From Treponema sp. (GTDB lineage Bacteria > Spirochaetota > Spirochaetia > Treponematales > Treponemataceae), in the NCBI GenBank assembly GCA_024698325.1, contig JAILRG010000076.1, forward strand, positions 1-64,000: 64,000 bases of DNA, read 5' to 3'. Made by a program: the position numbers and the translations under genes. This document shows positions 1 to 64,000 of the stretch, one piece after another. Within the stretch, counting starts at the first letter, position 1; each line of letters starts with the position of its first letter. The notes beneath the pieces were generated by a model that searched no databases, had not been told where the DNA came from, and saw nothing but the letters and a program-made list of their open reading frames with translations.

Positions 1-1127
1 TAGGGCTGTCCAAGGTCAAAGTTGTACGAAGGAATCTGCACTTCTTTTCCGTCAAAGAGATCGACAAGATTCTTGTTCAAAAGCTCGATGTCGAGCGCTT
101 CAAGGCACTCGTAGTCATAGTTTCCGTTCTCGTCTTTGGGATTCTTGTCGCGGCCCACATAGTAGTTGTCGAGGCTGATGACGCGCGGGGTATAGCCGAG
201 CGCCTGCAGGTGAAGCGAAAGCTTTTTTGCCGACGTGGTTTTGCCCGACGATGAGGGACCGGCAATCAGGACGACCTTTACGCCACCCCGTTTGTGAATC
301 TGTGTTGCCGTTTCGGCAAAGTTCTGTGCCTGGAAAGTCTCGGTGATGTCGATAAAGTCGTTGATTTTGCGGTTTGCAATCAGCTCGTTGATTGCTGCAA
401 TTGAAGTCACACCGACCTGCTTTCCCCAGGCCTTGTATTTCTTGTAGGTCTGGACAATCTTGGGGTGGTCGGTGAATTCCGGCACCTGGTCAGGGAATCG
501 GCTGTTGGGGAACTGGAGCACAAAGCCGTCTTCATAGGGAAGCAGCTTGAATGTCTTGATTTTTCCCGTGCGGTTCACCAGCGGTCCGATGTTCATGTCG
601 CTGTAGCCGTCGAGCGTGTTCACAATCATCTTTTCGGGATTGATGTAGTCCAGCTGCTTGCGGGTCTCGTACTGGCGGTTTTTGTCCATCAGCACTTTAG
701 CCTGCGCATAGGAGATGACGTTGCGCTCGATGGGCTTGTTTGCGGCAACAATCGCGTGCATCTCTTTTTCCAGCGCCTTAAGCTCCTTTTCGGTCACGGG
801 CGTGTCGGACTCAAAGACGTAGTAGAATGCGTAGCCGATACTGTGGCCGACAATCAGGCGCTTGTCGGGATGCAGCTTGTTTGCCGCCGCCGCAAGGATA
901 AAGCAGAGCGTGCGCCGGTAAGCCGCCGCGCCCTCCGACGAGTTGAAATAAATCGGCTCGATATAGGAGTCGAACTGAATGCGTGCATTGAGAGACGTTA
1001 CCTTGTTGTTCACCAACAGGGCAGCCAGCTTTTCCTCGCCGCCATCAAAGTGCTCGGCGAGCGTCAGGGCGAGCGTATTGGGCTCGCAGGTGATAGTCTT
1101 ACCTGTTGAAAGTTTCAGTGTAATCAT
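1..1127 (-). CDS. Uridine-kinase-like protein with threonyl-tRNA-synthetase-like N-terminus (3' end cut by window edge)
   Basis: The frame is open from an ATG at 1127 down to base 1, so about 375 residues are visible and the C-terminus lies outside the window. Residues 1 to about 210 resemble the TGS and second additional domains of threonyl-tRNA synthetase; the stretch VGHSIGYAFYYVF is typical. A P-loop, GPSSSGKTT, lies at residues 290-298 and is followed by ISLDNYYV, as in phosphoribulokinase/uridine kinase family members. This two-part architecture is known for putative uridine kinases of spirochaetes and other bacteria; the family phosphorylates uridine or cytidine for pyrimidine salvage, but the role of the synthetase-like part is unclear. 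The ATG is preceded by TTGTAT, 17 nt, TATAAT and only 6 nt, with no Shine-Dalgarno sequence, so the mRNA may be leaderless. A long frame antisense to it (465-1109) is judged a shadow. Confidence 0.85.
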   Translation of the reverse strand, partial: MITLKLSTGKTITCEPNTLALTLAEHFDGGEEKLAALLVNNKVTSLNARIQFDSYIEPIYFNSSEGAAAYRRTLCFILAAAANKLHPDKRLIVGHSIGYAFYYVFESDTPVTEKELKALEKEMHAIVAANKPIERNVISYAQAKVLMDKNRQYETRKQLDYINPEKMIVNTLDGYSDMNIGPLVNRTGKIKTFKLLPYEDGFVLQFPNSRFPDQVPEFTDHPKIVQTYKKYKAWGKQVGVTSIAAINELIANRKINDFIDITETFQAQNFAETATQIHKRGGVKVVLIAGPSSSGKTTSAKKLSLHLQALGYTPRVISLDNYYVGRDKNPKDENGNYDYECLEALDIELLNKNLVDLFDGKEVQIPSYNFDLGQP

Positions 1128-1133
1128 GCTGAA

Positions 1134-1162
1134 ATTATACTACAGGTTTACTTAAAATACAA
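1134..1162 (-). promoter_or_regulatory. Promoter of uridine-kinase-like gene (leaderless type)
   Basis: Reading leftward: -35 TTGTAT (1162-1157), 17-nt spacer, -10 TATAAT (1139-1134). The ATG starts at 1127, six bases after the -10 box, so the predicted first transcribed base is the A of the start codon. Confidence 0.6.
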
Positions 1163-1204
1163 AGAGATTTTTAGAATGAGGGGAGGCTCGGTTCGTGTCT
1201 GCTG

Positions 1205-1678
1205 CTACTCTTCGTCCAGTTCGGGAATGCGCACTTTGAGGGCGGCCATGAAGTCTTCGCCGGAGACGCCCTGGCGCAGGCAGGCGAAGATGCAGTTGTC
1301 GCCGGCGACGGTGCCGAGCACTTCACCCATGCTCATGCTGTCGAGGGCGTTGGAGACGCTGCTGGCAAGTCCTGAGAAAGTCTTTATGACGACGATGTTG
1401 TCGTTCCATTCTATGCTGACGTAGCCGCGCAGAAAGTCCTGCACGAAAATCTGCTCGTTTTCGGGGTGCTCGTCTTCGCCGGGCAGGGTGTAGACGTAGC
1501 CGTTTGAACCGTCGGAGACTTTGCCGACTTTGAGGCGCTTTAAGTCGCGCGAAAGGGTCGCCTGCGTCACTTCATAGCCTTCCTGCTGCAAGTGGTTCAA
1601 AAGCTCTTCCTGGCTTTCGATGCGGTTATTCTTGATGAGCTTGCGGATTGCTTTTAGGCGCGACTGGCGTTCTTTCAT
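1205..1678 (-). CDS. argR: Arginine repressor ArgR
   Basis: The 157-residue product has the two-domain layout of ArgR. An N-terminal winged helix-turn-helix (residues 1-70, with SQEELLNHLQ and VTQATLSRDLKRL) binds ARG boxes. The C-terminal domain, with GTVAGDNCIF, hexamerises and binds arginine. I chose the ATG at 1678 because AGGGGAG lies just upstream and the residue count matches the family; a longer frame from 1720 would start inside the operator. The promoter carries a perfect dyad resembling ARG boxes, so autorepression is likely. No arginine biosynthesis genes are present in this window, so its other targets lie elsewhere. Confidence 0.93.
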   Translation of the reverse strand: MKERQSRLKAIRKLIKNNRIESQEELLNHLQQEGYEVTQATLSRDLKRLKVGKVSDGSNGYVYTLPGEDEHPENEQIFVQDFLRGYVSIEWNDNIVVIKTFSGLASSVSNALDSMSMGEVLGTVAGDNCIFACLRQGVSGEDFMAALKVRIPELDEE

Positions 1679-1709
1679 GTCTCTCCCCTGCGTGTGCGAG
1701 TTTAAGTAA

Positions 1710-1742
1710 TTTTTATGCATACATTATGCATAAAAATGCAGA
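1710..1742. promoter_or_regulatory. ArgR operator (paired ARG-box-like dyad) in the argR promoter
   Basis: A perfect inverted repeat with 12-bp arms TTTTTATGCATA (1710-1721) and TATGCATAAAAA (1725-1736) is separated by 3 bp. The right arm continues to TGCATAAAAATGCA (1727-1740), itself a dyad and close to the Bacillus ARG box core AATAAAAATGCA. The dyad covers the -10 region of the argR promoter. Confidence 0.65.
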
Positions 1743-1751
1743 TTGGGTCAA
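1723..1751 (-). promoter_or_regulatory. argR promoter
   Basis: Reading leftward: TTGACC (1751-1746), 17-nt spacer, CATAAT (1728-1723). The predicted start lies near 1716, giving a leader of about 38 nt that holds the AGGGGAG ribosome-binding site. The -10 box lies inside the ARG-box dyad. Confidence 0.55.
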
Positions 1752-1772
1752 TGCAGTGCGAACTCGGGGATT

Positions 1773-1891
1773 TTCAAGGGGCAGAGCCCCTTGAAGCGTG
1801 CCGGGAAGAGGTGGGGGCTAAAATATATGCACGGACGAAATTGCGCAGCAATTTCGTAGTTGAGATAAACGACATGGAGGTCGTTTATCTC
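1773..1891. repeat. Array of three perfect hairpins between mutS2 and argR
   Basis: Three consecutive perfect inverted repeats with unrelated stems: 1773-1795 (10-bp arms TTCAAGGGGC, loop AGA), 1835-1857 (10-bp arms ACGAAATTGC, loop GCA) and 1862-1891 (12-bp arms GAGATAAACGAC, loop ATGGAG). The last one overlaps the mutS2 stop codon (1885-1887). None has the U-tract of a classical terminator, though they may block transcript decay or read-through. Confidence 0.75.
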
Positions 1892-4584
1892 ATACTAACA
1901 TATGTCTTCCCGGTGCCGCCTTCTTCGGGGCGTGCAAAGTGGAACTCGGCGACGCCGGGGTAGCTGGCCAGGTAGTCCTGGACGGCCTGCTGCAGGACGC
2001 CGGTGCCTTTTCCGTGTACGATGCTGAATGATTTGAAGTTCTGGAGCGTGCACAGGTCAAGCTGGCGTTCGAGGACTTTGACGGCTTCTTCTGCCCTCAT
2101 GCCGAGGAGCTTTAACTCGAAGACGGGGCGTGCTTCCGCACTGCTTTTCATGAAGATGGCGTTCTCGCCGTCTGGTGCGGAGGAAAGCTCTATGCTGACG
2201 CTTGCTTTTTGCGGGGCGCTTGAGCCTTCCGTGGGAACGAGTACCATGTCGCGCTCTTTTACAGACATGCGGATGGCGCCTAGCTGTACAGTCCACACGC
2301 CGCGGCGCTCTTCGCGAATAAGGGTACCGCGTGTGCGGGAGGGGCCTGCAAATACTTCAGCTCCAGGTTCCCATACGGGCGTTGGCACGGCTTCTTTTTT
2401 GCGTGCGTCTTTTGGCGTAAGCTGTGCAATAAGCGCATCGCTGTAGGTGCTTTTTGCGGCGGCGAATGCCTCTTTGTTGCTTGCGCGCGACTTTTTCTTG
2501 CTCTTTCCGGCAGTGCGCCTGCCGCTTTCGCCGGGCAGGATGAGTATGCCGTTATCGCTCCTGACGCCGCGCTCTTTTTCGGCCGCGGCAGAGCGTGCCT
2601 GTTTTTCCAGCGCGGCTTTGCGCGCATCGAGTGCGGCTTCTTCATCTTCTAGCAGCTTTTCTGAAGCTTCTTCGGCTTTTCCCAGCTCTGTGATAAAAGC
2701 TTTTGCGCGGAGCGTTTTCTCGCGCGTAATCTCACCTTCACGCAAGGTCCGGATTAGGTTTTCAAGACGGCGGCGGGTTTCGGCGACAAAGCGCGAGTCG
2801 GCTCTCTTTTCCCGCTCTTTAATTTCATGCTCGTTCTGCTTAAGGCGAAGCTCTAAAAGATCAAGCTTACGCTGCTTTTCGTTCTGTGCTCTTTCCCGGT
2901 TTTTGTGCTCTAAGAGTATACGGTCAGCTTCGGCGTGCTTTTCGACAAGGCCGTTAATCAGCTTGCTTACGTCTGCCTGCTCGTTTACCAGATAGCTCTT
3001 TGCCTGCGAAAGCACATCGGCGGGAAGGCCGCTGTGTGTGGCGATGTCGAGTGCGTGACTTTCGCCGGGAATGCCCATGCGGAGGCGGTAGGTGGGCTTG
3101 AGCGTTTCTGCGTCAAAGTCGACCGAGGCGTTTATGCAGGCGGCGTTTGTGTAGCCGTAGTTTTTTAAGATGCCGTGGTGGGTCGTCACAAGCACAAAGG
3201 CACCGCGCGCGATGAGTGCGTCGAGCACGGCCATGGCTATGGCGCCGCCTTCCTGCGGGTCTGTGCCGCTTGCAAGCTCGTCTAGGAGCACAAGGCTTTC
3301 GGCGGTCGCACCGCAGGAGATGTCGAGGGCGGAGGCAATGTTTTTCATGTGGGCACTGAATGTCGAAAGCGATTGGTCGATGCTCTGCTCGTCTCCGATG
3401 TCTGCGAATACGTTGTCAAAAAGCGGAAGACGGGTGCCGTCGGATGCCGGGACGGGAAAGCCTGCCTGGTTCAGCATGGCAAAAAGCGCAAATGTTTTTA
3501 GCGTGACAGTCTTTCCGCCTGTGTTCGGCCCGGTGATGATGAGCACGCGCTTTTCCGGCAGGCAGCGTATGTCAATCGGGACGGCCTTGCTTCCTAAAAG
3601 CGGGTGCCGTGCCTGCAGCAAAAGCGGGGGCAGGACCTCGCCGCGGTTATCTCTGCTTCCGGTGCATTCGAGCGCATATACGGCGCGGTGTGCTTCTCCC
3701 CATCGTGAAGCGGCAAGCGTTGTATCTAAAAAAAGCATGATGGAAAGCGCTTGGCGCAAATCTTCGGCAAGCGGCTTAATCTGTGCGGTCGTCTCGGCGC
3801 AAATTTTTCGCGTTTCTGCGAGCAGGTGAAACTCTTCCTGCACAAGCTCGTTGTTTTTGCGCACGACTTCTTCCGGCTCGATGTAGACGGTCTGGCCGCT
3901 TTGGCTTACCTCATGCACGATGCCATGAACGCGCGACTTTTGCGAAGCCTTTACTGCAAGCACCTGCCGGTCAGCTCGGTATGCGGGTACGTTCGCCTCG
4001 AGCACATTCGTTAAAAGCGAGGTATCGCTTGTGTAGCGCTTTATCTCGCGTTCTATGTCGGCGTGAATCTTTGCGATTTTTGCGCGGATTTCGCGCAGGG
4101 CGGGAAGGTCGCGCAGCTGGCCGTCTTTGTCGAGGATGCGGTCGATTGCGTTCACGGCTTCTAATGCCGCCTGCGTGGGAAGAAGCGCCGTTTTTTCAGG
4201 CAGGCGCTTTAAGGAAAGCAGCGGCGAACGGGATTCGACCATGTGTCTGACCGAAAGCACGCTGCGCGAAAAAGTGAGCACGTCGTAAAGCTGGGTGGTG
4301 TCGAGGGCTGCTCCCTCAGCACTTGCAAGGTACAGGCTCTGCCTTACCGGCTGCCAGCCCTCTAAAAGCGTGCCGCTCCTTGCTGCCTGCGCGCTTTGCG
4401 CGTCGTTCATGAGAGCCATCCAGTCTTCGCCGGTCTCTTTAAGCTCGATTATCGCCTCGTGGTCAGCGGGAGGAAGCGGATCCCGATGTAAAAGTGCGTC
4501 TTTTCCTTCAGGGCTTACGCACCATCCGCTTATGTCTTCTCGTATCGTGTAAAAGGCAAGTTCGTCTAAGGTCTTCGTGTTCAT
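1885..4584 (-). CDS. mutS2: Endonuclease MutS2
   Basis: The 899-residue product has the MutS2 architecture: a MutS-like core, a Walker A GPNTGGKT at 352-359, a Walker B LVLLDE near 431-436 followed by LASGTDP, a long charged coiled-coil region (about 520-720), and a C-terminal Smr nuclease domain with HGKGTGVLQ near residue 863. It lacks the mismatch-recognition domain of MutS. The family acts on recombination intermediates and, in Bacillus, on collided ribosomes. It is longer than the usual 780 residues or so, mostly in the Lys/Ala/Glu-rich linker before the Smr domain. The gene lies 38 bp downstream of rsgA in the same direction, and no clear Shine-Dalgarno sequence precedes its ATG. Confidence 0.95.
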   Translation of the reverse strand: MNTKTLDELAFYTIREDISGWCVSPEGKDALLHRDPLPPADHEAIIELKETGEDWMALMNDAQSAQAARSGTLLEGWQPVRQSLYLASAEGAALDTTQLYDVLTFSRSVLSVRHMVESRSPLLSLKRLPEKTALLPTQAALEAVNAIDRILDKDGQLRDLPALREIRAKIAKIHADIEREIKRYTSDTSLLTNVLEANVPAYRADRQVLAVKASQKSRVHGIVHEVSQSGQTVYIEPEEVVRKNNELVQEEFHLLAETRKICAETTAQIKPLAEDLRQALSIMLFLDTTLAASRWGEAHRAVYALECTGSRDNRGEVLPPLLLQARHPLLGSKAVPIDIRCLPEKRVLIITGPNTGGKTVTLKTFALFAMLNQAGFPVPASDGTRLPLFDNVFADIGDEQSIDQSLSTFSAHMKNIASALDISCGATAESLVLLDELASGTDPQEGGAIAMAVLDALIARGAFVLVTTHHGILKNYGYTNAACINASVDFDAETLKPTYRLRMGIPGESHALDIATHSGLPADVLSQAKSYLVNEQADVSKLINGLVEKHAEADRILLEHKNRERAQNEKQRKLDLLELRLKQNEHEIKEREKRADSRFVAETRRRLENLIRTLREGEITREKTLRAKAFITELGKAEEASEKLLEDEEAALDARKAALEKQARSAAAEKERGVRSDNGILILPGESGRRTAGKSKKKSRASNKEAFAAAKSTYSDALIAQLTPKDARKKEAVPTPVWEPGAEVFAGPSRTRGTLIREERRGVWTVQLGAIRMSVKERDMVLVPTEGSSAPQKASVSIELSSAPDGENAIFMKSSAEARPVFELKLLGMRAEEAVKVLERQLDLCTLQNFKSFSIVHGKGTGVLQQAVQDYLASYPGVAEFHFARPEEGGTGKTYVSMR

Positions 4585-4622
4585 AGTGAGTCAGTATCTA
4601 AAAAATGGATGAAGAGGAGCGT

Positions 4623-5618
4623 TTAGTCGCTCCAGCTTCCCGTGCGGATTTCTTCGGCGATGCGCTTCCAGCTGTCGTAGCGCTCTTCGCTTACAGCGCC
4701 AGCATAGACGGCCTCGAGGATTTTGCAGCCGGCCTCGCTGTTGTGGGTACAGCTTAAGCCGTAGGTGCATTTTCCTACCAGCGGCCGCATTTCGCGGAAA
4801 TACAGTGCTAAATCAGTTGATTCGATGTCGTGCAGCACAAAACGGCGTACGCCGGGTGTGTCGATTATCGACGCATACACGTTTGAAAGTCCGTCTACAA
4901 GCGACTCATTCAAATGAATGTGCATGAGTGAGCCTTTTGTCGTCGTGTGCGTGCCGCGGCCGTATTTTTGAGAAAGGCTTCCCGTGCGCAGTACACATGC
5001 GGAGTCCAGCACATTTATCAGACTTGATTTTCCAACGCCGCTTTGTCCCACAAAGGCAGAAAGCTTATTCTGTAAAAGTTCTGCCAGTTCCGTCATGCCC
5101 TCGCCGGTTTTTGCCGAAACGCGGATGACTCGGTAGCCGATGTCCTGCCAGATGGAAAGCCTGTTTTGAAAATCCATGTCCTGAGAAGAATCCAGGTCGT
5201 ATTTGTTTACAAGAATTATAGGATTGAGTTCCTGATATTCAGCCTGCGCTAATTCGCGGTCAATAAAGCGGGCGCGAAAGGGAGGCTCATCTGGAGTGGT
5301 TACCAGGACCAGATTGTCGATATTTGCTGCAAGGATCTGCGGACAGCGCCCCTTTACATTCCACCGCACGAATTTGTTTTTGCGGGGAAGGAGCGAAAGA
5401 ATCTGGCCTTTGTGTGCATCCAGTTCATCTTCTTCTATTTCAACCCGGTCGCCGGGCGCAAGCGGATTGTAATACTTTATGTCGGTAGTAAGCCGCTTGC
5501 TTTTGAGCGTGCATGAACGTATATGAGGGCCGCTCGAAGCGTCTCCTCCCGCGTCGTCACATTCCACATCGAATACATTGTTGCTGCCGTCTAAGACGGT
5601 GCCGGTAACAGTTCCCAT
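4623..5618 (-). CDS. rsgA: Ribosome small-subunit GTPase RsgA
   Basis: The 331-residue product shows the circularly permuted GTPase order of RsgA (YjeQ/EngC): an N-terminal OB-fold, then NKYD (G4, about residue 138), then GQSGVGKSS (G1, about 191), then DTPG (G3, about 253). The C-terminal zinc motif is visible as CTYGLSCTHNSEAGC, giving the Cys/Cys/His/Cys ligands. RsgA helps late maturation of the 30S subunit. TTGCGT, 17 nt and TAACAT lie just upstream with only 9 nt between -10 box and ATG and no Shine-Dalgarno, so the leader is at most 2-3 nt. mutS2 follows as a probable operon partner. Confidence 0.95.
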   Translation of the reverse strand: MGTVTGTVLDGSNNVFDVECDDAGGDASSGPHIRSCTLKSKRLTTDIKYYNPLAPGDRVEIEEDELDAHKGQILSLLPRKNKFVRWNVKGRCPQILAANIDNLVLVTTPDEPPFRARFIDRELAQAEYQELNPIILVNKYDLDSSQDMDFQNRLSIWQDIGYRVIRVSAKTGEGMTELAELLQNKLSAFVGQSGVGKSSLINVLDSACVLRTGSLSQKYGRGTHTTTKGSLMHIHLNESLVDGLSNVYASIIDTPGVRRFVLHDIESTDLALYFREMRPLVGKCTYGLSCTHNSEAGCKILEAVYAGAVSEERYDSWKRIAEEIRTGSWSD

Positions 5619-5627
5619 ACGGCTTTT

Positions 5628-5656
5628 ATGTTAAACGAATACGCTTTTTTACGCAA
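5628..5656 (-). promoter_or_regulatory. rsgA promoter (near-leaderless)
   Basis: Reading leftward: TTGCGT (5656-5651), 17-nt spacer, TAACAT (5633-5628), then 9 nt to the ATG at 5618. Confidence 0.45.
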
Positions 5657-5722
5657 GAAGCACGGGCAAAGGTGTAGGCGGAAGGGCTTGCAGGCGTGGA
5701 AAGAGGAAGTATAAAAATAGTC

Positions 5723-5750
5723 TTGACGAAACGGGGGGGGGGTATATTCT
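5723..5750 (+). promoter_or_regulatory. Promoter with a G10 tract in its spacer
   Basis: TTGACG (5723-5728) is followed by AAAC and ten consecutive G (5733-5742), then TATATT (5743-5748; spacer 14) or TATTCT (5745-5750; spacer 16). A homopolymer of this length inside the -35/-10 spacer can change length by slipped-strand mispairing and so alter promoter strength. Comparable poly-G promoter tracts control tpr genes in Treponema pallidum. Confidence 0.7.
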
Positions 5751-5779
5751 TGTCCTCTATAAATTCAAGGAGAGACAGT

Positions 5780-7984
5780 ATGAAAAAAACTTGTTCTGTA
5801 TTGAAAGGGCTTCTGCTTTTAGGCATAGGAAGCCTCTTCTTCTCCTGCGACGGAATCGTTGCAGGAGACACGATTAACAGCTATGTAACGACAAAAGTGC
5901 AGGCTGTCAATATAACGGCAAACGCCTATCCGGGCGTTAACCTGCTGACCTGGAAAGCCGTAAATGATGTGGACAGCTACACCGTGTATCGTACGGTTTC
6001 TGGCGGACACATAGAGGAAGATGTGACCGAGAACGCTTCTCTGCGTTACTATTATGATACGGATATCCAGGAAGGAACGACCTACACCTATCGTATCGTT
6101 GCCCATCCTGCAGACAAAACGGTGCATGATGATTCTGAGAAAACCGTGACGCTGACCACTGCAAAAACTGCTGCAGAAGGTGAGAATCTGCGTGGTACCT
6201 GGGCGCCGGAAACAACGGTATTCAGAGAGCTTGCCAACTATGAGGTTTGGGATGGAGATTACACCGGCTCCACTGATGTTTCTGCACAGCTTCTGAAGAA
6301 AGCTGGAAACATTGTGCGGGCAAGCTTTGCGGTAAAACCTTATGCAAAATACACCGTATATCTGAGCACGGCCGGTCAGTACTACGGTGTATACCTTGGT
6401 AACGAAACGCTTTGCGAAGACAAAGTCTCTTTCTTTGGTTTTGAATATGATAAAACTGCAACCGTAGACCTTACGGCGCTCTATGGCAGCCAAAAGGTGG
6501 TGACGGTCGTTGCAACTCCACTGAATGAAACGCTCTATGGAAGCTCCTATTTTAATTCATCAACGATAACCGTTCCTTTGTTTGCTGATACGCCTACTGC
6601 TGTTGCCCTGGATGACAGTGGAAATCCGCTTATCAGTGCTATGTGGACGAACAGTGGTTCCTATTCTGCAACAGCCCGTGTGTCTTTTTCTCCCTATGTG
6701 TCTGGTGGAGAAGAATGTCCAGTAAGCGAGTACAGCATTTATACGGCATGTTACACAAGCACTGGAGAGCTTGTTATGCGTGAGTCCCCCATCGGCGAAG
6801 GGAGAACAATAGTGCATGCAGAAATATCGTCTTATAACCCAATTTCTAAAGATAGTGATAAAACAACGGAAAGCCAGAGTGTATATTATCGCGACATAAC
6901 TGTAGATAAAAGCATTGAAGGCCTTTCGACCGTACGCATCTATGTGGTTCTCAATCATTACGGCTCTCTTGCTACCAGCACCATTGATCTGAGCCTGCCG
7001 GATACAGCAGACGCTGACTGGGGCTATAAGCCGTACACAGATACGAGCGCAGTATCAACCATTGCTATTACCGATGTTGTCATCAATACAGACGGCAGCG
7101 TAAGCATTACGGCAAAAACTAATTATTCCTACTTAGACGGGATAAGCTGTTCATTTGGTTCTTTCAGTACTAAAAATGCAGCCCTTGCCTCTGTCAGCGG
7201 AGAGCTTTCGACAGCACTGACGGTATCGAAGGAAAGTGACTATGTATGGACGGCGAAAACGTCCACAGATGCACTGGAAGGCGAAAAATACTATGTATTC
7301 CGCTGTGCATATACACACTGGGGAACTGCTGTAGATCTGTTTATTGCAAGAGTGCATTGTGTAAATCAGGAACAGAAGGTGTATTACTGGGAAGTTGTGC
7401 CGGGCTATGAACCGGAAAACTATGAGGAGCTGGGAACGCTGTCGGTAGCCTTTGAGCCTGACATAACGGATGCAACATATAATGCCATCACCATACGCTG
7501 TGAGGCAGAGAATGCGGTCCGTTATTTTTTAGCAGCCAGCCGGTATTCTTATAGTTCTTCTTATGATTGGACTCAGATTATAACAGACGCCGGGTACCGG
7601 GATGAATCTGTTGCTGGAAAAAGCTCTGCCTCCTTATACTACACTGTTGCTGCTGTCGGTAATTACGGCGGTGCCACGGTAAAGTGTTCTAACGGTACGA
7701 TTAAGGTTCCGGTTGTATCGTTTGACAGCGCAACAAAAACGCTGTCATGGGACGCTGTTTCAACTGCAGCCGGATACTATGTCTATTGTGCAGAGTCGGA
7801 AGCAGAACTTTCCTCATGCTCACTGACAGATGAAAACGTTGTCCTTGTAAGCGGTATAAGCTATACTATTCCGGATAGTGCTTTGACTGCTGGCGACCGC
7901 TACTTTGCAGTAAGGGCATACAAAAAAATTGATGATGCATATGTGTATTCAGCGTTAAGCACTGCATATCACGCTGAAAACTAA
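5780..7984 (+). CDS. Large FN3-like surface lipoprotein, probably phase-variable
   Basis: I start this 734-residue protein at the ATG at 5780, where AAGGAG gives a ribosome-binding site; an upstream extension to 5696 would cross the promoter. A lipoprotein signal peptide of about 22 residues ends in the lipobox LFFSC. The mature part has fibronectin type III-like modules: LLTWKAVNDVDSYTVYR near the N-terminus and LSWDAVSTAAGYYVYC near the C-terminus, with beta-rich sequence between. There are no catalytic motifs I recognise. It is probably exposed at the cell surface or in the periplasm, and its function is unknown. The promoter carries a G10 tract. It is transcribed alone and ends at a strong terminator shared with the convergent cstA-type gene. 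Confidence 0.8.
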   Translation: MKKTCSVLKGLLLLGIGSLFFSCDGIVAGDTINSYVTTKVQAVNITANAYPGVNLLTWKAVNDVDSYTVYRTVSGGHIEEDVTENASLRYYYDTDIQEGTTYTYRIVAHPADKTVHDDSEKTVTLTTAKTAAEGENLRGTWAPETTVFRELANYEVWDGDYTGSTDVSAQLLKKAGNIVRASFAVKPYAKYTVYLSTAGQYYGVYLGNETLCEDKVSFFGFEYDKTATVDLTALYGSQKVVTVVATPLNETLYGSSYFNSSTITVPLFADTPTAVALDDSGNPLISAMWTNSGSYSATARVSFSPYVSGGEECPVSEYSIYTACYTSTGELVMRESPIGEGRTIVHAEISSYNPISKDSDKTTESQSVYYRDITVDKSIEGLSTVRIYVVLNHYGSLATSTIDLSLPDTADADWGYKPYTDTSAVSTIAITDVVINTDGSVSITAKTNYSYLDGISCSFGSFSTKNAALASVSGELSTALTVSKESDYVWTAKTSTDALEGEKYYVFRCAYTHWGTAVDLFIARVHCVNQEQKVYYWEVVPGYEPENYEELGTLSVAFEPDITDATYNAITIRCEAENAVRYFLAASRYSYSSSYDWTQIITDAGYRDESVAGKSSASLYYTVAAVGNYGGATVKCSNGTIKVPVVSFDSATKTLSWDAVSTAAGYYVYCAESEAELSSCSLTDENVVLVSGISYTIPDSALTAGDRYFAVRAYKKIDDAYVYSALSTAYHAEN

Positions 7985-8012
7985 TTCCGCCTGATAAAGG
8001 CTTGGTAAGGAG

Positions 8013-8052
8013 AAAAAGAGCCGCTTCCTTTTTACAGGAAGCGGCTTTTCTC
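8013..8052. terminator. Bidirectional rho-independent terminator
   Basis: An 11-bp perfect stem, AGCCGCTTCCT (8019-8029) with AGGAAGCGGCT (8036-8046) and a 6-nt loop, is flanked by A-rich and T-rich tracts. It serves both the lipoprotein gene and the convergent CstA-type gene. Confidence 0.9.
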
Positions 8053-8070
8053 GTTTACCGAAAAACGAGT

Positions 8071-9573
8071 TTATTTACGTCCGATAACAGTTGCTTTCTG
8101 ACGTTCAAGGCTTGCTTCCGGGTTTCGGTAAGCGGTGAACAGGAAAATCGCAAGGAAGACGACTGCAGCTACAATGCCGACAGTGTACGATACGGTAAGA
8201 CCTGTTGCTCCTTTTGCACCGAGGTTAAAGCATTCAGGTGCGTACATCAGATAGGTGATGGAAACAGCAGACATGAATGTTGCAGGGCAGGCTGCAATCC
8301 AGCAGCGGTTCTTGTTCTCGTAGTTTGTAGCAAGATACACAGCACCAGCCCAGAGGACAATCATTGCCAGTGTCTGGTTAGACCATGAGAAGTAGCGCCA
8401 TACGACGTTGTAGTTGATGAAAGAAATGCCGTAGCCGATAAGAAGCAGCGGAATTGCTGCGCTCAGGCGTACTTTGATGTTCTTTTCGTCAAGCTTGAAC
8501 CAGTCGAAAATGGTCATGCGGGCGCTGCGGAATGCGGTGTCGCCTGAAGTAATCGGGCAGACGATAACGCCGAGCAGGGCAATCGGACCGCCGACTTTTC
8601 CGAGCAGGGCAACGCACATCTCGTATACAGAGCTTGAGTTACCGCCGCCGATTGCCTTAAGGGCGGCCAGGCCGGTGCCAGAACCGTCTTTGTTCCAGAA
8701 GAATGCGACAGCAGCGCTTGCCCAGATGAGGGCGATGATGCCTTCTGCAACCATGGCGCCGTAGAAGATTCTGCGGCCGTCTTTTTCACTCTTGATACAG
8801 CGGGAAACAATCGGAGACTGCGTTGCGTGGAAGCCTGAAATAGCGCCGCACGCTACGGTAATGAACATGAGCGGCCAGATCGGCTTAACGCCGGTGCCGT
8901 CAACGTTACCCGGATACAGGTTCTTAATCGTCATTTCCATCATCGGGCGCTCGCCGGAATGGATCATGGTGCCGATGATGATGCCGAATGCCATCAGAAT
9001 CAACAGGATGCCGAACAGCGGGTAGACGCGGCCGATGATTTTGTCAATCGGAAGCAGTGTTGCAAGGAAGTAGTAACACAGGATGATGATTGTCCACATT
9101 TTGACGTCGAGCGGAGTGATTTTTGCAAGCAGACCGGCCGGGCCTACCATGAATACAACGCCGACGAGAACCAGCAGGATGACAGAGAACACGCGCATGA
9201 CGTTGTGCATGACCGGGCCAAGGTACTTACCGGTTACTTCGGAAATGGAAGCTCCGTCATTGCGTTCTGACAGCATACCGGCTGTAAAGTCATGTACAGC
9301 ACCGGCAAGCAGCGTACCAAGTACAATCCAGATGTAGACACTCGGTCCCCACATGGCGCCTGAAATTGCGCCGAAAATCGGACCTAAGCCTGCAATGTTC
9401 AAAAGCTGGATTAAGAACGCTTTTGCTGCAGGAATCGGAACGTAGTCAACGCCGTCTGGATTTGCCATAGCGGGAGTCGGAGCTTCGGTCGGTTTAAAGA
9501 TTTTCTCGACTAGAGCACCGTAGATGATATAGCCAACGATCAGGATGGCTAACGCGACAAAGAATGTAATCAT
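8071..9573 (-). CDS. cstA: CstA-family peptide/pyruvate transporter
   Basis: The 500-residue, very hydrophobic protein matches the CstA family. It has about 12 predicted membrane helices and the family stretches YGALVEKIF, QLLNIAGLGPIFGAI and FTAGMLSERNDG. It is shorter than E. coli CstA (about 700 residues) and corresponds to the compact family form common in anaerobes. Members import peptides or pyruvate; the substrate here cannot be read from sequence. The start has an excellent AAGGAGG site, and a consensus sigma-70 promoter lies upstream. It is divergent from gpmI across 207 bp, and gpmI's glycolytic role makes pyruvate a plausible but unproven substrate. Confidence 0.9.
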   Translation of the reverse strand: MITFFVALAILIVGYIIYGALVEKIFKPTEAPTPAMANPDGVDYVPIPAAKAFLIQLLNIAGLGPIFGAISGAMWGPSVYIWIVLGTLLAGAVHDFTAGMLSERNDGASISEVTGKYLGPVMHNVMRVFSVILLVLVGVVFMVGPAGLLAKITPLDVKMWTIIILCYYFLATLLPIDKIIGRVYPLFGILLILMAFGIIIGTMIHSGERPMMEMTIKNLYPGNVDGTGVKPIWPLMFITVACGAISGFHATQSPIVSRCIKSEKDGRRIFYGAMVAEGIIALIWASAAVAFFWNKDGSGTGLAALKAIGGGNSSSVYEMCVALLGKVGGPIALLGVIVCPITSGDTAFRSARMTIFDWFKLDEKNIKVRLSAAIPLLLIGYGISFINYNVVWRYFSWSNQTLAMIVLWAGAVYLATNYENKNRCWIAACPATFMSAVSITYLMYAPECFNLGAKGATGLTVSYTVGIVAAVVFLAIFLFTAYRNPEASLERQKATVIGRK

Positions 9574-9652
9574 GGTACCTCCTTAAAGCCGGAGGGGAAA
9601 AATTGCTGATTTATTTTTGCATATTTCTCTCTCGACTTTTTTTATCATTTTA

Positions 9653-9681
9653 AGTGTAAATCCATTTTTTGAAGTTGTCAA
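9653..9681 (-). promoter_or_regulatory. cstA promoter
   Basis: Reading leftward: a perfect -35 TTGACA (9681-9676), a 17-nt spacer, and -10 TACACT (9658-9653). The leader is about 70 nt. Confidence 0.7.
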
Positions 9682-9729
9682 AAAATCTTTATGTTTTCTT
9701 AGAATGCGCTTCCCGAATGCGGCTGCTAT

Positions 9730-9757
9730 TTATCAACTCTGAAAAATTGTATATACT
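9730..9757 (+). promoter_or_regulatory. Probable gpmI promoter
   Basis: TTATCA (9730-9735), 16-nt spacer, TATACT (9752-9757). The -10 box is strong and the -35 box weak. AAGGAG precedes the ATG at 9781. Confidence 0.45.
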
Positions 9758-9780
9758 GCAACTCGTTAAGGAGTAACACA

Positions 9781-11445
9781 ATGGCAGATACAATGCACGC
9801 ATTGGAAAAAAATCCTGCTTGGAAAGGCAGAAGAGGCCCGGTTGTCCTCGTGATTATGGACGGCGTGGGATACGGCAAATACGAAGAAGGGGATGCGGTA
9901 AAAGCATCTAAGATGAAGTACCTTGACTGGTTTACGGCTAACTGCCCGCACACAAAGCTCAAGGCTCATGGAACGGCAGTCGGTCTTCCGTCTGATGATG
10001 ACATGGGAAACAGCGAAGTCGGACACAATGCAATGGGTTGCGGCCGCGTCTTTGCTCAAGGTGCGAAACTCGTTGGCGAGTCTATCGCTAACGGCTCAAT
10101 GTTCGCTGCTGACACCTGGAAAAAGCTCGTCAAGAACGTAAACGACAAAGCAAGCACGCTGCATTTTATCGGCCTTGTGTCTGACGGAAATGTTCACTCA
10201 CACATCGACCACCTTAAAGCGATGGTTACACAGGCACACAAAGACGGCGTAAAAAAGCTTCGCGTTCATGCTCTTCTTGACGGCCGCGACGTTGACCCGA
10301 CTTCAGCCTTGAACTACATCACACCGCTTGAGGAGTTCCTTGCAGGATTCGCCGGCGTTGACTACCAGATTGCTTCTGGCGGCGGACGCATGTACCTGAC
10401 GATGGACCGCTACAACGCAGACTGGAGCATGGTAGAGCGCGGCTGGAAGGCTCATGTTTTGGGCGAGGGACGCATGTTCGAGAGCGCAACAAAGGCTATC
10501 GAGACATACCGCGCAGAGAATGCAGGCCTTCTTGACCAGGATATGCACGAGTTCGTCATTGCAAAAGACGGAAAGGCAGTCGGCACAATTGAAGACGGCG
10601 ACAGCGTGATTTACTTCAACTTCCGTGGCGACCGCGCTCTTGAAATGACACGCGCATTCGAAACCCCGAAAGGCGGCGAGCTGCCGTTTGACAGAAAGCG
10701 CGTTCCGACGGTTGAGTATGCCGGCATGATGGAATACGACGGTGACGCACACGTTCCGGCTCAGTACCTCGTAAACCCGCCGAGCATCGACCGCACGATG
10801 GGCGAGTACCTGACAAAAACTGGCGTAAAGCTGCTTGCAATTTCTGAAACACAGAAGTACGGACACGTAACTTACTTCTTCAACGGAAACAAGCAGGGCA
10901 AATTCGACGAAAAGCTCGAAGATTACATCGAAGTTCCGTCTGACGTTGTTCCGTTTGAGCAGCGCCCGTGGATGAAGTGCGCTGAAATCACTGACAAAGT
11001 AATCGAAGCAATCAAATCTGGTAAATACGACCACATCCGCCTCAACTTCCCGAACGGCGACATGGTCGGCCACACTGGCGTATTCAACGCTGTTGTCTGC
11101 TCAATGGAAGGCATGGACCTGCAGCTCGGCCGCCTTAAGGCAGCAATCGACGAGGCTGGCGGTATCTTGTGCTTGACTGCAGACCACGGTAACTCAGACG
11201 ATATGTACGAGCACGCAAAAGACGGCTCTGTCAAAAAGGACAAGAGCGGCGAGCCAAAGGCAAAGACATCTCACTCTTTGAACCCGGTTCCTGGCATCAT
11301 CTACGACCCGGAGTACAAGGGCGAGTATGATACTGAGCACTTGAACGAGGGCCTGGGCATTTCTTCTTGGCCTGCAACGCTCATGACATTGATGGGCTAT
11401 GTTCCGCCGACAGACTACGACAAGTCAATCATTAATTTGAAATAA
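9781..11445 (+). CDS. gpmI: 2,3-bisphosphoglycerate-independent phosphoglycerate mutase
   Basis: The 554-residue product interconverts 3- and 2-phosphoglycerate in glycolysis, using two Mn ions and a phosphoserine intermediate. Near the N-terminus is the metal-binding VIMDGVG motif, and GNSEVGHNAMG at about residue 76 contains the catalytic serine (Ser78). The substrate-binding stretch HALLDGRDVDP and the C-terminal metal motif CLTADHGNSD are also present. Length fits the family. The gene has a strong Shine-Dalgarno AAGGAG and its own terminator, and is transcribed alone. Codon use is regular, as expected for a highly expressed glycolytic gene. Confidence 0.97.
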   Translation: MADTMHALEKNPAWKGRRGPVVLVIMDGVGYGKYEEGDAVKASKMKYLDWFTANCPHTKLKAHGTAVGLPSDDDMGNSEVGHNAMGCGRVFAQGAKLVGESIANGSMFAADTWKKLVKNVNDKASTLHFIGLVSDGNVHSHIDHLKAMVTQAHKDGVKKLRVHALLDGRDVDPTSALNYITPLEEFLAGFAGVDYQIASGGGRMYLTMDRYNADWSMVERGWKAHVLGEGRMFESATKAIETYRAENAGLLDQDMHEFVIAKDGKAVGTIEDGDSVIYFNFRGDRALEMTRAFETPKGGELPFDRKRVPTVEYAGMMEYDGDAHVPAQYLVNPPSIDRTMGEYLTKTGVKLLAISETQKYGHVTYFFNGNKQGKFDEKLEDYIEVPSDVVPFEQRPWMKCAEITDKVIEAIKSGKYDHIRLNFPNGDMVGHTGVFNAVVCSMEGMDLQLGRLKAAIDEAGGILCLTADHGNSDDMYEHAKDGSVKKDKSGEPKAKTSHSLNPVPGIIYDPEYKGEYDTEHLNEGLGISSWPATLMTLMGYVPPTDYDKSIINLK

Positions 11446-11466
11446 GGCTCGATCCTTATAAAAGCA

Positions 11467-11505
11467 AAAGACCGCCTGTTTTGAAAAACAGACGGTCTTT
11501 TTTTT
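11467..11505 (+). terminator. gpmI terminator
   Basis: A stem AAAGACCG-C-CTGTTT paired with AAACAG-A-CGGTCTTT (one mismatch, 4-nt loop) is followed by a run of T. Confidence 0.9.
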
Positions 11506-11546
11506 ATGTCCTTGAGTAGTTGCTGGAGAAATAATAAAAAAAAGAA

Positions 11547-11655
11547 CCGACACGAGGTCGGAATGTATGCGCCCATGGATGGGCGTCACAATAAAGCCAG
11601 GACGGAAGCTATGCTTCCGTTAATAAAAAAAACGGCAGGGATGCCGTTTTTTTTT
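11547..11655. repeat. Array of hairpins between gpmI and tRNA-Glu
   Basis: Hairpins at 11547-11561 (CCGAC, loop ACGAG, GTCGG), 11570-11585 (CGCCC, loop ATGGAT, GGGCG) and 11602-11620 (ACGGAAGC, loop TAT, GCTTCCGT), then the tRNA-Glu terminator at 11625-11655. A further small hairpin with the same ACGAG loop lies at 11734-11748. There is no protein gene between 11446 and 11967, a stretch otherwise filled by two tRNA genes and their signals. Confidence 0.7.
11625..11655 (-). terminator. tRNA-Glu terminator
   Basis: Stem AACGGC / GCCGTT with a 6-nt loop is flanked by A8 and T9 runs. It can work in both directions and lies directly after tRNA-Glu in the leftward direction. Confidence 0.8.
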
Positions 11656-11656
11656 A

Positions 11657-11729
11657 TAGCCACTACGGGAGTCGAACCCGTCTCTCCGCCTTGAGAGGGC
11701 GGCGAACTAAACCGATATTCGAAGCGGCC
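11657..11729 (-). tRNA. tRNA-Glu (CUC anticodon)
   Basis: A 73-nt cloverleaf can be folded by hand: acceptor GGCCGCT/AGTGGCT (with two G-U pairs), D stem GAAT/GTTC, anticodon stem CCGCC/GGCGG with loop CTCTCAA giving anticodon CUC, T stem ACGGG/CCCGT with loop TTCGACT, discriminator A. The 3' CCA is not encoded. It lies 58 bp downstream of tRNA-Gln, separated from it by a terminator. Confidence 0.9.
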
Positions 11730-11753
11730 GATTACCTGACGAGCAGGTTTTCT

Positions 11754-11785
11754 AAAAAAAATGCTGACCGCTCTAGTCAGCATTT
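11754..11785 (-). terminator. tRNA-Gln terminator
   Basis: A 10-bp perfect stem AAATGCTGAC / GTCAGCATTT with a 7-nt loop is followed, leftward, by a T tract. Confidence 0.85.
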
Positions 11786-11787
11786 AG

Positions 11788-11858
11788 TTCCCCAAGGAGG
11801 ATTCGAACCCCCACAATCAGAACCAGAATCTGAGGTGCTACCATTACACAATCGGGGA
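11788..11858 (-). tRNA. tRNA-Gln (CUG anticodon)
   Basis: A 71-nt cloverleaf: acceptor TCCCCGA/TTGGGGA, D stem GTGT/GCAC, anticodon stem TCAGA/TCTGA with loop TTCTGGT giving anticodon CUG, T stem GGGGG/CCTCC with loop TTCGAAT, discriminator A. CCA is not encoded. A consensus promoter lies directly upstream. Confidence 0.92.
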
Positions 11859-11873
11859 ATGCAACGTGAGTAG

Positions 11874-11902
11874 AATATACATCAGGTATATTTTTTTGTC
11901 AA
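11874..11902 (-). promoter_or_regulatory. tRNA-Gln promoter with A/T-rich upstream tract
   Basis: Reading leftward: perfect -35 TTGACA (11902-11897), 17-nt spacer, -10 TATATT (11879-11874), predicted start 9-10 nt before the tRNA. Bases 11913-11952, just upstream, are runs of A broken by single T or TCG, an arrangement that could act as an UP element. Confidence 0.75.
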
Positions 11903-11967
11903 CAAGTAATGCAAGAAAAATAAAAAAAAATCGAAAAAAAATAAAAAAAAATGAGAGTGATTTTTGC

Positions 11968-14900
11968 CTAAAAACGTATGGCCGCTCCTATGCTTGCCGT
12001 TGCCTGCAGAATCATACTTTTCCCCTGGGTGCATGTGTAGCCGCCGCCTAAGGAGGAGCTTACCGTAATCATCTCGGTCACAGCTATGTCCAGCTGGTGA
12101 TTGAGGTTTCCGCTGTATGAAAGCACCGGGCTTTTTTCTGTCGAAGGCTGCGTGGATGAAGCTGAAAGGTTTATGCTGTCGGTACGGGTGAGTTTTGCCT
12201 TTGAGCCGTAGTCTTTTCTGAAGACAGCTATGAGGCCGAGCATTGGAGAGACGCTTCCTTTCCGCTTCCAGACAAAGGTCATTTTCCCGCTCCAGTCAGC
12301 GGCGGTTTCCCAGCTTCCTTCCAGGCCGGATTTGAACGTGGTGTCTCTGTTGACGAAAAATGCAGCCTGCAGGTAGGCGCTGTACAGCATCGAAAGATTG
12401 TATGCCTGTTTGCGGGGAATCTTTAGCGTCGCAGAACCTTGCGCGGAGTATTCATCCTGCTTGAACCAGCGTGCGATGGGAACGGTTCCGGCACGCCCGA
12501 AAATGTTTAATGCAGTGTATCCTGTTACCGCTTTTATCTGGTAATAGTCGCTTACAGAGGAAGCGGTGTGAATCGAGCGGGAAAAGGTCGCGGTGACAAA
12601 CGCTGGAAGCATGAGATCCATTGCGGTGCCTGTTAGGGACCGTTTCCAGCTGGCGCTGTAGCTTCCCTCATAGTATGCATATTCTGTGTTGCTGCCAGTG
12701 TCCGACGAGCCCTTGAGTATGCGCTTTGAAAGTCCGGAAGACAGCATGTCGTAGACGGGGTATGCGGTGAAAAACCAGTTTTTTTCACAAGCGGCATCGC
12801 GTAAGTCGCCTGCGTCCCTGCGGTAGTTTCCTCCGCTTTTTGCGTAAGCGGTGCCTCCGGCTTTTTTTGTCCAGTTTACCGAGAAAGAATGATCGTGTAC
12901 TCTAAACGGAAAGTCAAAGGCGATAGTCTCTGTGTCAGAGAAGAGCAGGCTTGATGAATCCTTCCAGCTTCCTTGTGATGAAAACTGTACTTCCGGCTTA
13001 CTCGTGAGAAGTGGTAGCTTTATGCCGGAGGAAGCGCTGATTGCTACTGTCCGCCGGGAAGCATCTTCTTTTCCCGTGTTGAAAGACAGGGCGGTGATTT
13101 CTTTCCAGCCAGAGCCATACGACGCAGTGGAGAGGCTTGTAATGCCTGTCTTTGAAAGCTTTTGCTCTGCAGAAACATTCCCGCGTAAGAAAAAGCGGCC
13201 CGGAGTAAAGGCAAGCGTCGATTTTATGTTCTGTGACTGTACGCTTTTTTCTGCGCTTGCGGTGCTTTCTGCCGACAGGGTGAGGGGAAAGCCTTTTTGG
13301 TCGAATGATATGGCTGCGGAGTTTGCCTTGGAAAGTGTTTTTGCGTCTGCGTCGATGCTGTAGTTCTCGCTAAAGTTCAGAATGTTCCAGAGGGGGCTCG
13401 CTGTTTCTGCACGGTGGCTTCCTTTTGTCAGAATCCTGAGTGAATCTGCGTCATGGGCGAGGCCTGCGGAAAGTGAAATGCCCAGAGCGGTTACCTCGGC
13501 CTTTGCGCTGGCAGAAAAAGCGCCTTCGGGGGAGCCGCCTGCAGTGGGTACGGTTGAGGAGCCGCTGCTTTTTGCCTCGAAAAGCAGGTCGCTCAGAAGC
13601 GCATTTCCCGTCTTTGTTTCGATGACAGTGCCGGCCTGCTTCCACTGAAGTTCAGCTGTGTCTGCAAGGTGCACGTCCGGGCTTATGCCGGAAAGACTCA
13701 GCTCGTCGAGTTCAATGCATCCGCTTGAAAAATATGCTTTATTCCCGTCTGCGGCTTCCCATGCTGTTTCCAGCGTAAAATGCAGCCTTGTCGGAATGAC
13801 GCTTGTGTCAGCCTTTGTGACGCTGACAGCGCAGGAGCCGATGGTTGCGCTTTTATCCTGAATGGAAACGCGAAGCTCCTGCCATGCGCTTTCTGTTGCT
13901 GAACCGGAAGAAGACGGCTGCAGGAGCGCTTCCACAGTTTCTGCGCTTATGCTTATCGAAAGACAGGTTTCGTAGCCGTCATTTTCGTCGGGCCTGTCGA
14001 GCGTCAGGTTTAAAACGGTCTCTGTGGGGCCGGGAAGGTCTTTTACGAACGAGTCTGGAAGCGTTTTTTTGAAAAGCTCTGAGAATTTCAGGAACAGGGA
14101 AAGGTCTGTGTAGCCGCCCAGGTCAATTTCATCAAAATAACGGCTTCCTTCAATCTGCAGGGATTCTTGCGTGGAAAGGTTTTCGTCACGGGTTTTCCAG
14201 CTGATGGTACGGACGTAATTTGTGCCGCTGTTAAAGCGCTTTACTTTTTTTGACGAAAGCGCCGCCGTTGTTTCTTCGGACTGCGTTACGGTCATGCAGG
14301 ACGGAGCTGACAGCGAAAAATCAGTTCCGGACGCTTTCCAGGAGCCGGCGCATATGCTTCCGGTTGTGGCTTTTGTCGAGCAGATGATAAGCCTGGCGCC
14401 ACTTGCCAGGGAAATCCGGCTTCGGTCCTCATCCCGGACGGCAATGGTAACCTGCTGCCAGCCGCTTGTTGCGGGAATAAACGGCGAAAGGACATCGGTG
14501 CTAGCTCCGGCCACGGAGTCTGCGCTGATGCACCAGGTAGGGATTTTCGTGCGCGTTTCGTAGTCAAAATCATCGGTGGCTTCGATTCCGAGCTGCAGGT
14601 ACACGCTAAAGTCAGAGTCTTCTGTGTCGTTTTTAAGATACAGTGTGAGACTTGAGCTGGAGGAAAGCGCGCCGGATGATGAGGCAAGGCTGATTTGCGT
14701 TGCCGCCCAGTAGGGGCTCCCGTCGTCAGCTGTCTGCCCGGCTGCTTCCAGGCTTGAAAAATTCCATCCTGCGCGTACGGAATAGCCTTCGGGAAGGAGG
14801 CTGTCGTGCCAGCCGGTTTCTGTATCGACCGAACCGTTTTTTCCGTCTGCAAGGGCCGGCATGCTGTCGTTTTTTTCCGGCCTCGGATTCAGTATTGGAT

Positions 14901-16836
14901 AAAAGCCTTCGGGAAGGGAGCTGGCGGCATCTTCGGAAAGCCCCTTCCAGTCGCCTGCCGTTTCATCCATGCCCAAAATTCTGTAGCTTCCGGTCGTGTT
15001 TGCTGTTTCCAGCGCCACGGATGCAACATTTGAAAGGCTGAGATGCTCTCCCTGCCAGTACGTGCCTTGCGCGAGGCTTACAAAGCCCGGAAAACTTGTG
15101 CTGCTTGAGGCGTACTCGTTTTTGCCGCCATACGTCCATCTGACGGCAGAGGCTATGTCTGCGCTAAGGTGAGGACCGAATGCCCGCCTGATGCCAGCCG
15201 CTCCGGTTATGGCGCCGGTATCTGCATCTTTGCTGTCTTCGTACCAGGTTGCGTATATGTGGTCGCCTGAATGAACGGCGCCCGAAAGCGTGATTGTGCC
15301 TTTTTCTTCGTCAAAGCGCGCGCCAGAATCGAGCATGCCGTTTTTGTAGACCCTGATGGTGCCGGGGACCGCTTTCGTTCCGATAGAGAACCGGGTGACG
15401 GACGTGTAGGTGCGTACTGAAAGCACGAGGTCTGTGGTGCGGCTGCTTCCCAGGTACAGGCCGGGATCCCGTGCTGCAAGCGGAAAGCGAAGGCGCGGGT
15501 CTGTTATTGAAAGAATCTCTTCGTCATCGGTGGTTTGTGAAATGTCTATGTAGCTTCTGTTCCCAGAAAAAAAGTCCGTGGTTGAAAAGATGCTGTCATC
15601 TGAATAGAGCGCCTGAAGCCCGGCGGCGGTGTTTTTTGTTGATGCAAAGATGACAGCTGCGTCTGTGTTTTCGTTTGAAAGCGCTGCGTCATACCGGTTT
15701 GCCCAGACGAAGGGTGAAAAGCCTGACGGATGCTGCAGGTACAGCACCGGATTTCCGTCTACCGTTCCTGAAAGCTCCTGCAGGTACGGCGCAAGGTCTT
15801 CAATCCCGCCTTCCTGGAATAATGCTTCTGTAGCTGAAATGAACGCGGCTGTGTCCGGGACGGCGCCGGTAAAGCTTACTGCTACAGCCGGAAGCTTCCC
15901 GTTTTTTCGGGCGGCGCCTGCGTCCTTGGAAAGGTACAGGCTGTTTGATGAGGCTGAGATGAGGTACTGGCTTTCATCAAGCTTTACGAACTGCCTGCCG
16001 TCCGCATCCTTGTAGCTGGCGCCGGCTTTTTCGACGTAGACCGCCCGGATTCGCAGCAGGCTTTCGCTGTCAGGAAGCATGTAGCGGCTTCCGCTGTACC
16101 AGGCGGCGAGGCTGATTTCGCTTGTCTGCACGCTGTTTTTGCCGTACCAGGTTTTCTCCTTTGATTCGAGCATGTCGTAGCGGAAAACTGCATCTGCCCG
16201 CCATGTCTCTCCACCAAGTCGGATTGAAAAGCCCGGCGCCTGACTTTCTGTCTTTGAGCCGCCGATGCTGTAGCCGGCTTTATCGATTGAGTACAGCGAG
16301 GGAAAAACGATGCCCCGGTTTGCGACGCGGGCTTCTTTTACAAGGCCTTCGCCTGCCGTGTATCCTGCCGCCACCGTGTTCGTCTCAAAGCCGTCGGCAA
16401 AATCCGCCTCAAAGTACCAGTGCCTGTTCAGAAGAAACCATAGCCCCAGGTCGACTTTCTGCGTGATGACTGGCGCCGGGGATGAGAACGCCGGGGCGGA
16501 TCCGAATCCGAAGCTGTATGCTGCGTTTGCGCTGACAGTGCTCTGCCACCACCCCTGCGCCATAAACTCGACGCTGTTTCCTGCGATGGAAAAGTCTGAA
16601 AGCAGCTTTGTGTCGCTTTCAGGAAAAAGCGGAAGCTCTGTCGTGTCAAACACGATGGAGCCGGCTCCGTCGGCTGTGCGTTCTGTAAGCGTCTCTGTTT
16701 CTGAGGCCCGCACGGGCGATGGGGCGAGTGCAAGCAGCAGGGCAGAGAGGGAGACAAGCAGGATGGTTGTAGGAAAGCCGCTGTGCGTGCCGCCGTCCGG
16801 TAGCGGAGGTGCTCGCCGTGCCTTTTCCTGCGGCAC
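11968..16836 (-). CDS. Possible separate outer-membrane protein started inside the dinB frame
   Basis: GTG at 16836-16834 (codon 447 of the long frame) is preceded by AGAAGGG four to five bases upstream, a usable though close Shine-Dalgarno. Starting here gives a basic n-region with KARR, a hydrophobic core (TTILLVSLSALLLALA) and a signal peptidase I site after VRA, and leaves a 1622-residue exported protein. ATG codons 413, 428 and 435 are alternative starts but have weaker ribosome-binding sites. If this start is used, dinB would have no stop codon of its own and its C-terminus would run on into the barrel, unless translation of the barrel is independent and the fused form is minor or degraded. 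This is inference. Confidence 0.4.
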   Translation of the reverse strand: MPQEKARRAPPLPDGGTHSGFPTTILLVSLSALLLALAPSPVRASETETLTERTADGAGSIVFDTTELPLFPESDTKLLSDFSIAGNSVEFMAQGWWQSTVSANAAYSFGFGSAPAFSSPAPVITQKVDLGLWFLLNRHWYFEADFADGFETNTVAAGYTAGEGLVKEARVANRGIVFPSLYSIDKAGYSIGGSKTESQAPGFSIRLGGETWRADAVFRYDMLESKEKTWYGKNSVQTSEISLAAWYSGSRYMLPDSESLLRIRAVYVEKAGASYKDADGRQFVKLDESQYLISASSNSLYLSKDAGAARKNGKLPAVAVSFTGAVPDTAAFISATEALFQEGGIEDLAPYLQELSGTVDGNPVLYLQHPSGFSPFVWANRYDAALSNENTDAAVIFASTKNTAAGLQALYSDDSIFSTTDFFSGNRSYIDISQTTDDEEILSITDPRLRFPLAARDPGLYLGSSRTTDLVLSVRTYTSVTRFSIGTKAVPGTIRVYKNGMLDSGARFDEEKGTITLSGAVHSGDHIYATWYEDSKDADTGAITGAAGIRRAFGPHLSADIASAVRWTYGGKNEYASSSTSFPGFVSLAQGTYWQGEHLSLSNVASVALETANTTGSYRILGMDETAGDWKGLSEDAASSLPEGFYPILNPRPEKNDSMPALADGKNGSVDTETGWHDSLLPEGYSVRAGWNFSSLEAAGQTADDGSPYWAATQISLASSSGALSSSSSLTLYLKNDTEDSDFSVYLQLGIEATDDFDYETRTKIPTWCISADSVAGASTDVLSPFIPATSGWQQVTIAVRDEDRSRISLASGARLIICSTKATTGSICAGSWKASGTDFSLSAPSCMTVTQSEETTAALSSKKVKRFNSGTNYVRTISWKTRDENLSTQESLQIEGSRYFDEIDLGGYTDLSLFLKFSELFKKTLPDSFVKDLPGPTETVLNLTLDRPDENDGYETCLSISISAETVEALLQPSSSGSATESAWQELRVSIQDKSATIGSCAVSVTKADTSVIPTRLHFTLETAWEAADGNKAYFSSGCIELDELSLSGISPDVHLADTAELQWKQAGTVIETKTGNALLSDLLFEAKSSGSSTVPTAGGSPEGAFSASAKAEVTALGISLSAGLAHDADSLRILTKGSHRAETASPLWNILNFSENYSIDADAKTLSKANSAAISFDQKGFPLTLSAESTASAEKSVQSQNIKSTLAFTPGRFFLRGNVSAEQKLSKTGITSLSTASYGSGWKEITALSFNTGKEDASRRTVAISASSGIKLPLLTSKPEVQFSSQGSWKDSSSLLFSDTETIAFDFPFRVHDHSFSVNWTKKAGGTAYAKSGGNYRRDAGDLRDAACEKNWFFTAYPVYDMLSSGLSKRILKGSSDTGSNTEYAYYEGSYSASWKRSLTGTAMDLMLPAFVTATFSRSIHTASSVSDYYQIKAVTGYTALNIFGRAGTVPIARWFKQDEYSAQGSATLKIPRKQAYNLSMLYSAYLQAAFFVNRDTTFKSGLEGSWETAADWSGKMTFVWKRKGSVSPMLGLIAVFRKDYGSKAKLTRTDSINLSASSTQPSTEKSPVLSYSGNLNHQLDIAVTEMITVSSSLGGGYTCTQGKSMILQATASIGAAIRF

Positions 16837-18174
16837 ATGCCCTTCTGACGGCGCATGTGCGTTTGGAGACATATGTGCGTCCGGCCGTGGCATTGGTAGC
16901 GCATGCACGTCCTGCGAAGACGGCGTTTCTTGCAGCATGTCTTTTACGGAGCTGAGCCTGCGGCCGACTTCGGAACTGCCGGTTTTCTGCACCGGCGACA
17001 GGAGCCGCGCCTTTGTAATCTGCAGGGATGGATTTTTCTGCTTTGCCTTCAGTATTGCGCTTTCGAGCTTGCGCCGTTTTTCTTCGCCAAAGTCAAACAG
17101 TTCGGCCTGATGCGGCAGGTTTGCATCGACGGCGTTCTGTGCCGAAACTCCCAGAAGCCGGATGCCGCGCCCGCTTTCATACTTTCGCCAGAAAAGCCGC
17201 TTTACCCGGTCGAACATGTCATCTGTTGACGTAACGTCCCTGTCAGAAGAATCCTGAATGCTTACCGTGGAAAAATCATCATAACGGATTTTTACGCTGA
17301 CCGAGCTTGAGCGCATGTTCTGCTTAAGAAGCCGGAAAACGACGGTGTAGGATAGTTCCAGCAGCGCTCTGTCGATGGCGTCCCGGTCTGTCAGGTCAAA
17401 GGCATAGGTGTTTTCGCTGCTTAAAGAGTGTGATTTTACTTCCCTGGTGAATGATTCAGCCTCTCCGCCCCTGACAGCGTTGTATAAAAACGTGCCGCCA
17501 GATTTTCCGAACAGGCTTTGCAGAATCGTAAGCGAGCGGTTGTACACGTCTCTGGCAGTAAAAAAGCCTGCCTGCCGGAGCCGCTGCTGGGTCTTTTCTC
17601 CCGCGCCCCAGATTTTTGCAAGCGGAAGCGATAGCATGAACTCTGTTTCCCTGCCTCTTGGAACGACGCAGAACCCGTCGGGCTTATGCAGTCCGGACGC
17701 AATTTTTGCCACATAGCGGGTGCTGGCAAGCCCGACGGATACCGTAAGGCCTGTTTTTGTCCGTACTTCATCTTTAATCCGCATGGCAGTCTGCTCCGGC
17801 TGCCCGAACAGCCGCTCCGTGCCGGTCAGGTCAACAAAGGCTTCGTCAACGCTCATCTGCTGCACGTCGGGAGAGTAATTCCGGAAAATCTGCATGACTG
17901 TCTCTGACAGCTCGTGATAGCGCCTCATGTTTCCGCGCACGTATATGCCGTTGGGACAGCGGCGCACGGCTTCTGCAAGCGGCATGGCTGAATGTACCCC
18001 GCAGGCGCGTGCTTCATAGGAGGCCGTGGAAACGACGGCCCTGCGGTCGCCGGGAATGCCGCCCACGATGACAGGCTTTCCGCGCCATTCGGGATGGTCG
18101 AGCTGCTCCACCGAAGCAAAAAATGCGTCTAAATCAATATGCAGAAAAACTGGCGGCAAAGACTTTTCGTTCAC
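11968..18174 (-). CDS. DNA polymerase IV (DinB) fused in frame to a giant outer-membrane-type protein
   Basis: One uninterrupted 2068-codon frame. Residues 1 to about 395 are a complete Y-family polymerase: HIDLDAFFASVE, the S-YEAR motif, MSVDEAFVDLT with catalytic acidic residues, the helix-hairpin-helix segment and the little-finger domain. Residues 396-468 are a Pro/His/Ala-rich linker. Residues 469-490 form a signal-peptide-like hydrophobic segment ending PSPVRAS. About 1575 beta-rich residues follow, ending in AAIRF, a terminal aromatic residue typical of BAM-assembled beta-barrels. Segments such as IRVYKNGMLDSG faintly recall SprA-type barrels, but this is only an impression. A polymerase joined to a secreted barrel makes little functional sense, so internal initiation is likely (see 16836). 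The ATG overlaps the stop of the upstream gene as ATGA, indicating translational coupling. Confidence 0.85.
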   Translation of the reverse strand: MNEKSLPPVFLHIDLDAFFASVEQLDHPEWRGKPVIVGGIPGDRRAVVSTASYEARACGVHSAMPLAEAVRRCPNGIYVRGNMRRYHELSETVMQIFRNYSPDVQQMSVDEAFVDLTGTERLFGQPEQTAMRIKDEVRTKTGLTVSVGLASTRYVAKIASGLHKPDGFCVVPRGRETEFMLSLPLAKIWGAGEKTQQRLRQAGFFTARDVYNRSLTILQSLFGKSGGTFLYNAVRGGEAESFTREVKSHSLSSENTYAFDLTDRDAIDRALLELSYTVVFRLLKQNMRSSSVSVKIRYDDFSTVSIQDSSDRDVTSTDDMFDRVKRLFWRKYESGRGIRLLGVSAQNAVDANLPHQAELFDFGEEKRRKLESAILKAKQKNPSLQITKARLLSPVQKTGSSEVGRRLSSVKDMLQETPSSQDVHALPMPRPDAHMSPNAHAPSEGHVPQEKARRAPPLPDGGTHSGFPTTILLVSLSALLLALAPSPVRASETETLTERTADGAGSIVFDTTELPLFPESDTKLLSDFSIAGNSVEFMAQGWWQSTVSANAAYSFGFGSAPAFSSPAPVITQKVDLGLWFLLNRHWYFEADFADGFETNTVAAGYTAGEGLVKEARVANRGIVFPSLYSIDKAGYSIGGSKTESQAPGFSIRLGGETWRADAVFRYDMLESKEKTWYGKNSVQTSEISLAAWYSGSRYMLPDSESLLRIRAVYVEKAGASYKDADGRQFVKLDESQYLISASSNSLYLSKDAGAARKNGKLPAVAVSFTGAVPDTAAFISATEALFQEGGIEDLAPYLQELSGTVDGNPVLYLQHPSGFSPFVWANRYDAALSNENTDAAVIFASTKNTAAGLQALYSDDSIFSTTDFFSGNRSYIDISQTTDDEEILSITDPRLRFPLAARDPGLYLGSSRTTDLVLSVRTYTSVTRFSIGTKAVPGTIRVYKNGMLDSGARFDEEKGTITLSGAVHSGDHIYATWYEDSKDADTGAITGAAGIRRAFGPHLSADIASAVRWTYGGKNEYASSSTSFPGFVSLAQGTYWQGEHLSLSNVASVALETANTTGSYRILGMDETAGDWKGLSEDAASSLPEGFYPILNPRPEKNDSMPALADGKNGSVDTETGWHDSLLPEGYSVRAGWNFSSLEAAGQTADDGSPYWAATQISLASSSGALSSSSSLTLYLKNDTEDSDFSVYLQLGIEATDDFDYETRTKIPTWCISADSVAGASTDVLSPFIPATSGWQQVTIAVRDEDRSRISLASGARLIICSTKATTGSICAGSWKASGTDFSLSAPSCMTVTQSEETTAALSSKKVKRFNSGTNYVRTISWKTRDENLSTQESLQIEGSRYFDEIDLGGYTDLSLFLKFSELFKKTLPDSFVKDLPGPTETVLNLTLDRPDENDGYETCLSISISAETVEALLQPSSSGSATESAWQELRVSIQDKSATIGSCAVSVTKADTSVIPTRLHFTLETAWEAADGNKAYFSSGCIELDELSLSGISPDVHLADTAELQWKQAGTVIETKTGNALLSDLLFEAKSSGSSTVPTAGGSPEGAFSASAKAEVTALGISLSAGLAHDADSLRILTKGSHRAETASPLWNILNFSENYSIDADAKTLSKANSAAISFDQKGFPLTLSAESTASAEKSVQSQNIKSTLAFTPGRFFLRGNVSAEQKLSKTGITSLSTASYGSGWKEITALSFNTGKEDASRRTVAISASSGIKLPLLTSKPEVQFSSQGSWKDSSSLLFSDTETIAFDFPFRVHDHSFSVNWTKKAGGTAYAKSGGNYRRDAGDLRDAACEKNWFFTAYPVYDMLSSGLSKRILKGSSDTGSNTEYAYYEGSYSASWKRSLTGTAMDLMLPAFVTATFSRSIHTASSVSDYYQIKAVTGYTALNIFGRAGTVPIARWFKQDEYSAQGSATLKIPRKQAYNLSMLYSAYLQAAFFVNRDTTFKSGLEGSWETAADWSGKMTFVWKRKGSVSPMLGLIAVFRKDYGSKAKLTRTDSINLSASSTQPSTEKSPVLSYSGNLNHQLDIAVTEMITVSSSLGGGYTCTQGKSMILQATASIGAAIRF

Positions 18175-20153
18175 TGCGCCTTCCCGCCTTTTTTACCGGA
18201 AGCCCTGCTGCCTCCATCGACAGAAACCGTCCGGGTTTCCTGCCGGTAGACGCCAGCAGTTTCTGTCAGATACAGCGCCGTAATGGTGAGCGTGCTTTGC
18301 GCCGCACTGGAAAATGCATAGTCAACAGTCATGCTTTCCGGCGGATAGTCAGGAATGTCAAAGCGGGCTTCAGTGGCGTTTTCATTCAGCGTAAAGTTGT
18401 AGCTTGCGTCATACAGCGGAACGGCGCCACCAGCCGCTTCCAGCGTCATTTCGTAGCGGACAGCCCCCTCTGCGCTTGTTATGGTGACGTGTTCTGTCGT
18501 CAGGTCGGAGAACGTCGTGCGGCTTGTCTGTATGTTCAGGCTGCCGTTGTCTCGGTGCACGATGGTGGCAGGGCGTTCGGGGCTTTCAGAAACTTTTCGG
18601 GAAGCAAGCGAGAGCGTCGTCACGACTATCGTGGTGATTAGAAGCAGGATTCCCAGTGACAGTGCATTGTGGACGATGAATCTTTTCGTGATTGTTCTTT
18701 CTGCATGCCGGAAGAGCTTTAGCCAGAGCAAGATGCGCAGCCACATAAGCTGGAACGGGAAGAAAAGTAGCGCGATCAGGAGGTTCAGGCCCGGCCCGCA
18801 GAAAATGAGCGCCGCAATGGCTTCTGTGTTGTTTGCCGTCATAACCGCGTAGATGTAGGGAATGAGGGGAATGAACATGGCGATGACAGCGAGTATCAGC
18901 GGCAGTAAGTCCATGGTTTTCCGGACGCTGTAAATGATGATGTACTCAATGAGCAGCGGCAGAAAGAACTGCAGGTCGATGGCAGAAAGAAAGAAAATGT
19001 TTCCTGCTGCAACATAGGCGCCGCTCTCCCCGTACACGAATGATTCCACGGGGGCTTTTAAAAGCTCAAATCCGGCAAAAATAAGCGAGATGACAAGAAG
19101 CGCGATAAAAATCTTTGTGCCCAGCTGAAGCATTGCTGTTGCGTGCTGCAGGGATGTGATGTTCTTTGCGACAGTCTGCCCGAACGACAGCGCCAGAAAC
19201 AGAACGAGTACGGTAAGCGGAAGCATGAACCATGAGCGCTTAAAATGCCTGCGCTGCCGTTCGGCTCCCGACCCGGAAAAAGAAAAAACGCACAGGGTGA
19301 GTACTGCAAGTGTGCCCAGCACTATGGCAAGAATCACAAAGACGCGTTCTCCGATGACGGGCGTCAGGATGGGGTAGGAGAATGGCAGGACGAGGTAATG
19401 GCTGTCCCAGAATGCAGTTTCTTCAAGCGGCTGGTAGTGGTCGCAGACGGCAAGCAGTACGGAAAAGTCGTCGTTTTCTGGAATCGTAAGCTCTGCTGCA
19501 GGAATGAGCGCGGCCATAAATGCCTCCATGCGCTCGCCTGCGCGTATAAAGCCCAGACGGTAAAACGAGGTGACTGCATTCTGGAACGAAAAGCTCTTTT
19601 TTTCTGCGTACAGACCGCGGATAAGCGTTTCCAGAAGCCAGCGGGGAGTGGCCCTCCGGTAGCTTCCGGTTCCCAGTGCGTATTCTTTTCCGAGCTGCAC
19701 TGCGATGACGACGGTATGGTCGGTGTCTGACACCATCGACGCATATTCACCGCTTCCGCTTTTATGCTTTGGTAAGCCCTGCGGCGGAATGTCGCTTGCG
19801 GTAAAAAGCACCGTAATGTCGTAGCTGTAGGCGTGTTTTTCCAGCTTGGAAAGAAAGTCCGCGCAGGCTTCCTGTTTTTGCCAGGCATCTTCCTGCCTGA
19901 TGTTTATGATGAGGTTTGTGCGGGCATCTGCCGCTTCGGAAAGCTCCTGTGAGGGAAAATCCACCGTGATGTTGAAGGGAAACAGGTCATGCGAGGTATC
20001 TGTAAGCGGAATGCGCGAGGACGTAAAGCCCTCTTTAGCGATGCGTTTTTCTACCTCAAGGGAAAGTCCGCTTCCCCGGGGAGCTGCAGGCTGTTCATTT
20101 GCGACGGCAGCTGCACTGAGAAGTAATAGGAGGAGCGCAATGCGGGCTTTCAT
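18171..20153 (-). CDS. Exported multi-pass membrane protein of unknown function
   Basis: I start at the ATG at 20153; the frame continues upstream but there it runs through the promoter. The 660-residue product has an N-terminal signal peptide (MKARIALLLLLLSAAAVA), then a soluble periplasmic domain to about residue 265 containing VDFPSQEL and a segment like a small hydrolase fold, then about eight hydrophobic helices (roughly 270-510), and a C-terminal beta-rich domain of about 130 residues ending in a Gly/Lys-rich tail. I do not recognise the family. Its stop overlaps the dinB start (ATGA), so it is translated together with dinB. TTGCAT, 17 nt, TATTCT and 7 nt precede the ATG, with no Shine-Dalgarno. 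Confidence 0.75.
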   Translation of the reverse strand: MKARIALLLLLLSAAAVANEQPAAPRGSGLSLEVEKRIAKEGFTSSRIPLTDTSHDLFPFNITVDFPSQELSEAADARTNLIINIRQEDAWQKQEACADFLSKLEKHAYSYDITVLFTASDIPPQGLPKHKSGSGEYASMVSDTDHTVVIAVQLGKEYALGTGSYRRATPRWLLETLIRGLYAEKKSFSFQNAVTSFYRLGFIRAGERMEAFMAALIPAAELTIPENDDFSVLLAVCDHYQPLEETAFWDSHYLVLPFSYPILTPVIGERVFVILAIVLGTLAVLTLCVFSFSGSGAERQRRHFKRSWFMLPLTVLVLFLALSFGQTVAKNITSLQHATAMLQLGTKIFIALLVISLIFAGFELLKAPVESFVYGESGAYVAAGNIFFLSAIDLQFFLPLLIEYIIIYSVRKTMDLLPLILAVIAMFIPLIPYIYAVMTANNTEAIAALIFCGPGLNLLIALLFFPFQLMWLRILLWLKLFRHAERTITKRFIVHNALSLGILLLITTIVVTTLSLASRKVSESPERPATIVHRDNGSLNIQTSRTTFSDLTTEHVTITSAEGAVRYEMTLEAAGGAVPLYDASYNFTLNENATEARFDIPDYPPESMTVDYAFSSAAQSTLTITALYLTETAGVYRQETRTVSVDGGSRASGKKGGKAQ

Positions 20154-20160
20154 AGTAAAC

Positions 20161-20189
20161 AGAATATAATTTGTCTGTTTACAATGCAA
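20161..20189 (-). promoter_or_regulatory. Promoter of the membrane-protein/dinB operon (leaderless type)
   Basis: Reading leftward: TTGCAT (20189-20184), 17-nt spacer, TATTCT (20166-20161), 7 nt to the ATG at 20153. It interlocks with the rightward promoter at 20178-20206, so the two may compete. Confidence 0.5.
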
Positions 20190-20206
20190 GTACCTTCATG
20201 TATAAT
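20178..20206 (+). promoter_or_regulatory. Promoter of the 20229-25339 operon
   Basis: TTTACA (20178-20183), 17-nt spacer, perfect TATAAT (20201-20206). Predicted start near 20213, with AGGAG at 20216-20220 as ribosome-binding site. Confidence 0.7.
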
Positions 20207-20228
20207 AAAGAAAACAGGAGTTTTTTGC

Positions 20229-21395
20229 ATGAGCGGAACGGAAAAAAAGTTTGTCCTAAATTTGCCTCTTAAGGTTATTCTGACGCAGGAGGGGGCATCA
20301 CATTTTATCGGACACAAAAAAAAGCTCATGCGCTTCCGTCTGGCTGATAACACTGAGGAATATGGCATTTCCCTTAATCCTTTTTCTCCTCAGTCAGTGC
20401 AGAGCATGATTATGCTCGATTACATTTCAAAAATTGAAATTTCATTATCTGAATTTGTGTCTTCCCGTCAGGAAGTGATGGATCTTTCAAAGACCGTTGT
20501 CTATTCAATCCTTTACAAGCAGTTTGACCGCCAGATTTTCTCTGAGCTGATTAAATGTGATGTGGTTCGCAAATTCAACCGTGCAAATCCGTCTCAGCTT
20601 ATTGATGACAAGACGAAAATCAGCGACGCACAGCTCAGGCTTACGCTTGCGAACAAAGACGATTTGATTCAGCATGCCCGCAAGGACATTCTTGACCCGG
20701 TGTGGGAATCAATCATGGCTAACCGTGACTACTCGCCGGAAGACAAGAACATCTATCTTCTGATGACGGAAAAGCTTTTGAATCGCCAGAACCTTATGAA
20801 CTGGTACATCATCACCAAATTTTACCGGTCACAGGGCTTTGATCAGATGAACCAGGCGATTCAGGATTTGCTGTATGTGTACATGGAAAAATCCCGGGTT
20901 GCAGAATACATTTCCATCCTGCTTATGGAACTGGCGCTTTCGAGTGAAAATACGAATCTGCGTAAAGAAGCGAAGCAGATGTATAGCGGCGTAGAAGACC
21001 TTGACTCGCTGATGTTTGACCCTGAGGTGCGCACGAAAATCATCTCCGAGCTGAAACGCAAGCACGAGCAGGTTTCAATTTCCTGGAAGCTTGGTGGCGG
21101 TTCGACTGCCATCGGAAAGCAGGGGCGCCTGCAGATTACGCTGTACAACAAGGAAGACGAGTTTCAGGAAGTAAAGCACAATATCGAGCAGAAGTCTGCC
21201 GCTGACCTTGAAAAGCGCAGCCTTATTGATTTTTACCGCGAGATTCCGGAAAGCCAGGGCGGCACGGATTTGGGCATGTACTATTTCTCATACCTGGATG
21301 ATGCCTGCAAGAAAGTTGGCGTAAAGTTTGAGTCGATTGTCAATCAGTTTGCTTCGAGCGACTTGACCGTTATCAATCTGGTCTTCAATTTCTAA
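20229..21395 (+). CDS. Conserved-looking cytoplasmic protein of unknown function
   Basis: The 388-residue product starts at the ATG at 20229, eight bases after AGGAG. It has no signal peptide or membrane helix. The N-terminal 80 residues are beta-rich (FVLNLPLKVIL, FRLADNTEEYGI); the middle is helical and charged, and the C-terminal region is mixed. I see no catalytic motif and do not recognise the family. It is the first gene of a tight rightward cluster with a lipoprotein, trmB, ligA and a membrane protein. Confidence 0.75.
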   Translation: MSGTEKKFVLNLPLKVILTQEGASHFIGHKKKLMRFRLADNTEEYGISLNPFSPQSVQSMIMLDYISKIEISLSEFVSSRQEVMDLSKTVVYSILYKQFDRQIFSELIKCDVVRKFNRANPSQLIDDKTKISDAQLRLTLANKDDLIQHARKDILDPVWESIMANRDYSPEDKNIYLLMTEKLLNRQNLMNWYIITKFYRSQGFDQMNQAIQDLLYVYMEKSRVAEYISILLMELALSSENTNLRKEAKQMYSGVEDLDSLMFDPEVRTKIISELKRKHEQVSISWKLGGGSTAIGKQGRLQITLYNKEDEFQEVKHNIEQKSAADLEKRSLIDFYREIPESQGGTDLGMYYFSYLDDACKKVGVKFESIVNQFASSDLTVINLVFNF

Positions 21396-21400
21396 GCCCT

Positions 21401-22051
21401 ATGCGCCGTCTTTTTTTCTGCGCCTTGTCTGGGGCGCTGTTTTTGTTTGTCTCTGCATGTTCTAATTCTGAACCATCAGTGCTTTCGGTGACAGGTTCTG
21501 TCGTATTCGACTTTCAGGATGCGGAAAGCGCGCCGGCCTCCCGTCTTGCCGTTTTTGTTCAGACGGACACGGAAACGCAGCGGGCAGACCGTATAACTGC
21601 CGTACATGCCGACAGCGGGCTTTCGTGGCAGATTGATGCGCCGCGCATGATTTCCGGATCGGATAAAAACTGGGCCGGCTACACGAACCTGCAGCCGGCG
21701 CCCGGGGAAGCTATCTTAAAGGGCGTGTATACCTGTCAGTACGTGGATGCGGCAGGTAACGAAGCGTCCGCAAAGGTCACGGTAAAATATCCTGATGAGC
21801 TGTTGACGGCTACTGCGGAAACGGTCAGGACGTGCATACAGGGCGCCGTAACTGAGTATATCGCGCTTTACAGCGAATCCGGGGAACTGATGTTTTTTAA
21901 CAAGCGGCGGAACAGCTGGCATTCAAATGCGGATATTGCAAAGGATTACAGGAACGCCTACACAATGCGCAGTTGCCTGGTTACAGCAAATAACAGTATA
22001 GTATGCCTTTTGCCGCCGGAATCACTCAAAGAAAAATCAGCGGCAGAATAA
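21401..22051 (+). CDS. Small lipoprotein of unknown function
   Basis: The 216-residue product has a lipoprotein signal peptide of about 19 residues with lipobox FVSAC followed by SNSE. The mature part is mainly beta, with an Ig-like stretch (GVYTCQYVDAAGNEA) near residue 110. No catalytic motif is seen. The ATG lies 5 bp after the previous stop and has no Shine-Dalgarno, so it probably depends on coupling to that gene. Confidence 0.75.
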   Translation: MRRLFFCALSGALFLFVSACSNSEPSVLSVTGSVVFDFQDAESAPASRLAVFVQTDTETQRADRITAVHADSGLSWQIDAPRMISGSDKNWAGYTNLQPAPGEAILKGVYTCQYVDAAGNEASAKVTVKYPDELLTATAETVRTCIQGAVTEYIALYSESGELMFFNKRRNSWHSNADIAKDYRNAYTMRSCLVTANNSIVCLLPPESLKEKSAAE

Positions 22052-22075
22052 CACGGAGTTTAAGGAATAATCACG

Positions 22076-22807
22076 ATGAATACAGAAGAACCGACAGAGA
22101 ACACACGAAAGCCTGTGACCGATCCCCGACATGGCGACGGCATTCACCGGGAAGTGCATACCTTCGTCATGAGAAGCGGACACTTTACCGAAAACGAGCG
22201 CCGGAATTATGCCGAGCTGCATGACAGCTGGTGCATTCCGCTTGGCGATGAGCCGCTTGATTTTGCCACAATCTTCGGAAACCAGAATCCTGTCGTCATA
22301 GAAATCGGCTTTGGCATGGGACACGCGACCGCCATCATCGCAGCCGAGCATCCTGACATCAACTACATCGGCATTGAAGTGCACAAGCCCGGTGTGGGGC
22401 GCCTTCTCGGCGAAATCCGCGACCGTTCGCTTACGAACCTGCGTATCATCGAATATGATGCGATGGAAGTGCTTAAGAAAATGATTCCCGATGAGTCTGT
22501 GAGCGCATTTCACATCTTTTTTGCAGACCCGTGGCCGAAAAAGCGCCACCACAAGCGGCGCCTCGTACAGCGCCCTCGTACCGACATGATGACGCAAAAG
22601 CTTACGCAAGGCGGCTATCTGTATTTTGTGACGGACTGGCTTCCGTATGCAGAGTTCGGCATGGAACAGCTGTGTGCGACACCGGGACTTACGAACCGCT
22701 ACGAAGGCTATGCCCCGCACCAGGAGTGGCGCCCTGAAACCCGGTTTGAACAGAAAGGCATCGATGCAAACCGCGTCATCAGCGAGCTTATGTTCGAGAA
22801 AGTGTGA
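22076..22807 (+). CDS. trmB: tRNA (guanine-N7-)-methyltransferase TrmB
   Basis: The 243-residue product methylates G46 of tRNA with S-adenosylmethionine. The SAM-binding motif EIGFGMGHA (near residue 76) and the family signature FFADPWPKKRHHKRR (near residue 147) are clear. The N-terminal extension of about 50 residues contains VMRSGHFTENER, similar to other TrmB proteins. AAGGA precedes the ATG at 22076. The stop lies one base before the ligA start. Confidence 0.96.
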   Translation: MNTEEPTENTRKPVTDPRHGDGIHREVHTFVMRSGHFTENERRNYAELHDSWCIPLGDEPLDFATIFGNQNPVVIEIGFGMGHATAIIAAEHPDINYIGIEVHKPGVGRLLGEIRDRSLTNLRIIEYDAMEVLKKMIPDESVSAFHIFFADPWPKKRHHKRRLVQRPRTDMMTQKLTQGGYLYFVTDWLPYAEFGMEQLCATPGLTNRYEGYAPHQEWRPETRFEQKGIDANRVISELMFEKV

Positions 22808-22808
22808 T

Positions 22809-24755
22809 ATGGCAGATTTGTTTGACGTTGACGAGTCGGCGCGCATAAGCGAACTGGTCTCGCTTATAAAGCGCTACCAAAGCTCTTACTACAACGGCGA
22901 AGCGGAAATAAGCGATGCCGAATTTGATGCGCTCTGGGATGAGCTGAAAGGCCTGGATCCGCAGAACCCGCTTTTGCAGAAGGTTGGTGCTGACAGCGGA
23001 AATTTTCCCAAGGCGCGCCATATCATGCCGATGGGAAGCCAGGAAAAGGCGGCTAATCCGGAGCAGTTCCTCAGCTGGGCAAAAACGCATGCCTACAGCG
23101 AATACCTTGTGGAATACAAGCTGGACGGAGCCTCGCTTGAGCTGCAGTATCGCCACGGGGATCTGGTGCGTGCCGTAACGCGTGGGGACGGAAGTACGGG
23201 GGATGAGATAACCGCCAACGCAAAAAAAATGCAGGGGGTAAAAGTCGCACTTTTTGACGCTGACGGTACGCGCATTGATTTTACCGGCGCTGTCCGCGGC
23301 GAAGTCATCATGACGCACACGGTTCACGAGCAGTTCTATGCAGACAAGGCAAACTGCCGCAACGCCGCAAACGGCCTTATGAAGCGCAAGGACGGAAGCG
23401 GAAGCGAACACCTGTGCCTTATGACCTACGATGCGCTTGCAACCGAGGGCGAAAGTCCCTTTTCCGACGAGGAAGAAAAAGTCAACTGGCTTATCCGCTG
23501 CGGCTTTAAGACTTCCCCTTTAAAAATCTGCCGGAGCGCGGATGATGTTATAGAGTATCGTGCCGAAGTCATGGAGATTCGGAAAAGCCTTGACTACGAC
23601 ATTGACGGGCTTGTCATAAAAGAACGCCGGATAGACAGGGAAGACGCCGCGCGCGCTCGTCCTGACCGGCAGATTGCCTTTAAATTCAGCCTTGAAGAAG
23701 CTGTTTCGGTGCTTCGTGATGTTGAATGGAGCGAGTCTGGCGCGACGTATACGCCTGTTGCCGTGTTTGACGAAGTGCAGCTTAACGGAACGACCGTGCA
23801 GCGCGCGTCCCTTGCAAATCCGGATACCATGCGTGCGCTGGGGGTAAAAATCGGAAGCCATGTTGTTGTTGTAAAACGCGGCGAGATTATTCCGAAAATT
23901 GAACGCGTGCTTCCGGAAGAGGGCGGAGAAGAAACCCGGGAAATCCGTTTTCCTACGACATGCGCTTGCTGCGGTACTATGCTAAAAGATGAAGGCAGCA
24001 GGCTTTTCTGCCCGAATAAGAGCTGCCAGAAGCGGGTGCTTCATCAGCTCCAGAAATGGGTGAGCGTCGTCGATATCCGCGATTTTGGCGACACGCTTCT
24101 GCGCGCGCTCTTTAGGGATAAGGAAATCACGTCGATTTCTGACATTTATGAGCTGACCGTAGAGCGATTGGTGCCGTATTTTCTCAACGAAGAATCAATC
24201 GAAAATCAGAAAGACTCGCTTGGCGCAAAAAAAGTGTATGAAAGCATACAGAGCCACCGCAGAATGTCGCTAGCCGTCTTTATCGCCGGGTTTGACATCG
24301 AGGGAATCGGCGAAACGATGGTGCAGAAGCTTATTGATGCGGGATCCGGCCTTACAAGCCTGGAGGCCATCCTTGAAGCAGGCGTGGAGCAGATAGCTTC
24401 TGTCTACGGCTTTGCAGACATTACTGCAAGGCTCTTTGTCGAAGGCATGGCAGAAAACCGGGATGAAATGCTCCGCCTGACTCAGTCGGGCACCATACTG
24501 CTTGAAGAAACCGGTGGCGGCGCTCTGGCCGGAAAAAGTTTCTGCTTTACCGGCGAGCTTAAAACAATGAAGCGTGCTGATGCCGAGGCGCTTGTAAAAA
24601 AAGCGGGCGGCTCCTGTAAGTCAAGCGTTACCAAAGATTTAAGCTATCTTGTCACCAATGACACCTCCAGCGGCTCAAGCAAGAATCTTAAGGCCGCAAA
24701 ATATGGTGTTGAGATTATCGATGAAGAAGCGTTTGTCGCGCTGGTGGGTGCATGA
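22809..24755 (+). CDS. ligA: NAD-dependent DNA ligase LigA
   Basis: The 648-residue product seals nicks using NAD. Domains in order: Ia domain, adenylation domain with KLDG at 104-107 (Lys104 is the expected AMP acceptor), OB-fold, four-cysteine zinc finger (CACC, then CPNKSC), helix-hairpin-helix repeats, and a C-terminal BRCT domain (SFCFTGELKTMKRADAE). I chose the ATG at 22809, one base after trmB, because the frame upstream lies within trmB; the length matches LigA. It is somewhat shorter than the usual 670 residues. The stop overlaps the next start as ATGA. Confidence 0.96.
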   Translation: MADLFDVDESARISELVSLIKRYQSSYYNGEAEISDAEFDALWDELKGLDPQNPLLQKVGADSGNFPKARHIMPMGSQEKAANPEQFLSWAKTHAYSEYLVEYKLDGASLELQYRHGDLVRAVTRGDGSTGDEITANAKKMQGVKVALFDADGTRIDFTGAVRGEVIMTHTVHEQFYADKANCRNAANGLMKRKDGSGSEHLCLMTYDALATEGESPFSDEEEKVNWLIRCGFKTSPLKICRSADDVIEYRAEVMEIRKSLDYDIDGLVIKERRIDREDAARARPDRQIAFKFSLEEAVSVLRDVEWSESGATYTPVAVFDEVQLNGTTVQRASLANPDTMRALGVKIGSHVVVVKRGEIIPKIERVLPEEGGEETREIRFPTTCACCGTMLKDEGSRLFCPNKSCQKRVLHQLQKWVSVVDIRDFGDTLLRALFRDKEITSISDIYELTVERLVPYFLNEESIENQKDSLGAKKVYESIQSHRRMSLAVFIAGFDIEGIGETMVQKLIDAGSGLTSLEAILEAGVEQIASVYGFADITARLFVEGMAENRDEMLRLTQSGTILLEETGGGALAGKSFCFTGELKTMKRADAEALVKKAGGSCKSSVTKDLSYLVTNDTSSGSSKNLKAAKYGVEIIDEEAFVALVGA

Positions 24756-25339
24756 AATCCTCTCGGGAAGCCGTCGTCCGCTTTGTCGCGCTCATCGCGG
24801 TGCTTGCACTGCTGGTGGGAATGGCTTTCTATGCGTGGGGATTTTTGCGCTGTTTTGGCGAGGCAAAGCTTGTACCCGATGTGGCGCAGTATCCCGTGGC
24901 GCGCGTGCTTTTTTATGGCAGCGGAAGCGGCACTGTAAGCGCGCGGTTCAGCCTGTTTGATACTGCCGGGCGCGAGTTCTGCGTGATTGACCGCTCCTGG
25001 AGCGCAGCTTCTCTTTCAGTTGATTTTGCGACAGCCTGTTTTTCCGGCAAGGAATTCGCATTCCCGTTCAAAATACGCCCGTCAGAGAGGAAAAACGGCG
25101 GCACGGTCCTTCCGCACTATTATCTTGACCATGGCCAGTGCATGCTGCTGGGAGAGCCATGCACCGTGCGGCAGAAAAAAGCCATGAATCACCTTGCGAC
25201 TTTTGCCCTTGCGATGACAACAAAATTTGCCACGCGGTTTTCAAGCGTGCGCACCATAAACTTATCCCAGTGCGAAATGGGAAAAACTTACGACATCATC
25301 ACTGATTCGCACGGGCTTTTGATGCTTGTTCAAATGTAA
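24752..25339 (+). CDS. Small membrane-anchored protein of unknown function
   Basis: The 195-residue product has one N-terminal hydrophobic helix (FVALIAVLALLVGMAFYAWG) and then a globular periplasmic or cytoplasmic domain with no motif I recognise. Its ATG overlaps the ligA stop by 4 bp, so the two are probably translationally coupled. Its last 41 bp overlap, on the opposite strand, the 3' end of the M23 peptidase gene. Confidence 0.7.
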   Translation: MKSSREAVVRFVALIAVLALLVGMAFYAWGFLRCFGEAKLVPDVAQYPVARVLFYGSGSGTVSARFSLFDTAGREFCVIDRSWSAASLSVDFATACFSGKEFAFPFKIRPSERKNGGTVLPHYYLDHGQCMLLGEPCTVRQKKAMNHLATFALAMTTKFATRFSSVRTINLSQCEMGKTYDIITDSHGLLMLVQM

Positions 25340-26342
25340 AATCACTTACGAAAAAATCCGGGCTGACAGCTTCTGTGTTCAGCCGCACTTCCCAGTGCAG
25401 GTGGGGGCCGGTTGCAAGACCTGTTGCGCCGGAAAGCCCCAAAAGCGCTCCCTGGCTTACCATGTCGCCTGTCGCGACGTCCAGGCGGCTCATGTGGTAG
25501 TACAGGCTGTACAGCCCGGGCAGATGCTCGATGCAGACGCTCCAGCCGGTAGAAACGCGGTTCTCTGCCATGACGACTCTGCCGCCGGAACAGGCCCGCA
25601 CCTCGCTGCCAGTAGGAATGCCGTAGTCAATGCCGTAATGCAGGCTCGTGGAAGAGCCGCCGCCTGAGTAGGCGTAGATGCGCCTGTCGGCAAAGAAGGA
25701 CGTGCGGCGCGTGGCGGGCGTCGGCGGTACGAATGCTTCGAGTGCGTACACGGCGTCCTTGTTTTTCGTGTCTAAAATGGCGTTCAGGCGCTTAATCTGG
25801 TCCTGGCGCTCCGGGCTTATGTCGGTTTTGATTGCCGTGTTCTTTCCGTCAAGCGGAATCGTCTCGTGTACAAACTCTTTAGGTGCAATGCTGACAGGAA
25901 GCTGCAGCTGCTCTGCTTTTTTTCCGAAAGGCTCATAGCGTACGGTAAGCGTATACAGTCCCGGCTTCAGGTATGAAGAAAGCGGAATCCCTGCCAAAAG
26001 CACGTCGCTCTGTTTTTTTTCCGCGGCATCTCCTCTGTTAATCAGATAGCCGGCTGATTTTCGGAGCGGTTTTGCGCTGCCTGCTTCCAGGCCCTTTTCG
26101 TAGAGCGCAATGCTTACGGTACTTTTTTCGAATGCAGAAGCAGAAACGGCATCTTTTGAGCCTTTTTTTTGAATCGGCGTGAGGATGAGGCGTACGAACA
26201 GCGCGTCCCCCGGCTGTGCGTTTTCAGTGTACATGGCTGTCAGCGAGTAGGCACCATCGGCCTGTGTCCTTGTCACCGTGGTGGCGCTCAGAGCTGTTAC
26301 GGCGAGGAGTGCGACTGTCAGCAGAAAAAGTAGTCGTTTCAT
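25299..26342 (-). CDS. Exported M23/LytM-type metallopeptidase
   Basis: The 347-residue product has an N-terminal signal peptide (MKRLLFLLTVALLAVTALSA), a beta-sandwich region, and a C-terminal M23 domain. The zinc ligands appear as HYGIDYG (first His and Asp, near residue 230) and HLHW (near residue 315). It therefore probably cleaves peptidoglycan cross-links in the periplasm or is a LytM-type activator; the intact motifs favour an active enzyme. It lies downstream of recJ in the same direction, 17 bp apart. Its 3' end overlaps the convergent gene by 41 bp. Confidence 0.9.
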   Translation of the reverse strand: MKRLLFLLTVALLAVTALSATTVTRTQADGAYSLTAMYTENAQPGDALFVRLILTPIQKKGSKDAVSASAFEKSTVSIALYEKGLEAGSAKPLRKSAGYLINRGDAAEKKQSDVLLAGIPLSSYLKPGLYTLTVRYEPFGKKAEQLQLPVSIAPKEFVHETIPLDGKNTAIKTDISPERQDQIKRLNAILDTKNKDAVYALEAFVPPTPATRRTSFFADRRIYAYSGGGSSTSLHYGIDYGIPTGSEVRACSGGRVVMAENRVSTGWSVCIEHLPGLYSLYYHMSRLDVATGDMVSQGALLGLSGATGLATGPHLHWEVRLNTEAVSPDFFVSDFTFEQASKARANQ

Positions 26343-26359
26343 GGCATTCTTTCCTTTTT

Positions 26360-28531
26360 TTATTGCGTTAGGCGCACGTCTTTCAGAATCATCTGCGGCG
26401 TTTCCATGCCGTTAAACGTGTTCCGCCCCAGCGTATATACGATGTCTACGGTGTCACCCTTGTCAAAATCACGGTGCAGGCGCTCGGCTTCTCCCCAGAA
26501 CATGGCGGGCCATTTTACCGCGCCGCAGTCAAAGGTAAGCTTTAGGTGCTGGCGCTCGGTTTTTCCCATAATCTGCGCGTCCTGAATTTTTATGCGCCGT
26601 GTCATAAAGATAAGCTCCCGGTTTCCTTCGCCGTACGGCTCGAATCGGTCTACGGTTGAAAGAATTTCGGGCTTCGCGGTCTTTTCTGAAACGCGTGAAA
26701 GGTAGGGGACTGGAAGCTCTGCGTCGATGTCTATGCGCTCGCTGCTGTCGTCCTCAAGAATGATGGCAGCTGCCCTTTCTTTTAGAAGCGCCTTAAACTC
26801 GTCAATGCGGCTTTTGTTCAGGCTGAAGCCGCCTGCAAAACGGTGGCCGCCGTGGTTTTCAAAAATGTCTCCGAGTGAGTCTAAAAATACGGTTATGTCA
26901 AAGCCGCGGCAGCTTCTGATGGAGCCGATGGCAAGCTCCCCGACGCTCGTTACCGCCATTGAGGGAACGCCGTAGTGTTGTACCAGGCGGCTTGCCACAA
27001 TGCCGGACACGCCGCGGTTAATGCGCTCGTCAATGACAACGCAGAGGTTTCCGCCGTACTCCGAAAGGCTTTTTTCTGCCTGTTCCTGCGCATAGCCCCA
27101 GGCATCGCTTCCAAGCTGCTTTCGCTGCTGGTTTAATGCAAGGATGCCCCGGGCAAGCTCATCGCGTTTCTGCACGTCTTTTTCGAGGAACAGCTCCACT
27201 GCCAGTTCCGGCTTCCCGAGGCGGCCGGCGGCGTTCAGAACGGGTACGATATTCCACGAAAGGTCGCTTGAGGTAATGCGCCTGGATAAAAGCCCCTGGC
27301 AGGAAAGCAGTTCCAGAAGCCCGGGCCGTGCGGTAGTCTCGTTCATTGCGGCAATGCCGTGGAAAAGGAAAATGCGGTTTTCGTCTACCAGCGGCATGAT
27401 GTCAGCAAGGGCTGCCAGCGCGACCAGCTGCAAATCCCGCTTTTCTGCCTCTGCATGCTGGGGAAACTGCGCCAGAAGCTGTTTTTCCATAAAGGTGACG
27501 AAGATATTGTAAAAGCCGTCGATTTCTGTTGCCTCGTCGAGGTTGTAGCGCGCAATTTTCGAAAGCGTCTTTACGCGGGAAAGACTCATGCCGAGTACTG
27601 CGGGAATGAGTTTTGCCACTTCCGGGCGAATGTCTAAAAGGTTGAATTCTACGCCTCGTCCGAAAAGATTTGACAGCAGCTGCTCCGTGCGCGGTCCGTC
27701 CCAGACAAAAATCTGCTGACCGGTCAAGAACGGAATCAGTCCTGTGTCGGTAATCGATTTGGTGCCGGGAACAATGGTTTCGCTTAACGAAGCGGTTTTT
27801 ACCAGGTTTTCAAGCTTCAGGCAGTCGATGGTGCAGGCACCGTCAGTGCGGTTTTCTTCCTGCCGCACGGAAAGCAGGCAGATTTCCTGTTTGTACAGCT
27901 CGCTTTTTGAAAAACGAAGCGCCTGTGCTACTTTGAATGCGACGGCACAGCCGGAAATATCTGCAAAGGGATAGCCTGAATCGGCGCATTTCGGGTCGAT
28001 GATGATGGCTGGCGAGGGAAGCGTTTCCGGGGCGGTGTGATGGTCAAGCACCAGCACATCCATGCCGAGGGATGAGGCGTAGGCAATTTCTTTATTGTTT
28101 GAAATGCCGCAGTCCACCGTGATGATGAGCGTGCCGTAGGCAGCGGCAAAATCATCTATGGCGGCTTTGTTAAGACCGTAGGCGTCGTTTCCTGAAGGCA
28201 GGCGCCAGGTCGTGTCTATGCCAAGGGCGGTGAGCGCATCATACAGGACGGTGGTGCTTGTGACGCCGTCAACGTCGCGGTCGCCAAAAATCAGTACTTT
28301 TTCACCTTCATCCTGAGCCTGCAGAATGCGGTCAACGGCGTCACTCATCGCTGTAAACTCAAAGGGGTTGTGCAGAAAGCGTTTGTCGGTCTCTAAGAAA
28401 AATTGAATGTCGTTTCCTGAAGTAATGCCGCGACGTGCCATGATTGAGGCGACAAGCGGCTCCATGCCGTAGGTGTCGCAAAGTGCTTTTACTGTTTCTT
28501 TGGAAATCTGCTTTTTGTTCCAGTTTTTCAT
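26360..28531 (-). CDS. recJ: Single-strand DNA exonuclease RecJ
   Basis: The 723-residue product is a DHH-family 5'-3' exonuclease acting in recombination and repair. Motif I reads GDRDVDGVTS at 83-92, where most homologues have DYDVDG; the catalytic aspartates are kept. LDHH follows near residue 165 (the DHH motif), with a further metal-binding stretch VDCGIS. The DHHA1 domain shows GGHRFAGGF near residue 565, and an OB domain ends the protein. It is longer than E. coli RecJ (577), with an insertion near residues 200-300. TATACT lies 10 nt before the ATG. Confidence 0.93.
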   Translation of the reverse strand: MKNWNKKQISKETVKALCDTYGMEPLVASIMARRGITSGNDIQFFLETDKRFLHNPFEFTAMSDAVDRILQAQDEGEKVLIFGDRDVDGVTSTTVLYDALTALGIDTTWRLPSGNDAYGLNKAAIDDFAAAYGTLIITVDCGISNNKEIAYASSLGMDVLVLDHHTAPETLPSPAIIIDPKCADSGYPFADISGCAVAFKVAQALRFSKSELYKQEICLLSVRQEENRTDGACTIDCLKLENLVKTASLSETIVPGTKSITDTGLIPFLTGQQIFVWDGPRTEQLLSNLFGRGVEFNLLDIRPEVAKLIPAVLGMSLSRVKTLSKIARYNLDEATEIDGFYNIFVTFMEKQLLAQFPQHAEAEKRDLQLVALAALADIMPLVDENRIFLFHGIAAMNETTARPGLLELLSCQGLLSRRITSSDLSWNIVPVLNAAGRLGKPELAVELFLEKDVQKRDELARGILALNQQRKQLGSDAWGYAQEQAEKSLSEYGGNLCVVIDERINRGVSGIVASRLVQHYGVPSMAVTSVGELAIGSIRSCRGFDITVFLDSLGDIFENHGGHRFAGGFSLNKSRIDEFKALLKERAAAIILEDDSSERIDIDAELPVPYLSRVSEKTAKPEILSTVDRFEPYGEGNRELIFMTRRIKIQDAQIMGKTERQHLKLTFDCGAVKWPAMFWGEAERLHRDFDKGDTVDIVYTLGRNTFNGMETPQMILKDVRLTQ

Positions 28532-28624
28532 CTCGTTATTCAGTATAACGGTTTTAGGTGATTTATGAAAGGAAGTGCGGAAAGTATTTGCCGAAAGCTG
28601 CTTTTTGAGACTCCGGGTTATGGT

Positions 28625-28652
28625 TGACGATTCTTCAGGGCCGTGGTAGCCT
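28625..28652 (+). promoter_or_regulatory. Promoter of GNAT gene
   Basis: TTGACG with a 17-nt spacer to TAGCCT; the ATG follows after 7 nt. The -10 box is weak, so this is a tentative call. Confidence 0.35.
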
Positions 28653-28659
28653 TCCGTGC

Positions 28660-29208
28660 ATGAGATATGAAGCGCGTTCGATAGACCTTATTCCTTCAAA
28701 AACACTTGTCGTAAGAAGCCCGGAAGAGGCTGATGCTGCCGAGCTGTTAGACTATTTTCTTACCGCCTGCGGCGAAACTGACTTCCTGCTCTGCCGCCCG
28801 CATGAAGTGACCTTTACGGTAGAAAAAGAGCGGGAGATGATAGCTTCGCATCTCGCGCATGAAAAGCGCATGCTGATTGCCGTGTTTGACGGAAAGCGCA
28901 TAATCGCTGACATTGGCATTCAGGCTGCAGGCGATTTTGAAAAATACAGCCACCGCTGCCGCATCGGCATTTCCGTGCGAAGCGAGTACTGGGGGCACGG
29001 CATTGGAAGCCTTTTGCTTTCTGAGGCAGAAAAAGCTGCCCGCAGCATGGGCTACAAGCAGCTTGAGCTTGATGTATTTGCGGTGAACAGTCGGGCTGTC
29101 AGCCTGTACAAAAAAGCCGGCTTTACCGAATGCGGCCGGATTCCGCGTGCGGCTCATATGCTTGACGGCTCGTACAGCGACCTCATATATATGATAAAGC
29201 AGCTGTAG
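28660..29208 (+). CDS. GNAT-family N-acetyltransferase
   Basis: The 182-residue product has the GNAT fold, with acetyl-CoA-binding segment SEYWGHGIGSLLL near residue 107 and the later motif AVNSRAVSLYKKAGF, typical of RimI/RimL-type enzymes. The acceptor is unknown. I start at the ATG at 28660. TTGACG, 17 nt, TAGCCT and 7 nt lie just before it and there is no Shine-Dalgarno, so the message may be leaderless; a TTG start at 28624 would sit in the promoter. The gene is divergent from recJ and convergent with udp. Confidence 0.85.
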   Translation: MRYEARSIDLIPSKTLVVRSPEEADAAELLDYFLTACGETDFLLCRPHEVTFTVEKEREMIASHLAHEKRMLIAVFDGKRIIADIGIQAAGDFEKYSHRCRIGISVRSEYWGHGIGSLLLSEAEKAARSMGYKQLELDVFAVNSRAVSLYKKAGFTECGRIPRAAHMLDGSYSDLIYMIKQL

Positions 29209-29231
29209 GCCTCTTGTAACCCGCGCTGCTT

Positions 29232-29286
29232 CGGCCGCTACGGCCGCTATAGGCGCAGTCCCCGGCCGAAAGTGCTGCTTGCGCCT
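29232..29286. repeat. Hairpins between the GNAT gene and udp
   Basis: GGCCG-CTA-CGGCC (29233-29245) is followed by AGGCGCA (29251-29257) pairing with TGCGCCT (29280-29286). A further pairing, TTCGGCC with GGCCGAA, would compete with the first hairpin. No U-tract terminator was seen on the rightward side, but the T-rich leftward sequence inside udp is not a terminator. Confidence 0.5.
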
Positions 29287-29287
29287 C

Positions 29288-30067
29288 TTACGCCTTTTTC
29301 TCCTTTTTAATCAGAATGCGCAGTGCTTCGACGGCTGTCTTTATGGCAAGCTCTGTGTCGTGGGCCTGCTTGTTTGAAAGGCCTTTTTTTGCGCGCTCCT
29401 GATTTGCAACGACCAGAAAGCAGGAACCTACGCGCACGCGCAGAAACTGTCCCGCGATAAAGAGCGCCGCGCTTTCCATTTCGGAAGCGAGACAGCCCAT
29501 GCGGAGCCACGCCTGCCACTTGCTTTCAAGCTCGTAGCTAACCGGCATGATTTCAGGCTCGTGCTGGCCAAAGAATGAGTCTTTGCACTGAACGACGCCC
29601 GTGTGATGCGGTACGTTAAGCGCCTCTGCAGCCTGTACGAGCGCATTTGTTACCGAAAGGTCAGCGACGGCAGGGTATTCAATCGGTGCAAACTCACGGC
29701 TTGTTCCTTCCATGCGCACGGCTCCGGTTGCGATGACGATGTCGCCGCCCAGAACATCTTCCTGCATGCCGCCGCAGGTGCCTACGCGGATAAATGTCTT
29801 TGCGCCGGATTTTGCAAGCTCGTCAATCGCGATTGCCGCGCTGGGGCCGCCGATGCCTGTTGAAGTCACGCTTACCTTTACGCCTTCGAGCGTACCGGTG
29901 TAGGTTACGTATTCGCGCACGTCTGCAACTAATTTCGCATTATCAAAATGCTCTGCGATTTTAGCGCATCTTTTTGGGTCGCCGGGCATAATCACATATT
30001 CTCCGATGTCTTGAGGCCCGATGCCGGTGTGGTATTGTTTTCCAGAACCTTCTGTGTAATCAATCAT
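29288..30067 (-). CDS. udp: Uridine phosphorylase
   Basis: The 259-residue product belongs to the nucleoside phosphorylase I family and matches uridine phosphorylase: [15 protein letters not shown] near residue 26, RVGTCGGMQ (phosphate-binding) near 95, and SEMESAALF near 196, where the Glu-Met-Glu triad contacts ribose. It cleaves uridine to uracil and ribose-1-phosphate for salvage. AAGGAG lies 8 nt before the ATG. The BMP lipoprotein and nucleoside ABC transporter a few kilobases away could supply its substrate. Confidence 0.93.
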
Positions 30068-30149
30068 GTCGTAATCTCCTTATGAAAGCTATTGTAAAGC
30101 GTAGTGGGGCTTTTTTCCAGAAAAACCGTGCTGGCGCTTCTGTATATCT

Positions 30150-30290
30150 GCCGTGCTGTTGGCAGCCGGCGCGCTGGGGACGGGCATGTCGTGCTGTTGG
30201 CAGCCGGTGCGTTGGGGCGGGCATGCCGTGCTGTAACCGTGCGTGCATGAGAGCTGGTTCCGGGCATGCTGGCAGTCCCCCTGCGTGCAT
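30150..30290. repeat. Imperfect tandem repeat of about 38 bp
   Basis: Units at 30150-30187, 30188-30224 and a shortened third at 30225-30248 begin with CGTGCTGT and end GCATG; further degenerate GCATG-ending pieces reach 30290. They fill the 259-bp gap between recO's 3' end and udp's start. Frames across them have unlikely composition and are not called genes. Confidence 0.7.
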
Positions 30291-30326
30291 GTCGGTGTAC
30301 TCGCCACGGACTGCTTTCCGCTCTGC

Positions 30327-31127
30327 CTACAGGATGCCGATGCCCGACTGCAGCGCAGAAAGCCTGCTTCCCGCGGCTTCTTCGAGCAGATGGTATGAAA
30401 GCGCCTTTAATTCGGTGATCGTTGCCGCGGTAATGCTCAATCGGCGAACCTGCTTTGGCTCAAGCGTGGTAACGGCTTCGAGGTAGGTGAGCGCCTCCTT
30501 TCCCAGTATAAAGCTGCGCCCTGTTTCTGCCGTTCGTTCTGCTGCGGAACCGGAGAGACAGTCGGTGCAGATAAAGCCGTTTTCTGCCTCGCTGTAGACA
30601 GCCCGCTCGTGAAGTGTCTGTACGCTGAACGCTTCTTTTATGAATGATTTTCCGCACCAGGCGCAGCTGCTTGTGTGCGGCTTTACGCCTAAAAGCGCAA
30701 GGTATCGCCAGATAAAGCGGATAAGCCCGAGTCTGCTTTCTGCTTCGTCTGAAAGGTCCATGCCGTCAAGAAAGCCGTTTAGGAGCCGCCAGCATTCGGC
30801 AAAACTTCCGGCGGCGCGCGTTTTTATGACCGTTTCTGCTGCAAGCAGGGAGGCCCAGCTTTTGAACAGGCTTTCCCTGAAGCTTACCGGGCAGTGCGTT
30901 ACGTCAAAGTCGGTGATTTTGATGCTGTGCTTTGTCTCGTCTTTGTAGAGCCAGATGCGCCCGCGGTTAAAGGGGCTTACCAGAGCGCGCATTTTGCTTT
31001 TTGCGCCGCCGTAGAGAGTGGCGTAATATAAGCCGTCTTCCGGCGAAAGCAGCGTAACGGAGCGGTTGTTTTCTCCCTGTTCGCGGACGGCTAATACAAT
31101 GGCTTCTGCGCTTTGATTCCGGCTCAT
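30327..31127 (-). CDS. recO: DNA repair protein RecO
   Basis: The 266-residue product has an N-terminal OB-fold (AIVLAVREQGENNRSVTL), a helical middle, and a four-cysteine zinc site (CAWC near residue 160, CTDC near residue 200). RecO loads RecA on SSB-coated DNA with RecF and RecR. I prefer the ATG at 31127 (MSRNQ) because homologues begin near there; ATG 31145 and a longer frame from 31199 would run into the murC promoter. No Shine-Dalgarno was found at any of them. Confidence 0.88.
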   Translation of the reverse strand: MSRNQSAEAIVLAVREQGENNRSVTLLSPEDGLYYATLYGGAKSKMRALVSPFNRGRIWLYKDETKHSIKITDFDVTHCPVSFRESLFKSWASLLAAETVIKTRAAGSFAECWRLLNGFLDGMDLSDEAESRLGLIRFIWRYLALLGVKPHTSSCAWCGKSFIKEAFSVQTLHERAVYSEAENGFICTDCLSGSAAERTAETGRSFILGKEALTYLEAVTTLEPKQVRRLSITAATITELKALSYHLLEEAAGSRLSALQSGIGIL

Positions 31128-31162
31128 AGACTGGAAGTGTAGCATAAAGGCTTTTAAAAGGG

Positions 31163-31168
31163 TATACT
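31163..31168 (+). promoter_or_regulatory. murC -10 box (leaderless type)
   Basis: TATACT ends six bases before the murC ATG at 31175. The -35 region has no good match, and there is no Shine-Dalgarno. Confidence 0.45.
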
Positions 31169-31174
31169 TGCCCC

Positions 31175-32758
31175 ATGGAAAATACGGTTCAGAAGTCACT
31201 CCCGGCCGACGTGCGCGGAGTTCACATACATTTTGTTGGCATTAAGGGCACCGGCATGGTCGCCCTCGTTGAGATTCTTGCCGCCCGCGGCGCTGTCATT
31301 ACCGGAAGCGACGTGAGCGAGCGGTTTTACACAGATGAAGTGCTTGAAAAGCTCGGGCTTTCAGCGCTGCCTTTTTCAGAAAGCAACATCACCGATGATG
31401 TTGCCTGCGTCATCTATTCGAGCGCCTACAATCCCGAAAAAAATCCGGACCTTAAGGAAGCGCTTCGCCGCGGCATTCCGCTTCTGCTGTATACGGAAGC
31501 GCTCGGCGCCGTCTCCCGCAGTGCTTACAGCGCAGGCGTGTGCGGCGTTCATGGAAAGACAACGACAACCGGCCTTGCAGGCACGTTGCTCAAGGCGCTT
31601 GACCTTCCGAGCCAGGTGCTGGCAGGTTCCGTCATCTCAAGCTTTGGTGACGAAACGGCAAAAGACGCGCAAGGCCGCGGCTCCTGCACGATGACAAGCC
31701 GCTCTTTTTCTGCCGCAGATTCTTCCGCGAGGCATTTTTTTGTCGCAGAAACCTGTGAGTACCAGCGGCATTTTATGTCATTCTGCCCCCAGAAAATCAT
31801 CCTGACCAGCGTCGAAAGCGATCATCAGGATTATTACCCCACCTACGAAGACATACGGGACGCCTTTGTCGATTACATCTGCCTGCTTCCGGAAGGGGGC
31901 GAGGTGATTTATTGTGCTGATGATGCAGGCGCAGTAGACGCGGTACAGAGGGCTTCCTCCCGCCGCAAGGACATCGTTCCTGTTCCCTACGGAACAAGCA
32001 CTCCTGGCCCGTGGCACATTACGTTTGGCAGGGTAGAGGACGGAAAGCAGTATTTTACGCTTGGCTCTTCCGGCGATGCCAAATCCGATGCAGACGCCTT
32101 GTCCGGAGAGTATGCGCTTTCTGTTCCCGGCGCACACAATGTCCGGAACGCCGCGGCAGCCCTTGCACTTGTCTCCCTGCTCATTCGCACGGCCGGAAAA
32201 AATCCCGCAGACTACAGGGATGCGCTAAAAGCCGCATTGCTTTCATTTTCCGGCGGCAGAAGGCGAAGCGAGGTGATTTCCCGTACGGTAACTCCGAGAG
32301 GTGAGAACCTGATTGTCCTTGATGACTATGGTCACCATCCTACCGCAGTTAAGACAACGCTTTCCGGCTACCGCGCATTCTATAAAAATCATAAAATCAT
32401 CGTTGACTTTATGAGCCACACCTATACGCGCACGCAGGCCCTGCTTGAAGAGTTTGCTTCCTCTTTCGGGGACGCGGACATGGTCATTATCAATAAGATT
32501 TACGGCAGTGCGCGCGAAAATGCAGCTGCGGCTCCCGTCACTGGAGAAATCCTTGCCCAGCGGACGAAAGCCCACAATCCGGCGACAGTGTATGCGGCGG
32601 AGTTTGACGAGGCATGCGATGTCGTGTACAAGGCGCTGTGCGAGCCGAGCGGCAGGTCAGACGGGTATCTTTTTGTGACGATGGGCGCCGGGGACAACTG
32701 GAAGGTCGGGACAAAGCTGCTGGAAAAATTAGACTCGCATTTACTAAAAGGCAATTAG
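31175..32758 (+). CDS. murC: UDP-N-acetylmuramate--L-alanine ligase
   Basis: The 527-residue product adds L-alanine to UDP-MurNAc. The N-terminal Rossmann motif GIKGTGMVAL, P-loop GVCGVHGKTTTT near residue 112, the central ligase motif with HPT and the C-terminal DDYGHHPTAVKTTL are visible. It is slightly longer than usual, with an inserted stretch (about 150-185) after the P-loop. The related Mpl recycling ligase is the main alternative; the length and order of motifs fit MurC. It is divergent from recO. A -10 box sits six bases before the ATG. Confidence 0.88.
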   Translation: MENTVQKSLPADVRGVHIHFVGIKGTGMVALVEILAARGAVITGSDVSERFYTDEVLEKLGLSALPFSESNITDDVACVIYSSAYNPEKNPDLKEALRRGIPLLLYTEALGAVSRSAYSAGVCGVHGKTTTTGLAGTLLKALDLPSQVLAGSVISSFGDETAKDAQGRGSCTMTSRSFSAADSSARHFFVAETCEYQRHFMSFCPQKIILTSVESDHQDYYPTYEDIRDAFVDYICLLPEGGEVIYCADDAGAVDAVQRASSRRKDIVPVPYGTSTPGPWHITFGRVEDGKQYFTLGSSGDAKSDADALSGEYALSVPGAHNVRNAAAALALVSLLIRTAGKNPADYRDALKAALLSFSGGRRRSEVISRTVTPRGENLIVLDDYGHHPTAVKTTLSGYRAFYKNHKIIVDFMSHTYTRTQALLEEFASSFGDADMVIINKIYGSARENAAAAPVTGEILAQRTKAHNPATVYAAEFDEACDVVYKALCEPSGRSDGYLFVTMGAGDNWKVGTKLLEKLDSHLLKGN

Positions 32759-32790
32759 TGATTATAATCGGGTAATTTTTAATCATAATC
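32740..32790 (+). promoter_or_regulatory. Promoter and possible operator of the BMP lipoprotein gene
   Basis: TTTACT (32740-32745), 17-nt spacer, TATAAT (32763-32768). The -10 box lies in a perfect 10-bp palindrome GATTATAATC (32760-32769). A similar AATCATAATC follows at 32781-32790, so an operator for a repressor is possible. Confidence 0.5.
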
Positions 32791-32805
32791 GTTTCTGGAG
32801 GTATT

Positions 32806-33912
32806 ATGAAAAAGATTATGTGTTTAGTGATGGCGGTAGCCTCAGTCTGTCTTTTTGGCTGTAGCAAAAAGGCAGAGTCAAAAGAGTCTCTCCGCATTGC
32901 TATGGTAACAGACTCTGGTGATATTACAGACCAGGCCTTTAATCAGACAACCTATCAGGCATGTAAGGCGTATGCAGAGGAAAATCACCTTGACTTCAAG
33001 TATTATAAGCCTGCCGGTGACTCAACTGCAGATCGCATCGCATCTGTAGATGCAGCCTATCAGGACGGTTACAGCGTTATCGTACTTCCCGGTTTTACAT
33101 TTGCAGAAGTAATCAAGAGTGTTGCATCAGATTACGCTGACGCCAAATTCATCGGCATCGACCTTGGTAAAGGCGATTTCGGTGATTATGTGCTCCCCTC
33201 AAACGTGTACTGTGCTTCCTATGCAGAAGAGCTTCCTGGCTTCTTTGCCGGCTATGCAGCAATTAAAGAGGGCTACAGACATGTCGGCTACCTTGGCGGT
33301 ATGGCAGTTCCGGCTGTTATCCGCTTCGGCTATGGTTTTATCCAGGGTGTAAACGCAGCTGCCCTGAATCTGGGTGTTGCTGACAGCGTAACGATTGAGT
33401 ATGTGTACGGCGGCCAGTTCTATGGCGACCAGACAATTACTGCAGCTATGGACGGCTGGTACAAAAACCGCGGCGTGGAAGTTGTCTTTGCCTGCGGTGG
33501 TGGTATCTGGACTTCTGCCTGCGAAGCTGCTGCTAAAGTAAACGGCAAGGTGATTGGCGTTGATATTGACCAGACTGCACTGATTAATGGTTACGGCGAA
33601 GGCATGCATGTCACCTCAGCTCTTAAAGGACTGGGACCGACAGTTAAAACCGTTCTTTCTGCTATTCAGGCTGGAGAATGGGATGCCTCTTATGCGGGAA
33701 AGATTGCCCGTCTTGGCCTTGTTTCTGGAACCAATCTTTCAGTTAACTACGTCGGCCTTCCGACAGATACTTGGGCGATGAAGAACTTCACTGTCGATGA
33801 GTACAAGGCTCTCGTAAACGACGTCTTCACACAGAAGCTTACCGTATCGGATGTTGTTACTGAAATGCCGATTACAGCGGTAAAGATTAATACATACCAG
33901 AACATAAAATAG
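32806..33912 (+). CDS. BMP-family (PnrA/TmpC-like) nucleoside-binding lipoprotein
   Basis: The 368-residue product has a lipoprotein signal peptide with lipobox LFGC. The mature part matches the BMP family, with DITDQAFNQTTY and a C-terminal sugar-binding-like fold containing CGGGIWTSACEAAAK. Members in Treponema (TmpC/PnrA) bind purine nucleosides for an ABC transporter. A GGAGG ribosome-binding site precedes the ATG. The transporter genes (37099-38649, 35906-37096, 34955-35893) lie on the opposite strand, converging on it, so the binding protein has a separate promoter. Confidence 0.9.
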   Translation: MKKIMCLVMAVASVCLFGCSKKAESKESLRIAMVTDSGDITDQAFNQTTYQACKAYAEENHLDFKYYKPAGDSTADRIASVDAAYQDGYSVIVLPGFTFAEVIKSVASDYADAKFIGIDLGKGDFGDYVLPSNVYCASYAEELPGFFAGYAAIKEGYRHVGYLGGMAVPAVIRFGYGFIQGVNAAALNLGVADSVTIEYVYGGQFYGDQTITAAMDGWYKNRGVEVVFACGGGIWTSACEAAAKVNGKVIGVDIDQTALINGYGEGMHVTSALKGLGPTVKTVLSAIQAGEWDASYAGKIARLGLVSGTNLSVNYVGLPTDTWAMKNFTVDEYKALVNDVFTQKLTVSDVVTEMPITAVKINTYQNIK

Positions 33913-33924
33913 CGTTCACTGACA

Positions 33925-34046
33925 GTCCGCGTTCAGCGGACAGCCCCACCACGAGGCGCTATGCGCCAGTGGTAAGAAAATGTTCACGACGGCAGCTCGT
34001 ACTGCCGTCACATGAAAAAGCCCGCGTTCAGCGGACTTTTTTCATG
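33925..34046. repeat. Array of hairpins between the lipoprotein gene and yicC
   Basis: Hairpins at 33925-33941 (GTCCGC, loop GTTCA, GCGGAC), 33948-33973 (ACCAC-ga-GGCGC, loop TAT, GCGCC-a-GTGGT), 33988-34009 (GACGGCAG, loop CTCGTA, CTGCCGTC) and 34011-34046. The first and last share the 13-bp core CCGCGTTCAGCGG. The gap is otherwise without genes. Confidence 0.75.
34011..34046. terminator. Bidirectional terminator between the BMP lipoprotein gene and yicC
   Basis: A long stem built from GAAAAAG...CTTTTTTC around CCGC-GTTCA-GCGG gives A/T tracts on both sides. Confidence 0.75.
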
Positions 34047-34047
34047 C

Positions 34048-34923
34048 TTATTCTACGTTTTTTGCCTGTTCCCGGATGTTTTCCAGCGCATCCTTTGCGG
34101 CAATTACTTTTTGTCCTACTTCGATAAACTGATTCTTAGAACCGATGGTGTTGATTTCGCGGTTCGCTTCCTGACAGATAAAATCAATGCGCTTACCAGG
34201 CGCTTCTCCGTCTCCTCCGGTAAATGCCTTACGGAGCGCGGCCAGATGGCTGTGCAGGCGGATGATTTCCTCATTTATCGTGTATTTTACGAGCATGGCC
34301 GCAGTTTCCTGCATGATACGGTTTTCGTCCGCGTGGTCGCCTAAAAGCTCATTGAACTTTTTGGTGATGGTTTCCCGGAATTTCTCTTCCATGCACGGCT
34401 GCCACTCCTTAAAGAAAGCTGCCGCGCTGTCGAGCGTGTCGAGCTTGGAAAGCAGGTCCTGCTCAAGGTTTTTACCTTCGCGGCTTCTGTCAGCCAGAAA
34501 CTGGGTGAACACTTCAGACAAAATACCCTGAATCTTCTGCCAGTACGCTTCCGCATCGTACTGATGGGAAACATTCAGCACGCCTTCCTGTGCGATAATC
34601 AGCGACAGCGGCACGTCGTCTGCAGTTTTGCCTAACGCCCTGGCAATTTCGGTGATTGCATCCCGGTAGGCGACTGCCGCGGCCGTATCTGCACTGACAG
34701 TTGCCGTGCTGTTGTTGTCGTGCACGCGTATTGTCAAATCAACCTTGCCCCGGACGATTTTCTCGCTTACCAGACGGCGAATCCGTGCCTCCAGCGGATT
34801 AAGAAATGGCGGAAGATAAATGCTCAAATCAAGAAAACGGCTGTTTACGGATTTAATCTCAACACTAATCTGCGTGTTGTCTACAACGGCTTCCTTAAAG
34901 CCGTATCCTGTCATGCTGTTCAT
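34048..34923 (-). CDS. yicC: YicC-family endoribonuclease
   Basis: The 291-residue product has the family N-terminus MNSMTGYGFKEA, VEIKSVNSRFLDLSIYLP, and the C-terminal DUF1732 stretch GKRIDFICQEANREINTIGSKN. YicC proteins are RNases affecting small RNA turnover in E. coli. I start at the ATG at 34923, preceded by AAGGAG; a longer frame to 35031 would lie in the permease gene. It is the last gene of the nucleoside transporter operon. Confidence 0.93.
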   Translation of the reverse strand: MNSMTGYGFKEAVVDNTQISVEIKSVNSRFLDLSIYLPPFLNPLEARIRRLVSEKIVRGKVDLTIRVHDNNSTATVSADTAAAVAYRDAITEIARALGKTADDVPLSLIIAQEGVLNVSHQYDAEAYWQKIQGILSEVFTQFLADRSREGKNLEQDLLSKLDTLDSAAAFFKEWQPCMEEKFRETITKKFNELLGDHADENRIMQETAAMLVKYTINEEIIRLHSHLAALRKAFTGGDGEAPGKRIDFICQEANREINTIGSKNQFIEVGQKVIAAKDALENIREQAKNVE

Positions 34924-34954
34924 ATGACGTAACTCCTTAGTAGTATCGCAATGA

Positions 34955-35893
34955 TTAACGGGTGCCTTTGTCGTAGGGAATGCCCTCGGCTTTCGGTGCG
35001 CGTGATTTTTGAGAGGTAAATGCCAGAACAATCAGGGAGATGATGTACGGAATCATTTTGTACACATCGCCGGGCACTAAGTGAACGAGCGTGTCAAAGG
35101 CAGAGTAGGTGTCGGACACCGCACGAAATGCGCCGAACAGAATTGCGCTGACAGCGATGCGTATCGGGTTCCACTGGCCGAAAATCATGACTGCAAGCGC
35201 AAGAAAGCCGGCTCCGGCGACGCCGTACATAAAATCCCACTGGCTGTTGGCAGCGGAAATGTAAATGATGCCGCCGATGCCTCCGCAGAAGCCTGAAATC
35301 AGAACGCCGGCGTACCGCATTTTGTACACGTTGATGCCGACGCTGTCAGCGGCCTGCGGAAATTCGCCGCATGCCATCAGCCGTAAGCCGAACCTTGTCT
35401 TGAAAAGGATGATTGTAGCGGCTGCCACGAGTATAAGCGTAAGAATCATGTAGATGTTGAACTCTGAGCCGAATGCTTTTATCAGAAATACTTTGCGTGT
35501 CTGTATGTACTCGAGGATTGCCGAGGGATTTTGCCCGCCGCTTCTGGCATTGTTGAATGATTTTACGATGACAACAGCTGCCGCTGTCGCAAGCATGTTC
35601 ATTGCGGTTCCCACGAGTGTCTGATCAGCCTTAAAATTGATGGCGGCTACTGCCAGCAAAAGCGAGTAAAGCATGCCGAAGACAATGCCCGAAAGAATTG
35701 TCAGCGAAATGATGACTATGCCGGGAAGAGCCGGGGAGAGGGCATACATGGTAAAGGCGCCGCCTAAAGCTCCCATGACCATAATGCCTTCGAGCCCCAG
35801 GTTGATAGTGCCGCTCCGCTCGCTGAACATTCCGCCGTATGCGACAAAAATCAGTACAGAAGCATATATAAGCGTATATTGAATCAGTAACAT
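34955..35893 (-). CDS. Nucleoside ABC transporter permease 2
   Basis: The 312-residue protein has about eight to ten hydrophobic helices and matches the inner-membrane permeases of BMP-type nucleoside ABC systems; AYGGMFSERSGTINLGLEGIM at the N-terminus is family-typical. It pairs with the permease encoded just upstream (12 bp gap). AAGGAG precedes the ATG. Confidence 0.9.
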   Translation of the reverse strand: MLLIQYTLIYASVLIFVAYGGMFSERSGTINLGLEGIMVMGALGGAFTMYALSPALPGIVIISLTILSGIVFGMLYSLLLAVAAINFKADQTLVGTAMNMLATAAAVVIVKSFNNARSGGQNPSAILEYIQTRKVFLIKAFGSEFNIYMILTLILVAAATIILFKTRFGLRLMACGEFPQAADSVGINVYKMRYAGVLISGFCGGIGGIIYISAANSQWDFMYGVAGAGFLALAVMIFGQWNPIRIAVSAILFGAFRAVSDTYSAFDTLVHLVPGDVYKMIPYIISLIVLAFTSQKSRAPKAEGIPYDKGTR

Positions 35894-35905
35894 TGTCGTA
35901 TCTCC

Positions 35906-37096
35906 TTATGCCTTTGATTTCGCATTCGAGCCTGCTTCCGAATCTGCTTTTGAACCTGCTTCCGAACCCGCATTCGATTTTGCAGAATCAGCAGCCGGTT
36001 TTACGCCAATGCGTGAAAGAAGCTTTGCGATAGCTGTCTTAAAAAGAAACATAAAAGCACATGAATAAATGATTATCGAAGAAATCAAATCTGCAATCTG
36101 AGGATTAAAGTATTTCGTGTCGATAAAGCTTCCGCCCTGCGTAATGTGCTGAATGAAAAATCCCGCGAAAATAGCACCAATCGGGTTTAATCCGCCTAAG
36201 AATGCGACCGCTATTCCGTTAAAGCCCATCGCCGGCACAGACGATGAGGTTTTCCAGGGCTGTATGTCGGTAAGGTAGTACATCGAGGCGGCGAGGCCTG
36301 CAATGGCGCCGGATACTGCCATGGTAAAGATGATGTTGCTCTTGTCTTTCATGCCGGCGTATTTTGCCGCATGCTTATTCAGACCTGTTGCCCGAAGTTC
36401 ATAGCCGATGATGGTTTTTGTCAGCAGGATGTAGATAATCACTGCTATGATGATTGTTACGGGAATGGCGATTGAAACATACCGGTTGTTGTGGAACAGA
36501 GCGCCAAGGCCGAGCGTCGGAATAAGGCTCTGCGGAGATACTTCGGCGATGGAATACGTTTCTGAGCGGGAGATGTTCATGGTCACTTCGTTCTGCATAA
36601 GCACATTTACCACATAGAGCGAAATCCAGTTAAGCATGATTCCCGCGATGACTTCGTTGACATTGCAGAACGCCTTTAGCATGCCGGCAATGGCCGCCCA
36701 GAGCGTCGCCGCAAGCACTGCCAGAATGAGGCAGCCCCACCAGGGAAGGTGCAGCGCCAGCGCCGCCCACAGGGAAATACCCGCGCCAATGCAGTACTGT
36801 CCCGCTATGCCGATGTTGAACAGCCCCGATTTGTAGGCGAACAGAACGGCAATGCCGCATAAAATAAGCGGAACTGACTTTACCAGTGTCTGCCCCAGAT
36901 AATACAGCTGCTTGCCGCCATTCCTGTAGTACAAAAAATTTTTTAATATCACGCTGATTGCCTTTGGGGCGTGTTCCGCGTTGATAATCAGCAGAATGAT
37001 AAAGCCGATGATGATGCCCAGCACGGCACAGAGTATTGCTGCAAGAACGGAATGGAACGCTTCGTTCTGTAAGAACTTCTTTTGTGTATCTGCCAT
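35906..37096 (-). CDS. Nucleoside ABC transporter permease 1 with low-complexity tail
   Basis: The 396-residue protein has about nine hydrophobic helices and the permease stretch LFAYKSGLFNIGIAGQY; it follows the ATPase gene by 2 bp. The C-terminal 25-30 residues are a repeated Ala/Gly/Ser/Glu/Lys stretch (units like GSEA and GSKA), corresponding to near-repeats of 12 bp in the DNA. Such a tail is not typical of the family and is predicted cytoplasmic. Confidence 0.9.
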   Translation of the reverse strand: MADTQKKFLQNEAFHSVLAAILCAVLGIIIGFIILLIINAEHAPKAISVILKNFLYYRNGGKQLYYLGQTLVKSVPLILCGIAVLFAYKSGLFNIGIAGQYCIGAGISLWAALALHLPWWGCLILAVLAATLWAAIAGMLKAFCNVNEVIAGIMLNWISLYVVNVLMQNEVTMNISRSETYSIAEVSPQSLIPTLGLGALFHNNRYVSIAIPVTIIIAVIIYILLTKTIIGYELRATGLNKHAAKYAGMKDKSNIIFTMAVSGAIAGLAASMYYLTDIQPWKTSSSVPAMGFNGIAVAFLGGLNPIGAIFAGFFIQHITQGGSFIDTKYFNPQIADLISSIIIYSCAFMFLFKTAIAKLLSRIGVKPAADSAKSNAGSEAGSKADSEAGSNAKSKA

Positions 37097-37098
37097 AA

Positions 37099-38649
37099 TT
37101 ATGCGTGCTCCTCAAGCTTCTGGCGTTTTGCACCGGCCATATACAAGCCTAATTCTTCTGTCGTTGTCTTTTTCGGGTCAAGCTCGCCAACAATTTCGCC
37201 CTCATACATAACCAGAATACGGTCGCTCAGGTTCAGCACTTCTTCAAGCTCATAGGAGACCAGAAGCACGGCTTTCCCCGCGTCACGGTCATCGATGATG
37301 GCTTTGTGCAGATACTCAATGGCACCAACGTCAAGGCCGCGGGTGGGCTGGACTGCTATCAGAAGCTTATGCTCCTTATCAAGCTCCCTTGCGACAATTG
37401 CCTTCTGCTGGTTTCCGCCGGACATGGAGCGGGCAATGGTTTTTACGCCCTGGCTGCTCCGCACGTCAAAGGCATTGATAAGCTTCTGCGCGAATTCTGT
37501 CACCGCCCGCTTTTTTATGAAGAGCCCGTGCTGGAACTGCTTTTCCCAGTACCGCTGCAGCACCATATTCTGCTCCAGCGTGTAATCGAGAACGAGCCCG
37601 TGCTTGTGCCTGTCTTCGGGAACGTGGCTTAGGCCTGCGATGCTCTTTTCTCTGATGGACTTTTTCGTAATGTCCTGATTGCCGAGCAGAATTTTTGTCT
37701 GTTTTGACGGCACGATTTTCTCAAGGCCGGTAAGCCCCTGAATGAACTCGGACTGGCCGTTACCGTCTATGCCGGCAATGCAGACAATTTCGCCTGCGTG
37801 TACTTTCAGGCTTACGTCGTGTACGGCAAGCATTTTGTGGATGCGGCTTTCGACGCTCATGTGCTGTATGTCCAGGACGACTTCCCCGGGCTTTTTCGGC
37901 GCTTTTTCGACGGTAAACTGAACGTCCCTGCCGACCATCATGCGGCTTAATTCTTCCTTGCTTGTGTCAGCGATGTTTACCGTATTGATGTATCTGCCTT
38001 TGCATAATACCGTGCAGCGGTCGGCAACTTCCATAATCTCGTTCAGCTTGTGGGTGATGAACAGAATTGATTTGCCTTCTTCGGAAAGCAGCTTCATGAC
38101 GTTCATCAGCTCTTTTATTTCCTGTGGCGTAAGAACGGCTGTCGGCTCGTCAAAAATAAGGATGTCGTTGTTGCGGTAAAGCATTTTCAGTATTTCTACG
38201 CGCTGCTGCATGCCTACCGTAATGTCTTCGATTTTGGCATCGGGATTTATCTCTAGCCCGTATGCGTTGCTTAATGCGATGACTCGCCGGCGGGCCTTTT
38301 CCCTGTCGATAAAGCCGTGTTTAACCGTTTCGCTTCCGAGAATGATGTTGTCAAGAACGGTAAAAACTTCAACAAGCTTAAAATGCTGATGAACCATGCC
38401 GATATGCAGAGCTGTTGCATCGTTTGGATTTCTGATTTCAACTTTCTTGCCGTTTTTTCGGATTTCGCCTTCTTCCGGCTGATACAAACCGAACAGGACA
38501 CTCATCAAAGTGGATTTACCTGCACCATTTTCACCCAGCAGAGCATGAATCTCACCTTTTTTCAGCTGTAACGTGATGTCGTCATTGGCTACGATTCCTG
38601 GAAATCTCTTGGTGATGTGCAGCATCTCAATTATGTATTCTTCGCTCAT
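37099..38649 (-). CDS. Nucleoside ABC transporter ATPase (two ATPase domains)
   Basis: The 516-residue protein has two ABC domains. The first has a clear Walker A (GENGAGKST near residue 38) and LIFDEPTA; the second has a degenerate Walker A (GIDGNGQSE near residue 283) but keeps the signature-like SGGNQQK and LDVGAIEYLH. This matches the family of sugar/nucleoside importers. With the two permeases it forms an inner-membrane importer; the partner binding protein is probably the BMP lipoprotein at 32806-33912. It starts the operon, which ends with yicC. Confidence 0.94.
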   Translation of the reverse strand: MSEEYIIEMLHITKRFPGIVANDDITLQLKKGEIHALLGENGAGKSTLMSVLFGLYQPEEGEIRKNGKKVEIRNPNDATALHIGMVHQHFKLVEVFTVLDNIILGSETVKHGFIDREKARRRVIALSNAYGLEINPDAKIEDITVGMQQRVEILKMLYRNNDILIFDEPTAVLTPQEIKELMNVMKLLSEEGKSILFITHKLNEIMEVADRCTVLCKGRYINTVNIADTSKEELSRMMVGRDVQFTVEKAPKKPGEVVLDIQHMSVESRIHKMLAVHDVSLKVHAGEIVCIAGIDGNGQSEFIQGLTGLEKIVPSKQTKILLGNQDITKKSIREKSIAGLSHVPEDRHKHGLVLDYTLEQNMVLQRYWEKQFQHGLFIKKRAVTEFAQKLINAFDVRSSQGVKTIARSMSGGNQQKAIVARELDKEHKLLIAVQPTRGLDVGAIEYLHKAIIDDRDAGKAVLLVSYELEEVLNLSDRILVMYEGEIVGELDPKKTTTEELGLYMAGAKRQKLEEHA

Positions 38650-38788
38650 ATGCTACCTGTACCATGTGATTATAACCGAAAACACAAAGAAATAACAGAA
38701 GAAATCCGATAAAGCAATGAAAGTTTAAAAAAGCTGTCTTTTTTATGCACACTATGATAGAATAACAGTACTATGAGGTATTATACAA

Positions 38789-39355
38789 ATGGCTGAGTAT
38801 GCATTAAAAAATGGAAAAGAACTGCGGATTGCAATCAGTGGAAAATCTGGCTGTGGAAATACAACGGTAAGCACGCTGCTTGCAGAAAAGCTTGGCGTCA
38901 AGCTTATTAACTTTACGTTTCGGCAGCTGGCAGCAGAAAAGGGGATGACTCTTGCTGAGGTAATTGAAAATGCAAAAACTGACGACAGCTATGATGTTGC
39001 TGTCGATACAAAGCAGGTAGAACTTGCGCGTGCTGAAAGCTGTGTGCTCGGAAGCCGCCTTGCTATCTGGATGCTAAAAGAAGCAGACCTTAAGGTCTAC
39101 CTGATTGCAAGCGATGATACGCGGGCAAAGCGCATTTTGAACCGTGAAGGCGGCGACCTTGAGGAAATCAAGGCGTTTACTGCCATGCGGGACCGGGAGG
39201 ACAGTGCCCGATATATGAAGCTTTATCAGATTGACAATAATGAGTACGAATTTGCAGACCTTAAAATTGACACCGCCACTCGTACTCCGGAACAGATTGT
39301 TGCTCTTATCCTTGAGAAGCTTGAAAAGACAGGGCTTATAGGTAAGAGCGCATAG
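38789..39355 (+). CDS. Cytidylate-kinase-like protein with an altered P-loop
   Basis: The 188-residue product resembles the shorter cytidylate kinases of archaea and spirochaetes: an N-terminal IAISGKSGCGNTTVS, an AXLGSR-like stretch (VLGSRLAIWML), and a lid with REGGD. The usual Walker A lysine appears as asparagine (GCGNTT); whether this is conserved in the family could not be checked. It probably phosphorylates CMP or a related nucleotide. A GAGGT lies 10 nt before the ATG. The GGDEF gene follows 23 bp downstream. Confidence 0.8.
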   Translation: MAEYALKNGKELRIAISGKSGCGNTTVSTLLAEKLGVKLINFTFRQLAAEKGMTLAEVIENAKTDDSYDVAVDTKQVELARAESCVLGSRLAIWMLKEADLKVYLIASDDTRAKRILNREGGDLEEIKAFTAMRDREDSARYMKLYQIDNNEYEFADLKIDTATRTPEQIVALILEKLEKTGLIGKSA

Positions 39356-39378
39356 CAGCTGGGGCATAAGGAGGCGGC

Positions 39379-40941
39379 ATGGGCAGGCGGATAGACAGTC
39401 TTATATTCAGGTTTGGCCTGATATTCAGTTTTTTTACTGTTCTGATGCTTACATTAAGTGGATTTGCTATCTATAGGAGCCAGACCCATTCTTACAAGAT
39501 TGAGCAGGAAAAACGTATTTGTCAGGTCGCCGCCTATCTGGAGAGAATTCTGGCTACAGACGGACATGATTTTCTCTGGTATCAAAACTATTTCCTTGCT
39601 CATAAAGATACGCTGCTCATTCCTTATGCTTTTTCAGCTCCCGATATTCAGACCTCACGGCAAAAGTTCGAAGTTCTTTTTGCAAAAAATTATCCGGGCG
39701 AAATAATCGGCGAGACGATTAGCTTTGACTCTCTTTCGGATGAGGTAAAGGAAGCTTATACTATCTACAAGCATGAGTATTATCTGGACCGGTTTGAGCA
39801 GGCAAAGCTTCACTTTGGCCTCGTGAATGTAGAATACATTATTCCCAACAGAGAAAAACTGGAAGTTACCTATACGCTTGATTCAGTGCGTCAAGAACGT
39901 ATTGTTGACGGAAAAAAGTACATAGAGCTTGGTATAACGGAGCCGCATTCTCTGGAAGAGCATAAAAAAGAGTGGGAAGTCTGGCAGGCCGGCCTGAACG
40001 TCAGCGGCTACGACTTTTTTGATAACGAATCTGGAAAAAACTACGCTTTTTACTCTCCGCTGTACATCGGAAGCCGCAAGCTTGGCCTGATTGGGGTCGA
40101 AACAAGCGTTGACAAGGCTAACACTGAAATCTTCAGGAATGCGATTCGCCAGCTTGCAGGCATCGCAGTCATATTGGTCTTGTGCATCGCGAACATGCTG
40201 ATGTTGCTGTACCGCCGTTACATTGCCAAGCTCGAACACCTGCAGAATAACGTGCGCTATTATACCCAGGAAAAAAACGCGGCCATAGCGTTCGAGATAG
40301 AGCGGGATGCCAGCGGTAAGGACGAGATTTCCGTGCTTGCGATGCAGGTGTCGTCGATGATTATGGAGCTGGAAAACTACATGAAGAACCTGGTTTCTAC
40401 GGCACAGCAGCTCCGCGACAGTCAGCAGCAGACGGCAGTGATGAGCGAGCTTGCGACGAAGGATGCGCTGACAGGAATTCGTAATAAGACGGCCTATGAC
40501 AAAGAAGTGGCGCGCCTTGAGTGGCAGATTGCAGAGGGGAGCGCTCGCTTCGGAATTGCAATGGTAGACCTGAACTTCTTGAAGCGCATAAACGACACGT
40601 ATGGCCATGAGCAGGGAAACATCGCCATTAAGAAGCTCTGTTCTATCGTCTGCAATGTCTTTGAACATTCACCTGTGTTTCGCATCGGCGGCGATGAATT
40701 TGTCGTTATCCTCGAAAAAAATGATTATGATCAGGTTGAGTTTTTGATTTCTGTTTTTGAAGGCGAGATACAAAGATATGCTTCTGATGAGCATGCTGAA
40801 GTCTGGGAGCGGGTTTCTGCAGCTATCGGGTATGCAATTTTTAATCCGCTTATTGATGCCGGCGTTTCAAACGTATTCCGGCGTGCTGACAAGGCAATGT
40901 ATGCCCGCAAAAAAGAAATGAAAGCAGTGCGCGAAAACTGA
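39379..40941 (+). CDS. Membrane-bound diguanylate cyclase
   Basis: The 520-residue product has an N-terminal helix (about 18-38), a periplasmic sensor domain to about residue 250, a second helix (about 255-277), a short linker, and a GGDEF domain. The catalytic motif is intact (RIGGDEFVVIL near residue 437). It should make cyclic di-GMP; I see no RxxD inhibitory site in the expected place. AAGGAGG precedes the ATG. It follows the cytidylate-kinase-like gene by 23 bp. Confidence 0.9.
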   Translation: MGRRIDSLIFRFGLIFSFFTVLMLTLSGFAIYRSQTHSYKIEQEKRICQVAAYLERILATDGHDFLWYQNYFLAHKDTLLIPYAFSAPDIQTSRQKFEVLFAKNYPGEIIGETISFDSLSDEVKEAYTIYKHEYYLDRFEQAKLHFGLVNVEYIIPNREKLEVTYTLDSVRQERIVDGKKYIELGITEPHSLEEHKKEWEVWQAGLNVSGYDFFDNESGKNYAFYSPLYIGSRKLGLIGVETSVDKANTEIFRNAIRQLAGIAVILVLCIANMLMLLYRRYIAKLEHLQNNVRYYTQEKNAAIAFEIERDASGKDEISVLAMQVSSMIMELENYMKNLVSTAQQLRDSQQQTAVMSELATKDALTGIRNKTAYDKEVARLEWQIAEGSARFGIAMVDLNFLKRINDTYGHEQGNIAIKKLCSIVCNVFEHSPVFRIGGDEFVVILEKNDYDQVEFLISVFEGEIQRYASDEHAEVWERVSAAIGYAIFNPLIDAGVSNVFRRADKAMYARKKEMKAVREN

Positions 40942-40984
40942 TGCTGACAGGCGAGCCTTTACGTGCTTTACTGAGGCAAAAAAA

Positions 40985-41100
40985 AGGCGGCAAAAGCGCC
41001 GCCTGTAAGGCGATTTTGATATCGCCTCAGCATACATGTTCACGGGTTTGCAGTGTCAGTACAAACCCGCCCGTTAAAAATGACGGAAAATCATTTTTAA
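40985..41100. repeat. Array of four hairpins between the cyclase gene and leuD
   Basis: Hairpins at 40985-41004 (AGGCGGC/GCCGCCT), 41008-41027 (AGGCGAT/ATCGCCT), 41043-41069 (CGGGTTTG/CAAACCCG) and 41074-41100 (TTAAAAATGA/TCATTTTTAA). CTGAGGC (40971-40977) can instead pair with GCCTCAG (41024-41030), opening the second hairpin. The last hairpin overlaps the leuD stop codon. Confidence 0.75.
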
Positions 41101-41630
41101 TACTTTTTCTCTGCAAATCCAACCCAGCCTTCATCTTCAATCAGGGCCTTTTCGAAGCCGTCAAGCTTGAACGGGTAGCTTACGGAAAGCGAGCCTGCAA
41201 TCAGCTTTACCTTCCACGTGCCGTCATCGCTCTGCTTAATCTGGCATTCGGTGTCTTTGTCAGCGAATTTGTTGAACATGTCATCAATGTCTTTTTTAGA
41301 CATGTCGATGGCTAAAAGACCACAGTTATACATGTTCTGGCGGAAAATACGGGCAAAGTTCACTGCGATGACGCAGTAGATGCCGTTTACTTCCAGTGCC
41401 CACGGAGCGTGTTCGCGGCTTGAACCGCAGCCAAAATTTTCGCGTGTAATGATGACTTTCTTGTTGAGAATGTCTGATTTTGGATTGAAACCGTCAAGCT
41501 TCAAATCCTCAAGCAGGTACGGCTTTAAGGCCTGCTTTGAAATCTCTGTCAGATACTTTGCAGGTATGATTTCGTCGGTGTTGATGTCCGAGCGATCCAG
41601 AAAAAGTACATTTCCACCAAAAGTTTTCAT
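41097..41630 (-). CDS. leuD: Small subunit of 3-isopropylmalate dehydratase-type enzyme
   Basis: The 177-residue product is a swivel domain of the aconitase superfamily: DRSDINTDEIIPAKYL near the N-terminus and ENFGCGSSREHAPWAL near residue 64, which forms the substrate loop. In leucine biosynthesis it works with the large subunit, but the same family includes enzymes acting on other malates (homoaconitate, dimethylmalate, citramalate). leuA and leuB are not in the window. The gene follows leuC by 4 bp. Confidence 0.88.
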   Translation of the reverse strand: MKTFGGNVLFLDRSDINTDEIIPAKYLTEISKQALKPYLLEDLKLDGFNPKSDILNKKVIITRENFGCGSSREHAPWALEVNGIYCVIAVNFARIFRQNMYNCGLLAIDMSKKDIDDMFNKFADKDTECQIKQSDDGTWKVKLIAGSLSVSYPFKLDGFEKALIEDEGWVGFAEKKY

Positions 41631-41634
41631 CGTC

Positions 41635-42921
41635 TTACCCCTTGTAAAGTGATGAATTAGTTATTGTTCCTGCGATTGCTGTAGCAGCCGCAGTGGCGGG
41701 GCTCATCAAATGAACCATGCCGCCTTTGCCCATTCTTCCGTTAAAGTTGCGGTTTGTGGTTGAAGCGCAGACTTCGCCTGATGCGAGGACTCCGTTTGAC
41801 ATGCCCAGACATGCGCCGCATGTCGGGTTTGTCACGCAAAAGCCAGCTTCCATAAAAATGCTGATAAGGCCTTCTTCGAGAGCCATTTTGTAGATTTTCG
41901 GCGTAGCCGGGCTTACGATGCCACGCACGCCTTCTGCAAGATGGTGCCCTTTAAGGACGCTTGCAGCAACGCGCAAATCGCTGATTCTTCCGTTGGTGCA
42001 GCTTCCGATGTAAATCTGGTTTACCGGCGTGCCTTCCATTTCTCTAACAGTTTTAATCTGATCCGGCTTGTACCCGAATGTACAGACCGGTTCGAGGTTG
42101 CTCAGGTCAAGTTCGATTACTTTTTCATATTCTGCATCCTCATCATCACGCCATTTTGCATAGTCGGCGAGGGCTGCAGCTTTGTCTGCGTAGTCGTTTT
42201 TGATAAATTCCCAGAGGTAATCTACGGTCTTTTCATCCGGAAAGCAGATGCCGCTTGTGCCACCGGCTTCAACAGCCATGTTGCAGAGCGTCATGCGTTC
42301 TTCCATGCCGAAAGCATCTACTACCGGGCCCGTAAACTCAACGACGCAGTTAGTGGCGCCATTTACGCCAATCTGGCCGATAAGGTAGAGTATGACGTCC
42401 TTTGCATAAACGCCTTCCTTAAGCTTGCCGTTCAGAACAAACTTAATTGATTTCGGTTCGCGGAATGAACAGACACCTTTTAAAATGCCTACTTCCAGGT
42501 CGGTTGTTCCGACTCCTGCCGCAAAAGCGCCGAAGGCACCGTGCGTACATGTGTGGCTGTCACCCATGATGACTGTGTAGCCGGGGCGTACAAAGCCTTT
42601 CTCCGGGAAAATGGCGTGGCAGACACCGTTTGAGCCAATATCAAAAAAATCCTTGATATTGTTGCGGCGTGCCCAGTCACGCAGAATTTTTCCCTGTTCG
42701 GCGGTTTTGCTGTCTTTTGCGGGAGTTACATGATCAATAACTGCCTTGATTTTTGTCGGGTCGAACACCTTGTCTTTGTTGCGGTCAACAAGGTCGTTGA
42801 TTGCCACTGGTGTGGTAATTTCATGACAGAAGACACGGTCAAGCTTTAAAACATATGTGCCTTCGTACGGGCTGTCTACGAGATGAGATTCAAAAATCTT
42901 CTGTGCTATAGTCTTTCCCAT
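41635..42921 (-). CDS. leuC: Large subunit of 3-isopropylmalate dehydratase-type enzyme
   Basis: The 428-residue product is the short, archaeal-type LeuC. The iron-sulphur ligands are visible as SCTNGR near residue 306 and TCGAC near residue 370. It carries the 4Fe-4S cluster and the catalytic serine loop. Its promoter, upstream at 42957-42985, has TTGACA and TAAACT with a 17-nt spacer, and the leader holds a dyad near the ribosome-binding site. Substrate uncertain, as for leuD. Confidence 0.9.
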   Translation of the reverse strand: MGKTIAQKIFESHLVDSPYEGTYVLKLDRVFCHEITTPVAINDLVDRNKDKVFDPTKIKAVIDHVTPAKDSKTAEQGKILRDWARRNNIKDFFDIGSNGVCHAIFPEKGFVRPGYTVIMGDSHTCTHGAFGAFAAGVGTTDLEVGILKGVCSFREPKSIKFVLNGKLKEGVYAKDVILYLIGQIGVNGATNCVVEFTGPVVDAFGMEERMTLCNMAVEAGGTSGICFPDEKTVDYLWEFIKNDYADKAAALADYAKWRDDEDAEYEKVIELDLSNLEPVCTFGYKPDQIKTVREMEGTPVNQIYIGSCTNGRISDLRVAASVLKGHHLAEGVRGIVSPATPKIYKMALEEGLISIFMEAGFCVTNPTCGACLGMSNGVLASGEVCASTTNRNFNGRMGKGGMVHLMSPATAAATAIAGTITNSSLYKG

Positions 42922-42933
42922 TGCTTAGTACCT

Positions 42934-42958
42934 CTGCTGTTTAGTATTACTACAGCAG
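42934..42958 (-). promoter_or_regulatory. Dyad in the leuC leader
   Basis: CTGCTGT (42958-42952) pairs with ACAGCAG (42940-42934) over an 11-nt loop, ending just before the ribosome-binding site AGAGG. It could act as an operator or an RNA hairpin controlling translation. Confidence 0.45.
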
Positions 42959-42985
42959 TTTAATTATAATTAAAACGTCTGTCAA
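42957..42985 (-). promoter_or_regulatory. leuCD promoter
   Basis: Reading leftward: TTGACA (42985-42980), 17-nt spacer, TAAACT (42962-42957). It overlaps the stop codon of the hydroxyacid dehydrogenase gene, so leuCD can be expressed separately. Confidence 0.6.
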
Positions 42986-43932
42986 TTGACCACGTTTTTA
43001 GGTTTACCTGCAATGAAAGCCTTTATATTTTCCGTTGCAATACCGAGCAGTCGCTCCCTCGTTTCCTTAGGCGCCCATGCGATGTGCGGTGTCAAGAGGC
43101 AGTTGGGGGCTTTATATAGCGGATTATCAGGAGACATTGGTTCTGTAAGGACAACGTCAGCTGCGTACCCTGCGATTGTATATGCCTCAAGAGCCTGGCG
43201 TACGGCATTTTCGTCTGCAAGGCCGCCGCGTGCCGTATTTATAACATAAGCAGTTGGCTTCATCAAAGAAAGGTTTTCCTTGTTAAGCAGCTTGTCAGTT
43301 TCTGGCGTCATGGGAGCATGCAGCGTAAGAAAGTCAGACTGTTTAAAAAGTTCTTCCGTGCTTACCGTTTCTTCATTTCCAGAAAATGATTTTTCGTTGT
43401 GTACATGTACGATAACGCGCATTCCCAGCGCATGTCCGATTGCTGCTACTTTTCGGCCGATGTTTCCGAAACCGAAAATACCCAGTGTTTTTCCAGAAAG
43501 TTCTGTTAAAGGAGACAGCCAGTAACAGAAGTCGGGCGATTTTATCCAGTCACCGTTATGGACTGACGCAGAGTGTTCTGCAACACGATTAGAAAAAGCC
43601 AGAATGCAGGCAAAAACATGCTGCGCTACGGCATCAGTGCTGTAGGCGGGGATGTTTGTAACCGTGATGCCCTTTTCCCGGCAGGCTTTAGTGTCGATTA
43701 CATTGTATCCGGTTGCAAGTACACCGATATATTTAAGTGAAGGACAGGAAGCAATGATTTCTTTGGTAATTTGAACCTTGTTCAGAAGAATAGCATCGCT
43801 AGAGCCGATTCTTTCGACAACAAGCTCTGGTGGAGTCCGTTCATACACGGTTACATCTCCCAGAGCCTTTATGTCGTCCCAGCTGACATCGCCGGGATTG
43901 GCGGCGTGCCCATCAAGAATGGTAATTTTCAT
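42982..43932 (-). CDS. D-isomer specific 2-hydroxyacid dehydrogenase
   Basis: The 316-residue product shows the family layout: NAD-binding GIFGFGNIGRKVA near residue 153, NTARGGL near residue 232 (catalytic Arg), and HIAWAPKETRE near residue 284 (catalytic His). It resembles glycerate/hydroxypyruvate reductases rather than formate dehydrogenases, but the substrate cannot be assigned. It lies just before leuCD and after the small HMA-type gene, on the same strand. Its neighbours suggest a hydroxyacid pathway with the LeuCD-type dehydratase. Confidence 0.9.
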   Translation of the reverse strand: MKITILDGHAANPGDVSWDDIKALGDVTVYERTPPELVVERIGSSDAILLNKVQITKEIIASCPSLKYIGVLATGYNVIDTKACREKGITVTNIPAYSTDAVAQHVFACILAFSNRVAEHSASVHNGDWIKSPDFCYWLSPLTELSGKTLGIFGFGNIGRKVAAIGHALGMRVIVHVHNEKSFSGNEETVSTEELFKQSDFLTLHAPMTPETDKLLNKENLSLMKPTAYVINTARGGLADENAVRQALEAYTIAGYAADVVLTEPMSPDNPLYKAPNCLLTPHIAWAPKETRERLLGIATENIKAFIAGKPKNVVN

Positions 43933-43952
43933 ATGTACCGCTTAACCTGTAC

Positions 43953-44162
43953 TTAGCCTAAGACTTCAACGCCAGTGCCGGCAATTGCTGCATTAATAGC
44001 ATCTTCAATGCCAGCGGTACCTTCGTCAAAGTCTACAAGTACCTGTGATTTTTCTGCAGATGCTGCGCAGGATACAACACCGGCAACAGTTTTTACCGCG
44101 GCAGAAACCTTCGCGGTTGATTCATCGTCGAACATGCCGACTACATAGATTTTCTTTTGCAT
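43953..44162 (-). CDS. Small HMA-fold protein lacking the metal-binding cysteines
   Basis: The 69-residue product looks like a heavy-metal-associated domain: beta-alpha-beta-beta-alpha-beta with VVGMFDDESTAKVSAAVKTV and a later VLVDFDEG. In place of the usual GMTCxxC it has GMFDDES, so metal binding through that site is not expected. TTGCAT, 17 nt, TATAAT and 6 nt precede the ATG, with no Shine-Dalgarno, suggesting a leaderless message. It is followed by the 2-hydroxyacid dehydrogenase gene after 20 bp. Confidence 0.75.
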   Translation of the reverse strand: MQKKIYVVGMFDDESTAKVSAAVKTVAGVVSCAASAEKSQVLVDFDEGTAGIEDAINAAIAGTGVEVLG

Positions 44163-44168
44163 ACAGAT

Positions 44169-44197
44169 ATTATAAAGGGTATGGGGGGAATATGCAA
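44169..44197 (-). promoter_or_regulatory. Promoter of the HMA-like gene (leaderless type)
   Basis: Reading leftward: TTGCAT (44197-44192), 17-nt spacer with a run of six C, TATAAT (44174-44169), 6 nt to the ATG at 44162. Confidence 0.65.
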
Positions 44198-44219
44198 GTA
44201 AATCATATGACTGTATGAA

Positions 44220-45296
44220 TCAGTCTGCCGCAGATGGCTTTTCCTGCCGTTCGAGGCGTTTTCCGTCTACGATTTTGTCTGCCAGTGTTTTTCCTAGCTG
44301 ACCGCAGGCTCCACCGATTTCTCTGCCACGGCGTGTTCTGAGCGTTACGTTGATTCCTGCTTTTTCAAGCTTCTCCACAAAGCGCTTGCATTCTGCGGCT
44401 GTCGGCTCCTTGAAGGGAAGCCCGCCTACAGGGTTCCAGGGAATCAGATTTACGTGAACATCGATGCCTCGTGCAAAGGAAATCATGTTGCGTGCGCTTT
44501 CTTCGCCGGTGTTGACGCCGGAGAGCAGGGCAGCCTCTAACGTGACGCGTTTTCCTGATTTTTGAGCATAGAAATCAATCGCCTTTCTCAAGTCTGAAAG
44601 CGGGTTTGTTCTTGTGATGGGCATAAGCTCTTCCCGGAGCGCGGGATCTGCAGTCGTTAGGGAGACTGCAAGCCTGATGTTCGGCCCGTTTTCAGCTAAA
44701 TCGTAAATGCCCCTGATTACCCCGGATGTTGAGAGCGTAATGCGGCGCGCGGAAAGACCTCTGCCATCCTTGTTTGTTAGAACGGCAATTGCTTTTCTCA
44801 CCATTTCGAGGTTCATCATGGGTTCTCCCATACCCATGAATACGATGTTGTCCAGCGGACCGGCGTGTTTTTCCAGGAACAGAAACTGCTCGACGATTTC
44901 TGCGGCAGTAAGATTGCGTGCAAATCCAAGGTGCCCGGTCTGGCAGAAAGCGCAGTTCATTGCGCAGCCAACCTGACAGGAAACGCAGGCTGTTTTTCTG
45001 CCTTCCCTGTCTGTTAACAGTACGGTTTCCACAGCCATTCCGTCTGACAGCGCAATCTGCAGCTTTATCGTTCCGTCGCTGTCTGTCAGTACTTTGCTCA
45101 CAGATGTACAGCGAACCTGTGCTTTCTCAGAGAGTTCTGCCCGTAACGAAGCTGGCAGGTTTGTCATGGCGTCAAACGTTTCTACACCTTTTCCAATCCA
45201 TGAAAAGACCTGCTTACCGCGAAATGCCGGCGTGAGTTCGAGCTGAGAGACTATTTCTTCGGGTAAAAGCCCTGTTAGTGCTATTTTTTCAATCAT
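44220..45296 (-). CDS. rlmN: 23S rRNA/tRNA (adenine-C2)-methyltransferase RlmN
   Basis: The 358-residue product is a radical SAM enzyme: CAMNCAFC near residue 111 supplies the cluster cysteines, MGMGEPMMNLE and LAVSLTTADPALRE are family stretches, and the C-terminal RRGREIGGACGQL includes the resolving cysteine region. It methylates A2503 of 23S rRNA and A37 of some tRNAs. Its ATG overlaps the stop of the TPR gene as ATGA. Confidence 0.95.
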   Translation of the reverse strand: MIEKIALTGLLPEEIVSQLELTPAFRGKQVFSWIGKGVETFDAMTNLPASLRAELSEKAQVRCTSVSKVLTDSDGTIKLQIALSDGMAVETVLLTDREGRKTACVSCQVGCAMNCAFCQTGHLGFARNLTAAEIVEQFLFLEKHAGPLDNIVFMGMGEPMMNLEMVRKAIAVLTNKDGRGLSARRITLSTSGVIRGIYDLAENGPNIRLAVSLTTADPALREELMPITRTNPLSDLRKAIDFYAQKSGKRVTLEAALLSGVNTGEESARNMISFARGIDVHVNLIPWNPVGGLPFKEPTAAECKRFVEKLEKAGINVTLRTRRGREIGGACGQLGKTLADKIVDGKRLERQEKPSAAD

Positions 45297-46453
45297 ATGA
45301 CTGACTGGTTCATAGAGATTCTGTCAAGCATGTCATTAATTGCCTGGCTCCGGATTCCCAGTTTCTGGAAGCTCCGCAATGTGTCGACAGCCTGAGTTTT
45401 CTGGTTCATCTTTATATAGCAGTCTGCAAGATCGATATAGGGGCGGTAGTTCCGCGGATCATCCCGGATGAGGGCTGAAAGACGGTCAATCGCCTCCTGA
45501 TATCTGCCTTCGCCTTTGCAGATGAGCGCAAGTCCTAAGGCTGCGTACATATCAAAGTCAATGTCCATGGCCTTGTTGTAATACTCTGCAGCGGTCTTAT
45601 AGTCGCCGGTATTACGGTATGCGTCTCCCGCACGAGTCAGAATCACTTTGTTGTTAGGGTCGATTTCGAGAATGCGGTTCCAGTATTCTACTGACCGGTA
45701 CTGCTGATTCATGCCGCGGTAGCAGTCTGCAAGACCGAATAGTGCGTAAAAGTTTTTCGGATCCATTTGCAGCGCGCGGTCAAAATAGTACACGCCTTTG
45801 TCAAATGTCTTGAGCTTGCGGTGGCAGTTTCCAATCGAGGTGAGTACGCGGATGTCTACTGCTGTTTCGTTCTGCTCCAGCATGCGGGTCCAGTAATACA
45901 GTGCATCCCGATATTCCTTGAAGTCGTAATGCAGATGGCCGAGGCCTATCAGCGCGTATGCATTGTCTTCTTCCATATCCAGAACTTTCAGATACAGCAG
46001 TTTTGACTTCTTGAAGTCACGGATTTTGCGGTAGGCATCTGCGACTCTGGTAAGAACAGTGATGTTCCTGTCATCGTGAATCAGATACTGTTCCCAAATT
46101 TTAATGGCTTTGTGGTACTGATTCAGTGCTTTGTAGCAGTCGGCAAGACCGAAAAGTGCATAATTGTTGCTCGGATGGAATGAAAGGCACCGTTCATAAA
46201 ATGCAATTGCGTCATTAAAATGATTCTGTTTGCGCTCGCTGTCGCCGAGACCGACGAGGGCGTAATTGTTGTTGTCTTCCAGTTCCAGAATCTTGTTGAA
46301 TGCGTCCTTTGCTTCTTGAATCCGGTTTTCTTTTAGCAGCTGATAGCCCTGTTTTGAAAACTCGGCAATTTCATTTGGAAGCCGCTCATCCATCGGTTGG
46401 ATACCGTCTTCGACTGGCGGGAGATCAAACTCTTGCTGCATTTCGTCACTCAT
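45293..46453 (-). CDS. Cytoplasmic TPR protein
   Basis: The 386-residue product consists almost wholly of tetratricopeptide repeats (about ten, e.g. YALFGLADCYKALNQYHKAI and repeats ending in ...DPNNKV). It has no signal peptide. TPR proteins act as scaffolds; the partner is unknown. GAGGT lies before the ATG. It is followed by rlmN with a 4-bp overlap and preceded by another TPR-like gene (21 bp). Confidence 0.85.
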   Translation of the reverse strand: MSDEMQQEFDLPPVEDGIQPMDERLPNEIAEFSKQGYQLLKENRIQEAKDAFNKILELEDNNNYALVGLGDSERKQNHFNDAIAFYERCLSFHPSNNYALFGLADCYKALNQYHKAIKIWEQYLIHDDRNITVLTRVADAYRKIRDFKKSKLLYLKVLDMEEDNAYALIGLGHLHYDFKEYRDALYYWTRMLEQNETAVDIRVLTSIGNCHRKLKTFDKGVYYFDRALQMDPKNFYALFGLADCYRGMNQQYRSVEYWNRILEIDPNNKVILTRAGDAYRNTGDYKTAAEYYNKAMDIDFDMYAALGLALICKGEGRYQEAIDRLSALIRDDPRNYRPYIDLADCYIKMNQKTQAVDTLRSFQKLGIRSQAINDMLDRISMNQSVI

Positions 46454-46474
46454 TTTTTTTTACCTCGCTCTTGA

Positions 46475-46849
46475 CTACTCTTTTAGTAATGCCGACAGTA
46501 CCAGCGCTGCTTTTTCATATATCGGTTCTGCTTTTGCCGAATTATGGGCCAGAACATAATATTTAAGCGCGTCCAGACTTCTGCTTTGTTTTAAAAAGAT
46601 ATCCCCAATTCGGGTAAGCCCGTCGGAATATCCTGTGGTAACAAAAATGCGGCTTGCTTCGCTGTACTTTCCCTCATTAAAAAGGATATTACCTTTTCTG
46701 TTCAGAAGTGCTTTTTGTTCAGAACTTAAAGAACCAACCGGCTGGTCAGTAACCTTAATAAAACCCGCCGGAATGGGGGCGTCCTCAACAGTTTTTTGTA
46801 ACTTGGCGATTGCTGTATTCACTTTATTACCTAAAAAATATGTTATCAT
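46475..46849 (-). CDS. Small TPR-like protein
   Basis: The product (124 residues from the ATG at 46849) carries about two TPR-like helical pairs (GNILFNEGKYSEASRIFV, DIFLKQSRSLDALKYYVLA). TTGACA (46867-46862) and a -10 region near 46840-46845 predict transcription from about 46833, which is downstream of that ATG. The GTG at 46822 may be the real start, giving 115 residues. No function can be assigned beyond its TPR nature and position in the TPR/rlmN cluster. Confidence 0.7.
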   Translation of the reverse strand: MITYFLGNKVNTAIAKLQKTVEDAPIPAGFIKVTDQPVGSLSSEQKALLNRKGNILFNEGKYSEASRIFVTTGYSDGLTRIGDIFLKQSRSLDALKYYVLAHNSAKAEPIYEKAALVLSALLKE

Positions 46850-46867
46850 ATTTCAATTTGTTGTCAA
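46839..46867 (-). promoter_or_regulatory. Promoter inside the apparent 5' end of the small TPR gene
   Basis: Reading leftward: perfect TTGACA (46867-46862) and, 16-17 nt later, TAACAT or AACATA. It overlaps the annotated ATG at 46849. Confidence 0.45.
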
Positions 46868-46888
46868 GTTGAAATAAGCATAAAAATT

Positions 46889-47431
46889 TTATTTTTTCTT
46901 GTAGAAGTTTACGATGGAACGGCCATATATACGCTTGTCTGCCAGGTACAGGCTGCCGATTGTTTCTGGCAGCGGATCTTCTTCAGGATAGTGAATCAGA
47001 ATCGTACCTGAATCTGTAAGCAAATTCCTTTTTTCCGCTGTTTTCAATAAATCCAGCCGGAACTTGTACGGGAAGGGCGGATCAAAGAAAATGTAGTCAA
47101 ACTGATCTTTGCATCGCTTTAAGAACAGTTCGACGGCCATGAAATGACAGCCAATCTTGAGGCCAAGCTCTTTTTCAGTGATTGAGACATTGTCCAGCAC
47201 GGTATGAATTTTGATTTTGTCTTTCTCGCATAGCTGCACCTGGGCAGCTCCTCTTGAAGCTGCTTCGATGGCAACCGTTCCGCTGCCAGAGAATAAGTCA
47301 AGCCAGGATTTCCCTGACAAATCACCTAGAATAGCGAATACGGATTCCCGCATTCTGTCCATTGCCGGCCTGATGACGCCGTCGGGGCATTTAATTGTTC
47401 TTCCTGCAAGGCTGCCGCCTGTTATACGCAT
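46889..47431 (-). CDS. rsmD: 16S rRNA (guanine966-N2)-methyltransferase RsmD
   Basis: The 180-residue product has the RsmD N-terminus MRITGGSLAGRTI, SAM-binding LDLFSGSGTVAIEAASRG near residue 40, and catalytic DPPFPY near residue 117. It methylates G966 of 16S rRNA. Its ATG shares one base with the stop of the ankyrin-repeat gene (TAATG), so translation is coupled. Confidence 0.94.
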   Translation of the reverse strand: MRITGGSLAGRTIKCPDGVIRPAMDRMRESVFAILGDLSGKSWLDLFSGSGTVAIEAASRGAAQVQLCEKDKIKIHTVLDNVSITEKELGLKIGCHFMAVELFLKRCKDQFDYIFFDPPFPYKFRLDLLKTAEKRNLLTDSGTILIHYPEEDPLPETIGSLYLADKRIYGRSIVNFYKKK

Positions 47432-48990
47432 TAATTTCCTCCAGTTGGGGGCAGAAGTGCCCAGTAGTTTTCATTGTGGGGCAGGCGGGGGTTTGCCTGG
47501 GCAAAATCAAATGCGGTTTTGCCGTCGCTTGTTTTGTATGTTGTTTTCGCACCGCGCCGTAAAAGCCATGCTATAACATTCGTGTTTGTGTTGTTCTCTG
47601 CGGCATACATCAACGGGGTTTTGCCGCCATACGGTGCATTCAGCGAGATGCCTTTCTCTGTAAACAGGGAAAGAATGTCGGTTGCCGCTTCCATAGTAAC
47701 TGCATAAATGAAGGAGGCGCGGACGTCTTTTTCTGCTGCTGACCGGTTTTCCAGAAGGGCGGCTACCACATCCGGAGTGTCTGAAAGCCCTGCTGCCAGT
47801 GCGAGTGCGCTTAACCCGTAATTGTTTGTCTGGGAAACGTTTGCGCCGAGGAAAATCAGCCGCCGGATTATGAGCGGATTTGACTGGAAGCGGGCTGCAA
47901 ACATGAGTGCTGTCCAGCCGTCGTTGTCGGTAAGCTGGATATCAGCCTCTGAGTACAGCAGGTTATCAATCAGCTCTTCGTTTCCGTCGCGCACAGCCTT
48001 CATAAGAAGCGTTCTTCCCTCGCTGTCTCTTGCATCCGGGTTCTGGATGAATGTGTGGCGGAATCTGGAGTCGCTGACCGGCGTTTCTGGCGGAATATCA
48101 TCCGTGGATTCAAGCTTTGCGTAATCGAAAAGATATGTCGGTTTATACGGTTCGATGGCGCTCTGCACAGGCTGTGAATCTGGCTGTGTATAGTTTTCTT
48201 CCATCTTTTTCTGCGGTGCGGCATCTGATGCTGTTTCCGCACGCTTCGAAGGCGTTTTTTCTTCCTGAGCTTCTGCTTTAAGCTGAGTTTCGCTCTCTTC
48301 TGAAGCCGGCTTGTGAGCCTCCGCTTCTGCTTTTACTGACTCTTCGGCTTCTTGTTCTGGAGCCGGAGGCGCTGGCTGCGCGGCGTTTTCTGGTGCTGCT
48401 TCTGAGGCCGGTTCGGCTTCTGCTGCATTTTCGGGAGCAGATTGGGCTGCAGGCTCTTTTGTGGTCAGGGCTGCTTTTGCGGCAGATGCCTGCGTCTCAG
48501 GAATGAATTTCGTGTATTTTTTCAGCAGCTGCGTGATTTTTTCAGGTGCGGTATTTTTTAGCGCGTAATCGAAGGCTGTCTGCCCCTTGTTGTCCTTTGT
48601 GAGAATGTAATTCTTCTTTCCGGATGAGAAAAAAGCGCTGTTTGCAATAATGGCTTTGATGACTTTTTCATGGCTTTCGTACTGGCAGGCGAACATGAGT
48701 GCCGTTATGCCGTCAGTTGTCGTGGCAGTCATGGTGCTGTCAGCTTCTATAAGCGCCGATACAACGTCAATGTCACGGTTTGCCTTAACGGCTGCCATCA
48801 GCAGGGTTTCGTTGTTTTGCCGCACGGGAAGCGCGCGGCTTACATTGAGTAACTTGCGGACTTCTTTAGCAGGGCCTCGTTCTACGACAGAAAAAAGTGC
48901 ATGTTCTCCGATGTTTTTTCCAGAAGTTTGAGAAAAAGCTGATGCAGGTAAGAGGCTTACTAAAAAGAGCAGTGCAACCCAATGTTTCAT
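47431..48990 (-). CDS. Exported ankyrin-repeat protein
   Basis: The 519-residue product starts at the ATG at 48990, six bases after a TATACT; a frame extending to 49038 would cross the promoter. A signal peptide (MKHWVALLFLVSLLPASAFS) leads to about four ankyrin repeats (NETLLMAAVKANRDIDVVSAL, DGITALMFACQYE), then an Ala/Glu/Pro-rich low-complexity region of about 110 residues, and a second block of ankyrin repeats. It is probably periplasmic; ankyrin repeats bind proteins. The function is unknown. Confidence 0.85.
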   Translation of the reverse strand: MKHWVALLFLVSLLPASAFSQTSGKNIGEHALFSVVERGPAKEVRKLLNVSRALPVRQNNETLLMAAVKANRDIDVVSALIEADSTMTATTTDGITALMFACQYESHEKVIKAIIANSAFFSSGKKNYILTKDNKGQTAFDYALKNTAPEKITQLLKKYTKFIPETQASAAKAALTTKEPAAQSAPENAAEAEPASEAAPENAAQPAPPAPEQEAEESVKAEAEAHKPASEESETQLKAEAQEEKTPSKRAETASDAAPQKKMEENYTQPDSQPVQSAIEPYKPTYLFDYAKLESTDDIPPETPVSDSRFRHTFIQNPDARDSEGRTLLMKAVRDGNEELIDNLLYSEADIQLTDNDGWTALMFAARFQSNPLIIRRLIFLGANVSQTNNYGLSALALAAGLSDTPDVVAALLENRSAAEKDVRASFIYAVTMEAATDILSLFTEKGISLNAPYGGKTPLMYAAENNTNTNVIAWLLRRGAKTTYKTSDGKTAFDFAQANPRLPHNENYWALLPPTGGN

Positions 48991-48996
48991 ACTCAA

Positions 48997-49026
48997 AGTA
49001 TATAGTATATCGGCAGCCGGCGACAA
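48997..49026 (-). promoter_or_regulatory. Promoter of the ankyrin-repeat gene (leaderless type)
   Basis: Reading leftward: TTGTCG (49026-49021), 18-nt spacer, TATACT (49002-48997), 6 nt to the ATG at 48990. Confidence 0.5.
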
Positions 49027-49050
49027 GGCGGTTGTCACATTCTGCTTTAG

Positions 49051-49082
49051 AAAAAAAACAGGCTGCCCAAACGGACAGCCTG
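49051..49082 (-). terminator. tRNA-Val terminator
   Basis: CAGGCTG-CCC-AAAC-GGA-CAGCCTG forms a strong stem followed, leftward, by eight T. Confidence 0.85.
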
Positions 49083-49089
49083 AATCTTC

Positions 49090-49161
49090 TGGTCGATACT
49101 AGACTTGAACTAGTGACTTCCACCGTGTGAAGGTGGCACTCTACCACTGAGTTAATCGACC
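49090..49161 (-). tRNA. tRNA-Val (CAC anticodon)
   Basis: A 72-nt cloverleaf: acceptor GGTCGAT/ATCGACC, D stem ACTC/GAGT, anticodon stem CCACC/GGTGG with loop TTCACAC giving anticodon CAC, T stem ACTAG/CTAGT with loop TTCAAGT, discriminator A; CCA is not encoded. Confidence 0.92.
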
Positions 49162-49172
49162 GAACAAGTGCT

Positions 49173-49201
49173 ACTATAGTCATGTCGGTGATTTGTGTCA
49201 A
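49173..49201 (-). promoter_or_regulatory. tRNA-Val promoter
   Basis: Reading leftward: perfect TTGACA (49201-49196), 17-nt spacer, TATAGT (49178-49173). Confidence 0.8.
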
Positions 49202-49207
49202 GCCTAC

Positions 49208-49236
49208 TTGTACAATATGCCGAGGTGAGTTACACT
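49208..49236 (+). promoter_or_regulatory. phoH promoter
   Basis: TTGTAC (49208-49213), 17-nt spacer, TACACT (49231-49236). The GTG start at 49246 follows after only 9 nt, leaving a leader of about 2-3 nt. Confidence 0.5.
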
Positions 49237-49245
49237 TATACTTAA

Positions 49246-50196
49246 GTGGATTCAATATATACGATTGTACTCAATGATTCGGATGTTCTTTCACGGGTCT
49301 GCGGTACAAATGACAGCAATTTAAAACTCATAGAAGAGCATCTGGGCACAAATGTTTACTCTCGGGGTAACGAGCTTTCTATAGAAACAGCAGATGAAAG
49401 CCTCAGGCAGGAATTCCGTTTTATTATTAACCGTATAACAGACGAGCTTTCCGAAGGTGGCGAGGGAAGCGCCTACATGGTCTCTTCCATTCTGAATACC
49501 GGACTGACAGCTTCGTTCGATGCAGAAGGGTGTGCTATAAGTGTTCCGGGAGCAATCCGTAAGGTGTATCCCAAAACAGCCGGTCAGGCTGCGCTGGTAA
49601 AGGCACTTCGTGAGCACGACATGGTTTTTGCAACCGGACCTGCAGGAAGCGGAAAAACCTTTCTTGCCGTTGCGGAGGCGCTGCGCCTGCTTTTGTCGCA
49701 CAAGGTGAATGGCATTGTACTTACCCGGCCGGTGGTTGAAGCCGGAGAAAGCCTTGGCTTTTTGCCCGGTACGCTCGAGGATAAGCTTAATCCATACCTT
49801 CGGCCGCTGTATGATTCCATGAATGCGGTGCTTGCCCGGGAGACCGTGCACCGCCTGACTGAAAACGGCCTTATCGAAATTGCGCCGCTTGCCTATATGC
49901 GTGGCCGTACCTTAAATCACTGTGCGGTAATCCTTGACGAAGCGCAGAACACTACCCGTGAACAGATGAAGATGTTTTTAACGCGCATGGGCGAAGGCAG
50001 TAAGCTCTTTATTACCGGCGACCTTTCGCAGGTGGACTTGCCGCGTCGTGTGCCCTCCGGTTTGGTGCACGCGCTTTCGCTCTTGAAGCAGATACCGGAA
50101 ATCGGCATGATAGAATTGTCGGGTGCTGATGTTGTGCGCTCGGCTCTCGTAAGAAAAATTGTACAGGCATATGAAAATGAGCAAAACGACGAATGA
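49246..50196 (+). CDS. phoH: PhoH-family ATPase
   Basis: The 316-residue product has a Walker A (GPAGSGKT near residue 129) and VILDEAQN near residue 227, matching PhoH/PhoL. Residues 1-100 form the small N-terminal domain. Family members are tied to ribosome maturation and often sit with ybeY, as here. The start codon is GTG; no Shine-Dalgarno was seen. It overlaps the HD gene by 26 bp. Confidence 0.93.
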   Translation: MDSIYTIVLNDSDVLSRVCGTNDSNLKLIEEHLGTNVYSRGNELSIETADESLRQEFRFIINRITDELSEGGEGSAYMVSSILNTGLTASFDAEGCAISVPGAIRKVYPKTAGQAALVKALREHDMVFATGPAGSGKTFLAVAEALRLLLSHKVNGIVLTRPVVEAGESLGFLPGTLEDKLNPYLRPLYDSMNAVLARETVHRLTENGLIEIAPLAYMRGRTLNHCAVILDEAQNTTREQMKMFLTRMGEGSKLFITGDLSQVDLPRRVPSGLVHALSLLKQIPEIGMIELSGADVVRSALVRKIVQAYENEQNDE

Positions 50197-51922
50197 AAAG
50201 AAAAGTGTGATACATGCTGCTTTTGACAGTATGGGAGTCTTTATAAAAGCAAAGTGGAACATTCTGCTGCTTTTTGTTCTGGGCTTTCTGGCTGTAACGG
50301 CGGTTGTATATTTTGACGCAAGTACTACAGAGACGGTAGCTTCCTATACGCTTGAAGAATATGAAATCGGACAGATTGCCGATAAGACAATCTTCGCGAC
50401 AAAGTCCATGAGCGCCGATGAGCAGTATCCGGTTGCCATCGAAGAAGGCGAAAAAATCATCCGGAAGGGCTTTCCGATTGGCGAAGAAGATTACTTAAAG
50501 CTTAAGAAGATGGCGGAAAGCCCTGCCTACATTGATTACCGCGTGTTTGCAGACCGCGTGCTTTTCCTTATGCTGATTGCAGCTTTATGGTGGCTTTTGT
50601 TTTCTCCGGTGCTGCTGGGGCGGAGCGTGCAATTTAAGGAGCTGATGCTTGAAGCGCTTTTATTCCTGATTGTGTATGCCGCAGCTTCGCTTGGCTCGAA
50701 GGCGCCGGTTTTCCAGGGAATGTACCGCCTTCCGGTGCTTATTCCGGGGGCGCTTTCGGCATTCCTCGTTGCAATCCTGTTTGGCCAGATTTCAGCATTG
50801 TATTTCTCGCTGCTGCTTTCTTTTGGCGTGCTTGCAGCTGCGGGCTTTCAGCTGGTGCCGGCGATTTTTACGCTTGCTTCAGCGCTGACAGCCGCCCGCA
50901 TCGTGCGCCTGAGCGAACGCCGCATTGACCTGGTGTTTGCTTCTCTCGTGCTTGCGTTGTTGAACATCGTGTACATCACGGTGCTCAAAGTCATTTTTAA
51001 CGATAATTTTGCTGATATTGTCTTTGTGTTTGCGGGACTTGCATTCAATGGCTTTATTTCCGGCATTCTGGTGCTGGGGCTTTTGACGCCGCTTGAAACG
51101 CTTTTGAATACAGCTTCTGTATTCCGGCTGATGGATTTAAGTGACTTGAATACGCCGGTTATGCGCCGCATGCTGCTTACTGCAAGCGGCACCTACAACC
51201 ACAGCATGCTTGTGGGCACGCTTGCCGAAAGTGCCTGCAAGGCAATCGGGGCGAATGCACTGCTTGCGCGCGTTGGTGCCTACTATCACGATCTGGGCAA
51301 AATGGATCAGCCCGAATACTTTGTGGAAAATCAGACGGACGGCGAAAACAAGCATGATGACATAAATCCTTCGCTTTCTGCTTCCGTCATAAAAAGTCAT
51401 GTAAAGCGCGGTGTGGAAAAGGCCCATCAGCTGCGCCTTCCCCAGCAGATTATAGACATAATCGCCGAGCATCACGGAAACAGTGTACTGCAGTTCTTTT
51501 ATGCAAAGGCAAAAGAGAAAGATTCAAGCGTTTCTCCTGAAGATTTTGCTTATCCGGGAAATCCGCCTACATCAGTGGAAAGCGCTGTCGTGATGATTGC
51601 CGACACGGTAGAAAGCGCCTGCCGCACGCTTGATAAGCCTAGCGTGTCGCGGCTGGATAAGTTTATTCAGTCACTGATTCAGGGAAAAATTGACACTCAC
51701 CAGCTGGATAACTGTCAGCTTACCTTTGGAGAACTGACTAAAATCCGCGAAGCATTCGTGCAGATTCTTGCGGGCTATTACCACAGCCGCATAAAATATC
51801 CGAACCAGAAAGACCCCGATTCTGCTGACCAGACGGCATCTGGAGCTGAACATACGGATCCTTCAGAGCTTGAGATAGAACTTAGTGATAAAATGATTGA
51901 CGAGGCAAAAAACAATGGCTGA
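50171..51922 (+). CDS. Membrane HD-domain phosphohydrolase (PgpH/7TM-HD family, short form)
   Basis: The 583-residue product has an N-terminal helix, a short extracytoplasmic stretch (about 50-130), about seven membrane helices (about 135-340), and a C-terminal HD domain with HSMLVGTLAES near residue 350 and YYHDLGKMDQPEYF near residue 375 (the HDIG-type motif, here HDLG). The family includes cyclic di-AMP phosphodiesterases. It is shorter than Gram-positive PgpH because the outer domain is reduced. The ATG at 50171 is within phoH, and its end overlaps ybeY by 8 bp. This phoH-HD-ybeY-tlyC order is common. Confidence 0.88.
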   Translation: MKMSKTTNEKKSVIHAAFDSMGVFIKAKWNILLLFVLGFLAVTAVVYFDASTTETVASYTLEEYEIGQIADKTIFATKSMSADEQYPVAIEEGEKIIRKGFPIGEEDYLKLKKMAESPAYIDYRVFADRVLFLMLIAALWWLLFSPVLLGRSVQFKELMLEALLFLIVYAAASLGSKAPVFQGMYRLPVLIPGALSAFLVAILFGQISALYFSLLLSFGVLAAAGFQLVPAIFTLASALTAARIVRLSERRIDLVFASLVLALLNIVYITVLKVIFNDNFADIVFVFAGLAFNGFISGILVLGLLTPLETLLNTASVFRLMDLSDLNTPVMRRMLLTASGTYNHSMLVGTLAESACKAIGANALLARVGAYYHDLGKMDQPEYFVENQTDGENKHDDINPSLSASVIKSHVKRGVEKAHQLRLPQQIIDIIAEHHGNSVLQFFYAKAKEKDSSVSPEDFAYPGNPPTSVESAVVMIADTVESACRTLDKPSVSRLDKFIQSLIQGKIDTHQLDNCQLTFGELTKIREAFVQILAGYYHSRIKYPNQKDPDSADQTASGAEHTDPSELEIELSDKMIDEAKNNG

Positions 51923-52427
51923 TTCAGAGCAGAAAGAAACTTCAGAGAACCGCGTGCTGATTTCTATGGAAGACGGTAGGGAAGAACCTGCATGGTTTTC
52001 TAAGATTGAGCCGTTTATGCTGGCGGTGCTGGATGCGCTTGGATACAAAAACGAGGAGCTTTCCGTTATGTTCTGCGGGGATGCTTTTATCCAGAGCCTG
52101 AATAAGCAGTACCGGGATATTGATGCGCCTACAGACGTACTTTCGTTTGAGGACGGTGATGAATATGCCGATGATGATGGTAAGACCTGGCTTTGTGCCG
52201 GCGATATTATCATAAGCCTTGAAACGCTGCCAGTGAACGCGAAGTACTTTGGTGTGAGCGAAAACGAAGAGCTTAAGCGGCTTTTGATTCACGGTACGCT
52301 CCACCTGAACGGCTATGACCACGGGGAAGCACACGTGGAAAGCGGCGTAGAACCGGATGATGAAATGCTAAAACTGCAGGAGACTGTTTTGCGCAGTTTT
52401 TCTGACGTACAATTGCTGCAGGCGTAA
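51915..52427 (+). CDS. ybeY: Endoribonuclease YbeY
   Basis: The 170-residue product has the zinc-binding signature HGTLHLNGYDH near residue 125 and the family stretch TDVLSFEDGDE. YbeY matures 16S rRNA. The ATG at 51915 is preceded by GAGG; a TTG at 51897 is a poorer choice. Confidence 0.93.
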   Translation: MADSEQKETSENRVLISMEDGREEPAWFSKIEPFMLAVLDALGYKNEELSVMFCGDAFIQSLNKQYRDIDAPTDVLSFEDGDEYADDDGKTWLCAGDIIISLETLPVNAKYFGVSENEELKRLLIHGTLHLNGYDHGEAHVESGVEPDDEMLKLQETVLRSFSDVQLLQA

Positions 52428-52459
52428 GGCTTGCGGTGCATAAAAAGACGAGGAAAGTC

Positions 52460-53266
52460 ATGGGGTTATTTAAATTCGGCAAAAACAAAGAAGGCGACCC
52501 ACACTCTAGCGGCCCGGCAGTGTCGGGCAATACTGATGCTGACCGGGCGCAACAGGAAATCCTGATTGAAGAAAAGCAGGATATGATAAAGGGGATCGAA
52601 GACCTGTCTGAAACTTCGGTAAAGGAAGTTATGATTCCGCGCATTGACGTCGATTTTATCTCTATCGACACGCCGGAAGATGAACTTCTGGAAAAAATTG
52701 CGGAAAGCGGACACTCGCGCTTTCCTGTGTACAGCGAATCCATAGACAACGTGGTCGGCGTGCTGTATGTAAAAGACCTTATAAAGGCATTCTCCAAAAA
52801 AGAAAGTATTGATTTAACGAAAATCATACGTAAGGCATATTTCGTGCCGGAATCAAAGCGCATAGATGGCCTTTTGCGCGAGTTCAAGCGCCGCCATCTG
52901 CATATAGCGATGGCAGTAGATGAATACGGTGGCATTTCCGGTGTCGTGTGCATGGAAGACATCATTGAAGAAATCGTCGGCGATATTCAGGATGAATTTG
53001 ACAACGAGCGCGAAGACATTGTGTCGCTTGGGGAAAAAATCTGGCTGTGTGATGCCCGGGTAAACCTTGACGATTTGAATGAAACGATTGAGTCGGACTT
53101 TCCGACCGATGACTTTGACACGCTCGGCGGCTTCGTTTTTGATTTGTTTGGACGTATTCCGTCAAAATATGAAAAAATCAGCTGGAATAGCTGGAGTTTT
53201 ATTGTTCAGGACATGGAAGGGCACCGCATCAATCTGATTAAGGTGCTGAAAAAAGACCCGGTCTAG
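52460..53266 (+). CDS. tlyC: CBS-domain protein of the TlyC/CorC family
   Basis: The 268-residue product has a pair of CBS domains (about 50-175; motifs VKEVMIPRIDVDFI and MAVDEYGGISGVVCMEDIIEEIVGDI) and a C-terminal CorC/HlyC domain (about 195-268; LGGFVFDLFGRIPSK). It lacks the membrane part of CorB-like proteins and is cytoplasmic. Names such as hemolysin C reflect early assays; a role in magnesium or cobalt homeostasis is more likely. AGGAAAG precedes the ATG at 52460. Confidence 0.9.
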   Translation: MGLFKFGKNKEGDPHSSGPAVSGNTDADRAQQEILIEEKQDMIKGIEDLSETSVKEVMIPRIDVDFISIDTPEDELLEKIAESGHSRFPVYSESIDNVVGVLYVKDLIKAFSKKESIDLTKIIRKAYFVPESKRIDGLLREFKRRHLHIAMAVDEYGGISGVVCMEDIIEEIVGDIQDEFDNEREDIVSLGEKIWLCDARVNLDDLNETIESDFPTDDFDTLGGFVFDLFGRIPSKYEKISWNSWSFIVQDMEGHRINLIKVLKKDPV

Positions 53267-53284
53267 TATAAAAAAGGTGGTGGG

Positions 53285-55429
53285 ATGACTATGAAGAACT
53301 CTGTAAACGTACTTTGTGCAGCGCTCCTTTGTGTGCTGGCGGCCGTACCGCTTGCTGCACAGGATGCTAATCCTTCTTCGCGCCGTTTTTATGAAAGCGG
53401 CTGTACGAAGCAGGCAAACGGAGACTTGTACGGAGCCGCAGAGGACTTCCATGAGGCGCTTCGGGCAAATCTTTCGTACGGAGACGCCTGGTTCCACCTT
53501 GCCGAAGTTACCTATGATTTGGGGGACTATCCCCTTGCGCTTGATTATCTTGATAGCGCGGCAAAATACGCAAAGGACCGCACGGACATTCAGAATCTGC
53601 GCGGCATGACCCTTATTTCGCTCGGCCGCCTTACTGACGCCCGCGCCGTGTTTGAAAGCATCATTCAGCGTTTTCCGAATGATGTGGAGGCGCGTTTTGG
53701 GCTTGCGGAACTTGATTTGTTTGACGGCCGATTTGACGGCGCGCGCCAGCAGTATCTGGATGCATTAAAGCGTGAGCAGAACAGCCGCAAGGCGTTGCTT
53801 TCGCTTGCGCTGCTTGCCTTTGAATCAGGAAATGAGCGTGCTGCTGACAGCTACATTCAGCAGGCGCTGCGCTACCATTCTGGAGAAAGTGAGGTGCATT
53901 ATCTTGCCGCTTACCTTGAAAGCCGCGCAGGTAACCTCGCGTCCGCTGAGCGGCGCGCACGGGCAGCGGTGCAGATTAAAAAAGACTATACCGAAGCCTA
54001 TGTGCTTTTAGCCAGCGTGCTGTATGAGGAAAAAAGCTGGTATGAGGTTTCTGACATCTGTGATTACCTGATTGCACGGGACCGCAATACTACTTCCGCC
54101 TGGTACTTAAAGGGGCTTTCGCAGTACCGGCAGGGAAAGAACACCGATGCGATAGATACGCTGAACATGGCCCTTACGATAGATCCGAATGACGAGGTTA
54201 TGCGGGCTGTCTTGGAGCTGATTGTTGATGAGACGCTCCCGCTTGAAAACGACCGCCGTGCATTGTGGGCTGATTACCATGTGCAGAAAGCCCGGGAGTA
54301 CGCCAAGGCGTATCAGGGCGAAGAGGCACGCTACGAGTATCAGCGCGCGCTTAAAATTGACCCGCTTAACAGCTCTGTCCGCGCCGAGTTTGCCGAAACG
54401 CTTTCCCGCATCGGCTTAAACGAACAGTACGTAACTCAGCTTAAGTTTATCAGCGAAAACTCTGGCGAATCCTCAGAGCAGGACGCAGAAGCAAAAAAGC
54501 CGTCGTACGAGCAGACGCGCATTGCAGACACTATTGAAGCCTATGACTCACTGATGAAGAATTCTCTGAACAACAAGTGGGATATAGACCCATTCTATCT
54601 GGACAAAACCCGCTGGCGTGTTGGCGTGTATTATACCGACGTAGACGTGCAGCTGGTGCATAGTGATGCAGAAGAGTTCACTGCCCGCATGATAAAGGAA
54701 ATATTTTCCGGCATTGCAACTACCTCTGTTTTCGTGCAGAACAGTCCGGTCTCCGGTTATGGCGAGGCATTCCGCACCGCGCGTACTAGCGGCATGGATT
54801 ATTTTATTACGCTTGCCGTGGACGAAAGCGAACGGGAAGTATCCCTGGGGGCAGTTGTATACAGCGCCCGGAGCGGCACCGAAGTAAACCGCTTTAGCGT
54901 ATTCCGTACGGGAAACAACCGCTATGCAAACGTGCTGCGTTCGTTCCGCCGCCATGTTCTGGATATGCTTCCGGTGCGCGGAAAGATTATTGCCCGAAGC
55001 ATAAACGAAACGCTTGTCGATGTGGGAAAGACTGAAGGAATGGTGCGCGGTGCCGTGCTTGATGTTGTAAAGGCTGGTTCTGTGCACGTGTCAGACAAAG
55101 GCCCCGGAGTTATTTTTAATGATAAGGACAAGCTTGCAACTATTACCATAAGCGCTGTCGGTGAAGAAATTGCCCAGGGCGCGCTTGTGCAGCCGGGCTT
55201 TTACGACCGGGTGAATGTGGGAGACGAGGTGCTTATCCGGAGCCTGCCGGAAGGTAGCGAACCCGATCCGCTTGCCTCAGATACGGCTCCTGCCGCTGCA
55301 GAAAATGGTCGCCGCGCGCTTGGAACCAAAGCGCCAGCTCAGACTTCCGCAGAAAAGCGCATCTCTGCCGAGGATATGGGCTTAGTTAGGACTCCGTCCA
55401 TCATCAATCTGATAAGGGGCATCAAGTAA
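53285..55429 (+). CDS. Large exported TPR protein
   Basis: The 714-residue product has a signal peptide (MKNSVNVLCAALLCVLAAVPLAAQ after a short start), about eight to ten TPR repeats to about residue 400, and a C-terminal region with beta-rich domains (GKIIARSINETLVDVGKTEGM, reminiscent of FlgT-type C-terminal domains). It should be periplasmic. It follows tlyC by 18 bp and is the last gene of the cluster. Confidence 0.85.
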   Translation: MTMKNSVNVLCAALLCVLAAVPLAAQDANPSSRRFYESGCTKQANGDLYGAAEDFHEALRANLSYGDAWFHLAEVTYDLGDYPLALDYLDSAAKYAKDRTDIQNLRGMTLISLGRLTDARAVFESIIQRFPNDVEARFGLAELDLFDGRFDGARQQYLDALKREQNSRKALLSLALLAFESGNERAADSYIQQALRYHSGESEVHYLAAYLESRAGNLASAERRARAAVQIKKDYTEAYVLLASVLYEEKSWYEVSDICDYLIARDRNTTSAWYLKGLSQYRQGKNTDAIDTLNMALTIDPNDEVMRAVLELIVDETLPLENDRRALWADYHVQKAREYAKAYQGEEARYEYQRALKIDPLNSSVRAEFAETLSRIGLNEQYVTQLKFISENSGESSEQDAEAKKPSYEQTRIADTIEAYDSLMKNSLNNKWDIDPFYLDKTRWRVGVYYTDVDVQLVHSDAEEFTARMIKEIFSGIATTSVFVQNSPVSGYGEAFRTARTSGMDYFITLAVDESEREVSLGAVVYSARSGTEVNRFSVFRTGNNRYANVLRSFRRHVLDMLPVRGKIIARSINETLVDVGKTEGMVRGAVLDVVKAGSVHVSDKGPGVIFNDKDKLATITISAVGEEIAQGALVQPGFYDRVNVGDEVLIRSLPEGSEPDPLASDTAPAAAENGRRALGTKAPAQTSAEKRISAEDMGLVRTPSIINLIRGIK

Positions 55430-55546
55430 TAGCCCTTGAAAAAAGCTGCGCCTTAGCTGAAAGAGAGCAGTCAGAACGGAACGCGCGGCATGGCGGCCTT
55501 GCGCAGGCTTTACTGTGCGGGAAAATCTTTGCGACTTTTCGGGGAA

Positions 55547-55663
55547 GGGCAGTGATTTGTGCGGCAGACAATGCGGTTTAGCTGTGGGCAGCGATTTGTG
55601 CGGCTGGCAGTGCGGTTTAGCTGCGGGCAGTGATTTGTGCGGCTGGCAGTGCGGCTTTTCGGC
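55547..55663. repeat. Three tandem 39-bp repeats
   Basis: Units at 55547-55585, 55586-55624 and 55625-55663 share GGGCAG(T/C)GATTTGTGCGGC at the start and differ at a few positions. They lie directly after the stop of the FN3/TPR gene (leftward) and are a multiple of three, so frames across them stay open but do not look coding. The rest of the 237-bp gap shows nothing definite. Confidence 0.85.
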
Positions 55664-55666
55664 GAG

Positions 55667-56596
55667 TTAGCGGTCAGTTTCTGAGTTTTTTTCAGCCGGC
55701 AGATTGTATAAATCAAGCGTTGACTGAATCCATTTTTTTGCCAGCGCCGGCTCATCATCTTCAACAAAAAGAAACATCATAAGCGCTTCCCGGTAGCGCC
55801 TGCAGAAGTAGAGCGATTCTCCCAGATAAAAAGCGCCGCGCGTCGTGACTTCTTTCGACCTGTTTGCGCCGAGAAAAATCTGCAGCTGCTTTACGGCCAT
55901 CGGATAGTTTCGCTTGATGAAATAGTCTTTAAGTATTTCAAACAGGTAATACTCATCTCCGCCTGGAGGAGAAACCATGTCTTCGTCAAAAACATGCGGC
56001 GGAAGCAGCGTCCTTTTTTGTGTTGCATGGGTTAGCGCCAGACTTTTACCTGCAGCAACAACTGCCGGCGACAGTGCATTCGGCTTTTTGTTTTGACTTT
56101 CGAGCATATTCAGGTAGGGAAGCGGGAGCTCCCGCATCTGTCCGTCTGCGTAGAGCTTTTCTTCGGTAATCTCCGCGTCCTGAACAGGCGTTTCCTTCCG
56201 TTCTACGTGTACGCCGCTGGTAGTGGCATTTATTGAAGGCAGGATTATGTCGTATGGTTTACCGTCGGCGGTTCTTGCTAAGACTGCGTAATAGTAAGAG
56301 GCATAGGTTTTTACCGTATCGACGTAGAAATTTGATTCAGGCTTGATTTCTGCTACCGGCGTGCTGCCGGCAATCTGCGCTTTTGTCGCAATGGGCTTAC
56401 TGTCTCTGTAGATAAGAATAGAGCGAGCCTTAAAAGCCGCTGGCAGCTTCCACTGAACCTCGATGTGATTTTGCGACACGGCAAAAGCAGTAATCTGCCG
56501 GACAATCGGCTGATTATGCTCCTGCGTATATCCGAAAGACGTGAGTGTCAGTAAAATAGCGGCGTACCCTAACCGGAAAAGCACTTTTTTAAGCAC
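55667..56596 (-). CDS. Exported FN3/TPR protein
   Basis: The 309-residue product has a signal peptide (MLKKVLFRLGYAAILLTLTSFGYTQ shortened to the first 24 residues), an FN3-like domain (about 30-125; VQWKLPAAFKARSILIYRD) and C-terminal TPR-like helices (about 210-300; YFIKRNYPMAVKQLQIFL). It is probably periplasmic. Its gene lies 14 bp downstream of prfB. I do not recognise a specific family. Confidence 0.8.
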   Translation of the reverse strand: MLKKVLFRLGYAAILLTLTSFGYTQEHNQPIVRQITAFAVSQNHIEVQWKLPAAFKARSILIYRDSKPIATKAQIAGSTPVAEIKPESNFYVDTVKTYASYYYAVLARTADGKPYDIILPSINATTSGVHVERKETPVQDAEITEEKLYADGQMRELPLPYLNMLESQNKKPNALSPAVVAAGKSLALTHATQKRTLLPPHVFDEDMVSPPGGDEYYLFEILKDYFIKRNYPMAVKQLQIFLGANRSKEVTTRGAFYLGESLYFCRRYREALMMFLFVEDDEPALAKKWIQSTLDLYNLPAEKNSETDR

Positions 56597-56610
56597 TGTA
56601 TGCGACTCTC

Positions 56611-57745
56611 CTACATTTCTTCGCTGTCATCATCTCCACCGACCGGAAGTCCCTTCCACTGAGCCTGCAGGAATGCGTCGATAAAGGAATCTATATCGCC
56701 GTCCATAACTGCCTGAATGTTACCAACCTCATACTTTGTGCGATGGTCTTTAACCATGGTGTAGGGCTGGAAAACATAGGTTCGAATCTGGTTTCCCCAG
56801 GAGATGTCTTTCTTTTCTGCGCCGAATTTGGCGTTTTCTTTTTCTTTTTCCTCTTTGTAATGCTGATACAGCTTTGCCCGCAGAATGCTCATGGCGGTCG
56901 CGCGGTTCATCAGCTGGCTTCGTTCACTGTCGCACTGTACGACAATGCCTGTCGGAAGGTGCGTAAAGCGGACTGCGCTGTCGGTTTTGTTTACGTGCTG
57001 GCCGCCTTTGCCGCCTGAACGGAATGTGTCGACGCGCAAATCTTCTGGCCTGATGTCAACTTTAATCGTCTCGTCGAGAATCGGGAAAATGTAGACTGAG
57101 GTAAACGATGTGTGGCGCCGTGCATTTGCGTCAAACGGAGAAATGCGGATAAGCCGGTGAACGCCGGCTTCACCTTTCAGGTAGCCGTACACATAATCGC
57201 CTGTAATCTGAATCGTCGTTGATTTTATGCCGCCTTCATCTTCCTGAATGTCTACGGTTTCCATCTTGAAGCCGTGGCGTTCTGCCCAGCGGATGTACAT
57301 GCGGGAAAGCATGTATGCCCAGTCGCAGGCCTCGGTGCCGCCGGCTCCCGCGTGAATCGTAAGGAAGCAGCCGTTCTTGTCGACCTCTCCTGACAGCAGG
57401 TTCAGAATGCTCTGCTGCTCAAACTTCTGCTTTGCTTCTTCATACATGGCCCGAAGCTCGCCTTCGACAGACTGGTCGCCTTCTTCCATTCCTAATTCAT
57501 ACATGGTCTGCATGTCGTCGGCTGCGGCAATAAGGTCTTTCCATGGCTCGATGCGGCCTTTAAGGAGCTTTATGTCGTTCATCACTTTCTGTGCTGCGGC
57601 CGGATCATTCCAGAAGCCGTCTGCAACAGTGAGCGCTTCTTTTTCTTTTATCTGCTTTTCAATGCTGGCAGAGTCAAAGACGCCCCCAAACGTTGTTAAT
57701 ATCTTCTTTCAGTGTATCAATTGGTTCTTTTAAGTCTTCTAACAT
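56611..57745 (-). CDS. prfB: Peptide chain release factor 2, with programmed +1 frameshift
   Basis: The first frame runs from the ATG at 57745 through 23 codons to an in-frame TGA (57676-57674) within CTTTGAC. Skipping one base joins it to the main frame, which encodes 354 residues including SPFDANARRH (SPF motif reading UGA/UAA) and GGKGGQHVNKTDS (GGQ motif). The total is 377 residues. This is the classical autoregulation of RF2 by its own stop codon. A GGGGG lies just before the shift site. TTGACA, 17 nt, TATTCT and 7 nt precede the ATG, implying a leaderless message. Programs that ignore the shift would annotate only from 57585. Confidence 0.95.
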
Positions 57746-57752
57746 ACTCACT

Positions 57753-57781
57753 AGAATAAAGGAAAGCCGTCAGGTTGTCAA
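57753..57781 (-). promoter_or_regulatory. prfB promoter (leaderless type)
   Basis: Reading leftward: perfect TTGACA (57781-57776), 17-nt spacer, TATTCT (57758-57753), 7 nt to the ATG at 57745. It lies at the 3' end of the EAL gene. Confidence 0.7.
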
Positions 57782-59758
57782 ACGAGCCGCCTCCGGCTGT
57801 TCAGTATCGGAGTCTCGGTGATTACCGTTACGCAGAATCATGAGGAACTCATCCTGGGACAGCGGTTTTGAAAAGAAAAATCCCTGAATGTAATCACAGC
57901 CGATTTCCTTCAAATAATTGAACTGAGCTTCGGATTCAACTCCCTCAGCGACAATTTTCTTGTTGATGTCTTTCATCATTGCGATGGTGTTGCGGATAAG
58001 CGCGCGGCCTTTTACGCTGGCGCTTTCTTTTACGAGCGTCTTGTCGATTTTTATCAGGGAAAGCGGCAGTCGCAGAATACGCTGCATGTTTGAATAGCCG
58101 GTTCCGTAGTCATCGAGCGAGAAGGAATAGCCCATTTCCGCAAGAGAGGCAATGTTTGAATCTGCAAGCGTGCCGATTTCGTCATAGGTCGTCTCGGTGA
58201 TTTCAAAATTGACCTGGGCCGGGCTTATGTGGTAGCGGTCCTGCATTTCGCGGATTTTCTTCGGCAGCCCGATTTCGAGGCATTGTGCTACCGACAGGTT
58301 TATCTCGATGTACTCTAAGCCGAGTTCTGAAAGGTCGTGCTCGGCGATGAAGCGGAAGACGGAATCGATGACGAAGTCGCCAATCGGGATGATAAGCCCG
58401 CGGCTTTCTGCGGCAGGAATGAAGATTTCTGGCGAAATGGTGCCGAATTGCTCGTCTTTCAGGCGGATGAGTGCTTCTGCTGAGTGGAATTTTCCGTCAC
58501 TGATGTGGTAAATCGGCTGGTAGTACATTTCAAAGTTCTGCAGGATGATGGCCTGGCTTAAAATGCTTCCCATTTTGGTGCCGAGTATGTAGTGCCGGGT
58601 GTCAATCAGCTCGGATGCGCGTATGCAGGCGTTATCCTTCTGAATCAGCCCGTGAAATTCGTGCCCGAGATGAATGATGTCGTCTGCGTTGACTAAATCC
58701 TCCGGGTAGTTGATAAGGCAGGTTCTAGGATTCAGATGCACGCCCATAATCTTAATGTCCTGCGTCGCAAGCTCTATGCGGTTGTTTACCGAGTAAAACT
58801 CCTGTGCGCTGAAAACCAGCGGGCTTGCGTTGTCGAGGATCCAGTAAATGATTCCCGGCGCTTCGTAATACAAGTCAAGCCTGAGGTGCTTTTCTTTTGC
58901 ATACAGTGCCAGCTGCTCTGCAATCCGTTTAATATACTGGTTGTACCGCTCTTCTCCCAGGTAGGTGCGAATCTGGCTTGCGTTCAGGAAGCGGGTGATT
59001 AGGATTTTTGCCGGATAGCGGACAAGCGTCATTTTCCTAAGCTCTTCCCGGTATGCCTTCCAGCTCGGAAGCCCTACATACGGGTCGGTAATTTCTTCGG
59101 GGCGAAGTACGATGAGAATGACTATGAGGAACGAAACTGCCGTTGAAAACATTTCGACCAACAGCTTGCTGTTAAAAAACTGTATGAAAATGGCGATGAA
59201 CGAAAGCACGTACATGGAAATCAGTGCAATCCATTTTCCCGAACGGATAAAGCGGGCGCAGGAGATGAGGTAAAAAGTCCCCAGTATCGCGTATCCGACA
59301 GAAATGATGTAGAAGACTAAAATCAATGGCCCGCGGCTGTAGCCGATGTCAGGCCTGATGGTGAAAACCCTGTGGTGCCAGGGATTTGTCAGCAGTAAGC
59401 CCAGTATAATCAGGTAGGGCAGAATGAGCAGAAATTTGACTCTCTTTGAGCGGAACCGAAAATCGGTTCGGGTTAAGGCGAACAGGAAAAAAAGGTACAG
59501 GACGATAGTCGCATTGCGGAGCGCAAAATACAGGTAATTTGTGATGGTGACGATGTGCAGCTGAACGGGCGACAGCGGTAGAAACAGGCCGTAGCCGTCA
59601 GCAATAAGGTCGACTACGGCTGCTGCAAGAGAAACTGTTGAAAGAACTATGAACCAGCGGTTTGCTTCGCCTTTTGTCGTTTTTCTGATGAATGTTGACG
59701 TGAGAATGATGATGAAAATAGGTATGGCGCAAATATTAAAGGTTAAAATATTACCCAT
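57770..59758 (-). CDS. Cyclic di-GMP phosphodiesterase (EAL) with seven-helix membrane sensor
   Basis: The 662-residue product has about seven membrane helices (to about residue 225), a degenerate GGDEF-like domain (about 230-385, no GGDEF motif) and an EAL domain. The catalytic motifs are intact: AEALIRL near residue 424, DDYGTGYSN near residue 540, KIDKTLV near residue 560 and VAEGVES near residue 595. It should hydrolyse cyclic di-GMP. It is divergent from a diguanylate cyclase gene, 82 bp away. -10 TATAAT lies six bases before the ATG. Confidence 0.93.
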   Translation of the reverse strand: MGNILTFNICAIPIFIIILTSTFIRKTTKGEANRWFIVLSTVSLAAAVVDLIADGYGLFLPLSPVQLHIVTITNYLYFALRNATIVLYLFFLFALTRTDFRFRSKRVKFLLILPYLIILGLLLTNPWHHRVFTIRPDIGYSRGPLILVFYIISVGYAILGTFYLISCARFIRSGKWIALISMYVLSFIAIFIQFFNSKLLVEMFSTAVSFLIVILIVLRPEEITDPYVGLPSWKAYREELRKMTLVRYPAKILITRFLNASQIRTYLGEERYNQYIKRIAEQLALYAKEKHLRLDLYYEAPGIIYWILDNASPLVFSAQEFYSVNNRIELATQDIKIMGVHLNPRTCLINYPEDLVNADDIIHLGHEFHGLIQKDNACIRASELIDTRHYILGTKMGSILSQAIILQNFEMYYQPIYHISDGKFHSAEALIRLKDEQFGTISPEIFIPAAESRGLIIPIGDFVIDSVFRFIAEHDLSELGLEYIEINLSVAQCLEIGLPKKIREMQDRYHISPAQVNFEITETTYDEIGTLADSNIASLAEMGYSFSLDDYGTGYSNMQRILRLPLSLIKIDKTLVKESASVKGRALIRNTIAMMKDINKKIVAEGVESEAQFNYLKEIGCDYIQGFFFSKPLSQDEFLMILRNGNHRDSDTEQPEAARLTT

Positions 59759-59764
59759 GCCATT

Positions 59765-59792
59765 ATTATAACTTGAATCACGTTTTTTTCAA
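59765..59792 (-). promoter_or_regulatory. Promoter of the EAL gene (leaderless type)
   Basis: Reading leftward: TTGAAA (59792-59787), 16-nt spacer, TATAAT (59770-59765), 6 nt to the ATG at 59758. Confidence 0.65.
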
Positions 59793-59805
59793 TGTTATTT
59801 TTTAT

Positions 59806-59834
59806 TTGCATTTTATTAGAAATAAACTTAAAAT
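59806..59834 (+). promoter_or_regulatory. Promoter of the GGDEF gene (leaderless type)
   Basis: TTGCAT (59806-59811), 17-nt spacer, TAAAAT (59829-59834), 6 nt to the ATG at 59841. Confidence 0.6.
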
Positions 59835-59840
59835 TAATTC

Positions 59841-61220
59841 ATGGATTTTCAGCAGCTGGTTGATGGTATGGGAATGGCAAGTGCTGTCATTTCTGTCGAA
59901 GAGAAGACCCCTGGAACATACGGCGATATTCGTATCGTGCGTGCCAATTATCTGTACCGGCAGATTATGGGCGAGGGATACCATGACAACATGATTTACT
60001 CCGAACTTATTCCCCGGGAACCGAATTTTGAAGATTTCTGCTACCGTTGTGCTGTCTTAAAACAGCATCTGCACGCATATGTCGACACTAAATCACTGGG
60101 CGTCTGGACAGACGGAACCTATATCCCGCTTTCAGCTTCACTTGATGACGGTAACATTCACTATTTTCTGTTTTATTTTGAGTTTACAACCGGACCTGAA
60201 TCAGAAAGACTGTCAGATATTTCCATAGATTCTGCAACGTTTGTCATACAAACCTGTGTAAAGCTTCGTGGCTCGAATGATTTCTGCGCCTGTATGTCCG
60301 AGGTAAATCAGGATATTCAGGAGAAAACAGATTCATTTTGCAGCTGCATTGTCCTTTTAGATGTGGAGCGCAAGCTCTCTTCAATTCTGTGCATTAAGTT
60401 TAAGGATGATGTGGCGTCCGTTGATGATTTTAAGAATGATTTGACGCCTGAGGTTATTGCTTCCTGGCAGGACACGGTTGGAATTCATGATAATTTTATA
60501 CTGAAAGACGAAGCCGATATGCAGAATCTTGAAGCAGTAAATCCCCTGTGGGCAAGCTCCCTCCGAAATGCGTCGGTAAAAAGCCTGATTCTTGCTCCGC
60601 TTAGTCAGGGCAAAAAGCTGTTTGGGTATCTGTTCGTGACTAATTTTGATACGCAGCGCCTTGTTGAAATTAAGGAAGTGATAGAGCTTACGTCATTCTT
60701 TGTCTCGTCAGAGATTGCAAAAAATGACCTTATGGAAAAGCTTGAGTACATGAGCAATGTGGATATTCTTACCGGCTTAAAAAACCGAAACGCAATGAAC
60801 TACAGAGTTGATTTATTTGTGAGCGGTGAGCGGACGGTGGAAGCTCCCTTTGGGGTCTGCTTTGCTGATTTGAACGGATTAAAGCAGGCGAATGATACTG
60901 GCGGGCATGCCGTAGGCGACAAGCTGCTGCAGAATGCAGCTGTTCTTATTACCAGTGTGTTTGATAAGGAAGAAGTGTATAGGGCTGGCGGCGATGAATT
61001 CGTCATTATTGCGCCCGGCTGCCCTAAGGCGGTCTTTGAAGAAAAAGTTGAGAAGCTTACCGCTCTGTCTTGTTTTGGAAGTGCGGTTTGTTTTGCGCTC
61101 GGCTCATTCTGGGATGAAACAGGCTGTGACCTTAGGAAGGCCATGCACCTTGCCGATGAGGCGATGTACCTGCAGAAAAAATTGTTTTACCGGCAGCACC
61201 CGGAGCTGAAAAAGCGCTAA
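59841..61220 (+). CDS. Soluble diguanylate cyclase with sensor N-terminus
   Basis: The 459-residue product has no membrane helix. Residues 1-130 look like a PAS-type domain and about 140-290 like a GAF domain; the C-terminal GGDEF domain has intact AGGDEFVII near residue 386. It should make cyclic di-GMP. It is divergent from the EAL gene, so the pair probably controls one pool. Its stop overlaps the region just before the NagZ-type gene. Confidence 0.9.
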   Translation: MDFQQLVDGMGMASAVISVEEKTPGTYGDIRIVRANYLYRQIMGEGYHDNMIYSELIPREPNFEDFCYRCAVLKQHLHAYVDTKSLGVWTDGTYIPLSASLDDGNIHYFLFYFEFTTGPESERLSDISIDSATFVIQTCVKLRGSNDFCACMSEVNQDIQEKTDSFCSCIVLLDVERKLSSILCIKFKDDVASVDDFKNDLTPEVIASWQDTVGIHDNFILKDEADMQNLEAVNPLWASSLRNASVKSLILAPLSQGKKLFGYLFVTNFDTQRLVEIKEVIELTSFFVSSEIAKNDLMEKLEYMSNVDILTGLKNRNAMNYRVDLFVSGERTVEAPFGVCFADLNGLKQANDTGGHAVGDKLLQNAAVLITSVFDKEEVYRAGGDEFVIIAPGCPKAVFEEKVEKLTALSCFGSAVCFALGSFWDETGCDLRKAMHLADEAMYLQKKLFYRQHPELKKR

Positions 61221-61282
61221 TGTACCTGTCAGTAAACTATGGATGCAATAAACTAGGAATGATAGTTAAAAAAGGTGGAAAA

Positions 61283-62407
61283 ATGATAAAACGAATGCTA
61301 TTTGCTTCTGCGCTTTTGGCGCTTCTTTGCAGCTGCGCCTCTTCTCCTGAGGCTGTTACCGGAAAAAAACACAGGATAAAAACGAATGACGCAAAGCAGG
61401 TGCTTTTGCAGATGACGACGGAAGAGAAGGTCGCGCAGCTCTTTTTTATAACGCCGGAGCAGATTGCGCCGTCATCAAAAACAAAGGTCTCTGCGGACTT
61501 TGTCAGGACTTTAGAGCGCTATCCTGTCGGCGGAATCATCCTTTTTGGCTACCACATACAAAATCCTTCCCAGCTCAGGGCTTTTACCTCTTCCATGCAG
61601 AAAGCGAGTGCCATTCCACTGGCAATCTGCGTTGATGAAGAGGGCGGGCTGGTGGCCCGTCTTGCCCGCTCGAAAGCGTTTTTCCTTCCTGTGTTCAAGA
61701 ATATGCATACGGTTGGTGACACCGGAGAAGACGCTAACGCCCGGGGCGCGGGACAGATTATCGGAAGCTACCTTGCAGCGTTCGGCTTTACGTTTGATTT
61801 TGCGCCTGTTGCTGACGTTAATACAAATCCCGACAATGTTGTCATCGGTTCGCGTGCGTTTGGAAGAGAGCCGGCGTTGGTTTCCCGTATGGACAGGGCG
61901 TTTTTAAGCGGGCTTCATTCAACTGGCATAAAAGGCTGCCTGAAGCATTTTCCCGGTCACGGAGACACAAAAGGCGACACGCATGCTGATTACGTAGCTG
62001 TTACTAAGAGCTGGCAGGAGCTGATGAACTGTGAGCTTATTCCCTTTGTGCAGAATTTTGATGTTGCTGACAGCGTGATGGTTGCGCATGTCACCTGTAC
62101 GGCTGTAGACGATGAGTATCCGGCATCCCTTTCTAAAAAACTGATAACGGACAAACTCCGCACGGAACTCGGCTATGACGGACTTGTGCTTACAGACGCG
62201 CTTAATATGGGAGCGATTGAGAAAAACTACGGTTCTGCAAAGGCAGCAGTTCTTGCCTTTGCGGCAGGAAACGATATTTTGCTTATGCCGAAAGATTTTG
62301 AGAGTGCATACCGTGGCGTTCTGGAGGCAGTTACATCTGGAAAAATCAGCATGCAGCGGCTTGACGAGAGCGTGACCCGCATATTGAAAATGAAAGGCTT
62401 TCTGTAA
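61283..62407 (+). CDS. nagZ: NagZ-type beta-N-acetylhexosaminidase lipoprotein (GH3)
   Basis: I start at the ATG at 61283, after AAGGTGG, giving 374 residues; a longer frame lies upstream. A lipoprotein signal peptide ends in LLCSC. The GH3 family motifs KHFPGHGDTKGDTHAD near residue 215 and DALNMGAI near residue 285 (catalytic Asp) are intact. It probably removes N-acetylglucosamine from peptidoglycan fragments. In E. coli NagZ is cytoplasmic, so a lipid-anchored form is notable. Confidence 0.9.
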   Translation: MIKRMLFASALLALLCSCASSPEAVTGKKHRIKTNDAKQVLLQMTTEEKVAQLFFITPEQIAPSSKTKVSADFVRTLERYPVGGIILFGYHIQNPSQLRAFTSSMQKASAIPLAICVDEEGGLVARLARSKAFFLPVFKNMHTVGDTGEDANARGAGQIIGSYLAAFGFTFDFAPVADVNTNPDNVVIGSRAFGREPALVSRMDRAFLSGLHSTGIKGCLKHFPGHGDTKGDTHADYVAVTKSWQELMNCELIPFVQNFDVADSVMVAHVTCTAVDDEYPASLSKKLITDKLRTELGYDGLVLTDALNMGAIEKNYGSAKAAVLAFAAGNDILLMPKDFESAYRGVLEAVTSGKISMQRLDESVTRILKMKGFL

Positions 62408-62426
62408 GAGTTGCTTTTAGGAAGCG

Positions 62427-62957
62427 TCATTCAAGCAGGTTGTTGATGATGGCCTGCCATTCTTTCAGGTTTTTTGCTCCGGTGTATATCTGGCCGATTC
62501 GCTCGCCGCTAGAATCAACAAAAAAGGTCATGGGAACGGCCTGAACGTTTTTAAGGAAGCCTGTCAGCATGTCTTCTGTGGGAACTATATGGAGGTAGTC
62601 GGCGCCTGTCTGCCTGATGATTGCTTTTGCGGCGCGGAGAATCCCCGGCTGAATGGTTCCCCTGCTGTCGGTAAGGTCAAGCGGAATGCCGATAACGGCA
62701 AAGGACTTTGCTTTGTAGCTTCTTGCCAGGGCTGAAAGGTCAGGCATTTCGCGGATGCACGGCGGGCAGAACGTGCCCCAGATGTGTATCATTGTAATCC
62801 TGGTGTCCTTAAAAATCGCATCAGTAACGCCAATGCCGTTTAAGTCCCTGGAGCTAAAGCTGATTTTCTCTCCTTTCTTTCCTTTTTTTCCGGATCCTTG
62901 CGCAAAAACGCCCGCGACCGCTATCAGAAGTATGATGACTGCAAGTACTTTTTTCAT
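62427..62957 (-). CDS. TlpA-like periplasmic thioredoxin
   Basis: The 176-residue product has a signal peptide (MKKVLAVIILLIAVAGVFA), a Lys/Gly-rich stretch, and a thioredoxin fold with WGTFCPPC near residue 65. CPPC resembles TlpA/ResA-type reductants. Start at ATG 62957 after GGAGG. It converges with the NagZ-type gene. Confidence 0.88.
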   Translation of the reverse strand: MKKVLAVIILLIAVAGVFAQGSGKKGKKGEKISFSSRDLNGIGVTDAIFKDTRITMIHIWGTFCPPCIREMPDLSALARSYKAKSFAVIGIPLDLTDSRGTIQPGILRAAKAIIRQTGADYLHIVPTEDMLTGFLKNVQAVPMTFFVDSSGERIGQIYTGAKNLKEWQAIINNLLE

Positions 62958-63049
62958 ATGCTCCTCCGCCATGCCTTTTCGTGTACATTTCAGTATACCA
63001 TGCTTTTTTGCGCGGGCTTCGATTTTTTTATGCCGGAGCGGGGCTTTCG

Positions 63050-63079
63050 TTGACAGGTGTTCGGACGGTATGGTATCGT
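63050..63079 (+). promoter_or_regulatory. Promoter of the CaCA-type antiporter gene
   Basis: TTGACA (63050-63055), 18-nt spacer, TATCGT (63074-63079), then 16 nt to the ATG, with GAGG in between. Confidence 0.5.
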
Positions 63080-63095
63080 TCGGCGAGGTTTTACT

Positions 63096-64000
63096 ATGAT
63101 AGTTTTTAATGTCGTACTGCTGGCAGTTGCTTTTGTGGCGCTGGTTAAGGGTGCTGATTTTTTTGTTGACGGAAGCTCAGCGCTTGCCCGTATTCTGAAA
63201 GTGCCGGGGGTGGTTATCGGGCTTACCGTGGTCGCGCTTGGAACTAGTCTTCCGGAGCTTGCCGTGAGTACTACAGCGGCGATTCAGGGGGCAAATGAGA
63301 TTGCCCTTTCAAATGTCGTCGGTTCTAATTTCTTTAATCTGCTGGTGGTGCTGGGCCTGTGTGCCGTTATTCATCCGGTGCCGGTAGATGCCGTCATCCT
63401 GCGCCGTGATTTTCCGCTTTCGTTTGCCGCGACGGTGGGCGTTCTGCTTGCAGTTGCCCTGCCGGCTGTTACTGGCGGCTCCTTTTTTACGCTTGGCATG
63501 GAAGAGAACGCAGGACTCGTTTTCCGTGCTGTGGGAATCACGCTTTTGGTCGTGTTTGCCGCCTATATCGGCTATTTAATCTTTGATGCCCGCCGGAACA
63601 AGGTGGAGGATGATGAAGGCTCTTCTATGCCGCTCTGGAAATGCCTTGTGCTTCTTGTGATTGGTGTGGTGCTTATTATTGCTGGCGGCAAGGCCGTTGT
63701 GTACAGCGCCCGCAATATCGCACGCTTTTTCGGCATGTCTGAGACGCTCATCGGCCTTACGATTGTTGCTATCGGAACTTCGCTTCCTGAGCTTGTGACG
63801 TCAATTGTGGCTGCCCGCAAAGGTGAAGTCAGCCTTGCTGTCGGAAACGTTGTCGGCTCAAATATTTTTAATCTGCTTTTTATTCTGGGCGTCTCTACGT
63901 CGATTCACCCGGTTTCTGTCAATGCAGCCTCAATCTATGACCTTGCGATTCTGACAGCGGTAAGCGTGCTTGTCTGGATTTTCTCGCTGACAGGCCGCAA
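63096..64000 (+). CDS. CaCA-family sodium/calcium antiporter (3' end cut by window edge)
   Basis: The frame is open from the ATG at 63096 to the right edge, so about 301 residues are visible. It has about ten hydrophobic helices in two repeats, each with the family motif GTSLPEL (near residues 49 and 228) and a following GSN(F/I)FN. The family exchanges Ca2+ for Na+ or H+. GAGG precedes the ATG. A longer C-terminus is likely beyond the window. Confidence 0.93.
   Translation, partial: MIVFNVVLLAVAFVALVKGADFFVDGSSALARILKVPGVVIGLTVVALGTSLPELAVSTTAAIQGANEIALSNVVGSNFFNLLVVLGLCAVIHPVPVDAVILRRDFPLSFAATVGVLLAVALPAVTGGSFFTLGMEENAGLVFRAVGITLLVVFAAYIGYLIFDARRNKVEDDEGSSMPLWKCLVLLVIGVVLIIAGGKAVVYSARNIARFFGMSETLIGLTIVAIGTSLPELVTSIVAARKGEVSLAVGNVVGSNIFNLLFILGVSTSIHPVSVNAASIYDLAILTAVSVLVWIFSLTGR

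Follow-up and report, generated by a model that had tools for sequence, protein, structure and literature searches.

Whether the run of ten Gs upstream of a lipoprotein gene in the genome of this uncultured Treponema belongs to a length-variable promoter switch, or is an incidental part of an ordinary promoter, is the question raised by this locus. Among treponemes, promoters switched by poly-G have been described mainly in T. pallidum, the agent of syphilis, at a few outer-membrane genes, and are usually linked to immune evasion. The analysis covered the window (the whole 64-kb stretch of DNA), the remaining contigs of the same genome, and related genomes of the genus, family and order.

Layout of the promoter

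The promoter and the gene that it precedes lie on the forward strand. The -35 element TTGACG (5723-5728, five of six positions matching TTGACA) is followed by AAAC, the fixed part of the spacer as read from the sequence (5729-5732), and by the ten-G homopolymer (5733-5742), the proposed hypermutable tract, identified by its sequence and by the pattern found in the genus. Two -10 hexamers overlap downstream: TATATT (5743-5748, 5/6) abuts the tract and has a 14-bp spacer at 10 G, while TATTCT (5745-5750, 4/6) has a 16-bp spacer. TATATT is the likelier -10, since TA directly follows the last G in about nine of ten tracts among the genus sites listed. The span 5723-5750 given in the earlier note corresponds exactly to TTGACG-16-TATTCT, and the layout described there was confirmed base by base. 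A homopolymer of at least eight between -35 and -10, which characterises promoters of the tp0126/porA type, is present, and slippage could bring either spacing to the 17-bp optimum.

In a consensus scan, 5723-5750 was the sole promoter-like site near the start of the lipoprotein gene. A Shine-Dalgarno sequence, AAGGAGAG, is found at 5767-5774, and the Rfam search returned a sub-threshold match only and no RNA element. The divergent neighbour rsgA (4623-5618, reverse strand) bounds the 161-bp intergenic region and is outside the switch. Adjoining rsgA and the tract is mutS2 (1885-4584 of the window; TIGR01069, 694 bits).

The lipoprotein and its relatives

The gene starts at ATG 5780 and extends to 7984 on the forward strand; it encodes a protein of 734 amino acids with distant homologues only and an FN3-like region at residues 53-112. 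The N-terminus, MKKTCSVLKGLLLLGIGSLFFSCDG, is a lipoprotein signal peptide. The signal peptide itself (MKKTCSVLKGLLLLGIGSLFFS, 5780-5848) ends in a lipobox with Cys23 and Asp at +2, and the lipobox residues are conserved in the homologue from genome G020. As is typical of bacterial lipoproteins, MKKTCSVLKGLLLLGIGSLFFSC combines a positive n-region, a hydrophobic core and the lipobox Cys, all kept in the homologue. With a single promoter candidate and a lipobox, the placement of the tract inside the promoter spacer of a lipoprotein gene is borne out. The product had also been called FN3-like, and here only sub-threshold matches were obtained: the fn3 profile scored 19.3 bits against a curated Pfam cut-off of 25, and the Fn3-like 3mpc profile matched at its positions 56-110 (E 4.5e-4). 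The single-sequence AF2 model was unusable (pLDDT 33). There was no match to a Tpr family porin in Pfam or NCBIfam, and the label 'surface antigen' exceeds what the sequence of this protein supports.

The search of genome contigs found neither a same-species strain nor a syntenic orthologue of the lipoprotein. Among 58 related genomes there is one full-length homologue (G020, 41% identity), as well as weak partial ones. The promoter spacer of the G020 homologue carries T9 where the window locus has G10; a weaker relative, L029 (G006), has TTGACA-AATACAATA-G10 upstream. The neighbourhoods of rsgA relatives (n=26) contain other genes and no G tract.

G runs in the window and in the genome

Under a first-order Markov model of the 64-kb window, 0.015 G runs of at least 10 are expected and one is observed. 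The window contains only one further G run of at least 6, and C runs of at least 6 are absent against 4.8 expected. In the whole genome, 10 runs of at least 9 are found against about 5 expected (an expectation extrapolated from the dinucleotides of the window). The raw number of G runs was dropped as evidence, being merely about twice the expectation, and the argument is built on the placement of the tracts instead of their count.

The genome holds 16 runs of at least 8, and some of these also belong to lipoprotein genes. At L012 there is a second lipoprotein promoter, TTGACA-18-TAAGAT, with G9 in the spacer and the product MKKLLFQIPVAALTALAFLFTSCSNN. Four further lipoprotein genes (L018, L019, L021 and L023) have G8-G12 within the codons of the signal peptide: those of L018 and L021 (9 G each) are in frame, and those of L019 (12 G) and L023 (8 G) are out of frame, although the lipobox frame otherwise stays open over 248 codons in L019 and over at least 499 in L023. 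The leaders of L018 and L023 are related (MKQLYK...) but differ in run length, and one is in frame where the other is not; to judge from their sequences, this pair resembles contingency loci. The window locus is one unit of a set in the same genome, together with the second lipoprotein promoter and the four signal-peptide tracts. A lipoprotein family of another genome, G184 (...SCENFF...; L177, L178, L190 and L191), also has poly-G in the signal peptide: three copies have G9 in frame and one has G10, which is not in frame.

Distribution of the layout across the genus and family

The nearest relatives in the rsgA search are rumen, gut and other Treponema, many of them uncultured. Two patterns were searched, each against its own reversal as a control: a loose one (TTGA, 4-18 nt, G8 or more, 0-4 nt, TA) and a strict one (TTGAC, 4-14 nt, G8 or more, TA). 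Overlapping matches of a single site were counted repeatedly, in the observed and control counts alike. Across 200 genus genomes, the loose pattern was found 516 times against 106 in the control; by genome, it was above the control in 113 and below it in 14. With the strict pattern, 80 genus genomes gave 200 matches against 3. Outside the genus, the counts were 81 against 1 for the family's other genera (38 genomes) and 43 against 12 for other families of the order (176 genomes). The placement is above chance in this lineage, as expected of phase-variable promoters (strict pattern, 80 genus genomes), and what had been read from a single site as the layout of phase-variable genes recurs in the genus and family far above the control. 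Related treponemes of the gut and of hosts have look-alike promoters in their hundreds, which points to an on/off (phase-variation) switch common to them.

The family's other genera also have a second promoter design, in which TTGACA is followed after about 17 bp by a -10 and then by C8-C16 abutting the -10 (for example L196, L208, L214 and L220 of G354; also G336, G310 and G344). This pattern is concentrated in genera g21 and g22 (reversed controls about 0) and is nearly absent from the genus of the window.

Spacer length and base composition of the tract

Among the 85 genus sites listed, tract-bearing spacers measure 10-24 bp, mostly 13-22, with a mode of 18-19, and the spacers of tract-free TTGACA/TATAAT pairs centre on 16-18 bp (n=109). 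At the same 85 sites, tract length and the rest of the spacer are uncorrelated (Spearman -0.07, p 0.52). Such independence in the genus is what drift in length would be expected to give, as opposed to selection of a single value. Compensation between prefix and tract, as selection for one fixed spacer would produce, is absent in the genus; it is weak in the family's other genera (rho -0.38, p 0.005), where the limits of the search pattern may contribute.

The search with C in place of G gave 135 matches against 126 in the control, i.e. no enrichment, and the contrast with the G search is strong (516/106 vs 135/126, Fisher p about 1e-20). Slippage and spacing are blind to the strand, and therefore another factor favours G on the non-template strand beside the -10. 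The preference may reflect an inherited cassette, or G at this place may aid the polymerase.

Variation in tract length

Tract lengths were compared between the sister genomes G021 and G222 in the 11 best tract pairs. The length differs in 4 of the 11, about six times the gap rate of the flanks (Fisher p 0.006; a rough count), and is equal in 7; in one further pair it is the neighbouring Cs that differ, and another tract has eroded. One promoter pair, L152 and L263, is 99.6% identical over 810 bp and free of gaps outside the tract, which has 10 G in the former and 9 G in the latter and sits in the spacer of a TTGACA-TAAGA promoter. Within G354, seven paralogous promoters with an identical TTGACTTTTGA prefix have 12, 13, 13, 13, 14, 14 and 15 G. 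Homopolymer errors of long reads could explain one length difference, but not the whole set.

Length differences are also found at other places than spacers. L136 (G021) and L268 (G222), 90% identical over 806 bp, have G11 and G10, respectively, where an orthologous gene begins; its product was assigned by eye from the translation as an undecaprenyl-phosphate sugar-transferase-like membrane protein. Near-identical transposase-like sequences (L149 of G021; L159 and L164 of G222) have G9, G12 and G10, respectively, at the same place.

Genes behind tract-bearing promoters

The genes were sampled behind tracts with a TTGAC -35 and a TA...T -10 in five genus members and G354, which gave 25 assignable downstream genes. 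A lipobox is found in 16 of the 25, against 5 of 273 background genes; a lipobox or another export-type start is found in 22 of the 25, against 26 of 273. The background was taken from rsgA neighbourhoods and is rough rather than genome-wide, and the classifier is a simple rule; the direction of the association with lipoproteins is clear, and the exact odds ratio is unsafe to use. Concerning other tracts, L171 (G222) lies at the start of a gene for an acyltransferase-like membrane protein. In G137, several contigs have a G run no more than about 1 kb from one of their ends, as though the flanks were repeats at which assembly breaks off.

Proposed mechanism and alternative explanations

We consider it probable that the ten-G tract is a hypermutable spacer and that slippage alters both the spacing and the expression of the lipoprotein. 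The promoter would be of the sigma-70 type, and slipped-strand mispairing at 5733-5742 would add or remove Gs; the distance from TTGACG to the -10 would therefore shift, the shifted distance would alter the binding of RNA polymerase, and the amount of lipoprotein would thereby come to differ among the cells of one population, with a presumed selective value. The assembly, at 10 G, probably captures a low or intermediate state, because 14 or 16 bp is off the 17-bp optimum, and longer tracts would be predicted to raise expression. As Gs are gained, TATTCT would be the first to reach 17 bp, with TATATT arriving at 16-17 bp after it, and a graded response is therefore possible. Three observations count against this reading. 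Several sister-genome tract pairs (7 of 11) are equal in length; conservation of the gene does not extend to the poly-G, the 41% identical homologue of G020 having T9 in its spacer; and a pure spacing mechanism predicts poly-C to be equally good, yet poly-C spacers are not enriched (135 vs 126).

The last point bears on the most serious of the alternatives, in which spacing is secondary and non-template G upstream of the -10 is a promoter element itself (an extended -10 G, a protein site or a DNA structure), with base identity tuning promoter strength. The enrichment for G and not C at the same place (516 vs 106 as against 135 vs 126), the almost constant abutment of the tract on the -10, and spacers that centre on 18-19 bp rather than the 16-18 of tract-free promoters are all in its favour. 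A few Gs would suffice for a contact, however, yet the tracts of relatives reach 17 G; length changes among near-identical sequences indicate instability, and descent of promoter cassettes could likewise yield a G bias. We therefore regard it as unlikely, though it deserves more weight than the remaining alternatives. Somewhat less likely still is a fixed promoter of the ordinary kind, in which the G run is incidental and its length does not vary meaningfully: G runs in the genome are just about twice as many as expected and several related tracts are equal in length across species, but the placement (200 vs 3) and the association with lipoproteins exclude chance for the class, and the window locus fits the class in every feature.

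The other two alternatives concern the reading of the site. The frame is open from GTG 5696 to 7984, in frame with the lipoprotein, and a tract inside such a coding region would switch translation by slippage. This is improbable: the Shine-Dalgarno sequence and ATG 5780 start a canonical signal peptide, which the extension would bury behind 28 residues, and the conserved part of the homologue likewise begins at the Met of ATG 5780. We attach the least weight of all to an error of metagenome assembly in the tract length. The genome is a draft of 148 contigs and homopolymers are error-prone, but a tract of about 10 G is plainly there, with clean promoter flanks, and an error of 1-2 G leaves the conclusion unchanged.

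Beyond the switch at this locus, a broader and more tentative proposal, which we hold to be possible but on balance doubtful, is that treponemes, commensal and host-associated, share a class of promoters with a G-only non-template homopolymer abutting the -10. These would make up a stochastic regulon of lipoproteins across the family, dependent on spacing as well as on G identity, the tract being a strand-specific element that doubles as a mutational switch.

Comparison with known systems

The earlier note had compared the locus with the tpr genes of T. pallidum. The comparison holds in that tprE/G/J and tprL also have promoter poly-G, and the length of theirs alters transcription (PMC7864442); as the closest precedent it gives way to tp0126 and porA. 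The tprL and tprE/G/J promoters follow rules other than that of tp0126, and for tprE/G/J eight or fewer Gs are permissive (PMC7864442), not a -35/-10 spacing optimum, whereas the window tract is squarely between the hexamers. Length variation is common in T. pallidum clones, where 24 of 46 poly-G/C tracts of at least 8 vary (PMC10013896).

Lists of G/C tracts are available for T. medium, T. phagedenis, T. pedis, T. ruminis, T. denticola and T. pallidum, and the commensal T. ruminis was concluded to have the fewest (PMC8049484). The accessible part of that census gives counts only, without spacer-embedded tracts or lipoprotein targets; in contrast, the commensal genus studied here is tract-rich. 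Within the open-licence papers searched, there seems to be no report of how widespread such tracts are among commensal treponemes, of their association with lipoproteins or of their restriction to G. The locus is of more interest as a way into the proposed regulon of the whole family than alone: poly-G switching appears to be old, common across the family and linked to lipoproteins, and uncultured lineages of the gut and rumen share it. Were this confirmed, surface bet-hedging would be ancestral in treponemes and not a pathogen trait, and cultured relatives would offer tractable systems for a mechanism that T. pallidum makes difficult to study. The asymmetry between G and C is a new and directly testable clue to how the tract works.

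In tp0126 of T. pallidum, poly-G lies between -35 and -10 and transcription is best at 17 nt (PMC7864442). The copy in G225 (taken as T. pallidum) reads ACAAACAGCCGT-G9-TAGAAT, with the same order of parts as the window locus. The products and lineages differ: tp0126 encodes an OmpW homologue, an outer-membrane barrel, in a pathogen, whereas the window product is a lipoprotein with an FN3-like region from a lineage that, among named relatives, is nearest to treponemes of the rumen and gut. In porA of Neisseria meningitidis the poly-G is also between -35 and -10, and 11G, 10G and 9G give high, intermediate and low expression, respectively (PMC3639595). This is a porin gene of another phylum, whereas the treponeme family uses the layout at many loci per genome. 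Like tprL, both tp0126 and porA are backed by experiments, and the window locus is known from its sequence. By its anatomy it would belong with these two promoters, and a slipped-strand, spacing-dependent promoter switch akin to theirs would best explain it.
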